Part shown: piece after piece, positions 1 through 53,758 of the stretch
Numbering within the stretch: the stretch's first letter is position 1
How the letters are laid out: every line of letters begins with the position of its first letter
DNA from: Polyangiaceae bacterium
Lineage (GTDB): Bacteria > Myxococcota_A > Polyangia > Polyangiales > Polyangiaceae
Direction of reading: 5' to 3'
Length of the DNA stretch: 53,758 nt
Assembly (NCBI GenBank): GCA_020846005.1
Contig: JADLEQ010000002.1
Location: 1 to 53,758 of the forward strand
Translations under genes and position numbers: made by a program
The notes under the pieces: model-generated
The model's input: only the letters and a program-made list of their open reading frames with translations
Told to the model about the DNA's origin: nothing
The model's database searches: none

Positions 1-1
1 G

Positions 2-619
2 AGTGCGGGGGCGGGAGGGAGCGCGGGCGCGGGAGCGAGTGCGGGGGCGGGAGCGAGTGCGGGGGCGGGAGCGAGCGCGGGCGCGGGAGGGAGCGCGGGG
101 GCGGGAGCGAGTGCGGGGGCGGGAGGGAGCGCGGGCACGGGAGGGAGCGCGGGAGCGGGAGGGAGCGCGGGCGCGGGCGGCGCGTGTGGGAGCGAAGGTT
201 GCGACGACGCGAACCCGTGCACCGAGGACGTGTGCCTCCAGGGGCAGTGCGTCCATCTCGCCAACGCGAACACCTGCGAGGACGGCGATCCGTGCACCAC
301 GGGCGACACCTGCTCGAACAAGGTGTGCCAACCGGGGCCGCCCAAGGCCTGCCCCGTGAACGAGCTCTGCCAGCCCGGCACGGGCGCCTGCGCGTGTGCG
401 CCGGACGCCGTGCGGTGCAGCGGCGCGTGCAAGCTGCCGTCGGAGCGGGAGTGCATCCCGGGCAACCTCCAGGTCGATATCGACGCCTGCGGCGGCAGCC
501 GCGCCTGCCAGGCGTCGTGCGAGTGGGCCTACTCGTGCACGTCGACGCTCTACTGCCACAATCAGGTCTACTGGCGCTGCTTCGAGAACAACTGCTACTC
601 GGAGGGCGGTAGCTGCTGA
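2..619 (+). CDS. Cys-rich lipoprotein with Dicty_CTDC-type repeats (5' end outside window)
   Basis: The frame is open from the first base, so the start and signal peptide lie upstream. About 60 residues of Ser/Ala/Gly low-complexity linker (repeats such as SAGAGG) are followed by Cys-rich modules. Spacing of the CDDANPCTEDVC and CEDGDPCTTGDTC type matches the Dictyostelium CTDC repeat family, which myxobacterial surface proteins often carry. A further Cys-rich C-terminal part (ACACAPDAVRC, CQASCEWAYSC) probably forms disulphides outside the cytoplasm. By analogy with other lipoproteins in this window it was probably anchored by a lipobox Cys and held off the membrane by the linker. The linker DNA is a degenerate repeat of gcg/ggg/agc codons. 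Function unknown. Confidence 0.75.
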   Translation, partial: SAGAGGSAGAGASAGAGASAGAGASAGAGGSAGAGASAGAGGSAGTGGSAGAGGSAGAGGACGSEGCDDANPCTEDVCLQGQCVHLANANTCEDGDPCTTGDTCSNKVCQPGPPKACPVNELCQPGTGACACAPDAVRCSGACKLPSERECIPGNLQVDIDACGGSRACQASCEWAYSCTSTLYCHNQVYWRCFENNCYSEGGSC

Positions 620-730
620 GCGCCTGCGGCGACGCCACCCGGAAGCGTGCCGGCCGGCTGGTGGAACGCCGCGCGGCGTCGCCGCGCCGTCGCGCCAGGC
701 GTCTGGCATCGTTCGTGCTCCGGAGCTGAC

Positions 731-1480
731 GTGCCGCCGCCTCCATCCCTCGCAGCCGCGCTCTCACCAGCGGCGTCCCCGGAGGTCTTGGCCGGGCGCG
801 GGCTCACGAAAGTCTATCGCATGGGGGAGGTGGACGTGCACGCCTTGCGGGGAGTCGACGTGGAGCTACGCGAGGGAGAGATGGTCGTGCTGCTCGGCCC
901 GTCCGGCAGCGGGAAGAGCACGCTGCTCAACATCCTGGGCGGCCTCGACACCCCCACCGAGGGGACCCTACGGCACCGGGGGGCGCCGCTCCACGATGCG
1001 GGCCCGGGCGAGCTCACCCGCTACCGGCGGGAGCACGTCGGGTTCGTCTTCCAGTTCTACAACCTGCTCCCCGGGCTCACCGCGCTCGAGAACGTCGCCT
1101 TGGTGACCGACATCGCGGCCGACCCCTTCGAGCCGGAGGACGCGCTCGCGCTCGTCGGCCTCGCGGACCGGTTGCACCACTTCCCGGCCCAGCTCTCCGG
1201 CGGAGAGCAGCAGCGCGTCGCGATCGCACGCGCGGTAGCGAAGAACCCGGAGGTGCTGCTCTGCGACGAGCCGACCGGCGCCCTCGACTACGCGACCGGC
1301 GTGCAGGTGCTCGAGGTGATCGAGCGCGTGAACCGAGAGCTCGGGACCACCACGGCCGTGATCACGCACAACGCGGCCGTCGCGAGCCTGGCGGACCGCG
1401 TGCTCACGCTCGCCGACGGCCGCCTCGCGCGGGAGGATCGCAACGCGACGCGCGCGGCCCCTCGCGACATCCGGTGGTGA
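731..1480 (+). CDS. ABC transporter ATP-binding protein (MacB/LolD-type)
   Basis: The cytoplasmic ATPase of a tripartite export system. From the GTG at 731 the protein has 249 residues. It shows Walker [10 protein letters not shown] (about residues 56-64), signature [14 protein letters not shown] (about 154), Walker [13 protein letters not shown] (about 176-187) and an H-loop His in VITHN. FNQY-type '[17 protein letters not shown]' follows the Q-loop pattern of the LolD/MacB/FtsE family. The 731 GTG has GGAG five bases upstream. A start at 647 would add an Arg/Ala-rich stretch with no family similarity. Its stop overlaps the start of the permease gene (GTGA), and a membrane-fusion gene follows, so the three are almost certainly one operon. 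The substrate cannot be read from sequence. Confidence 0.93.
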
Positions 1481-3858
1481 GCGCCATGCCAGGGCCCGCC
1501 CTCCGCTCCAAGCTGCTTCGCGACCTGGTCCGCCTCCGCGGGCAGGCGCTCACGATCGCGCTGGTCGTGGCGTGCGGCGTCTCGAGCTTCGTCGCCTTGC
1601 GGAGCGCCTACGCGTCCCTGGTCGCGTCGGCGGCGACGTACTACGAGCGGCAGCGCTTCGCCGACGTGTTCGCGCGCCTCGAGCGCGCCCCAGCCGCGGT
1701 CGCGGAGCGCCTGGCGCGCGTCCCCGGGGTCGCCCAGGTCGAGGTCCGGGTGGTCGAGGCGATCACGGTGCCGCTCGCGGGGCTCGCCCAGCCCGCGGTC
1801 GGCACGCTCGTGTCGCTCCCGGACACCGGGACCGCCGCGCTGAACGTGGTGCACGTCGCGCGCGGTCGCGCGCCGGATCCCGAGCGCCCGGAGGAGATCC
1901 TCGTGCTCGACGCCTTCGCCGAGGCGCACGGCTTGAGCCCGGGCGACTCGCTCCCGATCGTGATCGACGGCCGGCGCCGCGAGCTCGTCATCGCCGGGAC
2001 GGCGCTCAGCCCGGAGCACGTCTTCACGGTGCCCCCGGGGGCGATGAGCCACGACCCGAAGCAGATCGTGGTCGCGTGGGCGCCCCGGCGCGCCGTGGCC
2101 GCGGCCGTCCGCATGGAGGGCGCGTTCAACGACGCCGCCTTCCGCCTGCAGCCGGGCGCGTCGGAGCCGGCCGCGCTCACCGAGATCGATCGGGTGCTCG
2201 CGCCGTACGGGACGATGGGCGCGGTGCCGCGCGCTCGACAGTCGTCTCACGCCGTGGTCGCCGGCGAGCTCGAGCAACTCCGGAGCATGGCGACGTTCGT
2301 CCCGTTCCTGTTCGCGTTCGTGGCGGCGTTCCTCCTCCACGTGGTGCTGTCGCGGCTGGTGCTGCTGCAGCGCGGCCAGATCGCGACGCTGAAGGCGGTC
2401 GGGTACGAGGATCGGGCGATCGGCTGGCACTACGCGCAGCTCGTCGGCGCCATCGTCGCCGTCGGGATCGCGCTCGGCCTCGGCGCGGGCGCCTGGCTCG
2501 GCGAGGCGATGGTCGAGATGTACACCGGGCGCTACTTCCGTTTCCCCTCGCCGTCGTACCGGTTGGATCTCGGCACGCTGGGGATCGGGGTCGGGATCAG
2601 CCTGGCCGCGGCGGCGCTCGGGGCAGGTGGCGCGGTGCGCCAGGTCGTCCGGCTGCCCCCCGCCGAGGCGATGCAGCCGCCGGCGCCGGCGCGCCCCAGG
2701 CGCTCCGTGCTCGAGCGACTCGGCTTCGGGCGGGCGCTCGGGGCGGGCGCGCTGCGCATCGCGCGCGAGATCGAGCGTCGGCCCGTGCGCACGCTGCTCT
2801 CGACGATCGGGATCTCGTTCTGCGTCGCGATCGCGGTGGTCGCGGGGTTCTGGTCGGACGCCACCGACTTCATGCTCGACGTGCAGTTCCACGGGGCGAT
2901 GCGCGAGGACGTGACCGTCACGTTCACGCGGCCGCTGCCACGCGGCGTGCTCGGCGAGCTCCGCGGGCTGCCGGGCGTCCGCCGCGCCGAGGGGCTCGCG
3001 CAGGCCCCGGTGCGGTTCCGCGTCGCCCACCGCCACCGCGATGGCCTACTCGCCGCCCATGAGCCCTCGAGCGAGCTGCGCCGGTGGCTCGACGCGCGAG
3101 GCGCGCCGCTCTCGCTCCCGCCGACAGGGGTGGTGCTCGGCGCGAAGCTCGCCGAGGTGCTGGGCGTCCGGGTGGGCGACGTGGTCACGATCGAGGCGAA
3201 GGCCGGCGAGCGACGCACCGCCGCGCTCACCGTCAGCGGCCTCGCCGACGAGGCGTTCGGGCTGCAGGGGCACGTGCACCCGGCGACCCTCACGGGGCTG
3301 ATCGGCGGCGAGGGCGCCGTCGAGGCGGCGCTCCTCCGCGTCGACTCCGCCGCGCTCGGCGAGGTGCTCGCGCGCCTGCGCGCCGCTCCGTGGACGGCCG
3401 CGGTCGCTCGCCCCGGCACCGTCCGCCAGCAGTTCGAGGAGCAGAGCGGCGGCATCCTGCGTGTGTACACGCTGCTGCTCGTGGGGTTCGCCGCGGTGAT
3501 CGCCGTCGGGGTCGTGTACAACGACGCCCGAATCGCGCTGTCCCAGCGGAGCAGAGATTTCGCCAGCCTGCGGGTGCTGGGCTTCACCCGGGGTGAGGTC
3601 GCGCGCATGCTCGCCGCAGAGCTGACCGTGCAGGTCGTCTTGGCGCTGCCGCTCGGGCTGGTCCTCGGCAGCGGGCTGGTCGACGCGCTGATCTCGACGG
3701 TCGACGCCGAGACCTACCGCCTGCCCGCCCTGATCTCCGTCCGCACCTACGCGTTCGCGGCGAGCATCACGCTGGTGGCCGCGGTGGCGAGCTTCCTGCT
3801 CGTGCGCCGTCGCCTCGACGCGCTCGATCTCATCGGGGTCTTGAAGACCCGGGAGTGA
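1477..3858 (+). CDS. FtsX-like ABC transporter permease
   Basis: Membrane subunit of the exporter, about 793 residues. It has an N-terminal membrane segment ([18 protein letters not shown]), a large extracytoplasmic domain, a central group of helices ([18 protein letters not shown] onward), a second extracytoplasmic region and C-terminal helices. This is the duplicated FtsX/MacB-like plan of about 800-residue permeases. The ATTLKAVGY-like segment ([16 protein letters not shown]) and [14 protein letters not shown] are the cytoplasmic coupling motifs expected in FtsX domains. Start choice is open: GTG 1474, GTG 1477 and ATG 1486 are all in frame. The GTGA overlap with the ATPase stop favours 1477. 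Three bases separate its stop from the adaptor gene. Substrate unknown. Confidence 0.9.
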
Positions 3859-3861
3859 CCC

Positions 3862-5124
3862 ATGAACGACACGCCCGTCTCCGCCGCCACCGGCACGCTC
3901 TCCTCCCTCCCCCGCAAGCGGCGCCCCGCCTCGGCCGCGCGGTGGGTGCGCCGCCTCTTCGGCGGCGCGCTCGCGCTGGCCGCCGCGACCGCCCTGGTGC
4001 TCGCGCTCCTGCCGGCGCCGCTGGCGGTCGAGACGGCGACGGTCGACCGTGGGCCGCTCGTCGTGACGGTGGACGAGGACGGTCGGACGCGCGTCATGAA
4101 CCGCCACGTCGTCTCGGCGCCGCTCGGCGGCAACGTCGCACGGATCGAGCTGCGCGCCGGGGACACCCTCCGACAGGGTGACGTGCTCGCCCGCGTGGTC
4201 CCGCTCGAGGCGCCCCTCCTCGACCCGCGATCGCGCGATCAGGCCCAGGCGCGGCTCTCCGCGGCCGAGGCCGCGCGGCGCCAGGTGAGGGCGGGGGTGG
4301 ACCGCGCGCGGCTCGCCGCGGACTACGCGCGGCGCGAGGCGGAGCGCACGCGCCGGATGGTGGCTCAGGGCGCGGTCGTCGGCGCGGAGGCGGATCGCGC
4401 GTCGCTCGAGGAGCGGAGCCGCAACGCCGATCTCGCTGCGGCGGAGTTCGGTGTGAAGGTGGCCGACTACGAGGTCGCGATGGCGCGGGCGTCGCTCGGG
4501 GCGCTGAAGGCGCGGCGGGACGAGCGCGAGGAGTCCCTGGTGGTCCCGAGCCCGATCGCCGGACAGGTGCTCGCCGTCCTCCACCCGAACGAGGGCGTCG
4601 TGCAGCCGGGGACGCCGCTGCTGGAGGTCGGGGACCCGGCCGCGCTCGAGATCGTGGTCGATGTCCTCACCGCCGACGCCGTGCGCATCACGCCCGGCGC
4701 GCGGGTGACGCTCGAGCGCTGGGGTGGCGCGCCGCTCGCGGCGCGGGTCCGCATCGTCGAGCCGTCGGCGTTCACCCGGGTGTCGGCGCTCGGGGTCGAG
4801 GAGCAGCGCGTCAACGTCGTCGTCGATCTCGACGAGCCCTACGAGCGGTGGTCGCGCCTGCGCGACGGCTACCGCGTAGAGGCGAAGATCGTCGTCTGGG
4901 AGGCGGCCGAGGTGGCGCGCGTCCCCGCGGGGGCGCTCTTTCGGAGCGGCGCGGAGTGGGCGGCGTTCGTGATCCGAGACGGTCGCGCCGTGCGCACCCG
5001 CGTGGAGATCGCGCACGACGACGGCTCGCTCGTCGAGGTGCTGTCCGGCGTCGCGCCCGGCGACCACGTGATCGTCCACCCGAGCGACCGCGTGCGCGAC
5101 GGCGTCCGGGTGGAGCCGCGCTGA
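3862..5124 (+). CDS. HlyD/MacA-like membrane-fusion adaptor protein
   Basis: Periplasmic adaptor of the exporter, 420 residues. After a basic N-terminus one membrane anchor is seen at about residues 34-52 (GGALALAAATALVLALL). A barrel-sandwich half (VSAPLGGNVARIELRAGDTL), an Ala/Arg/Glu-rich helical hairpin (about 125-220), a second lipoyl half (VPSPIAGQVLAVLHPNEGVV), a beta-barrel (LEIVVDVLTADAVRITPG) and a membrane-proximal domain (VRTRVEIAHDDGSLVEVLSG) follow. This is the standard order of RND/MacA adaptors. It sits three bases after the permease gene, so ATPase, permease and adaptor form a MacAB-like unit. No outer-membrane TolC gene lies in the window, so that partner is probably encoded elsewhere. 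Confidence 0.92.
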   Translation: MNDTPVSAATGTLSSLPRKRRPASAARWVRRLFGGALALAAATALVLALLPAPLAVETATVDRGPLVVTVDEDGRTRVMNRHVVSAPLGGNVARIELRAGDTLRQGDVLARVVPLEAPLLDPRSRDQAQARLSAAEAARRQVRAGVDRARLAADYARREAERTRRMVAQGAVVGAEADRASLEERSRNADLAAAEFGVKVADYEVAMARASLGALKARRDEREESLVVPSPIAGQVLAVLHPNEGVVQPGTPLLEVGDPAALEIVVDVLTADAVRITPGARVTLERWGGAPLAARVRIVEPSAFTRVSALGVEEQRVNVVVDLDEPYERWSRLRDGYRVEAKIVVWEAAEVARVPAGALFRSGAEWAAFVIRDGRAVRTRVEIAHDDGSLVEVLSGVAPGDHVIVHPSDRVRDGVRVEPR

Positions 5125-5192
5125 GCCGCGTCGCGCCGGCCCGAGCGCTCTGGCCCCTTGCACCGGCCCGATCGGCGTGGCACCGACTCCGC

Positions 5193-6542
5193 ATGGTGGC
5201 GAAGCTTCGCGGTTGGTCTCTCCTCGTCGGCTCGTGGTTCGTCGGCTCGTGGTTCGTCGGCTCGTGGTGCGTCGGCGCGTGGTGCGTCGGCTCGTCGGTG
5301 GCGCTCGCGGCGTGCTCGGACGCGAGCGGCACGGCGAAGGGCGGCGGCTCCACCGGGGGCACGTCCGGCGGCGGGACGGGCGGCGGCGGGGGCGCGGCGG
5401 CCTCGGGCGGCCTCGGCGGCGGCGGCTTCGGCGCGCTCGGAGGAGGCGGCGGCTCGGGCGGCGGCGGCGGATACTCCGATCCGGGCGCGCGCCTCACCGA
5501 GACCCCGGCCTGTACGCCCGCGGATCCGAGCGTCGACTCGGACCTCGACGGCACGAGCACGGCAGACGGCGACTGCAACGACTGCTCTCGCCAGATCGGG
5601 CCCAACGCGATCGACTGGCCGGGCAACGGCGTCGACGAGGACTGCAGCGGCACGGCCGACGACGACGCCGCGTGCGACGAGATCGCCGGCGCCCTCGCGA
5701 GCGACGACGCGTGGGCGGCGGCGGCGGCGATCGGGCTCTGCAAGCGCGCGACGGCGACCGGCTGGGGCGTCGTCGAGGCGCGGTACGTGAAGGCGGACGG
5801 CTCCCCCGGCATGTCCCCGATGAGCCACGGCCTGCTGGAGACGTTCGGGTCGCTGACGCCGCGCGCGGGCGCGTCGATGCTCGCGCTGTCGAGCGGCACG
5901 GCGCGCGCGCCGGGGCAGACGGGCTACCAGGCGCCCGCTGGTGCTCCCGGCGCCAACCCGCCCGGCGGTTCGAACCTGGGCACCCGCTGCCCGTTCCCTC
6001 CAGGGTATCCCATCGCGGCGGAGGGCTGCGGGATCCCGCCGGAGGACGGCGAGGCCTTCGACTCGGCGGCGCTCGAGCTGCTGATCCGCGTGCCCACGAA
6101 CGCGAACGCCCTCGGCTTCGATTTCGACTTCTTCACCACGGAGTACCCAGCGTGGGTCTGTGACCAGTACAATGACCTCTTCGCGACGTTCTTCGATCCG
6201 GCCCCGGCAGGCGCGCTCTCGGGGAACGTCTCGTTCGACTCGGATCGCAACCCGATCAGCGTGAACTCCGGCCTGCTCGCGGTCTGCCAGCCGGGGCAGA
6301 ACACCCTCGGCGCGCCGTTCCCCTGCCCGGGCGGCCCCGGTGAGCTCGCGACCACGGGCTACGACTCCGGCGCCGCCACGGGCTGGGTCCGCTCCCACGC
6401 GTTCGTCCCCCCAGGGCAGACGGTCCGCGTCCGCTTCACCGTGTGGGACACGGCGGACTGGATGCTCGACTCCCTCGTGCTCCTCGACCACGCCGCGTTC
6501 GACGTGGACGGCAGCGCGCCGGAGACGAGCCCGGTGCGCTGA
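5193..6542 (+). CDS. Lipoprotein with MopE-like metal-binding motif and choice-of-anchor domain
   Basis: A 449-residue predicted lipoprotein. The signal peptide ends in a lipobox (VALAACSD) and contains an in-frame tandem repeat of VGSWF-like units (see repeat 5226-5300). A Gly/Ser linker follows, then a MopE-type metal-binding motif at about residues 107-150 (DSDLDG, DGDCNDC, NGVDEDCSGTADDD). The C-terminal half (LLIRVPTNANALGFDFDFFT, SLVLLDHAAF) resembles the 'choice-of-anchor' beta-sandwich domains of myxobacterial surface proteins. The ATG at 5193 was chosen because it directly precedes the signal peptide; the longer open frame upstream is a shadow of the adaptor gene. Probable role at the cell surface; ligand unknown. 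Confidence 0.85.
   Translation: MVAKLRGWSLLVGSWFVGSWFVGSWCVGAWCVGSSVALAACSDASGTAKGGGSTGGTSGGGTGGGGGAAASGGLGGGGFGALGGGGGSGGGGGYSDPGARLTETPACTPADPSVDSDLDGTSTADGDCNDCSRQIGPNAIDWPGNGVDEDCSGTADDDAACDEIAGALASDDAWAAAAAIGLCKRATATGWGVVEARYVKADGSPGMSPMSHGLLETFGSLTPRAGASMLALSSGTARAPGQTGYQAPAGAPGANPPGGSNLGTRCPFPPGYPIAAEGCGIPPEDGEAFDSAALELLIRVPTNANALGFDFDFFTTEYPAWVCDQYNDLFATFFDPAPAGALSGNVSFDSDRNPISVNSGLLAVCQPGQNTLGAPFPCPGGPGELATTGYDSGAATGWVRSHAFVPPGQTVRVRFTVWDTADWMLDSLVLLDHAAFDVDGSAPETSPVR
5226..5300 (+). repeat. Five 15-bp tandem repeats inside a signal-peptide coding region
   Basis: Five consecutive units of gtcggctcgtggttc and variants begin at 5226, 5241, 5256, 5271 and 5286. They encode VGSWF, VGSWF, VGSWC, VGAWC and VGSSV, which together form the hydrophobic core of the lipoprotein signal peptide. 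The first two units are identical; the others differ by one or a few bases. Confidence 0.95.
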
Positions 6543-6575
6543 CCCGGCGAGGAGCGCGGACGGCGCCGCGGCGCC

Positions 6576-8507
6576 TCACGAGCGGACCAGATCCAACAGC
6601 ACGCGCGCGAGCTCGGCGCCGCGGATCGGCTTGTGAACGACCGCGTCGGCCACCTCGCCGTCGCCGGGCGGCACCTCCTGACCGGTGAACCACACCAAGC
6701 GAGCCGAGGGGACGAGCGCCCGGAGCTCGGCGAGGAGGTTCGCGCCGCTCACGCCCGGGAGCGAGCGGTCGAGCAGCACCACGTCGGGCGGCTCGCGCTG
6801 CGCCTCTTGGCGCGCCGACTCCGCGTCCGCCACCGCTCGCACGCTGCAGCCCTCCAGCGCCAGGACCTCCGGGATGACGCGGCGGACGAGCGGCTCATCG
6901 TCGACGAGGAGCACCCGCAGGCGCGCCGGCGGCTGGCGCGACGGGCGGATCGTCTCCGGGGCGGCGACCGGCGCGTCCGCGACGGGGAGCACCACGCTCA
7001 CGGTGGTGCCGCGCCCTGGCGCCGTCTCGACGTCGATGCGGCCGCCCAGGCCCCGCGCGACGGCGTAGCTGGTCGCGAGCCCGAGCCCCGTCCCGCGGCC
7101 CACACCCTTGCTGGTGAAGAACGGCACGAACAGGTGGCGCAGCGCCTCCTCGCTCATGCCGGTACCCTCGTCCCGCACGGCGAGGACCGCGTGACGGCGC
7201 GCCCCGCCTCCCGCTGCGGTCGTCGTCCCTACGCGGAGCGTGACGACGACGCGCGATCGCCCCCGCCCGGCGGCCACCACGGCGTCGCGCGCGTTCAGCA
7301 GCAGGTTCATCAAGACCTGCTCGAGATCCGCCTCGTCGCTCGCGACGAGCACGCCCGGCGTCACCTCCTCGGCGCACACCTCGATGCGCGAGCCGAAGGT
7401 CCGCTGACACATGGCGACGACCCGGTGCACCAGCGCGGAGAGATCGCACGGCCCGGCGGCGCGAGGGCGCCGCTGGCCCGCGAACGTCATCAGCTTCCGG
7501 ACCAGGTCGGCCGCGCGCTCCGCGGCGCCCAGCGCGTCGTCGACCAGGCCGTGGTGCGTCTCCGGCACCACCTCACGGAGGAGCTCCACCGTGGGCATCA
7601 GCGCCATCAGCATGTTGTTGAAGTTGTGGGCGACCCCGGCCGTGAGCCGGCCGATCGACTCGAGCTTCTGGGCGTGGCGCAGCTCCTCCTCGAGCCGCCG
7701 CTGCTCGGTGATGTCCAGGTTCCCACCCAGGATCCCGATGGGCCGACCGTCCGCGGCGCGCTCCATCTCCCCCACCGTGAGCATCCAGCGCACCTCGCCG
7801 TCCGGCCGGACGATGCGATGCGGGATCGGGTCGAACATCCCGGTCGCCATCGCGCGTGCGCCTGCTGCGTCGACCGCCTTCCGATCGTCGGGGTGCACGG
7901 CCTGGGCGACGTAGTCCTGGAGGGACAGCGGCGCTTCGCGCCCGAGGGCGCGGCGCATCGCGTCGTCCCAGAGCAGCTCGCCCGTCTCCAGATCCCAGCT
8001 CCACAGCCCGAGGCCGGTCGCGCGGAGGGCGATCCGCAGCCGACGCTCCACGCGCTCGAGAGAGCGATCCCGCTCGCGGAGCGCCGAGGTGTCGAGCGCG
8101 ACGAAGCACCCCTCGAGGCGGCCGTCGGCGTGTCGGACGGGCGCCACGAACACCTGATAGGGGCTGTGCGCGCCGCCCGGCCCCGGCCCGAGCGTCTCGT
8201 AGCTGCGCGGCTCACCGGTCGCGAACGCCTCCTCCACGCACCGGCGCGCCAGCGGGCGATCCGCCGCGTCGATGAACTCGAGCGCCGGCTGCCCGAGGTA
8301 CTCATCCGGCGCGTGCCCGGGTTGGAACCGGTTCACGTAGAGGATGCGGAGCTGGTCGTCGAAGCGGACGATGTAGACCGGCAACGCTTGGAGCAGCGCC
8401 TCGAGGAACGCGGGGGCCTCCGCCGGGGAGGCGGCCGGGGTGACAGGGCGGCCCGGCGCTTCGGTACCGGGAGCGGTGGGCGGCGAGGCGTCGTGGGGAC
8501 CGCTCAT
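6576..8507 (-). CDS. PAS-domain hybrid histidine kinase/response regulator
   Basis: A 643-residue soluble hybrid sensor kinase with no evident membrane helix. Two PAS-type regions are seen at about 35-140 and 155-280, the second with a PAC-like tail (GRPIGILGGNLDITEQRR). The phospho-acceptor His, about residue 293, lies in TAGVAHNFNNML. The ATPase domain has an N box (LMNLLLNARDAV), G1 (VRDEGTGM) and G2 (GVGRGTGLGLATSYAV). A C-terminal receiver domain starts with VLLVDDEPLVRR and carries its acceptor Asp in VVLLDRSLPG (about 579) and a Lys in VVHKP. It lies 44 bp downstream of the GMC oxidoreductase gene on the same strand, so co-transcription is possible. The signal is unknown; PAS domains may bind a cofactor or small ligand. 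Confidence 0.93.
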   Translation of the reverse strand: MSGPHDASPPTAPGTEAPGRPVTPAASPAEAPAFLEALLQALPVYIVRFDDQLRILYVNRFQPGHAPDEYLGQPALEFIDAADRPLARRCVEEAFATGEPRSYETLGPGPGGAHSPYQVFVAPVRHADGRLEGCFVALDTSALRERDRSLERVERRLRIALRATGLGLWSWDLETGELLWDDAMRRALGREAPLSLQDYVAQAVHPDDRKAVDAAGARAMATGMFDPIPHRIVRPDGEVRWMLTVGEMERAADGRPIGILGGNLDITEQRRLEEELRHAQKLESIGRLTAGVAHNFNNMLMALMPTVELLREVVPETHHGLVDDALGAAERAADLVRKLMTFAGQRRPRAAGPCDLSALVHRVVAMCQRTFGSRIEVCAEEVTPGVLVASDEADLEQVLMNLLLNARDAVVAAGRGRSRVVVTLRVGTTTAAGGGARRHAVLAVRDEGTGMSEEALRHLFVPFFTSKGVGRGTGLGLATSYAVARGLGGRIDVETAPGRGTTVSVVLPVADAPVAAPETIRPSRQPPARLRVLLVDDEPLVRRVIPEVLALEGCSVRAVADAESARQEAQREPPDVVLLDRSLPGVSGANLLAELRALVPSARLVWFTGQEVPPGDGEVADAVVHKPIRGAELARVLLDLVRS

Positions 8508-8551
8508 GGATCGCGGACGGTATCACCACGGCCGACCGCCGGGCCAGAACC

Positions 8552-10120
8552 TCAACCCATGCGGCGCAGGATCCCCTCGGCGGCGACGTGGCTGAACGCC
8601 ATGATGGTCTCGGACGGATCGACCGAGACGGCGGTCGGGAAGACGCTCGGATCGCAGACGTACAACCCACGGACGGCGTGGACCTCGTGGCTCGAGTCCA
8701 CGACGCTGGTGCTCGGATCCCTGCCCATGCGGCACATCCCGGCGGGGTGCGGACACGCGAACGTCATCGAGCCCGTACGGAGGTCGACGGTGTCGAGCCG
8801 CGAGAGCTCCTTCAGCTCGGAGATCCGCGTACCGGCCGGGTCGGGCACGATGACCTCGCCAGCGCCAGCGTGCAACAGGACGGTCGCCTCCTTCTTCAGC
8901 GCGTCGCGGACGGTGAGCTCATCCGCGGCCCCGAGGGACCAGCGCCAGATCGGCTCGCCCTCGCCGTCGAGGCGCACCGAGCCGCTCCCGAGATCGTCGA
9001 TCCACGCGATCGCGCTCCCGATGCGCGGCGCGGCCTCCATGAGGCGGCGGTGCTCGGCGCCGAACCCGGGCAGGAGCGCGGCGAGCGTCGCGGGGGGGAG
9101 CTGGTTCGGGTGGAGGAGGTAGCCGCCCTCGACGTAGCGCCCGCGGTCGAACGTGTGCAGCCGGTACTTCATCGAGCCGACCGCCGCCGGGATCCCGCGC
9201 CAGAGCACGACCTCCCGGTCGAAGAGGCCGAAGAGCTGGGGGCAGGGGTTCATCTGGAGGTTCCGCCCGAGCTGGCCGGACGGGTTCGGCACGTTGGAAC
9301 GCAGCAGCAGCGGCGCGGTGGCGAACCCGCCCGCCGCGACGATGACCACCTTCGCGCGCACCTCGAGCCGGTGACCGTTCGGCCGTGTCGTCCGGCGGTC
9401 GAGGAAGCGCGCTGCGACACCCACGGCGCGCCCTCCCTCGATCAGCACGCGCTCCACGTCGCAGTCGGCGAAGAGCCGGGCGCCGCTCGCGAGCGCCGCG
9501 GGCAGGTGCGTGACGAGCTGGCTCTGCTTGCCGTCGTAGGCGCAGCCCTGCATGCAGTAGCCGGAGTCGATGCAGCGATCGTCGCGAGCCTGCACGACCG
9601 GCTCCCACTCGATGCCGGCCCTCTCCGCGCCCTCGACGAACAGCCGGTTCATCGCGTTGCGCCGCCGAGGGGGCGCGGGGTGGGCGTTCAGCGTCTGCTC
9701 GACGAGCTCGAACCAAGGCCGGAGGTGGTCCTCGGTGTGTCCCTCGACGCCGTGCTCGCGCTCCCACCGGTCGAGGCGATCCTTCGGCGCGCGCCAGGTG
9801 TCGGCCCAGTAGTGCACCGACGCGCCCCCGACGCAGCCCCCGTAGGTGAGCGCGCCCTGGCCGTTCTCGGTGGTGTGGAGCCCGCGCCCGCCGTCGATGC
9901 GCGCGAACATGTCGTCCTCGCGCTGGTCGAAGTCCCGGCGCCGAGGCAGGTAGAGGCCGCCACGCTCGAGCATCAGCACGGACTTTCCGGCCCGCGCGAG
10001 GTCGAGCCCGGCGACCGCCGCGCCGCACCCGCTCCCCACGATCACCACGTCCACCTCCTCGCGCATCGAGGCGAGGACTCGGTCCGCCTCGAGCACCCGG
10101 TCCATCACGGCGTCATCCAT
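8552..10120 (-). CDS. GMC family oxidoreductase (module 1)
   Basis: FAD-dependent alcohol or sugar oxidoreductase, 522 residues. The Rossmann FAD site is VDVVIVGSGCGAAVAGLDLA (about residues 24-43) with ERGG after it. A Cys-containing segment YCMQGCAYDGKQ is typical of bacterial GMC enzymes paired with a subunit-3-like protein. The C-terminal catalytic region has FACPHPAGMCRMG and DPSVFPTAVSVDPSETIMA. The ATG at 10120 is used: it overlaps the stop of the upstream small-subunit gene by eight bases (ATGGATGA), a sign of translational coupling. The longer frame to 10369 only shadows that gene. The partner has a Tat signal, so the complex may work outside the cytoplasm by co-export; this is inference. 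Substrate unknown. Confidence 0.92.
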   Translation of the reverse strand: MDDAVMDRVLEADRVLASMREEVDVVIVGSGCGAAVAGLDLARAGKSVLMLERGGLYLPRRRDFDQREDDMFARIDGGRGLHTTENGQGALTYGGCVGGASVHYWADTWRAPKDRLDRWEREHGVEGHTEDHLRPWFELVEQTLNAHPAPPRRRNAMNRLFVEGAERAGIEWEPVVQARDDRCIDSGYCMQGCAYDGKQSQLVTHLPAALASGARLFADCDVERVLIEGGRAVGVAARFLDRRTTRPNGHRLEVRAKVVIVAAGGFATAPLLLRSNVPNPSGQLGRNLQMNPCPQLFGLFDREVVLWRGIPAAVGSMKYRLHTFDRGRYVEGGYLLHPNQLPPATLAALLPGFGAEHRRLMEAAPRIGSAIAWIDDLGSGSVRLDGEGEPIWRWSLGAADELTVRDALKKEATVLLHAGAGEVIVPDPAGTRISELKELSRLDTVDLRTGSMTFACPHPAGMCRMGRDPSTSVVDSSHEVHAVRGLYVCDPSVFPTAVSVDPSETIMAFSHVAAEGILRRMG

Positions 10121-10724
10121 CGAGACGACCCTCGCGCGGCCGCGAGTCGGCCGGAGGCGCCACGCGCGGGACGTACGGCCCGTTGTACCGGATGGCCCCC
10201 CAGGTGCGATCATCCACGTAGTAGAAGAAGAGCGCCAAGAGGCGCAGGTTCGAGAACACCTGCCGCTCGAGCTCTCGCCCCTCCACGCCCATCCGCCGCA
10301 GATAGGCGTCCTGCTCCGGGCCGCCCAGTCGGGTGAAGCGCGTGGGCGCGGCGTGCAGCCAGCCGCCATGCTCGAGCAGGAAGATCGCGGCCTTTACGTC
10401 GGCGCGGAGCTTCGCGGTGTGGAACGACAGCTCCCGGTCGATCCGCTCGGCGACGCGCACGGCCGCAGGCCCGGGATGCGCCCCCCCCGGCTCCGGGCAG
10501 ACCCGCGCGCAGAAGGCGGCGAGCACGCCGAGCTCCTTCACGTCGAGCACGACAGGACGCGCCGCGGGGCAGAGGGAGGCATAGTGGGCCTCCCCTCCCC
10601 CGCGCGCGGCGAGCCACCCCCCGGCGGCGAGCGCGGCCCCTCCGATCGCGCCAACCGCGAGGAAGCGCCGCCGCGCGAGCGGATGCCGCGCGGCGACGGG
10701 GGGGCGAGGCGGAGCGCTCGACAC
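10113..10724 (-). CDS. Gluconate 2-dehydrogenase subunit 3-like protein with Tat signal
   Basis: A 203-residue small partner of the downstream GMC oxidoreductase. The N-terminus has a twin-arginine motif (RRRFLAVGA) followed by a hydrophobic stretch (IGGAALAAGGWLAA). The mature part resembles the gluconate 2-dehydrogenase subunit 3 family in its conserved pattern (LDVKELGVLAAFCARVCP, then a helical C-terminus with LALFFYYVDDRTWGAIRYNG). In known systems this subunit accompanies the FAD subunit across the membrane. A GTG at 10724 is the only start available downstream of an in-frame stop. Its stop overlaps the GMC start by eight bases. It lies 43 bp downstream of the secernin-like gene on the same strand. 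Confidence 0.85.
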   Translation of the reverse strand: MSSAPPRPPVAARHPLARRRFLAVGAIGGAALAAGGWLAARGGGEAHYASLCPAARPVVLDVKELGVLAAFCARVCPEPGGAHPGPAAVRVAERIDRELSFHTAKLRADVKAAIFLLEHGGWLHAAPTRFTRLGGPEQDAYLRRMGVEGRELERQVFSNLRLLALFFYYVDDRTWGAIRYNGPYVPRVAPPADSRPREGRLDG

Positions 10725-10767
10725 GACCCGTCATCTTACGCCTGTCGCCTCGCCGAGGGCAGCGCGG

Positions 10768-12024
10768 TCAGGCGAAGTCGAGCGCGGCGCGGCGGCGCCA
10801 CCACGCGCGGAAGGCGGCGTCGCGGAGCGGCGGCCGCGCGGGCACCGCGCGCGCCGCCTCGGCCCAGTCCACGACGGCGGCGTGGTGCGCCGCCCACGCG
10901 GCGGCCACGTCCGTCGCCGCGAGGAGCTCACGCTCGAGCCGCTCCCGCGCGGCCTCGATCCGGGCGCGCCGCGGCTCGTAGTCCTCGAGGACGGCGCGGT
11001 GGAGGCGCTCGTGGCGCCACCAGAGGCTCCGCTCGTCGGCGCGCTCGGGCGCCGGCTCACCGTACGCCGTCGGCTCGACCGCGAGCGACGCCGGCTTGAA
11101 GACGGACAAGCACGGTGAGGAGGTCGCCGTGAGCCAGTGGGCGGCACGTCCCGGCATGAGCACGCTCACCTGCGACGCCGTCGTCTGCCCCGCCCAGCGC
11201 GTGGGCGGCCAGGAGGCGTGGGCGCACGGCGCCTCGAGCCGCAGCCCGCGCGCCGGGTGCCGGGCGCCGTGGTCGCGGAGCGCGCGCAGGAGCGTCCGCT
11301 CGTCTGGGTGGGGATCGGTGGCGAGCGCACCCTCCACGCACGCGCGGCGCCGCCCCGCTCCAGTGAGCGGCGGGTGGAGCCGAGAGCCGAAGCACCGCGC
11401 GAACTCGAACGTCTCGCCTGCCCGGAGCCACCCGCGCCGTCGCGCCTCGTCCGCCGCGCCCGCGTGCGCTCGGTCGGGCACGCCGATCGAGAGCTCGTTC
11501 GAGATCGCGCGCGGGCCGCGCACCCGCTCGGTGGCCCAGTACGGGCCCGCTGTCTCGAGCACCCACGCCTCGGTCGCGTCGGCGAAGAGGAAGCTCGAGA
11601 AGTAGCGAAACGACCGATCCCGGTGGCCCATGGCGCCGCCCTGTCGCTCCTCGCCGAGCACCTGGATCACGTGATCGACGGCTGCGGCGGCCGAGTCGGC
11701 GCGCTCGAGCGCGAGGCGGAGCAGGTCCATGCCGGTCAGGCCCTCGCGCGGGACGGGGAAGCGCGTGAACACCGCCTCGTTGCCTCCGACCACGCCGGCG
11801 TCGTTCGCCCCGATCTCGGCCCCCCACATCCACGAAGGCCGCGAGACCAGCACCGCGCGGCGGCGCTCGACTTGCCGAACGGTGACGTGCGTGCAGCGGA
11901 CGGTCCCGCCCCCGCCTCGCGCCGCCGGGACGAGCTCCACCCGCTGCGCCTCCCCCGGCTCACGGTCACTGTTCTTGCCGAACAGCACCGCGGACGGGGT
12001 CACGAGGCAGGCGGTGTCGCACAT
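10768..12024 (-). CDS. Secernin-like C69 family hydrolase
   Basis: A 418-residue protein of the N-terminal-nucleophile fold, peptidase family C69/secernin. The start is MCDTACLVTPSAVLFGKNSD followed by REPGEAQ, which matches the secernin N-terminus with Cys2 as candidate nucleophile after Met removal. Other fitting segments are GANDAGVVGGNEAVF, AWVLETAGPYWATERV and AISNELSIG. The ATG at 12024 was chosen because it places the Cys at position 2; the longer frame adds an Arg-rich shadow. Homologues are annotated as dipeptidases or amidases, but secernin substrates are poorly known. It may head a minus-strand transcript with the subunit-3, GMC and kinase genes, although no functional link is evident. 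Confidence 0.85.
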   Translation of the reverse strand: MCDTACLVTPSAVLFGKNSDREPGEAQRVELVPAARGGGGTVRCTHVTVRQVERRRAVLVSRPSWMWGAEIGANDAGVVGGNEAVFTRFPVPREGLTGMDLLRLALERADSAAAAVDHVIQVLGEERQGGAMGHRDRSFRYFSSFLFADATEAWVLETAGPYWATERVRGPRAISNELSIGVPDRAHAGAADEARRRGWLRAGETFEFARCFGSRLHPPLTGAGRRRACVEGALATDPHPDERTLLRALRDHGARHPARGLRLEAPCAHASWPPTRWAGQTTASQVSVLMPGRAAHWLTATSSPCLSVFKPASLAVEPTAYGEPAPERADERSLWWRHERLHRAVLEDYEPRRARIEAARERLERELLAATDVAAAWAAHHAAVVDWAEAARAVPARPPLRDAAFRAWWRRRAALDFA

Positions 12025-12158
12025 CGTGGGCTCCGGTCCGGCAGCGCGGCGCCGGCGGGCGAGGCGCCGCAGCGTACCGCGCCGTGCCCGCGCCCGCTCG
12101 GTCGGTGTAGGCTGACGCCCCGATCCCCAACGCACCGGCGCCTGCCGAGGAGTGGACC

Positions 12159-12998
12159 ATGAGCTCGGACGCGATCACCCTGACCACCGCCCTCCCCGCT
12201 CCGCCGGCGCGGGTCTACGCAGCGTGGACGGACGCGCGCGAGCACGGCGCGATGACGGGGAGCCCCGCCTCGGGGGACGCCCGCGTCGGCGGCGTGTTCC
12301 ATGCGTGGGACGGCTACATCACGGCCGAGACCCTGGTGGTGGTGCCCGGCAAGCACGTGGTCCAGCACTGGCGGACGACGGACTTCCCGCCCGACGCGCC
12401 CGCGTCGCTGCTCGCCGTCGCGTTCCTCGAGCAGGACGCCGGGACGCTGCTCTTCCTCTTGCACGTGGGCCTGCCGGCGGGCCAGATCGCGCGGTACGAG
12501 GCGGGCTGGAGGGAGTTCTACCTGGAGCCGATGCGGCGCTACTTCTCGGGATCCGGCGCGAGGACGGCGGCGAGGGCTCCCCGGAAGCAGCCTGCGTCCG
12601 CGAAGCAGCCCGCCTCCGCGAAGCTGCCTGCGTCCGCGAAGCAGCCCGCCTCCGCGAAGCAGCCCGCCTCCGCGAAGAGGCCTGCCTCCGCGAAGAGGCC
12701 TGCCTCCGCGAAGAGGCCTGCCTCCGCGAAGAGGCCTGCCTCCGCGAAGCAGCCTACCTCCACGAAGCAGCCCGCCTCCGCGAAGAGGCCTGCCTCCGCG
12801 AAGAGGCCTGCCTCCGCGAAGAGGCCTGCCTCCGCGAAGCAGCCTGCCTCCACGAAGCAGCCCGCCTCCGCGAGGAAGCCCGCCTCCGCGAACCAGCGCG
12901 CCTCCGCGAGGCGAACGCCAACCCGGACCGCCACGCCTGCCGCGCCGCGAAAGGCGAGCTCTCGCGGTGCCGTACGCCGCAGCGGGAGGCGCGGATGA
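12159..12998 (+). CDS. SRPBCC (AHSA1-like) protein with histone H1-like Lys/Pro/Ala/Ser repeat tail
   Basis: A 279-residue protein in two parts. Residues 1-130 form an SRPBCC/AHSA1-type domain (TALPAPPARVYAAWTDAREH, GYITAETLVVVPGKHVVQHW, GWREFYLEPMRRYF), a fold that binds small hydrophobic ligands or Hsp90 partners. Residues 143-250 are 18 near-perfect hexapeptides KQPASA/KRPASA, ending in an Arg-rich stretch. The tail is strongly basic with Pro/Ala/Ser, like the C-terminal arms of bacterial histone H1-like proteins, so DNA or RNA binding is plausible but unproven. The ATG at 12159 fits the domain. Its stop overlaps the next gene's start (ATGA), suggesting coupling. Because the repeat unit is 18 bp, all frames across it stay open, but only this frame is linked to a known domain. 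Confidence 0.85.
   Translation: MSSDAITLTTALPAPPARVYAAWTDAREHGAMTGSPASGDARVGGVFHAWDGYITAETLVVVPGKHVVQHWRTTDFPPDAPASLLAVAFLEQDAGTLLFLLHVGLPAGQIARYEAGWREFYLEPMRRYFSGSGARTAARAPRKQPASAKQPASAKLPASAKQPASAKQPASAKRPASAKRPASAKRPASAKRPASAKQPTSTKQPASAKRPASAKRPASAKRPASAKQPASTKQPASARKPASANQRASARRTPTRTATPAAPRKASSRGAVRRSGRRG
12585..12908 (+). repeat. 18 tandem copies of an 18-bp coding repeat
   Basis: Units of the form aagcagcccgcctccgcg and aagaggcctgcctccgcg run without interruption for 324 bp and encode (K[Q/R/L]PASA)18. A higher-order pattern is visible: a block of four KRPASA units, KQPTST and KQPASA is echoed by three KRPASA units, KQPAST and KQPASA. This points to growth by unequal exchange or slippage. 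Confidence 0.96.
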
Positions 12999-14095
12999 TC
13001 TGCGCTCCGCGACGGCCGACGGCGGCCTGCGGCGCCTGGCGCTGGGGGGTCGTGGCGTGCACCGCGCTCGCAGCGTGCTCGGCGACCGACGCAGCAGCGC
13101 CGAGCGGCGGCGCTGGCGGCGCGGGCGCCGTGGGAGGCGTCGGCGGGGCCGCGAGCGGCGGCACGACCAGCGGCGGCAGCGGCGGCGCGCCGCTCGACGC
13201 GGGCGGCGGCGGCAGCGCGCCGTGCACCGGCGCGTCCACCCCGCCCTCTCCCGCGGTGGACGTGCAGGTCGCGCCGGGGTTCGCCGGCAGCTACGTCGTC
13301 TATGATCTCGGGGCCGTGCCGGGCATGCCCGCGAGCAAGTACGGCGGGCTGACGCTCCTCGCCGGAGATCGCGACACGCTGCTCGTCGGCGCGAACGCCA
13401 ACGACACGAGCGGCGCCATCTACGCCGTCCCCCTGCAGCGCGGCTGCGGCGAGCACATCCTCGGCTTCGCGGGCCCCGCGACGCGGTGGGCCTCGGCGCC
13501 GTACATCGACGGCGGCCTCGCCTACGGCCCTGGCGGCGCGCTCTTCTTCACCGCGTACCCGACGAACGACCTCGGCGTGCTGTCACCCGGCGCGGCCTCG
13601 CCCTCGACGACCCTCGACGTCGATCCGCTCGGCGTGGCCCACTCGCTCGGCGCGCTCGCCTTCGTGCCCCCGGGGCTCCCGCGGGAGGGCGCGCTCAAGC
13701 TCGTTTCGTGGGGTGGGGGCCAATGGTACGACGCGGACGTGGTGGCGGGCCCCGCCGGGCAGCCCGCGCTCGCCAACCTGTCGCCCCGGCCAGCGTCGAC
13801 GCTGCCCGGGGGCCCGGAGGGGATGGCGTGGGTGCCGGCCGGCTCGCCGGAGTTCGCCAAGCCGAGCCTGGTCGTCTCCGAGTGGACCGCCGGCACCGTC
13901 GGCGCGTTCGAGATGGACGGGGCCGCCGATCCGATCGTGAGCACGCGCAGAGCGTTCCTCTTCGGGCTGACGGGCGCGGAGGGCGCGTACTTCGATCCGC
14001 CGACCGGCGACTACCTCTTCACGACGTGGCAGTTCGAGGGGACGGAGCGCGTCGTGCTGGTGCAGGGCTTCGCGCCGATCGACCCGCCGCGCTGA
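12995..14095 (+). CDS. Predicted lipoprotein, beta-propeller-like secreted domain
   Basis: A 366-residue predicted lipoprotein. The signal peptide (WGVVACTALAACSATD) ends in a lipobox; Gly/Ala/Ser linker of about 45 residues follows. The mature part has blades such as KYGGLTLLAGDRDTLLVGAN, GGLAYGPGGALFFTAYP and PEGMAWVPAGSPEF, suggesting a beta-propeller of the kind found in secreted sugar-binding or NHL-like proteins. No catalytic motif was recognised. GGGAGG-type ribosome-binding sequence at 12984-12989 is five bases before the ATG. The start overlaps the preceding stop as ATGA. The much longer open frame upstream is caused only by the 18-bp repeats of the neighbour. Function unknown. Confidence 0.82.
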   Translation: MICAPRRPTAACGAWRWGVVACTALAACSATDAAAPSGGAGGAGAVGGVGGAASGGTTSGGSGGAPLDAGGGGSAPCTGASTPPSPAVDVQVAPGFAGSYVVYDLGAVPGMPASKYGGLTLLAGDRDTLLVGANANDTSGAIYAVPLQRGCGEHILGFAGPATRWASAPYIDGGLAYGPGGALFFTAYPTNDLGVLSPGAASPSTTLDVDPLGVAHSLGALAFVPPGLPREGALKLVSWGGGQWYDADVVAGPAGQPALANLSPRPASTLPGGPEGMAWVPAGSPEFAKPSLVVSEWTAGTVGAFEMDGAADPIVSTRRAFLFGLTGAEGAYFDPPTGDYLFTTWQFEGTERVVLVQGFAPIDPPR

Positions 14096-14206
14096 GGTAG
14101 CGGGCTCCGGCCGGCGCCCGGGGCAGGCCCGGGGATCCGCCGGCGTGTCTGGCTGCCTGGGAGCTGGACCGGCCGGCCGGTTTGAGGTAGGGATCCCTCC
14201 GCGGAC

Positions 14207-14212
14207 AAGGAG
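14207..14212 (+). promoter_or_regulatory. Ribosome binding site for the SGNH lipoprotein
   Basis: AAGGAG lies nine bases before the GTG at 14222 and supports that start, which also gives a complete signal peptide. Confidence 0.7.
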
Positions 14213-14221
14213 CGCTCGGTC

Positions 14222-15574
14222 GTGCGGAACGTGGTCTCCCGGAGGTCTTGGGTGGTCGGCGTGGTGATGGTGGCGGCCGCCTGCGGTTCGTCCGGGAGCG
14301 GGGACGGGGTCGCCGGCGCAGACGGCGGCGGGGTCGCGGGCGACGCGGGGTCGCCGGACTCCGCGGCGGGCGCGGGCGGCGCGGCGGGCGGCGGAGGATC
14401 GAGCGCCGGGACGGGGACCGGTGGTGGACCCCTCGGGGGCACGGGAGGCGCGGGAGCGGGCGCAGGCGGCTTCGGTGGGAGCGGGGGCGGCGCAGCGGCG
14501 AGCGGCGCAGCGGGCGCCGCGGCCACGTCCGGCGCGAGCGGCGCGCGCGGCGCGAGCGGCGTCGATGGCGGCGCGGGCGCGAGCGGCGCCGGTGGGGGCG
14601 CGGGCGCGAGCGGCGCGGACGCCGGCGCCGACGCCCCGCCCCCCGGCACCGCCGCCGCGTGCTTCGCGGGGCAGTTCGTCCACCCGACCGAGCTCGGCCC
14701 CGACTACGATCAGTTCTCGCCGACGATCGGCAGCCACTGCAAGGGCACCAACCACCAGGACATCCAAGGCGTCGAGCGCGTCGTGTTCCTCGGCGACTCG
14801 GTCACGGTGGGGACGCCCCCGTGGCTCGCGCTCGACTACTACCGGGTGAAGCTGGCGGGCGCGCTCGCGCAGCGGTTCGGCCTCACGCCGCCCGGGCTGC
14901 TGTGGAACAACGTGAACGTCATCGACGGCGTGGTGCTCCAGCAGGAGAGCGGCGACTTCGCGAGCTGCTCCAAGTGGGGCGCCCGCACCGATGACTTCCT
15001 CCGCTCCGACGGGCAGATCCCCGGCTGCTTCACCGAGGCGAGCCGGCAGAAGAAGACGCTCGTGGTGATGACGATGGGCGGCAACGACGTGGCCGCGATC
15101 ACGAAGAGCGGCCTCGACGGCAAGCCGATCCCCGACATCTGGCAGGACGTGTACCAGTTCGTCCAATACCAGCGCGAGGCCGTCACCTGGCTCACCGACC
15201 CGGTGAACTTCCCCAACGGATCGTACGTCGTCTTCGCGAACATGTTCGAGTTCACGGACGGCACGGGCGACGTGACGGCGTGCCCTGCGGCGGGGCTCGC
15301 CGGCTTCGGTGCGGCGTGGAGCGACCCCACGATCCTGGCCGACATGGTGATCTACGCAAACGAGCAATTCATGGACATCGCCGTCGACACCGGGACGGAC
15401 ATGATCTTCATGTTGGAGAGCTTCTGTGGGCACGGCTTCAACGCCGCCGACCCGACGAGCCCGTGCTACCGAGGCCCCAACACACCCCAGTGGTTCGATC
15501 TCACGTGCATCCACCCGAACCCTACGGGTCACTCGGCGCTCGCCGATCTGTTCGCAGCCACGATCGCCGAGTGA
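14222..15574 (+). CDS. SGNH/GDSL-type hydrolase lipoprotein
   Basis: A 450-residue predicted lipoprotein. The signal peptide VVGVVMVAAACGSS ends in a lipobox, followed by about 110 residues of Gly/Ala/Ser linker. The catalytic part has block I VVFLGDSVTVG (Ser about residue 192), block III TMGGNDVAA (Asn) and a terminal His in DLTCIHPNPTGHSALADLF. The usual spacing Asp-x-x-His is altered here: the nearest Asp is five residues before the His, as if the dyad partner were shifted. SGNH enzymes cleave esters of lipids, polysaccharides or acetylated sugars. Start is GTG 14222 with a good ribosome-binding site. Probably a surface esterase; substrate not readable. Confidence 0.85.
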   Translation: MRNVVSRRSWVVGVVMVAAACGSSGSGDGVAGADGGGVAGDAGSPDSAAGAGGAAGGGGSSAGTGTGGGPLGGTGGAGAGAGGFGGSGGGAAASGAAGAAATSGASGARGASGVDGGAGASGAGGGAGASGADAGADAPPPGTAAACFAGQFVHPTELGPDYDQFSPTIGSHCKGTNHQDIQGVERVVFLGDSVTVGTPPWLALDYYRVKLAGALAQRFGLTPPGLLWNNVNVIDGVVLQQESGDFASCSKWGARTDDFLRSDGQIPGCFTEASRQKKTLVVMTMGGNDVAAITKSGLDGKPIPDIWQDVYQFVQYQREAVTWLTDPVNFPNGSYVVFANMFEFTDGTGDVTACPAAGLAGFGAAWSDPTILADMVIYANEQFMDIAVDTGTDMIFMLESFCGHGFNAADPTSPCYRGPNTPQWFDLTCIHPNPTGHSALADLFAATIAE

Positions 15575-15613
15575 GCCGGCCTCCGGGGCGCCCGCTCCGT
15601 GACGCGGCGCGCG

Positions 15614-16449
15614 TCAGCTCTCGCCCGCGCCGAGCCGGCTGAGCTTCGCTCGCAGCGCCGCGACCTCGTCCTCGAGCCGCTCGCGCAGGCGCTGCTCCTC
15701 CTCGCGCAGGCGCTGCTCCTCCTCGCGCAGGCGGCGCTGCTCCGCGAGCTCCGCCTCGGGCTTCTCGACCCGCTCGTGCGCCTCGGCGGAGAGGCGCGAC
15801 ACCCGATCGATGAGCTCGTCGGCGACCGGCACCGCGGCGTCATCCACCGAGAACCGCAGGCGCTCACCGTCGATCCAAAGGTCGAGCCCGAGGACCGGCG
15901 AGTGGAACCTCCCCGCCTGGCCCACGCGCCGCTGGTAGCGCTTGCCCACCAGCTCCCAGGCGGCCAGCGTCACGCGGCGACGATCGAAGAGCTGGTATTC
16001 GGGGATCCCGAGGCGCGCGTACCGCTCGACGTTGCGCTCGAGGTCCTTCTTTCGCGCGCCAAGGACGACGATCTCGATGGCCACGTCGAGCCCCTTGCCG
16101 CCTTCGGCGTCGACGATCCAGCTGTCACGGGGGCGCTGCTCGGCGCCGTCGACCGCCACGAGATCGGGCGCGAACATGCGCTCGCCGGGGTAGGAGATGG
16201 GGAGGTTGCCGGCGACGTAGATGCGGCGCCCCCTCCCGCGGTACCATCGTCGGAGCGCGTCGCGCGGCTCCGTGAACGGGTCGAGGTGGAGGTCGCCCTC
16301 GGGGGGCTCGCCTCGGACGCGGGGATCTCGCTCGGCAAGGCGTCGATGACGGCCGCGCGCTGGGCGGGCGTCAGGCGCTCCCAGATCGCCGTCGGGGGCG
16401 CGCGCGGGTCCTCCGGGTCGACCGTCCAGGTGGCGACGGGCTCCGACAC
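15614..16449 (-). pseudogene. Uma2 family (DUF820) restriction-endonuclease-like protein, frameshifted
   Basis: The gene reads in two frames. The N-terminal part (TWTVDPEDPRAPPTAIWERL, then SEIPASEASPP) is in one frame and the rest (PPEGDLHLDPFTEP, YRGRGRRIYVAGNLPISYPG, VERYARLGIPEYQLFD) in another. The break falls at a run of six C on the minus strand (16301-16306); one more C would join the two parts exactly at SEASPPEGD. The core keeps PD-(D/E)XK-like features (MFAPDLVAVDG, DVAIEIVVLGARKKDLE). A C-terminal coiled coil carries a 21-bp tandem repeat (LREEEQR). The GTG at 16449 is the most likely start; a GTG at 16581 in the same frame is possible. Either a real one-base deletion or an assembly error in the homopolymer. 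Confidence 0.82.
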
Positions 16450-16581
16450 GTTCGTCAGGATACGGCGGTGGAGCGCCCCCGCCCGGTGGGGCGGCCGCAG
16501 CGCGCCGGCCGATCGCCGCCCAGCTCCGTCCTCGGGGCCCGAGGGCCGCAGCGCGACGCCGGGCGCCTCGTGTCCGGGCAC

Positions 16582-16609
16582 TTGCGCGCCCTGGAGATAG
16601 TGGTAATAC
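16582..16609 (+). promoter_or_regulatory. Putative promoter of the GntR-GMC operon
   Basis: A TTGCGC hexamer (16582-16587) and a TAATAC hexamer (16604-16609) are separated by 16 bp and lie 33 bp before the regulator ATG. The -10 box is contained in the first GntR operator, so bound regulator would block RNA polymerase. Promoter rules in myxobacteria are loose, so this is a prediction. Confidence 0.5.
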
Positions 16610-16612
16610 CAC
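16600..16612 (+). promoter_or_regulatory. GntR/FadR-type operator, copy 1
   Basis: gtggtaataccac is a perfect inverted repeat (arms GTGGTA and TACCAC around one base). It contains the TGGT-N3-ACCA core known for the FadR subfamily of GntR regulators. The gene for such a regulator starts 30 bp further on, so autoregulation is the simple reading. Confidence 0.75.
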
Positions 16613-16620
16613 TTCAGGAT

Positions 16621-16633
16621 GTGGTCCTACCAC
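16621..16633 (+). promoter_or_regulatory. GntR/FadR-type operator, copy 2
   Basis: gtggtcctaccac is a second inverted repeat with arms GTGGT and ACCAC. It starts 21 bp after copy 1, two turns of DNA, so two dimers could bind on the same face. It ends eight bases before the regulator's ATG and overlaps the likely ribosome-binding region. Confidence 0.75.
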
Positions 16634-16641
16634 TGAGCCCC

Positions 16642-17457
16642 ATGGAGAATCACGCGAAAGGCAGGGCCGTCGAGGCCGTAGCCCGGCAGGTGCGGGCGTC
16701 GATCCTGCGCGGCGACCTCCCGCCGGGGAGCGCGCTCCCGGGAGAGCGCTCGCTCTCCGAGGACCTGGGGGTCAGCCGCCTCACCCTCCGGTCGGCGCTC
16801 GGCCGGCTCGAGTCGGAGGGGCTCGTGCAGCCGGTCCAGGGGTCCGGCACGCGCGTGCTCGACTTCCGCGCGTCGGGCGGCATCGATCTGCTCGGCCACC
16901 TCGCCGAGGTCGAGCTGGAGGGCGGCGTCATCCCCGTCGGGCTCCTCGCCGACCTCCTCGAGTTCCGCCGCATGGTCGCGGTCGAGCTGCTCGGGCTGGT
17001 CGCCGAGCGCGCCACCGCGGCCGAGCTCGACGCGCTGTCCGGCACGCTGCGGCGGCTCGCGCGGGCCGTGGGCGAGCCGGAGCGCTTCATGCGGCTCGAC
17101 CTCGAGCTCGCGCGCCAGCTCGTCCACGCGGGGAGGAACCTCGCGCTGGAGCTGCTCTTCAACACGGGGGTCCGGATCTTGTCCCAGCACCCCGCGCTCG
17201 ACGTCGCGTTCGGCGCCAACTCGGCTCACGCGGTCACGGTGTACGCGCGCCTGCTCGACCTCGTGCGCTCGCGCGACGCGAAGCGCGTCCGGCGCGTGTC
17301 GGCGAGGTTCCTGTCGGCGCTCGATCGCCGCACCCTCGAGCGCGTCGCCGCGCTCGCGCGCTCGGTCGCCACCGCCGCGCCAGGCGCGGCCGAAGCAGTC
17401 CCCGGCGCCCTCGGCGCCCCCCCACCCGCCACGAGAGGATCGGAGTACCCATGCTGA
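16642..17457 (+). CDS. GntR family transcriptional regulator, FadR/FCD subfamily
   Basis: A 271-residue DNA-binding regulator. The winged helix-turn-helix is at about residues 8-75 (AVEAVARQVRASILRGDLPP, LPGERSLSEDLGVSRLTLRS, LGRLESEGLVQPVQGSGTRV). The rest is an all-helical FCD ligand domain (about 85-235) with LLEFRRMVAVELLGLVAERA. Family members sense small organic acids, fatty acids or sugars and repress nearby genes. The ATG at 16642 starts just before the HTH; the frame further upstream is a shadow. Two 13-bp operators lie directly upstream. The stop overlaps the next start by seven bases, so the regulator is co-expressed with the GMC genes it probably controls. Confidence 0.9.
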   Translation: MENHAKGRAVEAVARQVRASILRGDLPPGSALPGERSLSEDLGVSRLTLRSALGRLESEGLVQPVQGSGTRVLDFRASGGIDLLGHLAEVELEGGVIPVGLLADLLEFRRMVAVELLGLVAERATAAELDALSGTLRRLARAVGEPERFMRLDLELARQLVHAGRNLALELLFNTGVRILSQHPALDVAFGANSAHAVTVYARLLDLVRSRDAKRVRRVSARFLSALDRRTLERVAALARSVATAAPGAAEAVPGALGAPPPATRGSEYPC

Positions 17458-17930
17458 CGTTCGAGAGGCGCGCCGCGGCGACGGTGCTGGAGGCGTTCGC
17501 CCCGTTCCAGGAGCCGGCGCTCGCCGTGCGTCCCGGAGAGGTGGACTGGTCACGCGCGTTCGAGTCGATGGCGCGCGCGAGCTCGCCGCTCGCGGCGTTC
17601 GGGCTGCGCGCGGCGCTCTGGATCGCGTTGGCGTCGCCGCTGCTGGTGTTCGGCTCGCTGCGCTCGTTCCGCTCGCTCGAGCCCGCGCGCCGGAGCGAGG
17701 TGATCGAGCGGCTGCTGGTCCACCGCTTCTACATCGTGCGCGAGCTGGCGCTCTACCTGAAGCTCACGGCGTGCATGGCGATCTTCTCCTCGCCGGCGGT
17801 TCGCGCGCGCTCCAACTACGATCGTCGGCCCGAGCTCGCGGCGCGGCCGAAGAGCGATCCGCCCGAGAGCGGCTCCCCCGAGCCCGATCGCCGGCGGCTG
17901 CCCGTCGCGGCGGCGGGGGGGGTGCTGTGA
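17451..17930 (+). CDS. Small GMC-oxidoreductase partner protein (subunit-3-like)
   Basis: A 159-residue protein of unknown function encoded between the GntR regulator and the GMC enzyme. It overlaps the regulator stop by seven bases and its own stop overlaps the GMC start by one base (TGATG). The N-terminus LTFERRAAATVLEAFAP and the helical core with VHRFYIVRELALYLKLTACM resemble small proteins, or N-terminal domains, that accompany GMC oxidoreductases. A hydrophobic segment (LRAALWIALASPLLVFGSL) could be membrane-associated. Unlike the partner at 10113-10724 it has no Tat motif. The Arg/Pro-rich C-terminus looks disordered. The partner role is inferred from gene order and weak similarity. 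Confidence 0.72.
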   Translation: MLTFERRAAATVLEAFAPFQEPALAVRPGEVDWSRAFESMARASSPLAAFGLRAALWIALASPLLVFGSLRSFRSLEPARRSEVIERLLVHRFYIVRELALYLKLTACMAIFSSPAVRARSNYDRRPELAARPKSDPPESGSPEPDRRRLPVAAAGGVL

Positions 17931-19426
17931 TGAGCCACTTCCTGTTCGAGGACGAGGCGGAGCACGTCATCGTGGGGACGGGCGCCGGCGGCGCGACGGC
18001 GGCGCGCGTGCTGAGTGACGCGGGCCGCTCGCTCGTCCTGCTCGAGGAGGGGCCCAACCTCCGGCCCGACCAGCGCCCGACGGATCTGCTCACCGGCATG
18101 GCGCAGGCCGTCCGCGACATGGGCTCGCAGACGACGACGGGCGCCACGCCCATCCCGCTGCTGCAGGGTCGGCTCGTCGGCGGGAGCACGGCGATCAACT
18201 CGGGCATCATCTGGCGGCTGCCCGAGGACGTGATCGATCACTGGTCGCGGGAGCACGGGCTCGGCGACCTGGTCGAGCGCGCGGCGCTCGAGCGGATCTA
18301 CGAGGTCATCGAGCGCGAGCTCGAGGTCGCGGAGACCGGAGAGGACGTGCTCGGCGGCAACGGCCACCTGATGGCCCGCGCGTGCGAGAAGCTCGGCCTC
18401 CCCGGCAAGCCCATCACGCGCAACGCCCGCCGCTGCCAAGGGCGCGCGCACTGCTTGCAGGGCTGCCCGAGCGAGGCGCGGCAGAGCATGGATGTCTCCT
18501 ACATCCCGATGGCCGTGGCGCGCGGCGCGCGCCTGCACGCGCTCTCCCGCGTCGAGCGGGTGCTGCTCGAGGGCGGGCGCGCCGTGGGCGTCGAGGGAGA
18601 CGTGCTGGACGCCGACACCCGCCGCCCCCGCGGGCGGTTCCGCGTCCGGGCGACGCGGGGCGTCATCGTCGCGGGTGGGGCGGTCCACACGCCGGCGGTC
18701 CTGCTCCGCTCCGGGCTCCGCGGGCTGGTGGGTCACCGCTTCCAGGCGCACCCGGGCGCGGCCGTCTCCGCGCGGTTCCCGGAGCCGGTCGGCATGGGGA
18801 CGGGCGCGACGCAGGGCTACGAGGTGCCGATGCGCACCGACGGCTTCAAGATCGAGTCGCTGTCGCTCCCGCCCGAAATGCTCGCGACGCGCATCCCCGG
18901 CGCGGGGAAGGCGTGGCAGGAGCGCCTGTCGGCGCTCGACTATTACGGCCAGTGGGCGGTCCAGGTCCGGATGAAGGCGCACGGCCGGGTCACGCTGGGG
19001 TGGGGCGGTGGCCCCATCGTCCGCTACGAGCCGCTCGACGACGACGTGGCTCGCGCGCAGAAGGCGATCGGGATAATCTGCCGCATGATGCTGGCCGTGG
19101 GCGCGACCGAGGTGCATCCCGGCATCGGCCACGTGCCGGAGACGCTCCGCACGATCGCCGACGTCGAGGCGTTCGAGCGGACGCGCCTCCGCCGCTCCGA
19201 CATCCACTTCATGGCGTCGCACCTCTTCGGGACGGCGTGCGCGGGGAGCGATCCCACGCGGAGCGTCGTGGGCCCGGATCTGCAGCACCACCAGGTGCGG
19301 GACCTGCACGTGATGGACGCGAGCGTGTTCCCTACGAACCTCGGCGTGAACCCGCAGCACTCGATCATGGCGGTCGTGTACCGCGCCGCAGAGCGCCTCG
19401 CGCAGGCAGAGCGGCGCGCGGCATGA
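17930..19426 (+). CDS. GMC family oxidoreductase (module 2)
   Basis: A 498-residue FAD enzyme. The dinucleotide site is HVIVGTGAGGATAARVLSD (about residues 12-30), followed by LLEEGPNLRPDQ. The GMC signature region GRLVGGSTAINSGIIWRLP and a Cys segment (HCLQGCPSEARQSMDVSYIP) are clear. The C-terminal catalytic region has HFMASHLFGTACAG and DASVFPTNLGVNPQHSIMAV, with the conserved His-Asn type pair. No export signal is seen. Starts at ATG 17930 within TGATG; the stop overlaps the next gene's start as ATGA. Related enzymes oxidise alcohols, sterols or sugars. The GntR/FCD regulator suggests induction by the substrate or a product. Confidence 0.92.
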   Translation: MSHFLFEDEAEHVIVGTGAGGATAARVLSDAGRSLVLLEEGPNLRPDQRPTDLLTGMAQAVRDMGSQTTTGATPIPLLQGRLVGGSTAINSGIIWRLPEDVIDHWSREHGLGDLVERAALERIYEVIERELEVAETGEDVLGGNGHLMARACEKLGLPGKPITRNARRCQGRAHCLQGCPSEARQSMDVSYIPMAVARGARLHALSRVERVLLEGGRAVGVEGDVLDADTRRPRGRFRVRATRGVIVAGGAVHTPAVLLRSGLRGLVGHRFQAHPGAAVSARFPEPVGMGTGATQGYEVPMRTDGFKIESLSLPPEMLATRIPGAGKAWQERLSALDYYGQWAVQVRMKAHGRVTLGWGGGPIVRYEPLDDDVARAQKAIGIICRMMLAVGATEVHPGIGHVPETLRTIADVEAFERTRLRRSDIHFMASHLFGTACAGSDPTRSVVGPDLQHHQVRDLHVMDASVFPTNLGVNPQHSIMAVVYRAAERLAQAERRAA

Positions 19427-20181
19427 GCGCAGCGCGCGCGCGCCGCCTCCGAGCCCCGCGCGCGCTGCGCGGGGTGGGAGCGGCGCGCGGGCGCCGAGCG
19501 GGCGGGCCGTCGGCGCGGTGGGCGCTCGTGGTGGCCGCGCTCTCGACAGGCGCGTGCGGCGGAGGCGACGGCGACGATCTGTACGGGGGCGGCGCGAGCG
19601 GGAGCGCGGGAGCGAGCGGGAGCGCGGGAGCGAGCGGGAGCGCGGGGGCGAGGGGGAGCGGCGGCGCCAGCGGGAGCGGCGGCGCGAGCGGCAGCGCGAG
19701 CGGGGGCGCGAGCGGCAGCGCGGGAGCGGGCGGCAGCGGGGGCGGCGGCGCGGGCGGCGGCGCGAGCGGGAGCGCGGGGGCGGGCGGGAGCGGGGGGTGT
19801 GCGCAGCCCTCGACGTTCTACGCCGACGCGGACGGTGACGGGCACGGGGATCCGGGATCACCCGTGCAGGCGTGCGAGCAGCCGAGCGGCGCGGTCGCCA
19901 GCGCGGACGACTGCTTCGACGGCAACCCGCAGGCGAAGCCGGGGCAGGCCAGCTTCTTCGCCACGGATCGGGGAGATGGCAGCTTCGACTACGACTGCGA
20001 CGGCGACGGCGCGGCCGAGTTCCCGACGGTCGGCACCTGCGGGGTCGCGATCTGCACGCTGACGGCCGGGTGGCGACAGTCCGTCCCGGCGTGCGGCGCG
20101 AGCGGCGAGTGGATCATCGGGTGCACCGGCGTCGGGATCTGCAATCCCACGACCGATCCCCGAGTCTCGAAGTGCCACTGA
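19423..20181 (+). CDS. Lipoprotein with MopE-like metal-binding motif, coupled to the GMC operon
   Basis: A 252-residue predicted lipoprotein. Its Arg-rich N-terminus precedes a signal peptide ending in LSTGACGGG. A Gly/Ser/Ala linker of about 75 residues (repeats of SGSAGA) follows. The mature domain has Asp-rich MopE-like spacing (FYADADGDGHGDPG, ADDCFDGNPQAKPG) that may bind calcium or copper, then a Cys-rich C-terminus (GTCGVAICTLTAGWRQ, NPTTDPRVSKCH). The ATG at 19423 overlaps the GMC stop as ATGA, so translation is coupled. Alternative starts nearer the signal peptide are possible. Why a surface lipoprotein is tied to a GMC enzyme is unclear. Confidence 0.78.
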   Translation: MSAARARRLRAPRALRGVGAARGRRAGGPSARWALVVAALSTGACGGGDGDDLYGGGASGSAGASGSAGASGSAGARGSGGASGSGGASGSASGGASGSAGAGGSGGGGAGGGASGSAGAGGSGGCAQPSTFYADADGDGHGDPGSPVQACEQPSGAVASADDCFDGNPQAKPGQASFFATDRGDGSFDYDCDGDGAAEFPTVGTCGVAICTLTAGWRQSVPACGASGEWIIGCTGVGICNPTTDPRVSKCH

Positions 20182-20218
20182 GCGAGAGCGGCGCTCGTCC
20201 CGGTCCGGGGAGCGCTCG

Positions 20219-21868
20219 GTGAGGGTGCCCGCCCGTGGCGCCGCCGGCGCCAGCGGCGACCGCCTGGCGTGGGCGCTCGTGGGTGCGGTCGCGCTGGTGA
20301 CGTTCACCGCGGTCGCCTCCGGGGGTCGGGTACCTGGCGTCGATCTGCCCCAGCACGCCCTCGCCCTGCGCCGCTGGCTCGACGACACGCCCACCGACGC
20401 GTGGGCCCTGCGGTGGAGCGCCCCCTACGGCGCGTTCTACGCGCTCGCCTGGGCCTTCACTGCGCTCGGAGCCGACCCCGCGCGGGGCACCTGGCTGGCG
20501 TTCGCGTGCGCGCTCGCGGCGCTCCCGCTCGCGAGCGGGTGGCTGGCGCGGGCGCACGGCGCGAGCCCGGCCTTCGGTGTGCTCGCCCTGCTCGGCGCGT
20601 TCGGACCGGTGACCGCGTGGGGCTTCGGGTCGCTGCTGCTCGGCGCGGGCGTCGCGGCGGGCGCGCTCGGGCTCGCGCGCTGGCACGCCGATCGGCCTCG
20701 AGTCGGGAGCGGCGCGGCGCTCGCGATCGCGGTCGTGCTGACCTATGCGTCGCACCTCTTCGCCTGGGGGCTGCTCCTGCCGTTCGCAGCGCTGACGCTC
20801 GGCACGGGGCGTGGCAGCGTCGCCCGGCGCGTGGGGCCGCTCGCGCTGGGCGCGGCCGTGACCGGCGCGCTCGCCTGGTGGTGGAGCAGCGGGCTGGTGC
20901 TGAGCGACTTCGCGCGGCGCGAGATCGAGACGATGCGCCGGGTCGCCGATCCGAGCGCCGGGGAGCGACTCGCGGCGGTGGGCGACGCGCTCGCGTCGTA
21001 CGGGCGGGCCGGGGCCCTGCTGCCCGCGCAGCTCGGCCTGGTCCTGGTGATGGGGGTCGCGCTCGCCCTGGTGCTGCGCTCGCGGACACGAGCGTGGTCG
21101 CGCCTGCACCGCTTGGCCCGCCGCAAGGGAGACCCGACCCACGGCGCGAGCGCGCCGGCGGAGCGCGCCCGCCGCGGGCCGCTCGTGGCCACGCTGCACC
21201 GCGCCACCGTGCCGGTCCTCGCGGCGACGTGCGCGATCGCGTACCTGGCCCTGCCGATCGTGGTGAACGGCGTCTACCTCGTGTACCCTCGGGTGCTACC
21301 CTTTCTCGGGGTCGCGCTCCCGGCGTGCTTGCGCGCGCCCGGATCGCGTGCCCTGCGGGGCCTCGCGCGGTTCGCCGTCGTCCCCGCGCTCGCGGTCGCC
21401 CTGGCCGCGCACGGCGAGACCCGCTGGTGGGACGCCGAGACCCGCTGCATCGACCACCTCGGCGCTCACGTCGGCCGCGACCCGCGCCTGGTGCCGCTCG
21501 ACTTCGACCCACGGCACGGGTCGCTGCCCGCGCCGCTGCACCTCCACCTCGGCGCCGAGCTCGTCGCGCGCCACGGCGGACAGGTCGCGTTCGACTTCGC
21601 CGACTTCGGCGCGGGGGTGCTGGTGTACGCGCCGGGGTGGCGGCGCGAGGTGCTGCCGTCGCGAGAGTTCGAGCCCGGCCGCTACCAGCACGCCGAGCAC
21701 GGCCGCGGCTTCGACACCTGGCTGGTCCGCGCGCCGCGGGGTCTCGAGGAGCGGCTCCTCCCCGAGCCGGGGCTGGAGGCGCACCCCTGCGGGCAGTGGA
21801 CGCTGTACGTCCGCCCCCGCGGTCCGCTCGGCGAGAGCGCGTACCTGCCCCACCGGGGGGGCAGCTAG
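20219..21868 (+). CDS. Multi-pass membrane protein of unknown function
   Basis: A 549-residue polytopic protein with about ten hydrophobic segments, for example LAWALVGAVALVTFTAVA, FGVLALLGAFGPVTAWGFG and VLAATCAIAYLALPIVVNGV. The last 170 residues are soluble. An early DLPQHALALRRW resembles the acidic/His first loop of GT-C glycosyltransferase-like membrane proteins, but no definite family was recognised. Start GTG 20219 lies 37 bp after the lipoprotein stop, so read-through from the GMC operon is possible. A GTG at 20225 is an alternative. Middle loop is Arg-rich (WSRLHRLARRKGDP), suggesting a cytoplasmic position. Confidence 0.7.
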   Translation: MRVPARGAAGASGDRLAWALVGAVALVTFTAVASGGRVPGVDLPQHALALRRWLDDTPTDAWALRWSAPYGAFYALAWAFTALGADPARGTWLAFACALAALPLASGWLARAHGASPAFGVLALLGAFGPVTAWGFGSLLLGAGVAAGALGLARWHADRPRVGSGAALAIAVVLTYASHLFAWGLLLPFAALTLGTGRGSVARRVGPLALGAAVTGALAWWWSSGLVLSDFARREIETMRRVADPSAGERLAAVGDALASYGRAGALLPAQLGLVLVMGVALALVLRSRTRAWSRLHRLARRKGDPTHGASAPAERARRGPLVATLHRATVPVLAATCAIAYLALPIVVNGVYLVYPRVLPFLGVALPACLRAPGSRALRGLARFAVVPALAVALAAHGETRWWDAETRCIDHLGAHVGRDPRLVPLDFDPRHGSLPAPLHLHLGAELVARHGGQVAFDFADFGAGVLVYAPGWRREVLPSREFEPGRYQHAEHGRGFDTWLVRAPRGLEERLLPEPGLEAHPCGQWTLYVRPRGPLGESAYLPHRGGS

Positions 21869-21919
21869 CGCGGCGTGCCAGCGCCGCCCAGCGCGCGTGC
21901 CGCGCGCTAGAGTCCGGTA

Positions 21920-22729
21920 GTGCGGTTCGCTGCGTTCACGGACGTCCACTTCGGCCCGGCCGCGAGCTTCGAGGGCAAGCTGCGCAAGCTCAGCCACCAC
22001 GCCGGCGCGCTGGTCGCCGACGTGATCGAACGACTGAACCGGGACGAGCACCCCGAGCTCGTGGTGAACCTGGGCGACGTCGTGGAGGACGAGAGCCGTG
22101 ACGCCGATCGCGCGCGGTACGCAGAGCTCGTCGCGCTCGGCGCGCAGCTCGACGCGCCGCTGGTCCACGTGGCCGGCAACCACGACTCCGTCCACCTGGA
22201 CGACGACGACCTGCGCGCGCTCTGGCGCCACGAGGGCGAGCTGTTCCGCTCGTGGGACGCCGGCGGCGTGCACTTCGCCGCGCTCCGCTCCGTCGAGCGC
22301 AAGGACCGCGACGTACGCCTGCCGCGCGAGCAGGTCGACTGGCTCGCGGACGACCTCCGACGCGCGGCGTGGCCGAGCGTCGTGCTCGTCCACCATCCGC
22401 TCGGCGAGCTGGACTTGGCGGCCAACCGTTGGTTCGCGCGGGCGCCGCACCTGTGCCGGATCGCGGAGCGGCGCGAGGTGCGAGGGGTGATCGAGGCGAG
22501 CGGCAAGGTCGCGCTCGTCCTGAACGGGCACGCGCACTGGAACCACCTGGACGTGTGCGGGGGGATCCCGTACGTGACGCTGCAGAGCGTCGTCGAGAAC
22601 CTGGACGAAGACGCGCCCGGTCGCCCCGCGCGGGCCTACGCTGTGGTCGACCTCACGCCGCGCCGGGTCCTCGTGCGCGTGGGCGGCGAGGAGCCCGCGA
22701 GGTACCAGGTGGAGCTGGCGCCTCGTTGA
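21920..22729 (+). CDS. Calcineurin-like metallophosphoesterase
   Basis: A 269-residue metal-dependent phosphoesterase. All family motifs are present in order: FTDVHFG (Asp8, His10), NLGDVV (about 53), AGNHDS (about 85), VLVHHPLG (about 155) and NGHAHWNH (about 198). These residues bind a two-metal centre. The compact form without a signal peptide resembles cyclic-nucleotide or general phosphodiesterases of this superfamily. The GTG at 21920 directly precedes the conserved first strand. A GC hairpin (gcgcgcgtgccgcgcgc) lies between it and the membrane protein gene. Substrate unknown. Confidence 0.88.
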   Translation: MRFAAFTDVHFGPAASFEGKLRKLSHHAGALVADVIERLNRDEHPELVVNLGDVVEDESRDADRARYAELVALGAQLDAPLVHVAGNHDSVHLDDDDLRALWRHEGELFRSWDAGGVHFAALRSVERKDRDVRLPREQVDWLADDLRRAAWPSVVLVHHPLGELDLAANRWFARAPHLCRIAERREVRGVIEASGKVALVLNGHAHWNHLDVCGGIPYVTLQSVVENLDEDAPGRPARAYAVVDLTPRRVLVRVGGEEPARYQVELAPR

Positions 22730-22750
22730 CGCCGGAGAGACCAGCTCGGG

Positions 22751-23269
22751 TCAGTAGCCTTCGACGGTGATCTTCTTCACCTGGACCGGGGTCACCGGGC
22801 GGTCGCCGGCGGCCGTCTTCGTCGTCTCGATCTTCTGGACCACGTCCTGGCCGGACACGATCTTGCCGAACACCGGGTGCCTGGAGTTCCCCGGCGTGAA
22901 CCAGTCCAGATAGTGGTTGTGGACGGTGTTGATGAAGAACTGCGAGCCGCCGCTGTTCGGGCGCCCGGTGTTCGCCATGGAGAGCGTGAACGGCTCGTTC
23001 GAGAGCTTGTGGGCCTCGGGGTGCTCGTCCTGGATGGTGCCGTTCGGCGGGCCGCCGGTCCCCGCGCGACCGCTGTTCGGGTCCTTGGAGTGCGGGCACC
23101 CGAACTGAATCATGAAGCCCTTGATGACACGGTGGAAGTGCAGGCCGTCGTAGAAGCCGCTCTTCGCGAGATCGAGGAAGTTCTTCGCCGTGAGCGGCAT
23201 CTTGTCGAGGTAGAGTTCGGCGCTGAAGTTGCCGAGGCTGGTCTCGAAGGTTGCGGTCGGGTTGGCCAT
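22751..23269 (-). CDS. Cyclophilin-type peptidyl-prolyl cis-trans isomerase
   Basis: A 172-residue cytoplasmic cyclophilin close to the PpiB type. It has LPLTAKNF-like ([12 protein letters not shown]), the catalytic [13 protein letters not shown] with the key Arg, and GGSQFFINT. The C-terminal [18 protein letters not shown] is standard. It catalyses proline isomerisation during protein folding. No signal peptide. AGGAG lies six bases before the ATG. It is last in a minus-strand run of aminotransferase, heme O synthase and this gene, with an 81-bp gap before it. Confidence 0.95.
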
Positions 23270-23350
23270 CGCGATCTCCTGGGGGTCGAACGAGCCCCGC
23301 TTCTAGCACTGCTCGCGCCGGACCGGCTCCCCGGGACGCCCCCAAGCGCC

Positions 23351-24274
23351 TCAGCCGAGGCGCGTGCTCAGGACGAGCGTGGTGAAGAGCGCCACCAGGT
23401 GCGGCATGGACGAGAAGAACACGGCGCGCGCCCAGCGTTCGCCACCCTCGCGTAGCCACCCGTACACCGCGAGGGCGCCGTAGGCGAGACCCGTGAGCGA
23501 CGCCACGGCGACGTAGGCCGGCCCACCGAGGCCGACGAGCGGCGGCGCCAAACTCACGAGCAGCAGCGCCGCCGCTCCGGCGGCGAGCTGGCGCCGGGTC
23601 GACGCGGCCCCGTGCACCACGGGCGCCACGCGGATCCCTGCGCGCGCGTACTCGTCGCGGCGGAAGGTCGCGATGGCGAGGAAGTGCGGGAGCTGCCACA
23701 CGAAGAGGATCGCGAACAAGGCGAGCCCGCCGAGCCCAACCTCGCCGGTGACGCTCGCCCAGCCGATCAGCGGCGGGAGCGCGCCGGGTACGGCCCCGAC
23801 GTACAGCGCGAGCGGGGTCGCGCGCTTCATCGGCGTGTACGCGCCGACGTAGACGACCAGCGCCGCCACCGCGAGCGCCGCCGCGACCGGGCCGGCCAGC
23901 ACCGCGAGGAGCGCCGAGCCAGCGAGGGCGACCACGATGCCGAACCCCCAGGCGACCTCGGCCGACACGCGCCCCTCCGGCAGCGGGCGCGTGCGGGTGC
24001 GGGACATCAGCGCGTCCGTCTCCCGCTCGAGCGCCTGGTTCAGCGCGTTCGCGCCGGCCACGACGAGCGCGGTGCCGCCGAGCGCCGCCGCGAGGCGCGC
24101 GCCCTCGACGGCGCCGGGCGCCGCGAACGCCCCGGCCGCCGTGGTGATCACGACCAGGCGCGTGACCCCCGGCTTCGTGAGCTCCCAGAGCGCGCCCGGG
24201 CTGGCCGCGAGCGCGGGAGCCGAAGCGCCGCCGCCCGAGGGGGCCGACGACGACACGGTGGGCGGGGCGCTCAT
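23351..24274 (-). CDS. ctaB: Protoheme IX farnesyltransferase (heme O synthase)
   Basis: A 307-residue UbiA-superfamily membrane prenyltransferase that adds farnesyl to heme b to make heme O for terminal oxidases. The first Asp-rich site reads NALNQALERETDALM followed by SRTRTRPLP, the expected N-x-x-D-like and R-T-x-x-R-P pattern of CtaB/CyoE. After it come LVVYVGAYTPMKRATPLAL, an Ile-Gly-Trp loop, and FVWQLPHFLAIATFRRDEYA, which is highly diagnostic. About eight or nine membrane segments. No cytochrome oxidase genes are adjacent, so the usual operon is broken here. An N-terminal Ser/Pro/Ala stretch is not conserved. Confidence 0.94.
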   Translation of the reverse strand: MSAPPTVSSSAPSGGGASAPALAASPGALWELTKPGVTRLVVITTAAGAFAAPGAVEGARLAAALGGTALVVAGANALNQALERETDALMSRTRTRPLPEGRVSAEVAWGFGIVVALAGSALLAVLAGPVAAALAVAALVVYVGAYTPMKRATPLALYVGAVPGALPPLIGWASVTGEVGLGGLALFAILFVWQLPHFLAIATFRRDEYARAGIRVAPVVHGAASTRRQLAAGAAALLLVSLAPPLVGLGGPAYVAVASLTGLAYGALAVYGWLREGGERWARAVFFSSMPHLVALFTTLVLSTRLG

Positions 24275-24354
24275 GGGGAAGCCGACGGGAGGCGCGCGCG
24301 GACGCGGACCGGGAGCATAGGTGCCGGCCCGGAGAGCGTCGAGGCCCCCGTCGC

Positions 24355-25554
24355 TCAGCGCTTCGCGGACCGGACGGCGTCGGCCAGGAGGGAGAGCGCC
24401 TCCTCGATCACGCTCTCCGAGGTCGCGTAGCTGAAGCGCACCCGTCCCGGCGCGCCGAACGGCTCACCCGCGACGGCCGCGATCCCGCACGTGTCGAGCT
24501 GCCAGAGGGTCACGTCGTCCGCGCTGGAGAGGACCTTCTCGCCGTGGCGGATGCCGTAGAGGCCGGTCACTTCGGGGAGCGCGTAGAAAGCGCCGCGCGG
24601 GAGCGGGCAGCGGACCCCCGGGATGGCGTTCAGCCCCGCGACCATCCTGGCGCGCCGGGCGGCGAACGCCGCGCGCATCTCGCGCACGGTGTCGCGCGGA
24701 CCGAGCAGCGCGGCCTCGGCGGCGGCCTGCGCCACGGCGGTGGGGTTCGTCGTCGACTGCCCCTGGACCTTCAGGATCTGGCGGGCGAGGTGGGGCGGCG
24801 TGATGCACCAGCCGATACGCCAGCCCGTCATCGCGTAGGTCTTGCTCACCCCGTCGACGACGATCAGCCGATCCCGCAGCGAGGGCGCGATCCTCGCGAG
24901 CGACACGTGCTCGAAGCCGTCGTACACGAGCTCCCCGTAGATCTCGTCGACGATGATCCACGCTCCGGACTCCTCCAAGACGGGGATCAACGCCTCGAGC
25001 TCCGCCCGGGAGTAGGCGGCGCCGCTCGGGTTCGACGGCGTGCACAGCACGATCGCCTTGGTGCGAGGCGACAGCGCGGCCCGGAGCGCCTCCGGCGACA
25101 TCACGAAGCCGTCCTCGGCGCTCGTCTCGACGAAGCGGGGCACGCCGCCGAAGAGTCGCACCTGCTCCGGATAGCTCACCCAGTACGGGGCCGGCACGAT
25201 CACCTCGTCCCCGGGATCGACGAGCGCCAGCGCGAGGTTGAAGAGCACGTGCTTGGCCCCGACCCCGACGCTCACCTGGTCGGGCGTCGGCGCCCAGCCG
25301 CGGTCGCGCTCCGTCGCGGTGCAGACGGCCTGGCGCAACGACTGGGTGCCCGTGACGTGCGTGTAGTGCGAGGAGGTGGCGAGCGCGCGCGCGGCGGCCT
25401 CTCGGACGTGCTCCGGGGTCGCGAAGTCGGGCTCGCCGACGCCGAACGCGAACACCTTGCGCCCCGTCGCGCGGAGCTCCGCGGCCTTCGCCGTCATGGC
25501 GAGCGTGGCGCTGGGGGCGATGGCGTCGAGGCGCTGAGCGAGGGCCGTGGGCAT
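24355..25554 (-). CDS. Pyridoxal phosphate-dependent aminotransferase (aspartate aminotransferase type)
   Basis: A 399-residue class I/II aminotransferase. Start is MPTALAQRLDAIAPSATLAM with GVGEPDFATPEHV, the substrate-loop pattern of subgroup I-gamma aspartate aminotransferases. The PLP Lys is about residue 238 in VDGVSKTYAMTGWRIGW. Also seen are VPAPYWVSYPEQVRLFGG, CTPSNPSGAAYS and DEIYGELVY. The C-terminal substrate Arg lies in GRVRFSYATS. It probably interconverts aspartate or other amino acids with 2-oxoglutarate. An in-frame GTG at 25572 would overlap the upstream stop as GTGA and add six residues; ATG 25554 matches the family start. Confidence 0.93.
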   Translation of the reverse strand: MPTALAQRLDAIAPSATLAMTAKAAELRATGRKVFAFGVGEPDFATPEHVREAAARALATSSHYTHVTGTQSLRQAVCTATERDRGWAPTPDQVSVGVGAKHVLFNLALALVDPGDEVIVPAPYWVSYPEQVRLFGGVPRFVETSAEDGFVMSPEALRAALSPRTKAIVLCTPSNPSGAAYSRAELEALIPVLEESGAWIIVDEIYGELVYDGFEHVSLARIAPSLRDRLIVVDGVSKTYAMTGWRIGWCITPPHLARQILKVQGQSTTNPTAVAQAAAEAALLGPRDTVREMRAAFAARRARMVAGLNAIPGVRCPLPRGAFYALPEVTGLYGIRHGEKVLSSADDVTLWQLDTCGIAAVAGEPFGAPGRVRFSYATSESVIEEALSLLADAVRSAKR

Positions 25555-25568
25555 GGGGCGGCCGCGTA

Positions 25569-26558
25569 TCACCGGCCGCGCAGTCGAGCAACGCGCGCCA
25601 CGCGGCGTGGGACGTGGACCAGCGACGCGGCCCCCAGGACCACGGCGAGCCCGGCGACCGCCGGCACGATCAGGATCGCGATCGACGAAGCCCCCGCGCG
25701 GTCGAGCCGCGTGACGAGCCCGAGCGCCAGCAGCCCCCCTCCTCCGGCGAGCGCGAGCGATGCGGCGCGCCCCGCCCCCGCCCACAGGACTCCGCCGAGG
25801 ACGACCAGCCCGAGCACGAGCGCGGTGAGCGACGAGTCGGCGGCGCGACCGATCGCCGTCCGCGCGACGGCGCGCCCCCAGCCGGGCAGACCGGACACCG
25901 TCGCCTCGCGCGCTGACACCGCTACGCTGCGCGGGGCGCCGGGCCCCGGGAGCGCCAGCTCAAGATCGCGGAGGCCGAGCTCCGTCAGCGCGTCGTTCGC
26001 CCGCACCTCGGTCGCCGAGAGCCACGCGCGCTCGCTCGTGCCGGGCACCGCGCCGACGGCGCGCGGCGCCCGCCCCGGAAAGCACACCCAGTCGAGGCCG
26101 GCGAGCGGCACCGCCACGGAGCGCGGCGCGTCCACCGCGGCGCAGCTCCGGCGACCCTCCTCGACGACGGCCGTGAGCAGGCGACCCGGCGGACCCGGAT
26201 CGGGTATCGCCGCGCCCGCGGCGGCCGCGACCCCGACCGCGATCGCGAGCGGCCCCGTCGCCTCGAGCGCCACCCGGAGCGGGGACGCCCCGAGCGCAAA
26301 GAGCGCCCGCGCCTCGCCCCGCTCGACGGCCCGGGCCGCCCACAGCGCGACGCCGAGCGGCACGCCGAGCAGGAGCGCGGCGTCGACGGCCGCGGCGAGG
26401 AGCGCGGCCGCGAACGGCCAGGCGAGCCGGAGCGGAACGTCCGGTGCGAGCAGCCACGGCAGGAGGCGCACCGCCCCCGCCGCAAGCCCCGCCGCGAGCA
26501 CGAGCGCGCCGCCGCCGGCCGCCCCCGCCGCCACGCGAACCCCAACGGCCGACCACAT
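25569..26558 (-). CDS. LptF/LptG-like membrane protein
   Basis: A 329-residue integral membrane protein. Three N-terminal hydrophobic segments are followed by about 110 mainly soluble residues and three more helices (SSLTALVLGLVVLGGVL, AGGGGLLALGLV, AILIVPAVAGLAVVLGA). Between helices 2 and 3 lies RAVERGEARALFALGASPLR, in the place and style of the coupling helix of LptF/LptG permeases. Topology thus fits the LPS-export permease family, but sequence identity to it is weak and the periplasmic part is short. It could be another FtsX-like or unclassified permease. Located directly upstream of the aminotransferase gene. Confidence 0.45.
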   Translation of the reverse strand: MWSAVGVRVAAGAAGGGALVLAAGLAAGAVRLLPWLLAPDVPLRLAWPFAAALLAAAVDAALLLGVPLGVALWAARAVERGEARALFALGASPLRVALEATGPLAIAVGVAAAAGAAIPDPGPPGRLLTAVVEEGRRSCAAVDAPRSVAVPLAGLDWVCFPGRAPRAVGAVPGTSERAWLSATEVRANDALTELGLRDLELALPGPGAPRSVAVSAREATVSGLPGWGRAVARTAIGRAADSSLTALVLGLVVLGGVLWAGAGRAASLALAGGGGLLALGLVTRLDRAGASSIAILIVPAVAGLAVVLGAASLVHVPRRVARVARLRGR

Positions 26559-26577
26559 TGCGCCGAGACTGGAGCGC

Positions 26578-26604
26578 GCCGGCCGGGTTGTCGAGCCGGC
26601 CGGC
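26578..26604. repeat. Inverted repeat in divergent intergenic region
   Basis: Perfect 9-bp arms gccggccgg and ccggccggc flank a 9-base loop. It lies 20 bp upstream of the LptF/G-like gene start on the minus strand and 92 bp upstream of the plus-strand gene at 26696, where an operator or RNA hairpin could act. No T tract follows, so it is not an obvious terminator. Confidence 0.55.
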
Positions 26605-26695
26605 CTGGCGCCCAGTCGACTTCGAGGTGGGGCCGGCCCTGGACTTCCCTGGCCGGAGCGCCCGTGCCATGCTCGGCGCCCGTACCGGAGGGTCC

Positions 26696-27331
26696 ATGCG
26701 CTTCCTCGCCCCGCTCACCGCCGTCACCCTGGCCTCGCTGACGCTCATCGCCACCCCGGCCTCCGCCGAGGAGACCTCACCTACCGCCAAGGGCATCACC
26801 GGCGGCGCGCTCCTGGGCGCCGAGGCGGTCACGCTCACCGAGGCCGCCCTCGGCGTGAAGCCCGCCTGGGCGTACATCGTCGGCGGCCTCGCCGGAGGGA
26901 TCGGCGGTGGCGTCGGCGGCTACTTCCTCGAGCAGAGCGGCGACGCGAAGCTCTCCCTCTACGTCCTGGCCGGGGGCATGACGCTCGTCATCCCGACGAT
27001 GGTGGCCGTGTTGAGCGCGACCGCCTACGAGCCGCCCACGGACTACACCGAGGATCGGGGCGTCAACCCGGACGAGCCGGTCGCCGATCCGGCCGCGGAG
27101 GAGGGCGCGGCCGCGCCACGCAAGCGACAGGTGGCGCTGCGGCTGCGGCGGCCATCCGTGGCGCCGCGGTTCGTCGCCCCGCCCACGCTGGTCGATGTCT
27201 CGGGCGCGAGCCTCCGGCTCGGCGTGCCTGCGGTCGAGGTGCGGGACCGCTTCACCCGGCGCGAGGTCGCCGACCTCGGGGTGAAGCAGCGGGCCGAGAT
27301 CCGCGTCCCCGTGCTCGGCCTCACCTTCTGA
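26696..27331 (+). CDS. Secreted or membrane protein with Gly-rich hydrophobic core, unknown function
   Basis: A 211-residue protein with a cleavable signal peptide (LASLTLIATPASAEET). Two hydrophobic, Gly-rich segments follow: AYIVGGLAGGIGGGVGGYFL and LYVLAGGMTLVIPTMVAVLS, resembling a Gly-zipper pair that may sit in the envelope. The C-terminal half is soluble and ends with APPTLVDVSGASLRLGVPAV and VRDRFTRREVADLGVKQRAE. Start is ATG 26696, with GGAGGG just before it; ATG 26669 is an in-frame alternative. It precedes a Ser/Thr kinase gene by 79 bp. No family was recognised. Confidence 0.72.
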   Translation: MRFLAPLTAVTLASLTLIATPASAEETSPTAKGITGGALLGAEAVTLTEAALGVKPAWAYIVGGLAGGIGGGVGGYFLEQSGDAKLSLYVLAGGMTLVIPTMVAVLSATAYEPPTDYTEDRGVNPDEPVADPAAEEGAAAPRKRQVALRLRRPSVAPRFVAPPTLVDVSGASLRLGVPAVEVRDRFTRREVADLGVKQRAEIRVPVLGLTF

Positions 27332-27410
27332 GCGACCCCGGGGACGCGCGGCGGCGTTCGTTTTGGTCTGGTCGCCGTCGGCGCCCTCGGCGTAAGCTGC
27401 GAGGGCTAAC

Positions 27411-29159
27411 ATGCCCCAACCTGCGCCCCCGAAGCCCGCGACGCGCCGTGGCGCGGAGGATCCCGCCCTCGGCAAGGTGATCGCGGGCCGCTACCGGCTG
27501 GAGGCGCGCGTCGGCGAGGGCGGGATGGGCATCGTCTACCGCGCCCGCCACGTCCTCATCGATCGCGTCGTCGCGGTGAAGCTCATCCGCCCCGACCTCC
27601 GCGGCGAGACCCACCTGCGCGCGTGGATGCTGCGCGAGGCGCGCGCGGCCAACCGAGTCGACCACGCCCACATCATCGACATCCACGACATCGGCGAGAC
27701 GGACGACGGCGAGCTGTATCTGGTGATGGAGTTCCTGGTCGGCACGCCGCTCTCGAACGAGCTCGCCAAGGGACCGCTCACGCTGAACCGCGCCGTCGAC
27801 GTGCTCGAGCAGATGGGCGCGGCCCTCGCGCGCGCCCATGATCTCGGCGTCGTGCACCGCGACCTCAAGAGCGACAACATCCTGCTCACCCACCGCGGCG
27901 GCCGGAAGGACTTCGTCAAGATCCTCGACTTCGGCCTGGCGGCCCTGGCGCACGATCCTCGCCTCGCGCCGAAAGGCGCCGTGTTCGGCACGCCGGAGTA
28001 CATGTCGCCCGAGCAGGCCCGCGGCGAGCAGGCGGGGCCGGCGTCGGATCTCTACGCCCTCGGCGTGCTGTTCTTCGAGATGCTGACGGGCCAGCTCCCG
28101 TTCAAGTCGAGCGACCGCGAGACGCTGCTCGAGATGCAGCGGACGGCGCCCGCGCCTCGCCCGAGCGTCGTGAAGAAGGACTGCCACCCGGTGGCCGAGC
28201 GCATCGTGATGCGCCTGCTCGAGAAGGAGGCGCGCAAGCGCTACCGCGATGGCCACCACCTGCTCGAGGAGCTGAAGAGCCTGCAGCGCTCCCTCCCGAG
28301 CATGTCGTGGGACAAAGAGGGAGGGGGTGACACCTCCACGCCCGCGGCGCCGCCGCCGCCGCCGCCGCCGCGTACCCTACCCGTCACCGAGTGGGGCGCG
28401 CGCGCGGGGCTCTTCGCGCGGATGATGTCGCGCGCCTACCCGTCGGGGAACGCGCCGCCGGAGCTGGCCGCCGCCCTGGCCTCCCTCTGGGATCACGCCG
28501 CCAAGGCGAACATCCTCGAGGGCGAGGTGGCGAGCCACACGCGCCGCCTGGAGGCGCTCGAGCGCCGCGGCCGGGCGCTCCGCGCCGAGATCGGCCGCAA
28601 GGTCGAGGAACTCGCGCAGGAGGAGTCCCGCTCGCTGCGCGACGCCGCGGCGTACGCGGAGGAGGAGGAGACGGCGCGCCGTGAGCTCGGGCGCGCCCAG
28701 GCGCAGGCTCAGGAGAAGCTCGCGCTCGCGGATCAGGCCGAGCGCGGCGGCGCGGGCACGCGCGCCGTCTATGAGGCGGCGGGCTTCGCCGGCGCGATGG
28801 TCGAGGCGAAGAAGCAGTGGATGCAGACCCGCGAGGCGCGCCGGACGGGCCGCGAGGCCACCGCGCGCGATCTGCGGCGCCAGATCGAGGAGCTGCGCAG
28901 CCAGCTCGCCCGCTACGCCGAGGCGCTCGAGGAGGATCTCTCGGCCGGCCGCGAGAAGGTGGCCGCGCGCGCGCGCGAGGGGCTCAAGTACGAGAAGTCG
29001 TTCTTCGATTCGATCAGCGCGCTGACGACGCACCTCAAGGCGAAGCCGGAGTGCCGCGACCTGATGACGGAGCTCGAGGCCGACGAGCAGCGGAGCGAGG
29101 ACGCGCAGCGCGCCGCCTCCCCCCTCGCCACGACGCGAGCCGGCCCGCAGTCGACCTGA
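27411..29159 (+). CDS. Serine/threonine protein kinase with long coiled-coil C-terminus
   Basis: A 582-residue Hanks-type kinase. The Gly loop is VGEGGMGIVYRA (35-45), the catalytic Lys VAVKLI (Lys57), the catalytic loop VVHRDLKSDNIL (His149-Asp151), DFGLA about 175, and the P+1 loop GTPEYMSPEQARG. After a Pro-rich linker (about 315-325) residues 370-545 are rich in Glu, Arg, Ala and Leu with heptad spacing (RRQIEELRSQLARYAEALEE), predicting a coiled coil. There is no membrane helix or PASTA-type sensor, so it is likely cytoplasmic and activated by oligomerisation or a partner. It converges with the pseudokinase-like gene six bases downstream. Confidence 0.93.
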   Translation: MPQPAPPKPATRRGAEDPALGKVIAGRYRLEARVGEGGMGIVYRARHVLIDRVVAVKLIRPDLRGETHLRAWMLREARAANRVDHAHIIDIHDIGETDDGELYLVMEFLVGTPLSNELAKGPLTLNRAVDVLEQMGAALARAHDLGVVHRDLKSDNILLTHRGGRKDFVKILDFGLAALAHDPRLAPKGAVFGTPEYMSPEQARGEQAGPASDLYALGVLFFEMLTGQLPFKSSDRETLLEMQRTAPAPRPSVVKKDCHPVAERIVMRLLEKEARKRYRDGHHLLEELKSLQRSLPSMSWDKEGGGDTSTPAAPPPPPPPRTLPVTEWGARAGLFARMMSRAYPSGNAPPELAAALASLWDHAAKANILEGEVASHTRRLEALERRGRALRAEIGRKVEELAQEESRSLRDAAAYAEEEETARRELGRAQAQAQEKLALADQAERGGAGTRAVYEAAGFAGAMVEAKKQWMQTREARRTGREATARDLRRQIEELRSQLARYAEALEEDLSAGREKVAARAREGLKYEKSFFDSISALTTHLKAKPECRDLMTELEADEQRSEDAQRAASPLATTRAGPQST

Positions 29160-29165
29160 GCGGAC

Positions 29166-31031
29166 CTACAGGGCGTCGAGGTCGCTCAGCACGTCGCTGA
29201 TCGCCGTGCGAGCGGTCAGGCGCTCGAGCGCCGCCGCTGGGACGCGCGGGCGCGGGCCTCGCGCGAGCACGTCGAGCGCGAGCTCACGCGCCTGCTCCAA
29301 CGCGGTGCGCTCGGCGTCCTCGCGCTCGGCGGCCTCCACGAGGTCACGCAGCCAGAGACGCCCGTGGTCGTCGACCGCGAACCGGCGGAGGCGTGCGTCG
29401 GGGAGCGCGACGCCCCCGAGCGCGAGCGACGCGAGCAGGCGCACGGCCTGCCGCACGAGCGCGAGCAGCTCGTCCAGCGGGAGCGGCGTCTTGCCGAGGA
29501 CGACCTCGTGTGCAGGGCGCCCGTGCCGCTCCACCGCGAGGAAGGCCTCGCCGGCACCCGCTCGGCCGGACGCGAGCACCGCGGCGACGGACGGGAGCGG
29601 GAGCCGCGTCGTGAGCGCCACCGCGCGCTCGTACCGCGCGGCCTCCGACGCCGGCCCCACGCGGACCCACGCGTCACGCTGACGGCCGACGTGCCACCCC
29701 ACCGTGAAGCGCTCCCGCCCCGCCGGCGCCAGCACGCCTGCGTCGGCGATCGCGACCGGGCCGACGCGGGGCGCCTCCAGCGCGCGCCGCCACGCCTGGG
29801 CGACCCCGGCGAGGCGAGGGACCCTGCCCGCTGCCTCGATCGCCGCCTTCGCCTCGCGCTCGAGGCCCCGCGTGAGCAGCCAGCGCGCGAGCCGCAGCGA
29901 CGCCTCGCCGTGCGCGTCGGCGTCGCGAGCGAACCCCTCGACCAGCACGGCGAGCCCGCGGTGGTTCGGTTCGACCGGCTCGGAGGCGAGCTCCAGGCCC
30001 ACGTCGAACAGCCGCTGGCGCGCCGCCAGCGACCGCGCGCGGAGCAAGCGGGCGGGCGCGGCGAGCAAGAGGCTCGCGCCACGCGCGAGCGCCGCGGCGT
30101 CCGTGGGGTTCCGCTCGCCCCGGACCACGACGGCGTGCACGGCGCGGAGCGGCACGACGATGTCCGCCAGCGCCGGCGGGAGGCGCTCGGCGGACGCGTC
30201 GAACGCCTGCTGGAACGTCGCGCTCTCGAGCAGGCTGAACAGCAGCGACGGCAGGGCGGCGGCGTCGTGCAGCTCGACGATGAGCTCGAGCACCCGCCGC
30301 ATCTGCGCCGCCGAGACGGACGCGAAATCGATCGAGCGGAGCGCCTCACCGAGCGCGGCGACCGCGTCGGGGCGGCGCGCATCGCGCAGCGTCTCGAGGT
30401 AGAGAAGCAGGTATCCCATGTCGGGAGCGAACCCGAGGACCCCTTCGAGCAGCCGCGCGCGCGCCGCCGGGTCGAGCCGAGGCGCCACCAGCTCGACCCG
30501 GCTCCGCTCGACCTTGGCGAGCAGGTGCTGGCAGACCCCTCGATGCGTCGGCTCGCGGACGCCGTTCAGGAGCAGATCCTCTGCGGCGTTCAGCTTGAGC
30601 GCGAGCAGCTTGCGGTGCTCCTTGAGGAAGGCGAAGTGCGCCCGGTAGCGGGCGACCTCGTCAGCCTCGAGCGGATCGTCGGCGGAGCGCGCGTCGTCGG
30701 GACGTGACGAGGCGGAGGCCACCACCTGGACGGCGGCGCCGACCCGACCCGGGCCCGGCGAGGGCGGGCGATCGCCCTCCCTCCGTGGTCGTCCGTCGCG
30801 AGCGCCGCCGCGCGCGTCTCCGCGAGGTGGTCCCTCGCGGCCCGGGCCGCGACGCTCGCCCGGGCCGCCCGGGCGCGAGCCGGGACGCTCACCGGCGCCG
30901 CTCGGGCGCGGGCCGGGACGCTCACCGGGGCCGCTCGGGCGCGAGCCCGGCCGTTCGCCGGGCCCGCCGGGGCGCGGGCCCCTTCGCGGGCCGGATCCAC
31001 CAGGGGGCTTCATCGAGGGAGGGCGTACCAT
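29166..31031 (-). CDS. Large protein with Arg/Pro/Gly repeat N-terminus and pseudokinase-like C-terminus
   Basis: A 621-residue protein with three parts. Residues 16-59 are four tandem 11-residue repeats (RPGSRPSGPGE type), then Arg/Gly-rich disordered sequence to about 100. Residues 120-440 are helical and Ala/Leu-rich, resembling repeat solenoids. Residues about 440-620 resemble a protein kinase whose catalytic residues are lost: ERFTVGWHVGRQRDAWVRVG stands for the Gly loop, EAFLAVERHGRPAHEVV for the hinge, and GGVALPDARLRRFAVDDHGR followed by LWLRDLVEA for the HRD-DFG region, with no HRD and no DFG. Start ATG 31031 is chosen; ATG 31013 is possible. It is tail-to-tail with an active-looking kinase gene. 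Function unknown. Confidence 0.65.
   Translation of the reverse strand: MVRPPSMKPPGGSGPRRGPRPGGPGERPGSRPSGPGERPGPRPSGAGERPGSRPGGPGERRGPGREGPPRGDARGGARDGRPRREGDRPPSPGPGRVGAAVQVVASASSRPDDARSADDPLEADEVARYRAHFAFLKEHRKLLALKLNAAEDLLLNGVREPTHRGVCQHLLAKVERSRVELVAPRLDPAARARLLEGVLGFAPDMGYLLLYLETLRDARRPDAVAALGEALRSIDFASVSAAQMRRVLELIVELHDAAALPSLLFSLLESATFQQAFDASAERLPPALADIVVPLRAVHAVVVRGERNPTDAAALARGASLLLAAPARLLRARSLAARQRLFDVGLELASEPVEPNHRGLAVLVEGFARDADAHGEASLRLARWLLTRGLEREAKAAIEAAGRVPRLAGVAQAWRRALEAPRVGPVAIADAGVLAPAGRERFTVGWHVGRQRDAWVRVGPASEAARYERAVALTTRLPLPSVAAVLASGRAGAGEAFLAVERHGRPAHEVVLGKTPLPLDELLALVRQAVRLLASLALGGVALPDARLRRFAVDDHGRLWLRDLVEAAEREDAERTALEQARELALDVLARGPRPRVPAAALERLTARTAISDVLSDLDAL
30855..30986 (-). 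repeat. Four tandem 33-bp coding repeats (Arg/Pro/Gly/Glu)
   Basis: Four in-frame 33-bp units encode RRGPRPGGPGE, RPGSRPSGPGE, RPGPRPSGAGE and RPGSRPGGPGE at residues 16-59 of the pseudokinase-like protein. The units differ by only a few bases. Confidence 0.9.
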
Positions 31032-31092
31032 GGCGCGGCCGGGGGGGCTGCCCTGCCGGGAGCCCCGCCGCGGCCCCACACTCCCGCCGCCC

Positions 31093-31665
31093 ATGATCTA
31101 CCTGCTCCACGCGCACCCCCACCCGCAGCGCTCTCGCGCCAACCGCGCGCTGCTCGCCGCGGTGGAGGACCTCCCCTCCGTCCAGGTTCGGTCGCTGTAC
31201 GACGCCTACCCCGATTTCGCCATCGACGTGGAGCGCGAGCGGGCGGAGCTCGCGGCGGCGCACACCGTCGTGTGGCAGCACCCGCTCTACTGGTACTCGG
31301 TACCCGGGATGCTCAAGCACTGGTTCGACGAGGTCCTCGGGCTGGGCTGGGCGTACGGCGCGGGGGGAACGGCGCTCCACGGCAAGCGCGCGCTCTGGGT
31401 GGTCACCACGGGCGCGGACGTCACGGCCTACGCCCCCGAGGGGCCGCACGCGCACCCGTTCCCGACCTTCGAGCCCCCCATCCGACAGACGGCGAGGTTC
31501 TGCGGCATGGAGTGGCTCGAGCCGATCGTCGTGCACTGGGCGCACCGGATCTCGGAGGCGGACCTCGCCGCCCGCGCGCGCGCCTACCGCGAGCGCCTCA
31601 CCACGCTGCTCGGTGAACCGGCCGCGAAGCCGTCCGAGGCCGACGCGCGAGGCGGTGCGCCGTGA
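31093..31665 (+). CDS. Kef ancillary NAD(P)H oxidoreductase (KefF/KefG-type)
   Basis: A 190-residue flavodoxin-fold quinone reductase of the KefF/KefG type. It has YLLHAHPHPQRSRANRALL at the FMN site, VWQHPLYWYSVPGMLKHWFD and GLGWAYGAGGTALHGKRALW, all diagnostic. In E. coli such proteins bind and activate the glutathione-gated K+ efflux channels KefC or KefB during electrophile stress. The gene overlaps the following Kef channel gene by four bases (GTGA), matching that role. The ATG at 31093 starts directly before the first beta strand. Which of the two ancillary types it is cannot be decided from sequence alone. Confidence 0.93.
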   Translation: MIYLLHAHPHPQRSRANRALLAAVEDLPSVQVRSLYDAYPDFAIDVERERAELAAAHTVVWQHPLYWYSVPGMLKHWFDEVLGLGWAYGAGGTALHGKRALWVVTTGADVTAYAPEGPHAHPFPTFEPPIRQTARFCGMEWLEPIVVHWAHRISEADLAARARAYRERLTTLLGEPAAKPSEADARGGAP

Positions 31666-33551
31666 GCGAGCCGAGCCTCCTGCGCGACGCAGCCGTCTAC
31701 CTCGGCGCCGCGGTCGTCTTCGTGCCGCTGGCGGCGCGCGCCAAGCTCGGCTCGATCCTGGGGTATCTGGTCGCGGGGTGCGTGATCGGCCCGTGGGGCG
31801 CGGCGCTGGTGTCCGACGTGCAGTCCATCCTGCATTTCGCGGAGTTCGGCGTGGTGCTCATGCTGTTCCTCATCGGGCTCGAGCTCGACGTGTCGCACGT
31901 GTGGGCGATGCGGCGCGCGCTGTTCGGGTCCGGGGCGGCGCAGGTAGGGGGCGTCGGCGCCGCGCTCGGGATCGCCGCGATCGCGCTCGGCCTGCCGTGG
32001 CAGGCCGCGGTCGTGGGTGGAGTCGCGCTGGCGCTCTCCTCCACGGCGATCGCGGTGCAGACGCTCCGCGAGCGCAACCTGACGGAGCGGCCGCTCGGGC
32101 GCACGAGCTTCGCGATCTTGCTCTTCCAAGACATCGCCGCCATCCCGCTGCTCGCGATCGTGCCGCTGCTCGCGGCGAGCGCGGCGGCCCGCGCGGCGGA
32201 CGTGGCGCCCGAGCAACCGTTCTGGTGGGGCGCGGCGCGCGCGCTCGGCGCCGTCGTGCTGGTGGTGGTGGTCGGGCGGTACCTCACGCGCCCCCTCCTG
32301 CGATGGATCGCGGAGCTGCACCTGCGCGAGGTGTTCACGGCGTTCGCGCTCTTCCTCGTGGTCGGGATCGCGCAGCTCATGAACCTGGCCGGGCTCTCCA
32401 TGGCGCTCGGGGCGTTCCTCGCAGGCGTGCTGCTCGCGAGCACCGAGTACCGGCGCGCGCTCGAGACCGATCTCGAGCCGTTCAAGGGGCTCCTCCTGGG
32501 CCTCTTCTTCCTCGCCGTGGGGATGTCGATCGACTTCGGGCTGCTCGCCGCGCGGCCCGGGCTCGTCGCGCTGCTGGTCGTGGGCTTCGTGGTGGTGAAG
32601 GGCGGTGTGATGGCGGCGCTCGCGCCCGCGCTCGGCGTCGAGACGCGCGAGCGCTGGCTCTTCGCTGCCCTGCTCGGGCAAGGCAGTGAGTTCGCGTTCG
32701 TCGTGTTCGGGCTGGCAGGTGCGGCCGGGGTGCTGCCCGACCCGTGGGGGCCGACCCTCACGCTGGTGGTCGCGCTGTCGATGGCGCTCACGCCCGTCCT
32801 CCTCCTCGTCGCCGATCGGGTACAGCGCGCGCGCCAGCTCGAGGTGAAGCGCGACTACGACCGCATCGAGCCCACGCCGGGCGGCCAGGTGATCATCGCA
32901 GGGTTCGGACGCTTCGGGCAGGTCGTCGGGCGCTTCCTCTTCGCGAACGGCGTGCGCGCCACGGTGCTCGAGCACGATCCCACCCAGATCGATCTGCTGC
33001 GAAAGTTCGGGTTCCGCGTGTTTTACGGTGACGCTACACGGCTCGACCTGCTGGAGACCGCCGGCGCGCGCGAGGCCCGGCTGCTGGTCGTCGCCGTCGA
33101 CGGAGTGGACGACAGCCTCGAGCTGGTCGACGCCGTGCGCGAGCACTTCCCCGGCCTCGAGATCGTGGCGCGCGCTCGGAACGTCATGCACTGGTACGAG
33201 CTCCGGCGCCGGGGCGTCGAGATCGTGGAGCGAGAGACGTTCGACTCCGCGCTGCGGCTGGGCCGGCGGGTGGTCGAGCGGCTCGGCGGGACGCCGTACG
33301 AGGTCCACGCCGCGGCGGCCCGCTTCCGGCGCCACAACGTGGAGCTGCTCGAGTCGATGTGGCAGCACGTCGCCGACGAGCCGACCCGCATCTCGATGGC
33401 GCGCGCTGCCCGCGAGCAGCTCGAGCAGCAGTTCGAGCGCGATCGTCAGGACGCCGCCCGGTCGAGCGCCCTGGGCTGGCACCACGACGCCGAGCCGGCG
33501 GAGGACGCCGCGCGCGGAGAGCGGGGCGACGCGCCGGCCCGCGCGGACTGA
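31662..33551 (+). CDS. Glutathione-regulated K+ efflux protein (KefB/KefC-type)
   Basis: A 629-residue monovalent cation:proton antiporter-2 protein with a C-terminal RCK/TrkA-N domain. The membrane part has SILGYLVAGCVIGPWG, FGVVLMLFLIGLELDVSHVW, LALSSTAIAVQTL and RTSFAILLFQDIAAIPLLA, and about twelve helices. The RCK domain starts at about residue 407 with VIIAGFGRFGQVVGRFLFAN and contains LRKFGFRVFYGDATRLDLLE, almost the same as in E. coli KefC. It exports K+ to acidify the cytoplasm and protect against electrophiles when bound by glutathione adducts. GTG start overlaps the ancillary gene stop. The C-terminal 50 residues are Arg/Glu/Ala-rich and probably flexible. Confidence 0.95.
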   Translation: MSEPSLLRDAAVYLGAAVVFVPLAARAKLGSILGYLVAGCVIGPWGAALVSDVQSILHFAEFGVVLMLFLIGLELDVSHVWAMRRALFGSGAAQVGGVGAALGIAAIALGLPWQAAVVGGVALALSSTAIAVQTLRERNLTERPLGRTSFAILLFQDIAAIPLLAIVPLLAASAAARAADVAPEQPFWWGAARALGAVVLVVVVGRYLTRPLLRWIAELHLREVFTAFALFLVVGIAQLMNLAGLSMALGAFLAGVLLASTEYRRALETDLEPFKGLLLGLFFLAVGMSIDFGLLAARPGLVALLVVGFVVVKGGVMAALAPALGVETRERWLFAALLGQGSEFAFVVFGLAGAAGVLPDPWGPTLTLVVALSMALTPVLLLVADRVQRARQLEVKRDYDRIEPTPGGQVIIAGFGRFGQVVGRFLFANGVRATVLEHDPTQIDLLRKFGFRVFYGDATRLDLLETAGAREARLLVVAVDGVDDSLELVDAVREHFPGLEIVARARNVMHWYELRRRGVEIVERETFDSALRLGRRVVERLGGTPYEVHAAAARFRRHNVELLESMWQHVADEPTRISMARAAREQLEQQFERDRQDAARSSALGWHHDAEPAEDAARGERGDAPARAD

Positions 33552-33659
33552 GCGACGCGGCGCGCGCACGCGGACCCGCCCCGGCGAAGCGCGCGCGGCG
33601 CTCCGTGACCGGCCGCCGGCGCACCCCGGCGCGAGGGGACCGAGCGACCCCCACGGCCC

Positions 33660-34154
33660 GCCATCGAGATCCGCGCTGGCGCGGCGCCCGTCCGACTGAG
33701 CTCGCGAACGTCCGACGTGACGTTCCTCTTGGAGACGGCCACCGTGGCGTTCTCGGGGACGGGAGCGCAGGGGACCGGGAGCGCTCCGGTGGGCTACACC
33801 GTGATCTGCATCGCGCCCTGCGAGGCGACGCTCAGCGCCGAGACGCACCGGCTCGCGCTCTCGACCGGAGGGGGGCGGCCCGTCGAGGTGGAGCAGCCGA
33901 TCACCCTCCGGGGACCAGCGACGCTCCACGTGAACTCCGAGTCGCGGTCGCGCACTCGTACGGTGGGTGGCCTGCTGCTGGCGATCTCCAGGCTCGGGGG
34001 ACCGACCCTCGCTGTCGTCGGCGCCAAGCGGGAGTCGGGGACCGACGTCCCCTGGGTGGCCGCGGCCTCACCCTCGGTCTGGGAGGCGCGATCGCCGGCG
34101 CGATCCTGTCGTTCAAGGGCGGCCGGCCGAGGTCGAGGTCCGTCACGAAGGTGA
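33660..34154 (+). pseudogene. Decayed secreted or membrane protein gene, frameshifted
   Basis: Protein-like sequence starts without a clear start codon (AIEIRAGAAPVRLSSRTSDV), continues through VTFLLETATVAFSGTGAQGTG, YTVICIAPCEATLSAETHRL and LHVNSESRSRTRTVGGLLLA, and reaches ESGTDVPWVAA near 34061. The expected continuation GLTLGLGGAIAGAILSFKGG is in another frame from about 34063, so a base is missing there. A further shift near 34135 would give GRPAEVEVRHEG. The layout (beta-rich part, CIAPC pair, basic stretch, Gly-rich hydrophobic helix) resembles hypothetical myxobacterial membrane proteins. A GTG at 33717 could start a short product. The stretch 33552-33659 after the Kef gene and 34155-34296 after this fragment show nothing else recognisable. 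Confidence 0.5.
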
Positions 34155-34296
34155 TGCGAGGCGCCGGGGGGCTCGCCCCCTCACCCGTCACGACGCGATC
34201 CGCTGGACGCCCGGCGGCCTGGTGTGCTGCGGGGCGCGCGCGGTGGGCGCCCGCGGGCGACTCACCTCCCCGCCCCGCCGGGCGAGCTCGATGTCC

Positions 34297-35634
34297 CTAT
34301 CCCCTACGCAGGCCCGACGCGCGCACCTGCTGCTCCAGGTTGCGGAAGCGCTCGGCGAGCGCGTGGACGAGCTTGCTCGACCACCCCTCGATGCCGAGCT
34401 CGTCGTTCATCGTCCGCTTGTCGAGCACGAGCACCGTCACGCGATCGACGGCCTCGACGGTCGCCGCCCGCGGCTCGTCCAGGAGCAGCGCCATCTCGCC
34501 GAAGACGTCGCCCGCCTCCATCGTCGCCAGGGGCTCCTGGCCGTCCCCCAGCGTCCGGTAGGCGCGGCACTTGCCGCTCACGATCATGTACGCGGCGTCG
34601 CCGTGGTCGCCCTCCTTCACGATGACCGCACCGGGGCTGAACACCTTGCTCGGGAGGTAGAGCCCGCCGCGCAGGAACCGCCGCACGTCCTCCTGCAGCT
34701 CCACCACGGACTGGAAGCGCTGGGCGGGATCGGCGTGGGTCGCGCGCGTGACGATCGCCTTCAGCCGCCGCGACACGTCCATCCCGAAGGTGACCGTCTC
34801 GATCGAGATCATCTGCCCGGCGACCGCGCGCTCGAGCACCTGCTTCGCCGAGCGGAGCTCGCCGTACGGAGTGCGACCGCTCACCAGCTCGTAGAGCAGC
34901 GCGCCGAGCCCGAACACGTCGGAGCGCTCGTCCATCTCCGAGGGCACCCCGCGCGCCTGCTCGGGCGCCATGTAGTGGGGGGTGCCGACGGGCCCGGGCG
35001 CCTCCATCTGGGAGTGCTCACCGGAGGCCGGGCGGGACTTCGTCAGCCGCGCGAGCCCCCAGTCCATCAGGTACACTTGGCCAAAGTCTGCGATGAGCAC
35101 GTTCTCCGGCTTGAGGTCGCGGTGGATGACCCCGCGGTGGTGCGCGTAGGCCACGGCGTCGCAGATCTTGAGGAAGATCTCGAGCCCCTCCTCCAGCCGG
35201 CGCGTCGAGCCCGGCGCTCGATCGGGGTGTCGCATCCACGAGTCGAAGCCTCTGCCCTGCACGAGCTTCATCGTGAAGTAGGGCACGCCCTCGGGGCTCA
35301 CGGCGAGCGAGTGCACGGGGACGATGTTCGGGTGCTCGAGCTGGCCGGTGATCTGCGCCTCGGCGACGAAGCCGTCGCGGTACATCGGGACCTCGGCCAG
35401 CTTGCGGTCGAGGCGCTTCAGCGCGACGGGCCGCAGGAGGTTGCAGTCCATGGCCGGGTGGACGCGCCCCATGCCGCCGCGCCCGAGCTCGGGGTGCACC
35501 GCGAGATCGGGCGGGATGGGGATCGACTCGGACGCGATCAGCTCGGCGCTGATCCCGTGCACGGCGCGGAGCGGGATGTTCTCGTCGACGAGGACGGGCC
35601 GAACGTCCGCCTCGGTGCTGTCACGATCGCTCAT
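34297..35634 (-). CDS. Serine/threonine kinase fused to a cyclic-nucleotide-binding domain
   Basis: A 445-residue kinase. The Gly loop is LGRGGMGRVHPAMD (about 50-63), the catalytic Lys VALKRL, the catalytic loop VIHRDLKPENVLI (about 168-180), DWGLARL in place of DFG, and GTPHYMAPEQARG. Residues about 325-435 form a cyclic-nucleotide-binding fold (KVFSPGAVIVKEGDHGDAAY, AGDVFGEMALLLDEPRAATV), with the Glu and Arg expected in the phosphate-binding cassette. The order kinase then cNMP domain is reversed relative to protein kinase A/G assemblies and suggests direct control by cAMP or cGMP. AAGGAG lies upstream of the ATG. No membrane segment, so cytoplasmic. Confidence 0.93.
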   Translation of the reverse strand: MSDRDSTEADVRPVLVDENIPLRAVHGISAELIASESIPIPPDLAVHPELGRGGMGRVHPAMDCNLLRPVALKRLDRKLAEVPMYRDGFVAEAQITGQLEHPNIVPVHSLAVSPEGVPYFTMKLVQGRGFDSWMRHPDRAPGSTRRLEEGLEIFLKICDAVAYAHHRGVIHRDLKPENVLIADFGQVYLMDWGLARLTKSRPASGEHSQMEAPGPVGTPHYMAPEQARGVPSEMDERSDVFGLGALLYELVSGRTPYGELRSAKQVLERAVAGQMISIETVTFGMDVSRRLKAIVTRATHADPAQRFQSVVELQEDVRRFLRGGLYLPSKVFSPGAVIVKEGDHGDAAYMIVSGKCRAYRTLGDGQEPLATMEAGDVFGEMALLLDEPRAATVEAVDRVTVLVLDKRTMNDELGIEGWSSKLVHALAERFRNLEQQVRASGLRRG

Positions 35635-35780
35635 GGCACGCGCTCTCCTTCGGGTCCGCGGAGGCTAGTACACGCCCAGGGGAGCGCGCGACGGCGAGCC
35701 CGGAGCGCGGCGGGGAGACGCCCCTCGCCGCGTGGACCGGAGGCTTCCGCCCGGCGGCCACCCCGCGTATCGTCCCGGGC

Positions 35781-36905
35781 ATGCCGGCGCCCGCCTCGCG
35801 CGCGCTCGTGCCGGGCGTCCTGCGGCGCTCGCTCGACGCGGCGCGCTTCCTCCGCGCGAGCGGCCTGTTGGCGCGACCGGGGCTGCTCGTCGCGCGGCTG
35901 CGCGCGCGGCGGACGATGGCTACGCTCGACCGACTGTTGCTCGAGCACCGAGGCGCGCTCGCGCTCTTGCTCGCTCACGAGGTCGGCGTCTTCGACGCGC
36001 TCGAGCGTCGCCCCCTCACCGCGCAGGGCTTGGCCGCCGAGCGCGGGCTCCGGCCACGGGCCGCCGAGGCGCTGCTCCGCATCCTGGAGAGCGAGGCGCT
36101 GGTCGAGCGACACGGGGAGCGCTACCGCCTCCCCGAGGGCTCGCGCACGCTGCTCGTCCGCGGCGGCGAGCTGTCCGTCGCTCCCTTGCTCGAGCTCATG
36201 TCGGCGCAGGTCGCGGCGTTCACCGACGTGGTGCGTGGGCTCCGCACCGGCGAGGTCCCCCCCTCCCTCGATATCTTCTCGCCGGGCGCGCGGTCGGCGG
36301 CGTTCCTCGACGCGGTGAACGAGCACCTCTACTGGGCGGCCGCCGATCTGTTGGCGCGCGTATCGCTGCCGCCCGTCCACTCCGCCATCGTCGGCTCGAT
36401 GGGCGTCGGCTTCAGCGCGCGGCTGCTCGAGCGGGCGCCTGGCGCGCGCATCACGTACGGCTGCCTGGAGCACCTCATCCGCGAAGTGCCGCGGCTGCGG
36501 CGGCGCTACGGCGTGCCGGACGACGCCGTGGCCGGCGAGCACGCGCACGGCGGAGATCCGTTGGCCGATCGCTGGGGCGACGAGGACTTCGACCTGGTGA
36601 TGCTGACGAAGAAGATGGTCCTCCGCCCCGAAGATCGCGTCGGCGAGTCGTTCGCGAGGAAGGCGTTCCAGGTGCTGCGCCCCGGCGGCGTCGCGATCTT
36701 TTGGGAGTCGGTGCACCCCGTGGACGGGCCGACCCCGCCGATGCGCGCCATGGAGGCGCTCATGGACTTGGTCGCGAGCCCCGATGGTCGCGTCAACGTA
36801 GAGGACGAGCTCGCCCGACTGCTCGAGCGGATCGGGTACCAGGACGTGCAGGTGGTCGCCTGCCTCGGAGATCGCACGACGTTCGTCGTCGCGCGCAAGG
36901 GGTAA
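35781..36905 (+). CDS. SAM-dependent methyltransferase with N-terminal winged-helix dimerisation domain
   Basis: A 374-residue protein resembling small-molecule O-methyltransferases. The N-terminal helical/winged-helix part is seen in LLAHEVGVFDALERRPLTAQ and AAEALLRILESEALVERHGE. The SAM fold has a weak motif I (AIVGSMGVGFSARLLERAPG), DFDLVMLTKKMV, AFQVLRPGGVAIFWESVHP and a C-terminal DRTTFVVARKG. The motif I Gly pattern departs from GxGxG, so SAM binding is uncertain. Transcribed divergently from the kinase-cNMP gene and convergent with the next methyltransferase. No biosynthetic core genes are adjacent. Substrate unknown. Confidence 0.78.
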   Translation: MPAPASRALVPGVLRRSLDAARFLRASGLLARPGLLVARLRARRTMATLDRLLLEHRGALALLLAHEVGVFDALERRPLTAQGLAAERGLRPRAAEALLRILESEALVERHGERYRLPEGSRTLLVRGGELSVAPLLELMSAQVAAFTDVVRGLRTGEVPPSLDIFSPGARSAAFLDAVNEHLYWAAADLLARVSLPPVHSAIVGSMGVGFSARLLERAPGARITYGCLEHLIREVPRLRRRYGVPDDAVAGEHAHGGDPLADRWGDEDFDLVMLTKKMVLRPEDRVGESFARKAFQVLRPGGVAIFWESVHPVDGPTPPMRAMEALMDLVASPDGRVNVEDELARLLERIGYQDVQVVACLGDRTTFVVARKG

Positions 36906-36932
36906 TCCCCCACCCACGAGCCGGGCCCCGCC

Positions 36933-37955
36933 TCACCCCGCCGCGCGCCCCCGGAAGGCGCAGTAGCGCTCGAGCGGCCCGGCCAGGCTCTCGGCGCGCG
37001 CGTCGGCGAACCCGGCCTCGGTGAGCTGGGCGACGAGCTCCTCGGGGCGCGGGAGCGGCCCGCAGCCCGCGGTGAGCGCGCCCCACAGGCTGAGCACGGC
37101 GCCGGAGGCGCTGCCGCCGCGGCACGGCGTCGTGAGGAGGACCCTGCCCCCCGGCGCGAGCAGGCCGCGCACGTGCCGGAGGAGCGCGACGCGCTCGGGC
37201 ACGGCAAAGTAATAGATGTTGTTGTGGAGCGTGACGAGGTCGAAGCGATCGCTCGACTGGAACGCCCGGACGTCGCCCTCGCCCAGCGTCACGCGATCGG
37301 CCACGCCCCAAGCCTCGAGGTTCTGCCGCGCCTGCGCCAACACCGCCGGCTGGAGCTCGAGCGCGTGGACGCGGGCCTCGCGGTTACGCTCCAGCATGTA
37401 GCGCACGTACGTGCCGCTCCCGCAACCGACCTCGAGCACGCGCAGCGGACCGCGCTCCGGCACGTCCGCCGACACCGCCTCCTGGACCAGCGGCTCGAGC
37501 ATGCGGGAGGAGCGCGCCACCACCTCCCCGGACTGGTCCGCGAGCGACAGCCGCTCTCCGCTGCGGAGGAGCGGCAACGCGCGATGCACGAGATCGCGGT
37601 GGAGCGTCGTCAGCTCCTCCAGCATCGCGAGCGCGTCGTCGTTCGCGGGCCGGGCGAGCGCTCGGGCCAGCCGGCCCGCGAGCGACCACTCGCGACCGGC
37701 GCAGCGCAGCTCACCGAGCGCCGCGCCGACCTCAAGCCACGCCTCGAGCTCGGCCTCCGCGCCGGCGGGCAGCCGGAGCTCGCGCGCGAGCTCGCTCACC
37801 GAGCGTGGGCGCTGGCCGAGCGCCGCGAGGACACCCTCCCGCGCGGCCGAGACGACGAAGTCCGCGCGCGTGTAGGCCGTCATCACGACCGTGACGGCGC
37901 GGAGCGCGAGCAGCCGCCCCCCGCGCGCGAAGGCGAGCACGGTCTGGGGCTTCAC
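36933..37955 (-). CDS. Class I SAM-dependent methyltransferase
   Basis: A 340-residue methyltransferase. An N-terminal winged-helix-like domain (AREGVLAALGQRPRSVSELA) is followed by a Rossmann SAM fold from about residue 165: motif I RVLEVGCGSGTYVRYML, acidic loop HALELQPAVLAQAR, motif post-I VTLGEGDVRAF, motif II FDLVTLHNNIYYF and VRGLLAPGGRVLLTTPC. Overall similar to O-methyltransferases that act on small aromatic or polyketide substrates. GTG start at 37955. It follows the saccharopine-dehydrogenase-like gene by 13 bp on the same strand, so the two are likely one transcript. Substrate not readable. Confidence 0.87.
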   Translation of the reverse strand: MKPQTVLAFARGGRLLALRAVTVVMTAYTRADFVVSAAREGVLAALGQRPRSVSELARELRLPAGAEAELEAWLEVGAALGELRCAGREWSLAGRLARALARPANDDALAMLEELTTLHRDLVHRALPLLRSGERLSLADQSGEVVARSSRMLEPLVQEAVSADVPERGPLRVLEVGCGSGTYVRYMLERNREARVHALELQPAVLAQARQNLEAWGVADRVTLGEGDVRAFQSSDRFDLVTLHNNIYYFAVPERVALLRHVRGLLAPGGRVLLTTPCRGGSASGAVLSLWGALTAGCGPLPRPEELVAQLTEAGFADARAESLAGPLERYCAFRGRAAG

Positions 37956-37968
37956 GCGATGGAGCCCG

Positions 37969-39189
37969 TCACGCCGAGAGCCCCATCTCGCGCAGCTTCA
38001 TGCGGAGCGTCGTGCTCTCCCAGGAGCGCGAGACGGCGACCAGATCGCTGCGATCCTTCTTCTGCGGGCTACAGAGCGGAGCGATGCGGTCGAAGAACGC
38101 GCCAGCGTCCACGATCGACTCGGGCGCGAACACGCCACGCGGCACGTCGCCATCGGGGCGCACGACCGCGAGGCCGACGGCGAGCGGGACGCCCGTGGCG
38201 CCCCCCATGCCGACGGCGGGCGCCGAGAGCACCGCGGCGGCCACCGTCTCCGCGCGCTTCTGCCGGCGCCCCCGCACGACCGCGAACAGGGGGGGCAACG
38301 TCCGTACGCCGTCGTGCACGAGGTCGCGCAGGTAGTCGTCCGGCGTCTTCACCGGCTTGCCTACGCCCTCGGCCCACTCGATCCACCCGGCGGCTCGCTC
38401 CACCGACACGAGCCCCGAGTCGACGAGCCGCGCGAGCGGCCGCATCACCAGCAGGTTGCTCTTCGCCATCGTCATCAGCACGAGGCAGCGCCGGAGCTCG
38501 GGGCGGAACCTCGGGAACGTGATCGCCTCGGGGTGGCCCATCGTGTACGCCGTGCAGCGGCCGAGGCCCGGGTAGTCGAAGTCCACTCGGCGGAGCGGCG
38601 GCTCATCGACCAGGCGGCCGCCGTCGTAGACGCGGATCTTGCCGGTGAGCTGGTGCACGCCGTGGACGGAGGCAGCGCAGGGCTTCGGGCCGCGGACCTC
38701 AGGCATCGCGGCGTCCAGATCGAAGCCCGGGTACACCTCGTCGACCTCGTCCAGCTCGCGCATCGCGAGCACGGCGAGCAGGTTCGACATCCCCGGGCTC
38801 GCGCCCATGCCGATGACGGCGGTCACGCCCGCCTTGCGCGCGTCCTCGTCCATCGCGAGCATCGCCTCGGTGGACTCCCAGTCGTCGTTGATGTCGAGGT
38901 AGTGGCACCCCGCGCGGATCGCCGCGCGGAGGACCGGCGGCCCGAGCCGGAAGAACGGCCCCACCGTGTTCAGCACCGCGCCTGCGCCGTCGAACGCGCG
39001 CGCGAGCGAGGTCTCGTCCGTCACGTCGACGCGCACCGCGCGACCCTTGCCCCCGAGCGAGTCGGCCAGGCGGCGAGCGGCGGCCTCGTCGAGATCACCG
39101 ACCACGATCTCGTCGACGAAGTCGAACGTCGCGGCGGTCCGGGCGGAGTAGCGCCCCATTCCGCCCGCGCCGAGCGCGACGACCTTCAC
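37969..39189 (-). CDS. Saccharopine dehydrogenase family NAD(P)-binding oxidoreductase
   Basis: A 406-residue protein. The NAD(P) Rossmann fold is at the N-terminus: KVVALGAGGMGRYSARTAAT, then VVGDLDEAAARRLADSL, VDVTDETSLARAFDGAGAVL and TVGPFFRLGPPVLRAAIRAG with CHYLDINDDW. These match saccharopine dehydrogenase-like enzymes, a family covering lysine degradation, trans-enoyl reductases and other carbon-nitrogen or carbon-carbon oxidoreductions. The C-terminal half (RFRPELRRCLVLMTM, PVKTPDDYLRDLVHDGVRTL) is less typical. GTG start at 39189 immediately precedes the first strand. Forms a probable two-gene unit with the methyltransferase downstream. Exact reaction unknown. Confidence 0.87.
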   Translation of the reverse strand: MKVVALGAGGMGRYSARTAATFDFVDEIVVGDLDEAAARRLADSLGGKGRAVRVDVTDETSLARAFDGAGAVLNTVGPFFRLGPPVLRAAIRAGCHYLDINDDWESTEAMLAMDEDARKAGVTAVIGMGASPGMSNLLAVLAMRELDEVDEVYPGFDLDAAMPEVRGPKPCAASVHGVHQLTGKIRVYDGGRLVDEPPLRRVDFDYPGLGRCTAYTMGHPEAITFPRFRPELRRCLVLMTMAKSNLLVMRPLARLVDSGLVSVERAAGWIEWAEGVGKPVKTPDDYLRDLVHDGVRTLPPLFAVVRGRRQKRAETVAAAVLSAPAVGMGGATGVPLAVGLAVVRPDGDVPRGVFAPESIVDAGAFFDRIAPLCSPQKKDRSDLVAVSRSWESTTLRMKLREMGLSA

Positions 39190-39437
39190 GGCGCCCTCCG
39201 GCGCGGCGCGGGGCCAGAGCTCGATCGAACGGGGGACGTCTCGGGGCGATTCATCGGGGGCTCCTGTCCTGGCGGGGGACGCGTCGCGGGGCGTGCCCGC
39301 TCGTCGCGCGGGCCTCGCCTAGCACGAGGCCACCCGGGGGAGCAGCGCCGTCGCCCGAGCGGCGGCGGGTCCGGGCGCGCGCGCCGCCGGGCCGCTCGGA
39401 GCGGTCGCGCAGCACGCCGAGGTAGACTCGCCCCAAG

Positions 39438-40094
39438 GTGAGCCGCCAGCCGAAGCCGTGGAGCCGCGCGCCGAACCCCACCGCGAGCGCGGAGCCGGTG
39501 AGTCGCGCCGGGGGGGCGGCGCGCCGAAGCCACACGGGGGAGCTCGCCGTCCGGGTCGCGCTGCTCCGCGGCGTCAACGTGAGCGGCGTCCGCAAGGTCC
39601 CGATGGGGGAGCTGCGCGCGCTGGCGGCGGGCCTCGGCTTCACGCGGGCCGAGACGTACGTGCAGAGCGGCAACCTGGTGCTCACGACGACGCGTGACGA
39701 CGACGACGTAGCCGGCGCGCTCGAGCGAGCGCTCTCCGAGCGCTTCGGCTTCGAGGTGCCCGTCGTCGTGCGCGGCCTCGCGGCGTGGGACCGCTGGGCG
39801 CGCGGCTCGACGTTCGCGGACGCCGAGACGGCGCGCCCCCAGTGGCTCCTGCTCGCGCTCTCGCGGCGACCGCTGCCCGCGCGCGTCGTGACCGACCTCG
39901 CGCCCTACGTCGGCCCAGCAGAGCGTGTCGCCCTCGCGGGCGGCGGCCTCTGGATCGACTACGGCGCCGGAGTCGCGCGCTCGCGCCTCACGCCGGCCGT
40001 GCTCGACCGCGTGGCGGGCGCGCCCGTCACCGCGCGCAATGTCCGCACCGTGCGCGCGCTCGCCACCCTCGGGCGGCAGCTCGCGGCGGGCTGA
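39438..40094 (+). CDS. DUF1697 family protein
   Basis: A 218-residue protein whose body is DUF1697: RVALLRGVNVSGVRKVPMGE, GFTRAETYVQSGNLVLTT and a C-terminal RSRLTPAVLDRVAGAPVTAR with NVRTVRAL. This family is widespread and small; its function is unknown. The conserved part begins at about residue 38. The N-terminal Pro/Arg/Ala-rich region is not conserved, and a GTG at 39498 is as good a start as 39438. The 248-bp gap to the divergent dehydrogenase gene (39190-39437) presumably holds both promoters, but no clear element was recognised. Confidence 0.82.
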   Translation: MSRQPKPWSRAPNPTASAEPVSRAGGAARRSHTGELAVRVALLRGVNVSGVRKVPMGELRALAAGLGFTRAETYVQSGNLVLTTTRDDDDVAGALERALSERFGFEVPVVVRGLAAWDRWARGSTFADAETARPQWLLLALSRRPLPARVVTDLAPYVGPAERVALAGGGLWIDYGAGVARSRLTPAVLDRVAGAPVTARNVRTVRALATLGRQLAAG

Positions 40095-40264
40095 ACCGTC
40101 CCCCGAAGCCGGAAGGGGCCTCGGGTGCTACCGCGGGAGGGCGGGAGGGGGGCGTCCTCCCAATCCTGGCGTACCCGCTGCCCGGGCATGCCCAGGCCGT
40201 CTCCAGCCGCACCTGGCCCCCCCGCCTCCGCAGGGGTACGGAGCCGTCGAGGCCAACGACCCCC

Positions 40265-41212
40265 ATGCACGTCTCCCGCTCCGCTCTCTCGCGGGCGCGC
40301 CGCGCGCTGCTGCTCCCCTTGCTCCTCGGCGCCGCGCCGGCTTGCCAGAAGGATCCGGACCTCCGCCCCGAGGGCACCGCGGGCGGCGCGAGTCGGCCCG
40401 AGGATCTCGTCTGCCCGACGGGCCTGCCGGGCGCCGACCTCGTCCGCGTGCAGACGGAGGACGGCGTCGTCTTCTGCATGGATCAGCGTGAGGTCACCTG
40501 GGCCGAGTACGACGCCTTCCTCGCCGAGAAGCGGGGCGACACCAGCGGCCAGCCCGCCGAGTGCTCGTGGAACGCCGGCTACGAGCCCGAGTACTACGTG
40601 ATGAACGACATCAACCGCACCAGCACCAAGTGCGAGGAGCACTTCCGGCCCGTCTCGAAGGACGCCGCCGCCAATTGCCTCGACTTCTGCGACGCCCTCG
40701 CCTTCTGCGCCTGGGCCGGCAAGCGGCTCTGCGGTCCGCTGGGCCAGGAGGCGCCGGACGGTGGCGTCTTCTTGTCGGTCGACGCCGGCTTCGATCCGCC
40801 CATCCCGCCCACCGAGTTCGCGTACGCGTGCACCCAGGGAGGCACCACGGCCTTCCCGTACGGCGACGCGTACTCCGCTGGGCGGTGCGTGTATGCGGGG
40901 GCCCTCATCCATGCCGACGCGGCGGCCGAGGAGATCGCAGACTCGTCGACTAGCCGGTGCCAGGGCTCGGCGGAGCCATTCGATCGGGTCTACAATCTTG
41001 GTGGTGGAGTGACCGAGTGGCAGAACCATTGCCGCGGCACGCGATCGGAGACCTGCCTGACGGTTGGTGGTGGTGTCGCTTTGGCAAGCAGCGGCTGGAC
41101 TTCATCTAGCTGTGGGGAAGATCAGGGCTACACGAGCGGCACCACCAAGAGCCCGGCCATCGGGGCCCGCTGCTGCGCGGACGCGGAGCCGGGTCGCGGC
41201 GCGGCGCGTTGA
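40265..41212 (+). CDS. SUMF1/formylglycine-generating-enzyme-like lipoprotein
   Basis: A 315-residue secreted protein. The signal peptide (ALLLPLLLGAAPACQKD) ends in a probable lipobox. The mature part is a SUMF1-type C-type-lectin-like fold: FCMDQREVTWAEYDAFLAEK, DFCDALAFCAWAGKRLCGP, FAYACTQGGTTAFPYGDAYS, VYNLGGGVTEWQNHCRGT and AIGARCCADAE. Myxobacteria have many such proteins, mostly thought to be non-catalytic or binding rather than sulfatase-activating. The redox Cys arrangement of true FGE is not clearly present. In its last 150 codons more A/T-ending codons appear than in neighbours. The ATG at 40265 precedes the signal peptide. The 170-bp region before it shows nothing recognisable. 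Confidence 0.82.
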   Translation: MHVSRSALSRARRALLLPLLLGAAPACQKDPDLRPEGTAGGASRPEDLVCPTGLPGADLVRVQTEDGVVFCMDQREVTWAEYDAFLAEKRGDTSGQPAECSWNAGYEPEYYVMNDINRTSTKCEEHFRPVSKDAAANCLDFCDALAFCAWAGKRLCGPLGQEAPDGGVFLSVDAGFDPPIPPTEFAYACTQGGTTAFPYGDAYSAGRCVYAGALIHADAAAEEIADSSTSRCQGSAEPFDRVYNLGGGVTEWQNHCRGTRSETCLTVGGGVALASSGWTSSSCGEDQGYTSGTTKSPAIGARCCADAEPGRGAAR

Positions 41213-41234
41213 GCCAGGCCGTCTCCTCCCACCT

Positions 41235-41238
41235 GGAG
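41235..41238 (+). promoter_or_regulatory. Ribosome binding site selecting ATG 41245
   Basis: GGAG six bases before the ATG at 41245 favours this start over an in-frame TTG at 41209 that overlaps the preceding stop. Confidence 0.6.
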
Positions 41239-41244
41239 AACCCC

Positions 41245-41883
41245 ATGTTGTTGAACCGAGTCGAGCGCGCGTTCGTGAACCATCCGGTCCGCTTCTGGAT
41301 GCAACGGCACCTCGAGCTGCCCCGGATGGTCGGGCTCGGCGGGTGTATCTCCGGGAGCCGCGTGCTCGAGGTGGGGTGCGGCCGGGGCAAAGGCGTCCGC
41401 CTACTGCTCGAGTCGCTCGGCGCCGCGCGGGTGGACGCCTTCGACCTCGATCCGGCGATGGTGGAGCTCGCGCGGGCGGAGCTCGCGGGGTTCGGCGATC
41501 GCTCCCGCGTGTGGCAGGGCAGCGTGACCGCGATCGACGCGCCGGACGCCGCGTACGACGCCGTCTTCGATTTCGGCATCCTGCACCACGTCCCGCGGTG
41601 GCGGGACGGCCTCGCCGAGATCCACCGCGTGCTCGCCCCAGGCGGCCGGCTCTTCGCGGAGGAGGCGCTCGCCGAGTTCATCCTGCACCCGCTCTGGCGC
41701 CGGGTGCTGGATCACCCGCTTGAGGATCGGTTCGATCGGGCGACCTTCGAGCGCGCCCTCGTCGAGCGCGGTTTCGCGCTGCTCGGGAGCGACGCGGTCG
41801 GTCAGAGCTTCGCCTGGTTCGCCGCGCAGAAGGCGCGCGACGGCCGCGGACTGCTTCCGCCGGGCGCCGAGCGGCGAGGGTAG
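41245..41883 (+). CDS. Class I SAM-dependent methyltransferase
   Basis: A 212-residue methyltransferase of the Methyltransf_11 type. Motif I is SRVLEVGCGRGKGVRLLLES, the acidic loop VDAFDLDPAMVELARAEL, motif II YDAVFDFGILHHVPRW and motif III IHRVLAPGGRLFAEE. The C-terminal part (DHPLEDRFDRATFERALVER) is typical of small single-domain enzymes. The ATG at 41245 has a ribosome-binding site. The gene follows the SUMF1-like gene closely on the same strand and precedes uvrA by 76 bp; no functional link is evident. Substrate unknown. Confidence 0.9.
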   Translation: MLLNRVERAFVNHPVRFWMQRHLELPRMVGLGGCISGSRVLEVGCGRGKGVRLLLESLGAARVDAFDLDPAMVELARAELAGFGDRSRVWQGSVTAIDAPDAAYDAVFDFGILHHVPRWRDGLAEIHRVLAPGGRLFAEEALAEFILHPLWRRVLDHPLEDRFDRATFERALVERGFALLGSDAVGQSFAWFAAQKARDGRGLLPPGAERRG

Positions 41884-41959
41884 TCGCCGCGGCGCACCCG
41901 CTTGCGGCGCGTGGCCGCCGACTCCATCCTCTGCGCCCCCCGCGGGACGCAGCGGGTCC

Positions 41960-44900
41960 ATGATCGCTCCCCCCAGCCCCTCGCCCTTCGCCCCACCGGA
42001 GACCCAGCTCGTCGGTGCGCGGACACACAACCTCGCGGGGGTCGACCTCGTGCTCCGCCCGGGCGAGGTCACCGTGTTCGCGGGGGTCTCGGGCGCGGGC
42101 AAGAGCAGCCTCGCGCTCGACACCCTCTACGCGGAGGGGCAGCGCAGGTTCGTCGAGAGCTTCACGCCGTACGCGCGGCAGTTCCTCGAGCGCCTCGAGC
42201 GCCCGCCGGTGACCCGGCTCGACCCGATCCCGGCTGGCATCGCGGTCGACCGCAAGGCGCCCATCAAGAGCTCGCGCTCGACGCTGGCGACGATGGCCGA
42301 TCTCGAGCCGTACCTCGCCGCGCTCTTCGCGCGCGAGGCGCGGCCCCGCTGCCCAGAGCACGGCGCGCTGGCGGTGCCCACGGACGCGAAGAGCGGCGCC
42401 GAGCGGGTCCTCGCGGAGGTCAACGGCGAGCGCGCCCACGTCACCTACGCCCGCCGCGCGGTGGACACCGAGGCGTACCTCTCGCTGCGCGACGCCCTCT
42501 CGCGCGAGGGCCGGCGGCGGCTGTGGCTCGGCGGCGCGCCCCGCGAGCTCGACCAGGTGCGGCCGTCGGAGGCGCTCGAGAGCCCAGAGGGCGTGGAGGT
42601 GGTGGTGGATCGGCTGCGGGTCGACGCCCGCGATCGATCGCGACTCGCCGCTGCGCTCGAGGAGGCGTTCCGGCAGGGCGCTGGCGAGGCGCGCGTGCAT
42701 ACCCCGGAGCGCACGCTCCGCCTCCGCGAGGGGCTCGCGTGCCCCGAGTGCGGGCGCGCGTTCGAGGCGCCGCGCCCGGCGTTCTTCTCCTACGAGTCGC
42801 CGCTCGGCGCGTGCACCGTGTGCCGTGGGTTCGGGCGTACGCTCGGCGTCGACTGGGGCAAGGTGTTCCCGGACGCGACGCGCTCGCTCGCGGGCGGCGC
42901 CATCCGCCCGTGGTCGGGGCGCTCGACGCAGTGGGAGCGCAAGGCGCTCGAGCAGCTCTGCGCGCGCCACGGCGTGTCGCTCGAGACTCCCTGGGGCCTC
43001 CTGCCGGAGGAGCACCGTCGCGTCGTCATCGAGGGCGACGGCGGGTGGACGAAGCGCACGTTCCCGGGGGTCCGTGGCTGGTTCGAGTGGCTCGAGTCCC
43101 GCACGTACAAGATGCACGTGCGCGTCCTGCTCGCGCGGTACCGGTCGTATGATCCGTGCTCGGCGTGCGGGGGGAAGCGACTCGCACCCCACGCGCTCGC
43201 GTACGCGGTGGATGCCCTCGACCTGGCGGAGTGGCACCAGCTCGAGGTCGGGCAGGCGCGGCGGCGACTCGCTGCGCTGGAGGCCCGCACCGGGCAGGGC
43301 GAGCTAGCGCGGCGAGAGCTCGCGACACGCCTCGAGTATCTCGAGCGCGTCGGCCTCGGGTACCTGTCGCTCGATCGACCCGCGCGCACGCTGTCCGGGG
43401 GCGAGGCGCAGCGCGTCACGCTCACCGCGGCGCTCGGCACGCAGATCCACAACGCGCTCTTCGTCCTCGACGAGCCGACGGTCGGGCTCCACGCGCTCGA
43501 CGTGGCGCCGCTGCGCGAGATGCTCCGCGAGCTCGCCGGTCGCGGCAACACCGTCGTCGTCGTCGAGCACGACGCAGAGATCCTGCGCGGCGCCGATCGG
43601 GTCGTGGAGCTCGGCCCGAGCGCCGGCGCCGAGGGAGGTCGGATCGTCGCCGACGGCAGCCCGGAGGAGGTGCGACGCACCGGCGGCGCCACCGCGCGCG
43701 CGCTCGGCGGCGTCACGCGGTCGGAGCGCCGACTCCGGCACCCGCGCGCGCACGTCGACATCGTCGGCGCCACCGAGAACAACCTGCGGGACGTGAGCGT
43801 CCGCGTGCCGCTCGGCGTGCTGTGCGTGGTGGCGGGGCCGAGCGGCTCCGGCAAGAGCACCCTCGCCGTGGAGCTCCTCCACCACACGCTCGCGCGCCGC
43901 CTCGGCCGGCGCGACGTGGACGCGCCGGGCGCGTGCCGCGAGATCCGCGGCCTCGACCGCCTGCAGGGCGTGGAGCTGGTGGATCAGGCGCCGCTCGGTC
44001 GCACCTCGCGCGGCAACGCGGCGACCTACACCAAGGCTTGGGACGAGATCCGCAAGCGCTTCGCCTCGACGCCGGAGGCCGCGCACCGCGGGCTCGGCGT
44101 CGCGCACTTCTCGTTCAACGTCGACGGGGGGCGCTGCGAGGCCTGCGCGGGCGAGGGCTGGGAGACGGTGGAGATGCAGTTCTTGGCGGATGTCCGCCTG
44201 ATCTGCCCGACGTGCCAGGGGCGGCGGTTCAAGTCCGAGGTGCTCGCGGTGCGCTACCGCGGGCGGAGCGTCGCCGAGCTGCTCGACGGCACGGTGACGG
44301 AGGCGCTCCGCCTCTTCGCCGACGCGCCGGGCATCTCGCGGGCGCTCGGTCCGCTCGAGTGGCTCGGGCTCGGCTACCTGCGGCTGGGCCAGCCGCTCAC
44401 CACCCTCTCCGGGGGTGAGGCGCAGCGGCTCAAGCTGGCGCGCGCGCTGTCCTCGGTGGCGGACGACGTGCTCTTCATCCTGGACGAGCCGAGCGCAGGG
44501 CTCCACGCCGACGAGGTCGGGCGCGTGATCGGCGCGCTCGATCAGCTCGTCGCGGGGGGCGGGAGCGTGCTGGTGGTCGACCACGATCTCGACCTCGTGC
44601 GGGCCGCAGACTGGGTGGTCGAGCTCGGCCCCGGCGCGGGGGCGCTCGGCGGGACGCTGGTCGCGGAGGGCCCCCCCGGAGTGATCGCCAGGGCGCCAAC
44701 CCGCACGGGCGAGGCGTTGCGAAACGACGCAGCGCTGCGACGAGCGGCCCCACGGGGCCGGGCCGCGAAGGCCGCGCGGGCGGAGCCGCCGCGCGCCGCC
44801 CGCGCGCCCCGCGATCGCGCGCTTCGCAAGGCGGACACCGCGAACGACGGCGCCGCGCCGGGGAGCGCGCTCGCCGTCGTTCGCGCGCGGGAGCACAACC

Positions 44901-47392
44901 TGCGCGACGTGACGGTGCGGATCCCGCACGGTCGCCTCTCGGTCATCACCGGCCCGAGCGGCTCGGGCAAGAGCACGCTCGCGTTCGACGTGATCTTCGC
45001 CGAGGGGCAGCGGCGGTTCCTGGAGACGCTCTCACCGTACGCGAGGCAGTTCCTCCCCACGCTGCCGCGCCCGGACGTAGACCAGGTGATCGGCGTCCCG
45101 CCGGCGATCGCGCTCGAGCAGCGCACGACGCGGGCGGGCGGCAGCTCGACGGTCGCGACGGTGACGGAGGTGGCGCACTACCTCCGGCTCCTCTGGGCGA
45201 AGCTCGGCACCCCGCACTGCCCGACCCACGATCGGCTGATCGCCCCGGCGACCGTCGAGAGCATCGTGGCCGCCGCCGCGCGGCTGAGGGGCGACGTGAC
45301 GCTCCTCGCGCCCGTCGTGCGCTCCCGCAAGGGGCAGCATTTCGACGTGTTCACGAACGCCGTGCGTGCGGGCGTCCTGCACGCGCGCGTGGACGGCGTG
45401 ATCGTCAGCACCGACTCGCCGCCGCTCCTCCGTCGCTCGCGCGAGCACGACATCGACCTGCTGATCGCGAGCACCCAGGGGGGGAGCGCCCTCGACGCGG
45501 CCGCGGTCGAGCGGGCGCTCGGCTTCTCCAAGGGCGAGGTGAAGCTCCGGGTCGGCCGCCACGAGACGCTCCTCTCCACCAACCGCGCGTGCCCGGAGTG
45601 CGCGATCGCCGTGCCGGAGCTCGATCCTCGCTGGTTCTCGTTCTCGACGGCGCAGGGGCGGTGCCCCGAGTGCGAGGGAGCCGGCGTGGTCGTGGAGCAG
45701 CACAAGCGCCGCGGCAAGGAGCCGGAGCTCGTGGAGACTCCGTGCGCGGCGTGCTTGGGCACCCGGCTGGCCCCCGTGCCGCGCGCGGTGCGGCTCGGCG
45801 GCGAGCGGTTCCCGGCGTTCGTCGCCCGCGATGTCCGGAGCGCGCGCGCGCGGCTCGACGAGCTCTCGTTCGAGGGGACGGCCGCTCGCATCGCCGAGCC
45901 GGTGATGGCGGAGCTGGTGCGCCGGCTCGACTTCCTGCTCGACGTGGGGCTGGACTACCTCTCCCTCGATCGGCGCGCCGCCACCCTGTCGGGCGGCGAG
46001 ATGCAGCGGCTGCGCCTCGCCGCGCAGCTCGGGGCGGGGCTCTCCGGCGCGCTCTACGTGCTCGACGAGCCGACGATCGGCCTGCACCCGCGCGATACGC
46101 GGCGCCTGCTCGGCAACCTGCGGAGCCTCGTCGCGCTCGGGTCGACGGTCGTGGTCGTCGAGCACGACGCGGAGACGATCCGCGCGGCCGATCACCTGGT
46201 CGATCTCGGCCCGGCGGGGGGCACCGGGGGCGGGCGCGTCGTCGCCGAGGGGACTCCGGCGGAGGTGCTCGCGACCCCGGGCTCGCCGACGGGCCGCGCG
46301 CTCGCGTCGCCCGCGCCGCTCCGGCAGCCGCTCCCAGTGTCGGAGGCCTCGGGCTTCCTGCGCCTCGAGGGCGCGCGGGCGCACAACCTGGCCGGCGCGA
46401 GCGCGCGTTTCGCGCTCGGGCGCTTCAACGTGGTGGCGGGGGTGAGCGGCTCGGGCAAGAGCACGCTGGTCCAGCGGGTGCTCTTGCCCGCCGTCCGCCG
46501 CGCGCTCGGCCTGGTCGCCGAGGAGCCGGGTGCGCACGACCGCGTCACCGGCCACGAGCGGCTGCGCCGCGCGCTCGCGGTGGACCAGTCGCCGATCGGG
46601 CGGACCCCGCGCTCCGTCCCGGCGACGTTCCTCGGCATCTGGGACACCATCCGGACGCTCTACGCGCGCGCCCCCGAGGCGCAGGTCGAGGGGTTCGCGA
46701 AGGCGCGCTTCTCGTTCAACACGCCCTCGGGCGGGCGGTGCCCCGCGTGCGCGGGCCAGGGCGTCGTCACGCACGAGATGAGCTTCCTGCCCGACGTGAC
46801 GACGCCCTGCGCCGCGTGCGGCGGCCAGCGCTTCGAGCCGCGGACGCTCTCGGTGCGCTGGCTGGAGAGGACGGTGGGTGAGGTGCTCGACCTCAGCGCC
46901 GAGGAGGCCGTCGGCCACTTCGCGGCGCACCCGGACGTCGCCCGGCCGCTCGCGACGCTGGTCGCGCTCGGCGCGGGCTACGTGCGCCTCGGCCAGGGCT
47001 CCCACACCCTCTCCGGAGGCGAGGCGCAGCGCCTGAAGCTCGCGGCCGAGCTCACCGCGACCGCCCGGCACGAGCCTACCCTGTATGTCCTCGACGAGCC
47101 CACCACCGGACTCCATGTGGCCGACGTGAGCAAGCTCGTCAGCGTCCTCGAGCGGCTCGTCGAGCGCGGTGACACGCTCATCGTGATCGAGCACCACCCC
47201 ACCGTCCTCGCCGGGGCCGACTGGGTGGTGGAGCTCGGGCCGGAGGGGGGGCGCGCCGGCGGCCGGGTGGTCGCCGAGGGGACGCCGGCCGAGGTCGCGC
47301 AGGGCGGCACGGCGACGGCGCCGGTGCTCCGCGCCGAGCTCGAGGCCGCCGGGCGGGGAGTCGGCGGCCGCGCGCGGCGGCGCGCGCGCTGA
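41960..47392 (+). CDS. uvrA: Double-length UvrA: two UvrA units fused in one chain
   Basis: A 1810-residue protein made of two complete UvrA-like units. UvrA is the damage-sensing ATPase of nucleotide excision repair and normally works as a homodimer of about 940-residue chains. Four Walker A sites are visible: GVSGAGKSS (about 41), GPSGSGKST (about 625), GPSGSGKST (about 997) and GVSGSGKST (about 1493). Four signatures LSGGE occur near 478, 816, 1343 and 1683, and four DEP(T/S) Walker B sites. Each ATPase carries a Zn-binding Cys pair set (CPEC..CTVC, CEAC..CPTC, CPEC..CPEC, CPAC..CAAC). A Lys/Arg/Ala-rich linker lies near 935-970. The ATG at 41960 precedes the first conserved strand. The last 134 bp recur at 49026-49159. 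Confidence 0.95.
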
Positions 47393-47427
47393 GCGGGGCG
47401 CGGCGGCGCGCCGTCCGCGCGGGGGCG
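47259..47427 (+). repeat. 169-bp direct repeat, copy 1 (uvrA 3' end)
   Basis: Covers the last 134 bp of uvrA including its stop and 35 bp beyond. It matches 49026-49194 at every position except 47320 (g here, c at 49087). The distance between copies is 1767 bp. Confidence 0.97.
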
Positions 47428-47429
47428 AG

Positions 47430-47464
47430 CTGGCCGGCGCTCGCCCGATTCTGGCCGGCGCTCG
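47430..47464 (+). repeat. 14-bp repeat pair upstream of the pectinacetylesterase-like gene
   Basis: ctggccggcgctcg occurs at 47430-47443 and 47451-47464, 21 bp apart, 51 bp before the GTG at 47515. It could be a pair of regulator sites on one face of the helix or a remnant of short tandem duplication. Confidence 0.5.
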
Positions 47465-47514
47465 AACCGGGGCTCGCGCGATGCGCTGTAGCGTCGCGAC
47501 GCAGGGAGACACCC

Positions 47515-48801
47515 GTGACGACGCATGCGCGATTTCTCGTTGGGCTGATCGGCGGAGTGTCGCTGTCACCCGGCGCTCTTGGGTGCGCTGGCGGCGTCGA
47601 GCCGAAGAGCGACGGGGCCGGCGGCGGGGGCGTGTCGGCGTCCGCGGGTGCGGCCGGTTCGGGGGGCAGCACGGCCACTGGTGGCGTCGGCGCAGAGGGC
47701 GGCGGCGCCGGTGGCGCGACGGGCGGGACGACCGGAGGCGGCGCCGCGGGGATGACCGGCGGCGGCAGCGCCGGGGCGAGCGGAAGCACCGGCATGCCGA
47801 TCACCGCGCCGGCAAACGAGTGGACCTGGGTTGGCGACTCGACGGCACGCTGCCGCGACGCCTCCGAGGCGGGTTTTGGTATCCGGATCAACCCGGCCTC
47901 GGACCGGCTGATGATCTTCCTGGAGGGCGGCGGCGCGTGTTTCAACGGCGTCACGTGCGCCACCAGCCCGAGCTCGTTTGGACCGGGCCAGTTTCAGTCA
48001 TGGAAGACGAACGGTGGCACGCGCGGCCTCTTCGACAGAGCCCGGGACGAGAACCCGGTCAAGGACTGGAGTCACGTGTACGTCCCGTATTGCACCGGCG
48101 ACGTGCATGCGGGCGCCCGTCCCGACGCGAGCGGGATCGCAGGCATCGCGGGGACGAACCAGTTCGTTGGCTACACGAACATGACGCAGTTCCTCCGCCG
48201 GATCGCCGCCACATTCCCCGACGCGACCCAGGTCCTCTTGACTGGCGTCAGCGCTGGCGGCTTCGGCGCGACAGCGAACTTTCCCCAGACGCAGCGGCTC
48301 TTCGGGGACATCCCGGTGACTCTCATCGACGACTCTGGCCCCCCGATGAGCAGGACGTACATCACCGAGTGCCTGCAGGAGAGGTTCCGCACGTCCTGGG
48401 GACTCGACCAGACGCTACTCGCCGACTGCGGTCCAGCGTGCCCCAACGAGAACGACTACCTCGCCGACTACGCGCGGTTCCTCGCTTCGTACGGCAACCG
48501 GACCGTGTCGCTCATCTCCAGCCGGGCCGACAGCGTGATCACCTTCTTCTACGGGTTCGGCCTCAACGACTGTCCAGCATTCGCGTTGCCGATGCCGCCC
48601 GCGATGTTCGCCCAGGGACTCGACGAACTGCGCGGGTCGCTATGGGCGGGGTACTCGAACGTGGGCACGTTCTTCGTGAACGGCGCGACGCACACGTTCC
48701 TCGGAGGGAACGACTTCTACTCCACCTCCGCGGCGGGGACCTCGCTGGTGAGCTGGGTGGCGCACGTCCTCGCGGGCAGCCCGAGCCACGTCGGCCCCTG
48801 A
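47515..48801 (+). CDS. Pectinacetylesterase-family lipoprotein
   Basis: A 428-residue predicted lipoprotein. The signal peptide has a lipobox (GALGCAGG), then a Gly/Ala/Ser/Thr linker of about 70 residues. The catalytic part matches the pectinacetylesterase/Notum family: LMIFLEGGGACFN, YVPYCTGDVHAG, VLLTGVSAGGFGATANF (nucleophile Ser), LIDDSGPPM and GATHTFLGG (candidate His). Such enzymes remove acetyl or acyl groups from polysaccharides or proteins. The GTG at 47515 has GGAG close upstream. The catalytic domain uses visibly more A/T-ending codons (ggt ttt ggt, ttt cag tca) than its neighbours, and the gene lies wholly between two 169-bp direct repeats, so recent acquisition is likely. Confidence 0.88.
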   Translation: MTTHARFLVGLIGGVSLSPGALGCAGGVEPKSDGAGGGGVSASAGAAGSGGSTATGGVGAEGGGAGGATGGTTGGGAAGMTGGGSAGASGSTGMPITAPANEWTWVGDSTARCRDASEAGFGIRINPASDRLMIFLEGGGACFNGVTCATSPSSFGPGQFQSWKTNGGTRGLFDRARDENPVKDWSHVYVPYCTGDVHAGARPDASGIAGIAGTNQFVGYTNMTQFLRRIAATFPDATQVLLTGVSAGGFGATANFPQTQRLFGDIPVTLIDDSGPPMSRTYITECLQERFRTSWGLDQTLLADCGPACPNENDYLADYARFLASYGNRTVSLISSRADSVITFFYGFGLNDCPAFALPMPPAMFAQGLDELRGSLWAGYSNVGTFFVNGATHTFLGGNDFYSTSAAGTSLVSWVAHVLAGSPSHVGP

Positions 48802-49021
48802 TGAGCGAGGTCACGAGGGCCGATCCATGGCTCGGTCGGCCGCCGGCGACACCTGTGCCCCTCACGTCGCCGAGGCGCGCAGCGCCTCCGGCCACCCGGC
48901 GCGAACTTGCGACCGCGGCGACCACCGCCTTGCGCGATCCGGAGTTCGCCCTCGTCGGGCACGACGCACGGCGCCCGCCACCGGAGTCCGGAAGGTCGGT
49001 CAGCGCGCCGGCGACCTCACG

Positions 49022-49159
49022 ATGAGCGGCCGGGTGGTCGCCGAGGGGACGCCGGCCGAGGTCGCGCAGGGCGGCACGGCGACGGCCCCGGTGCTCCGCG
49101 CCGAGCTCGAGGCCGCCGGGCGGGGAGTCGGCGGCCGCGCGCGGCGGCGCGCGCGCTGA
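49022..49159 (+). pseudogene. Duplicated 3' fragment of uvrA
   Basis: From 49026 the sequence repeats the uvrA end in the same reading frame and stops at the duplicated uvrA stop codon. An ATG at 49022, just outside the repeat, would give a 45-residue peptide starting [16 protein letters not shown]. The frame stays open upstream to 48827 but nothing recognisable is encoded there. The 220-bp stretch 48802-49021 holds no other gene. No separate function is expected. Confidence 0.85.
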
Positions 49160-49194
49160 GCGGGGCGCGGCGGCGCGCCGTCCGCGCGGGGGCG
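49026..49194 (+). repeat. 169-bp direct repeat, copy 2
   Basis: Second copy of the uvrA 3' segment with one mismatch at 49087. It ends four bases before the stop codon of the convergent minus-strand gene at 49199. Confidence 0.97.
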
Positions 49195-49198
49195 GCGC

Positions 49199-50038
49199 TC
49201 ACCACATCGAATAGTCGACGCTGAGCGAGGCTCGAACGCCGCGCCGCTCGTCGAACGAGCTGGTCGAGAAGGGGAGCAGGTAGCCGCCGGTCGCGGTGAC
49301 GAAGAGGTTGGTGCTCGTGTAGAGGTGCAGGGCGACGTGGGGTGTCACCATGCCCGTCGAGCGGCCGCCGCTCGGGAGCACCCACCCTGCCGCGAGCCCG
49401 AACGCGGGGAGCAGCCAGCTCCGCTGAGGGTTGCGCTCGAAGGAGAGATCGAGCGCCAGCGACGGCACGAAGATGGAGGGCCCACCGTCGGGCGGGAACA
49501 GCAGGTCGAGATCCACCAGGACGCGCCCGTGCGACGGGCCGCGGTTGCCGTTGCGATGGATCCAGGAGCCAATCGCGATCTCGACGCGCCCGCCGTGCGC
49601 CACGCCCCCGCCGCTCTGCGCGTACATCGAGTAGCCGGCCCCGGGCAGGAAGAAGCTCTCCCACTCCTCCTCGATCCGTAGCCTCATCCTCCGCTGGATG
49701 CGCACCTTGCCGTCGTCCAGCGTGACCAGGAGATCGTACTCCCCGGCCTCGGCTCCCGGCCACTCCACGCTCACGTAGCTCTGGTCGCGCTCGCGCTCGA
49801 CGAAGGCGCCCGCGGGCAGCCCCTCGATGCCGATCGCGACGACATCGCTGTCCGGATCGCTGGCGCTCACCGTGAACCGCAGCGGCTCCTCGGGCTCCGT
49901 CGGGAGGGTCACGGAGAGCTCGCGCGAGTCGAGGGTCGGCGGCTGGTTGGGCGACACGGCGCGCTCGGTCGCCGCCGCGGCGCCGTGCCAGGCGGTGACC
50001 GCGGCGATCGCCGCGACGGGGACGAGGGCTCGGTTCAT
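49199..50038 (-). CDS. Secreted protein with Ig-like domain and beta-barrel-like C-terminus
   Basis: A 279-residue predicted exported protein. The signal peptide ends near GAAAATERA. Residues about 35-115 resemble a cadherin/Ig-like domain (PLRFTVSASDPDSDVVAIGI, SYVSVEWPGAEAGEYDLLVT). The rest has alternating strands ending in an aromatic residue (VALHLYTSTNLFVTATGGYL, then FDERRGVRASLSVDYSMW), as in outer-membrane beta-barrels, and could insert in the outer membrane. The ATG at 50038 precedes the signal peptide; the open frame beyond it is a shadow of the Gly-rich linker on the other strand. No family was identified with confidence. Confidence 0.72.
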   Translation of the reverse strand: MNRALVPVAAIAAVTAWHGAAAATERAVSPNQPPTLDSRELSVTLPTEPEEPLRFTVSASDPDSDVVAIGIEGLPAGAFVERERDQSYVSVEWPGAEAGEYDLLVTLDDGKVRIQRRMRLRIEEEWESFFLPGAGYSMYAQSGGGVAHGGRVEIAIGSWIHRNGNRGPSHGRVLVDLDLLFPPDGGPSIFVPSLALDLSFERNPQRSWLLPAFGLAAGWVLPSGGRSTGMVTPHVALHLYTSTNLFVTATGGYLLPFSTSSFDERRGVRASLSVDYSMW

Positions 50039-50170
50039 GGAGTGCGATCGGGCGCCGCGGGGCGCGCGCGTACGGGTGCGAGGCGAAGGGTACCACGCCG
50101 CCACGCTCGGTCGGCGGGCCCGGCGCCCCCGCCTTGACGGCGGCGCCCGGCGCCCGGACACTGCGCCGCC

Positions 50171-51610
50171 ATGAGGCTTCATTTGGCGGCGTGGTTGGCG
50201 GTCTCGCTGGTGTTCGTCGCGTGCGGCGAGGACGAGGGCGGCGGTGGCTCGGGCGCAGGTGGCGCCGCGACCGGCGGCGGCGCCGGGGCGGACGGCGGCG
50301 GGGCCGGCGGCACCGCGGGCGGTGGGTCCGGGGGTACCGCGGGCGGCGGATCCGGCGGCGCCGCGGGCACGAGCGGCGCCGCGGGCACGAGCGGCGCCGC
50401 GGGCGGCGGATCCGGCGGCACCGCGGGCGGTGGCTCCGGGGGTACCGCAGGCGGCGGATCCGGCGGCACCGCGGGCACGAGCGGCGCCGCGGGCGGCGGA
50501 TCCGGCGGCACCGCGGGCGGTGGCTCCGGGGGTACCGCAGGCGGCGGATCCGGCGGCACCGCGGGCGCGAGCGGCGCCGCGGGGTCCGGCGGCAGCGCCG
50601 GCGGCGGCGGCGGGCACCCGCGCCTGGTCGTCGCGGACGGCAGCGCGCTCCACCTCTGGGACGACGCCGACCAGATCGCTGCCGATCGCGCAGCGGACGC
50701 CACCGTCCCGCTCTCCGGCGCGGCTCACGGCCTGGCGCGCGCCGGCGATCGCCTGCTCGTGGTCACCGCCTCGGCCACGGCGTCGCTGGTCGCGTTCGAC
50801 GGCGTGGCGAGCCTCGGCAGCTCGAGCACGCCGACCGTCACGCTCACCAACGCTGCGTTCGGCGGGGCTACCCCCTCGGGGATCCTAGCGATGAGCGTAG
50901 CCGGGGGTCACCTGTGGGTGACCTCGCAGGAGGGCGCGGGGAGCGTTCGCGTCTTCCTGAACGTCGCCGGCCTCGACTCGGCATCCACGTCCGCCGCGCG
51001 CTTCGTCCACGCGTGGGGCCAGATCTACAGCGTCGCGTACGACGCGACGAACGATCGCCTCTTCGGCGGCCAGGTGAGCGGCGCGGGCGTCGTGGCGTGG
51101 AACGGCGCCGCCACCAAGACGGGCGCGGACAACGCGCCGGACTTCACCTTGGAGGCGACCAGCGTCTACGCGCTCGCCATCTGCGGGACGACGCTCTTCA
51201 AGGGCGCCAACGTCACGCCGTTCCTCTCGGCGTGGCACGGGCTCGCGGCGCTCACCAGCACGCAGGCGCCGGACATGACCGTCACCTCCGGGCACGGGCT
51301 CGCGGACGTGAGCCACGTCGACTGCACGCACGGCAAGCTCGTGGCGACCGTCGTGGATGCCCCCTCGGACTACCACGTGTCGATCTACGCGACCCCGGAG
51401 GGGCTCGCGAGCGACGGCGAGCCGACGACCTCCGTCACCCACGCCGACCTCGTGCTACCGAAGAAGGCCTACCTCGACGCCAACGACACTTTGTACGTCC
51501 TGATGTCCGGCGCGGTGCTCATCTTCGAGCACGCGTCGACGACCCCCTCGCTGAAGGTCAAGCTCGACGTGGGCGTGAGCAGCGCCGCGGACTTCCTGAT
51601 CCTCGAGTGA
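50171..51610 (+). CDS. Lipoprotein with long Gly-rich linker and beta-propeller-like domain
   Basis: A 479-residue predicted lipoprotein. The signal peptide is AAWLAVSLVFVACGED with a lipobox. Residues about 20-150 are a Gly/Ser/Thr/Ala linker built of GGSGGTAG units. The mature domain has repeating beta blades, each with a hydrophobic strand and loop (GDRLLVVTASATASLVAFDG, GHLWVTSQEGAGSVRVFLNV, NDRLFGGQVSGAGVVAWNGA), typical of a beta-propeller. No catalytic residues were recognised; it may bind a partner or sugar at the surface. The ATG at 50171 gives the complete signal peptide. Confidence 0.83.
   Translation: MRLHLAAWLAVSLVFVACGEDEGGGGSGAGGAATGGGAGADGGGAGGTAGGGSGGTAGGGSGGAAGTSGAAGTSGAAGGGSGGTAGGGSGGTAGGGSGGTAGTSGAAGGGSGGTAGGGSGGTAGGGSGGTAGASGAAGSGGSAGGGGGHPRLVVADGSALHLWDDADQIAADRAADATVPLSGAAHGLARAGDRLLVVTASATASLVAFDGVASLGSSSTPTVTLTNAAFGGATPSGILAMSVAGGHLWVTSQEGAGSVRVFLNVAGLDSASTSAARFVHAWGQIYSVAYDATNDRLFGGQVSGAGVVAWNGAATKTGADNAPDFTLEATSVYALAICGTTLFKGANVTPFLSAWHGLAALTSTQAPDMTVTSGHGLADVSHVDCTHGKLVATVVDAPSDYHVSIYATPEGLASDGEPTTSVTHADLVLPKKAYLDANDTLYVLMSGAVLIFEHASTTPSLKVKLDVGVSSAADFLILE
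50401..50580 (+). repeat. 90-bp tandem repeat, two copies, in lipoprotein linker
   Basis: 50401-50490 and 50491-50580 are identical except for one base (gggcacga in copy 1, gggcgcga in copy 2). The repeat is in frame and encodes 30 linker residues (GGGSGGTAG units). Smaller 27-bp units are visible within it. Confidence 0.95.
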
Positions 51611-51647
51611 GGTCCTCGAGTGAGGCCCGCGCGCTCGGTCCGGAGCG

Positions 51648-53300
51648 TCAGCCGGCGCGATCGTCCAGCAGCTCGCCGATCCTGTCGAGCAGCTCGGCGG
51701 GCGCGAAGGGCTTGGCGAGGACGTGGGGCCCCGCCTCCGCGGCCGACGCGCCTCGCGTGTAGCCCGTCAGCACCAGCACCGGCAGCTCCGGGCGGAGCGT
51801 CGCGAGCTCCGCGCGGAGCTGCCCGCCCGAGAGGCGCGGCATCACGAGATCGGTGATCACGAGGCGGAGCTCGGGGCTCGTGTGCACGAGCGCCAGCGCG
51901 GCGGCCCCGTCCGGCGCGGCGCTCACGCGGTAGCCGGCGCCCGAGAGCACGCGCTCGAGCGTAGCTCGCACCGCGGCGTCGTCATCGACGACGAGCAGGT
52001 GGCCCGTCCCGCGGCGAGCGCGCTCGATGCGCCGTGGCGGCGGCCCCCGCGTGATCGCCGGCGCGTCGGTGGCGGGCAGGTGGACGCGGAAGGTCGTGCC
52101 GCGCCCCTCCGCCGTCTCCAGCGCGACGAAGCCGTGGTGCGCGCGCGCCGCGCCCTCCACCACCGCGAGACCGAGGCCCGTGCCGCGGCCCGGCTCCTTG
52201 GTCGTGTAGAACGGCTCGAACACCCGACTCGCCACCTCGGCGGGCATCCCGTGGCCATCGTCCGCCACGCTCAACACCACGAACTCGCCGGGAGCGACGC
52301 CGGCGTGACCGGCCACTTCCTCCGCCGAGAGGGCCGCGCGCTCCACCGCCACGCGGATCGCGCCTCGCGAGGGCTGCGCGTCCCTCGCGTTGACGACGAG
52401 GTTCAGCAGGATCTGCTCGAGCTGCCCCGCGTCCGCCTGCGCCCAGTGACCGCGAGGCAGGCGGGGAGTGAGCGTGATCTCGGCTGGGAGCAGCGGCCGC
52501 ACGACGGGCAGGAACGCCTCCAGGACCGCCCCCACGTCCAGCGGACGGCGCGCGAGGGGCTGGCCCCGCGAGAACGTGAGGAGCCGCTTGGTGAGCGCCG
52601 CGGCGCGATCGGCAGCGAGGCGGATCTCGTGGACCGACTCCGCGGCCTCGTGCCCACCGAGCTGCTCGAGCGCGAGCTCCGCGTTGCAGAGGATGCTCAC
52701 CAGCAGACTGTTGAAGTCGTGCGCGACCTCCCCCGCCATGCGCCCGAGGAGCTCCAACCGCTGCGCCGCTTGCGCGCGCTGCTCGGCCTCTCGCTGGGCG
52801 TCCTCCGCGCGGATGCGGGCCGCGACCGAGGTCACCAGGGCGGCGACCTGCTCGATGAACGCGAGCTCGTCCGCCGTCGGCAGCCGGACCCCCTCCGCGG
52901 CGAACGTCCCGACCACGAGGACGCCGACGCGCTCGCCCAGGCGCAGCATGGGGACGTTGATCGAGGTGCGATTGCCGAAGTACGCGACCTGCGCCTGGTC
53001 GGCGCGAGGCTCCTCGCGGAGGTCCTCGATCACCAGCGTCTCTTCGCAGCTCAGCAGGTGCGCGAGCAGGCGGTCGGCGTCCCGATCATGGTCCGCGAGC
53101 TGGCGCGCCACGAGCACCGGGTCCGGCGAGACGAACCCGACCACGTCCAGCCCACGGGGACCGGGCAGCGGGAGGACGAGCCAGGCGCGGGCGTAGCGAG
53201 TCTCTGCCGCGATCGCCTCCACGACGTGCCGCATCGCGTCGGCGAGCGTCCGCGCCTCATGGAGGCGTCGCGACAACCCGAGCAACCCGCCTGCGGACAC
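51648..53300 (-). CDS. GAF-domain hybrid histidine kinase/response regulator
   Basis: A 550-residue soluble hybrid kinase. Residues about 15-165 form a GAF domain (ADAMRHVVEAIAAETRYARA, NRTSINVPMLRLGERVGVLV). The phospho-acceptor His is about 193 in MAGEVAHDFNSLLVSIL. The ATPase domain has LLNLVVNARDAQPSRG, SVADDGHGMPAEVA and EPGRGTGLGLAVVEGAARA. A receiver domain follows with LLVVDDDAAVRATLERVL, acceptor Asp in LVITDLVMPRLSG (about 483) and Lys in VLAKPF. Start is uncertain: GTG 53300 opens just before the GAF domain; an ATG at 53417 would add 39 low-complexity residues. Architecture is close to the PAS hybrid kinase at 6576-8507, without the PAS domains. Signal unknown. Confidence 0.92.
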   Translation of the reverse strand: MSAGGLLGLSRRLHEARTLADAMRHVVEAIAAETRYARAWLVLPLPGPRGLDVVGFVSPDPVLVARQLADHDRDADRLLAHLLSCEETLVIEDLREEPRADQAQVAYFGNRTSINVPMLRLGERVGVLVVGTFAAEGVRLPTADELAFIEQVAALVTSVAARIRAEDAQREAEQRAQAAQRLELLGRMAGEVAHDFNSLLVSILCNAELALEQLGGHEAAESVHEIRLAADRAAALTKRLLTFSRGQPLARRPLDVGAVLEAFLPVVRPLLPAEITLTPRLPRGHWAQADAGQLEQILLNLVVNARDAQPSRGAIRVAVERAALSAEEVAGHAGVAPGEFVVLSVADDGHGMPAEVASRVFEPFYTTKEPGRGTGLGLAVVEGAARAHHGFVALETAEGRGTTFRVHLPATDAPAITRGPPPRRIERARRGTGHLLVVDDDAAVRATLERVLSGAGYRVSAAPDGAAALALVHTSPELRLVITDLVMPRLSGGQLRAELATLRPELPVLVLTGYTRGASAAEAGPHVLAKPFAPAELLDRIGELLDDRAG

Positions 53301-53417
53301 GCGGGAGAGGGTAACCTCGACCGAGCCGGCCGAGTAGCGGGCGCCACTGACGGATGGCGAAGCGCCCGGAGCGCTGCCGCTTCCGCCGCAGTCGCTCCGT
53401 GCGTCGGGCGGGGCCAC

Positions 53418-53758
53418 CCGCGCCCGGTCCTGTCTGCTCGGCCGCGGGCGGCGGTCCCCGCGAAGCGAACTCCCATCGTCCCTCTGCTCCGAAGGACTGC
53501 CTTCAGCAGCGGGCAGTGCCCCCGTGGCGCGCGATGGCGCCCGACTCGACCGTGAGTCGAGCCGGCGTGCGTGAACCCAATGGCACCCGTGCCCGCGGTT
53601 GCGTTGGATCGGAGCAGCGCTGAATGCCCAGCTTCGGTGCGTCTCGCGTCCGCGTTGGGGTCCGGCTCGGAGTAGCTGGATCGTGGCGGGTCGCGGGGCT
53701 CCCGGGCGCGGGCACCCGGGAGAGCGCGTTGGCGTGCGGCGGCTCGCAGCGACCGAGC
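53418..53758. other. Gene-free end of window
   Basis: Upstream region of the GAF hybrid kinase. It contains two GC-rich hairpin-like inverted repeats, cgactc-gaccgt-gagtcg near 53550 and cccggg-8 bases-cccggg near 53701. No coding region, RNA gene or promoter could be supported, though the kinase promoter is expected here. Confidence 0.5.

Follow-up and report, generated by a model that had tools for sequence, protein, structure and literature searches.

A conserved FadR-type operator pair upstream of a predicted 3Fe-4S GMC dehydrogenase operon in a Polyangiaceae bacterium

Two closely spaced palindromes lie just upstream of a FadR-like regulator gene in the DNA analysed here, a stretch of 53,758 nucleotides from a Polyangiaceae bacterium (the window). 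Judged from comparative sequence data, this pair is genuine and conserved, is of FadR operator type and is most likely autoregulatory. The regulator is probably a repressor of its own operon, which would occlude the promoter of a predicted 3Fe-4S FAD dehydrogenase of the GMC family. The observation made in the initial annotation of this region was therefore real and was confirmed in part, and its interpretation was partly supported. The type of switch is already known, and the 3Fe-4S dehydrogenase unit attached to it is uncharacterised. The literature was searched for the cassette and nothing relevant was found; the operon and its substrate were undescribed there.

The operator pair and its promoter

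Operator 1 (GTGGTAATACCAC, 16600-16612) and operator 2 (GTGGTCCTACCAC, 16621-16633) both have the form GTGGT-N3-ACCAC, with no strand assigned to either. The two 13-bp inverted repeats were thus present as annotated, with the claimed distance of 21 bp from start to start and eight bases between the end of operator 2 and the ATG of the regulator gene at 16642. The core of operator 1 is embedded in a 15-bp dyad, AGTGGTAATACCACT, at 16599-16613. On the other side, the operators are preceded by a divergent Uma2-family gene (PF05685, 15614-16582, minus strand), whose tail is a REEEQRLREEEQ repeat.

A -35-like TTGCGC (16582-16587, plus strand) and a putative -10 hexamer TAATAC (16604-16609, plus strand), which matches the consensus weakly, were read directly from the sequence and are separated by 16 nt. 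The first site had been placed on a predicted -10 box, and this held insofar as TAATAC lies within operator 1, but a sigma-70 consensus scan of the region called no match, and the TTGCGC/TAATAC promoter is weak by consensus. Still, 18 of 24 modules had a TTG[CA][GAC] at most 40 bp before site 1, compared with 8% of background 40-bp windows. Operator 2 would be located just 3' of the transcription start. With site 1 on the -10 box and site 2 on the first transcribed bases, the arrangement suggests that the promoter is occluded and that a second block lies immediately after it.

GTGGTN3ACCAC is rare in this 5.7-Mb genome, which contains three exact copies of it, whereas the reversed control pattern was counted 14 times. 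Two of the copies are the operator pair, and the third (C49) is intragenic. The shorter core TGGTN3ACCA occurred at 17 places in the whole genome compared with 40 for its reversed control, and of the 13 further places that were examined 10 were intragenic. A genome-wide search had been proposed as a way to define the regulon, and this core search gave no evidence of a wider one. Within the window alone, the pattern was found twice at one mismatch and 14 of 100 shuffles also reached two, which is not significant. What makes the pair significant is therefore its placement in tandem, its count in the whole genome and its conservation.

Conservation of the unit and of operator recognition

Homologs of the window regulator with 42-55% identity were obtained from other families of the same order. 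In the orthologous units, 26 including that of the window, the regulator gene precedes those of a small protein and of a GMC enzyme; the GMC enzymes are 55-64% identical. One unit (L142), whose contig stops at the regulator and has no upstream sequence, was excluded from the site counts, which left 25. When TGG[TC]N3[AG]CCA within 150 bp upstream was taken as a site, at least one operator was found in 24 of the 25 operons with readable upstream DNA and two operators in 19 of them, the exception being L133 with a degraded site only. The background rate of this pattern was 0.008 per 160 bp; the formal probability of such conservation is tiny but overstated, since the counts are non-independent and many of the relatives are close kin.

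The spacing between the two sites was 15 bp in one unit, 16 in eight, 17 in four, 18 in three, 21 in two and 22 in one, with a mode of 16 bp. The second case of 21 bp was L132, which has the closest regulator (54%). A distance of exactly 21 bp is thus unsupported as a design feature. Because the spacing is variable, the two sites need not keep a constant helical phase, and cooperative binding is uncertain. Double sites with short spacing beside the regulator gene were previously reported in the FadR subfamily and were predicted to form one complex site (Suvorova et al., 2015, PMC4494728). Like these, the window has two closely spaced sites adjoining the regulator gene, whereas the published cases were described for divergent operons and the window pair serves a single co-directional operon.

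In two cases (L146 and L163), no neighbouring regulator was detected beside the small-protein/GMC pair, yet the DNA upstream of the pair has AACTGGTATGACCACTT in the former and, in the latter, TTTTGGTAATACCAGTT together with a second imperfect site. The GMC enzyme of L146 is the closest found, being 68% identical to that of the window. Since operators are kept at these regulator-less pairs, the enzyme pair is the likely target, on which the regulator would act in trans. Some other small-protein/GMC pairs follow a histidine kinase/response-regulator hybrid gene and not a FadR-like regulator (L158, 2905-4320; L161, 2909-4282). At E 1e-45, the regulator clade of the window was not found in the other genomes searched of its own family, although 28 further genomes of the order have it, a patchy distribution that may reflect loss or transfer.

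The conserved unit comprises three genes, namely the regulator, the small protein and the GMC enzyme. In the window, the regulator and small-protein genes overlap by 7 nt, the small-protein and GMC genes by 1 nt, and the GMC gene and a lipoprotein-like ORF by 4 nt. Four successive genes overlapping by one to seven bases had been claimed, but a gap of 37 nt follows the third overlap. The genes downstream of the GMC gene (lipoprotein-like, membrane-protein and phosphoesterase) were not conserved with the unit in the relatives and may simply be read through. The description as a complete, self-contained five-gene operon was therefore overstated, since conservation extends to three genes and the regulator is not linked in some relatives. 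The lipoprotein-like ORF (19423-20181), which is small and contains GASGSAG repeats, overlaps the GMC stop and is not conserved with the cassette. Elsewhere in the window, 12159-12998 is a strongly repetitive coding stretch of KPASAK type with open frames in several phases.

A sister clade of regulators (35-41% identical), from the window's own family, heads the three-gene unit in 22 genomes. A single site, mostly TGGTTSAACCA and almost always similar to AASTGGTTSAACCASTT, was found upstream of 20 of these 22 regulators, at a distance of 65-119 bp. In four members (L044, L041, L047 and L051), a PF01212 beta-eliminating lyase gene lies divergent from the regulator, and the two may share the single operator. 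Thr44 of FadR contacts DNA bases (PMC4494728), and the residue at this position is Asn in the sister clade and Ser in the window clade. Regulators of the Asn type had the operator centre TTSAA in 24 of 26 sites, while those of the Ser type had 15 different centres among 45 sites and TTSAA only once. As a hypothesis, Asn at the Thr44 position may fix the operator centre and Ser may relax it; the change between Asn and Ser coincides with one deep branch, however, and could represent a single evolutionary event. One group of relatives (L111, L140, L141 and L143) has Ala at the FadR Thr46 position together with a single CNG-centred site (TGGTCNGACCA), possibly another change of recognition.

The regulator and the enzyme

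The regulator (271 aa, 16642-17457, plus strand) was assigned to the GntR/FCD family by Pfam, in agreement with the initial annotation, with 70 bits for PF00392 (GntR) and 46 bits for PF07729 (FCD). In its N-terminal GntR winged helix, the equivalents of R35, R45 and R49 of FadR are kept in all members of the GMC-linked modules, and the equivalent of Gly66 is likewise kept. The effector domain at the C-terminus, about 150 residues long, is all-helical in the predicted model (helices 83-245). The family profile matched E. coli FadR over both domains with E 9e-33 and 117 bits, compared with 105 bits for NanR. The model had a pLDDT of 90.7, and its ten best VIA matches were all FadR (Z 18.6-20.4), followed by DhdR at 16.4. 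FadR proper thus ranked above DhdR, NanR, PdhR and LldR in both profile score and fold, and VanR was also less near in sequence and fold. According to these profile and model comparisons, the regulator is closer to the acyl-CoA-responsive FadR proper than to its carboxylate-sensing relatives.

The regulator resembles FadR of E. coli and Vibrio in a two-domain fold over the full length with a linker after the wing, and the two systems share the TGGT-N3-ACCA core and the DNA-contact arginines. However, the identity in structural alignments is about 23-27%, and the window protein has Ser, Leu and Gln at Thr44, Thr46 and His65 of FadR. The targets of FadR are dispersed fad/fab genes, whereas the window regulator is linked to a three-gene dehydrogenase operon. 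Pfam FadR_C did not match the regulator and FCD matched instead, and the scores with two curated FadR models (62.5 bits with a cut-off of 249, and 68 bits with a cut-off of 189) were below the cut-offs. Because these cut-offs were failed, we call the regulator FadR-like and regard a lipid or acyl-CoA ligand as tentative. The subfamily consensus is TKGT-N3-ACMA (PMC4494728), and such an operator adjoins the regulator's own gene in the window and its orthologs. That the palindromes are FadR-type operators of the cognate regulator is supported by this known consensus, the conservation in orthologs and the matched change in a DNA-contact residue.

The GMC oxidoreductase (498 aa, 17930-19426, plus strand) matched the Pfam GMC N and C domains and contains C169-x5-C175-x3-C179, a motif that was invariant in 24 of 24 aligned GMC enzymes. 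In the FAD-glucose dehydrogenase of Burkholderia cepacia, C-x5-C-x3-C holds a 3Fe-4S cluster (PMC6719666), and C169, C175 and C179 align with its ligands C212, C218 and C222. The window enzyme is therefore predicted to be a 3Fe-4S FAD dehydrogenase that hands electrons on; it is grouped with the 3Fe-4S GMC dehydrogenases by the resemblance of its catalytic subunit only. A second GMC enzyme, at 8588-10724 on the minus strand, also has the motif (CIDSGYCMQGC) and a Gluconate_2-dh3 gene upstream; this more orthodox gamma-alpha pair lies 6 kb from the operator-linked GMC gene.

The small protein (159 aa, 17451-17930, plus strand) is paired with the GMC enzyme in the relatives. Pfam gave no match of its own for it, Gluconate_2-dh3 included. 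In a profile comparison, the small protein matched a 17-sequence profile of N-terminal domains that other GMC enzymes carry in fused form (96.5%, E 8e-10), and 9 of these 17 domains matched Gluconate_2-dh3 (PF13618); a single fused domain compared with the small protein gave no convincing match (16.8%). No twin-arginine signal was seen by eye. The model of the small protein had no match among solved structures (best Foldseek E 1.3, VIA Z 3.6), which is not proof of a new fold. The small protein is probably related to the gamma subunit, remotely and without a Tat signal. Together with the catalytic subunit, these results support the proposed switch for an oxidation step and narrow that step down to a GMC dehydrogenase of 3Fe-4S type that has a small, gamma-like partner. 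The small protein may resemble the N-terminal domain of long-chain fatty alcohol oxidase; identification of the enzyme itself as such an oxidase was set aside, as the cysteine motif points to dehydrogenases. The gamma-alpha complex of the B. cepacia enzyme is similar in having a C-x5-C-x3-C GMC subunit with a small partner (PMC6719666), but the window small protein lacks the Tat signal and the Pfam signature, and the conserved unit has no cytochrome c subunit. No cytochrome match was found among the downstream window proteins scanned, and no cytochrome gene was conserved with the unit.

The ligand and the substrate could be read in two ways. It is quite possible that the regulator, as an FCD-type protein, senses a small carboxylate or a sugar acid in the manner of DhdR, LldR and NanR, and that the substrate of the enzyme is a hydroxy acid or sugar related to it; operators and repression would be the same, and only ligand and substrate would differ. 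The FCD assignment by Pfam, the use of sugars and sugar acids by 3Fe-4S GMC dehydrogenases with known substrate, and the response of the majority of FadR-subfamily regulators to such compounds are consistent with this, while the higher rank of FadR proper and the replacement of the usual FCD metal-binding histidines, judged by eye from the alignment, argue against it. A fatty acyl-CoA or similar lipid as ligand, with a lipid-related alcohol as substrate, is a tentative assignment to which the FadR-like profile and fold point. Fatty-acid genes were not consistently linked to the cassette in the relatives.

Proposed mechanism and its meaning

In the explanation that we prefer, dimers of the FadR-like regulator would bind both palindromes just upstream of its own gene, presumably one dimer per site. 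The dimer at site 1 would cover the -10 box and that at site 2 the transcript start, so that the bound regulator would repress its own gene together with those of the small gamma-like protein and the predicted 3Fe-4S, FAD-containing GMC dehydrogenase, until the helical C-terminal domain takes up a ligand and the DNA is freed. We inferred repression from the position of the sites. FadR is an activator at fabA and fabB. It works in both modes, activation and repression (PMC4537474), but an activating role of the bound regulator is improbable here, since site 1 on the putative -10 box and site 2 3' of the start are positions typical of repression. That the palindromes are hairpins of a leader RNA is very improbable: the arms are able to pair and the flanking dyad bases vary in a paired way between orthologs, but site 1 overlaps the putative promoter and would not be transcribed whole, site number and spacer length are variable, and the TGGT/ACCA core, a known FadR-subfamily consensus, hardly changes although a hairpin would tolerate change.

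Extending the repressor model, one rather unlikely version would be an acyl-CoA-gated system of Myxococcota, undescribed so far, in which a 3Fe-4S FAD enzyme of two subunits, located in the cytoplasm, is controlled by a FadR-like sensor whose tandem operators drift. The gamma-like partner of the enzyme would have lost export, and the enzyme would oxidise lipid-derived alcohols and pass the electrons on to an acceptor.

What began as a guess from a single window has become a conserved regulon of small size, together with a rule of protein-DNA recognition that can be tested. For the uncharacterised dehydrogenase family, which occurs across Myxococcota, the ligand of the sensor would offer a genetic handle on the substrate.
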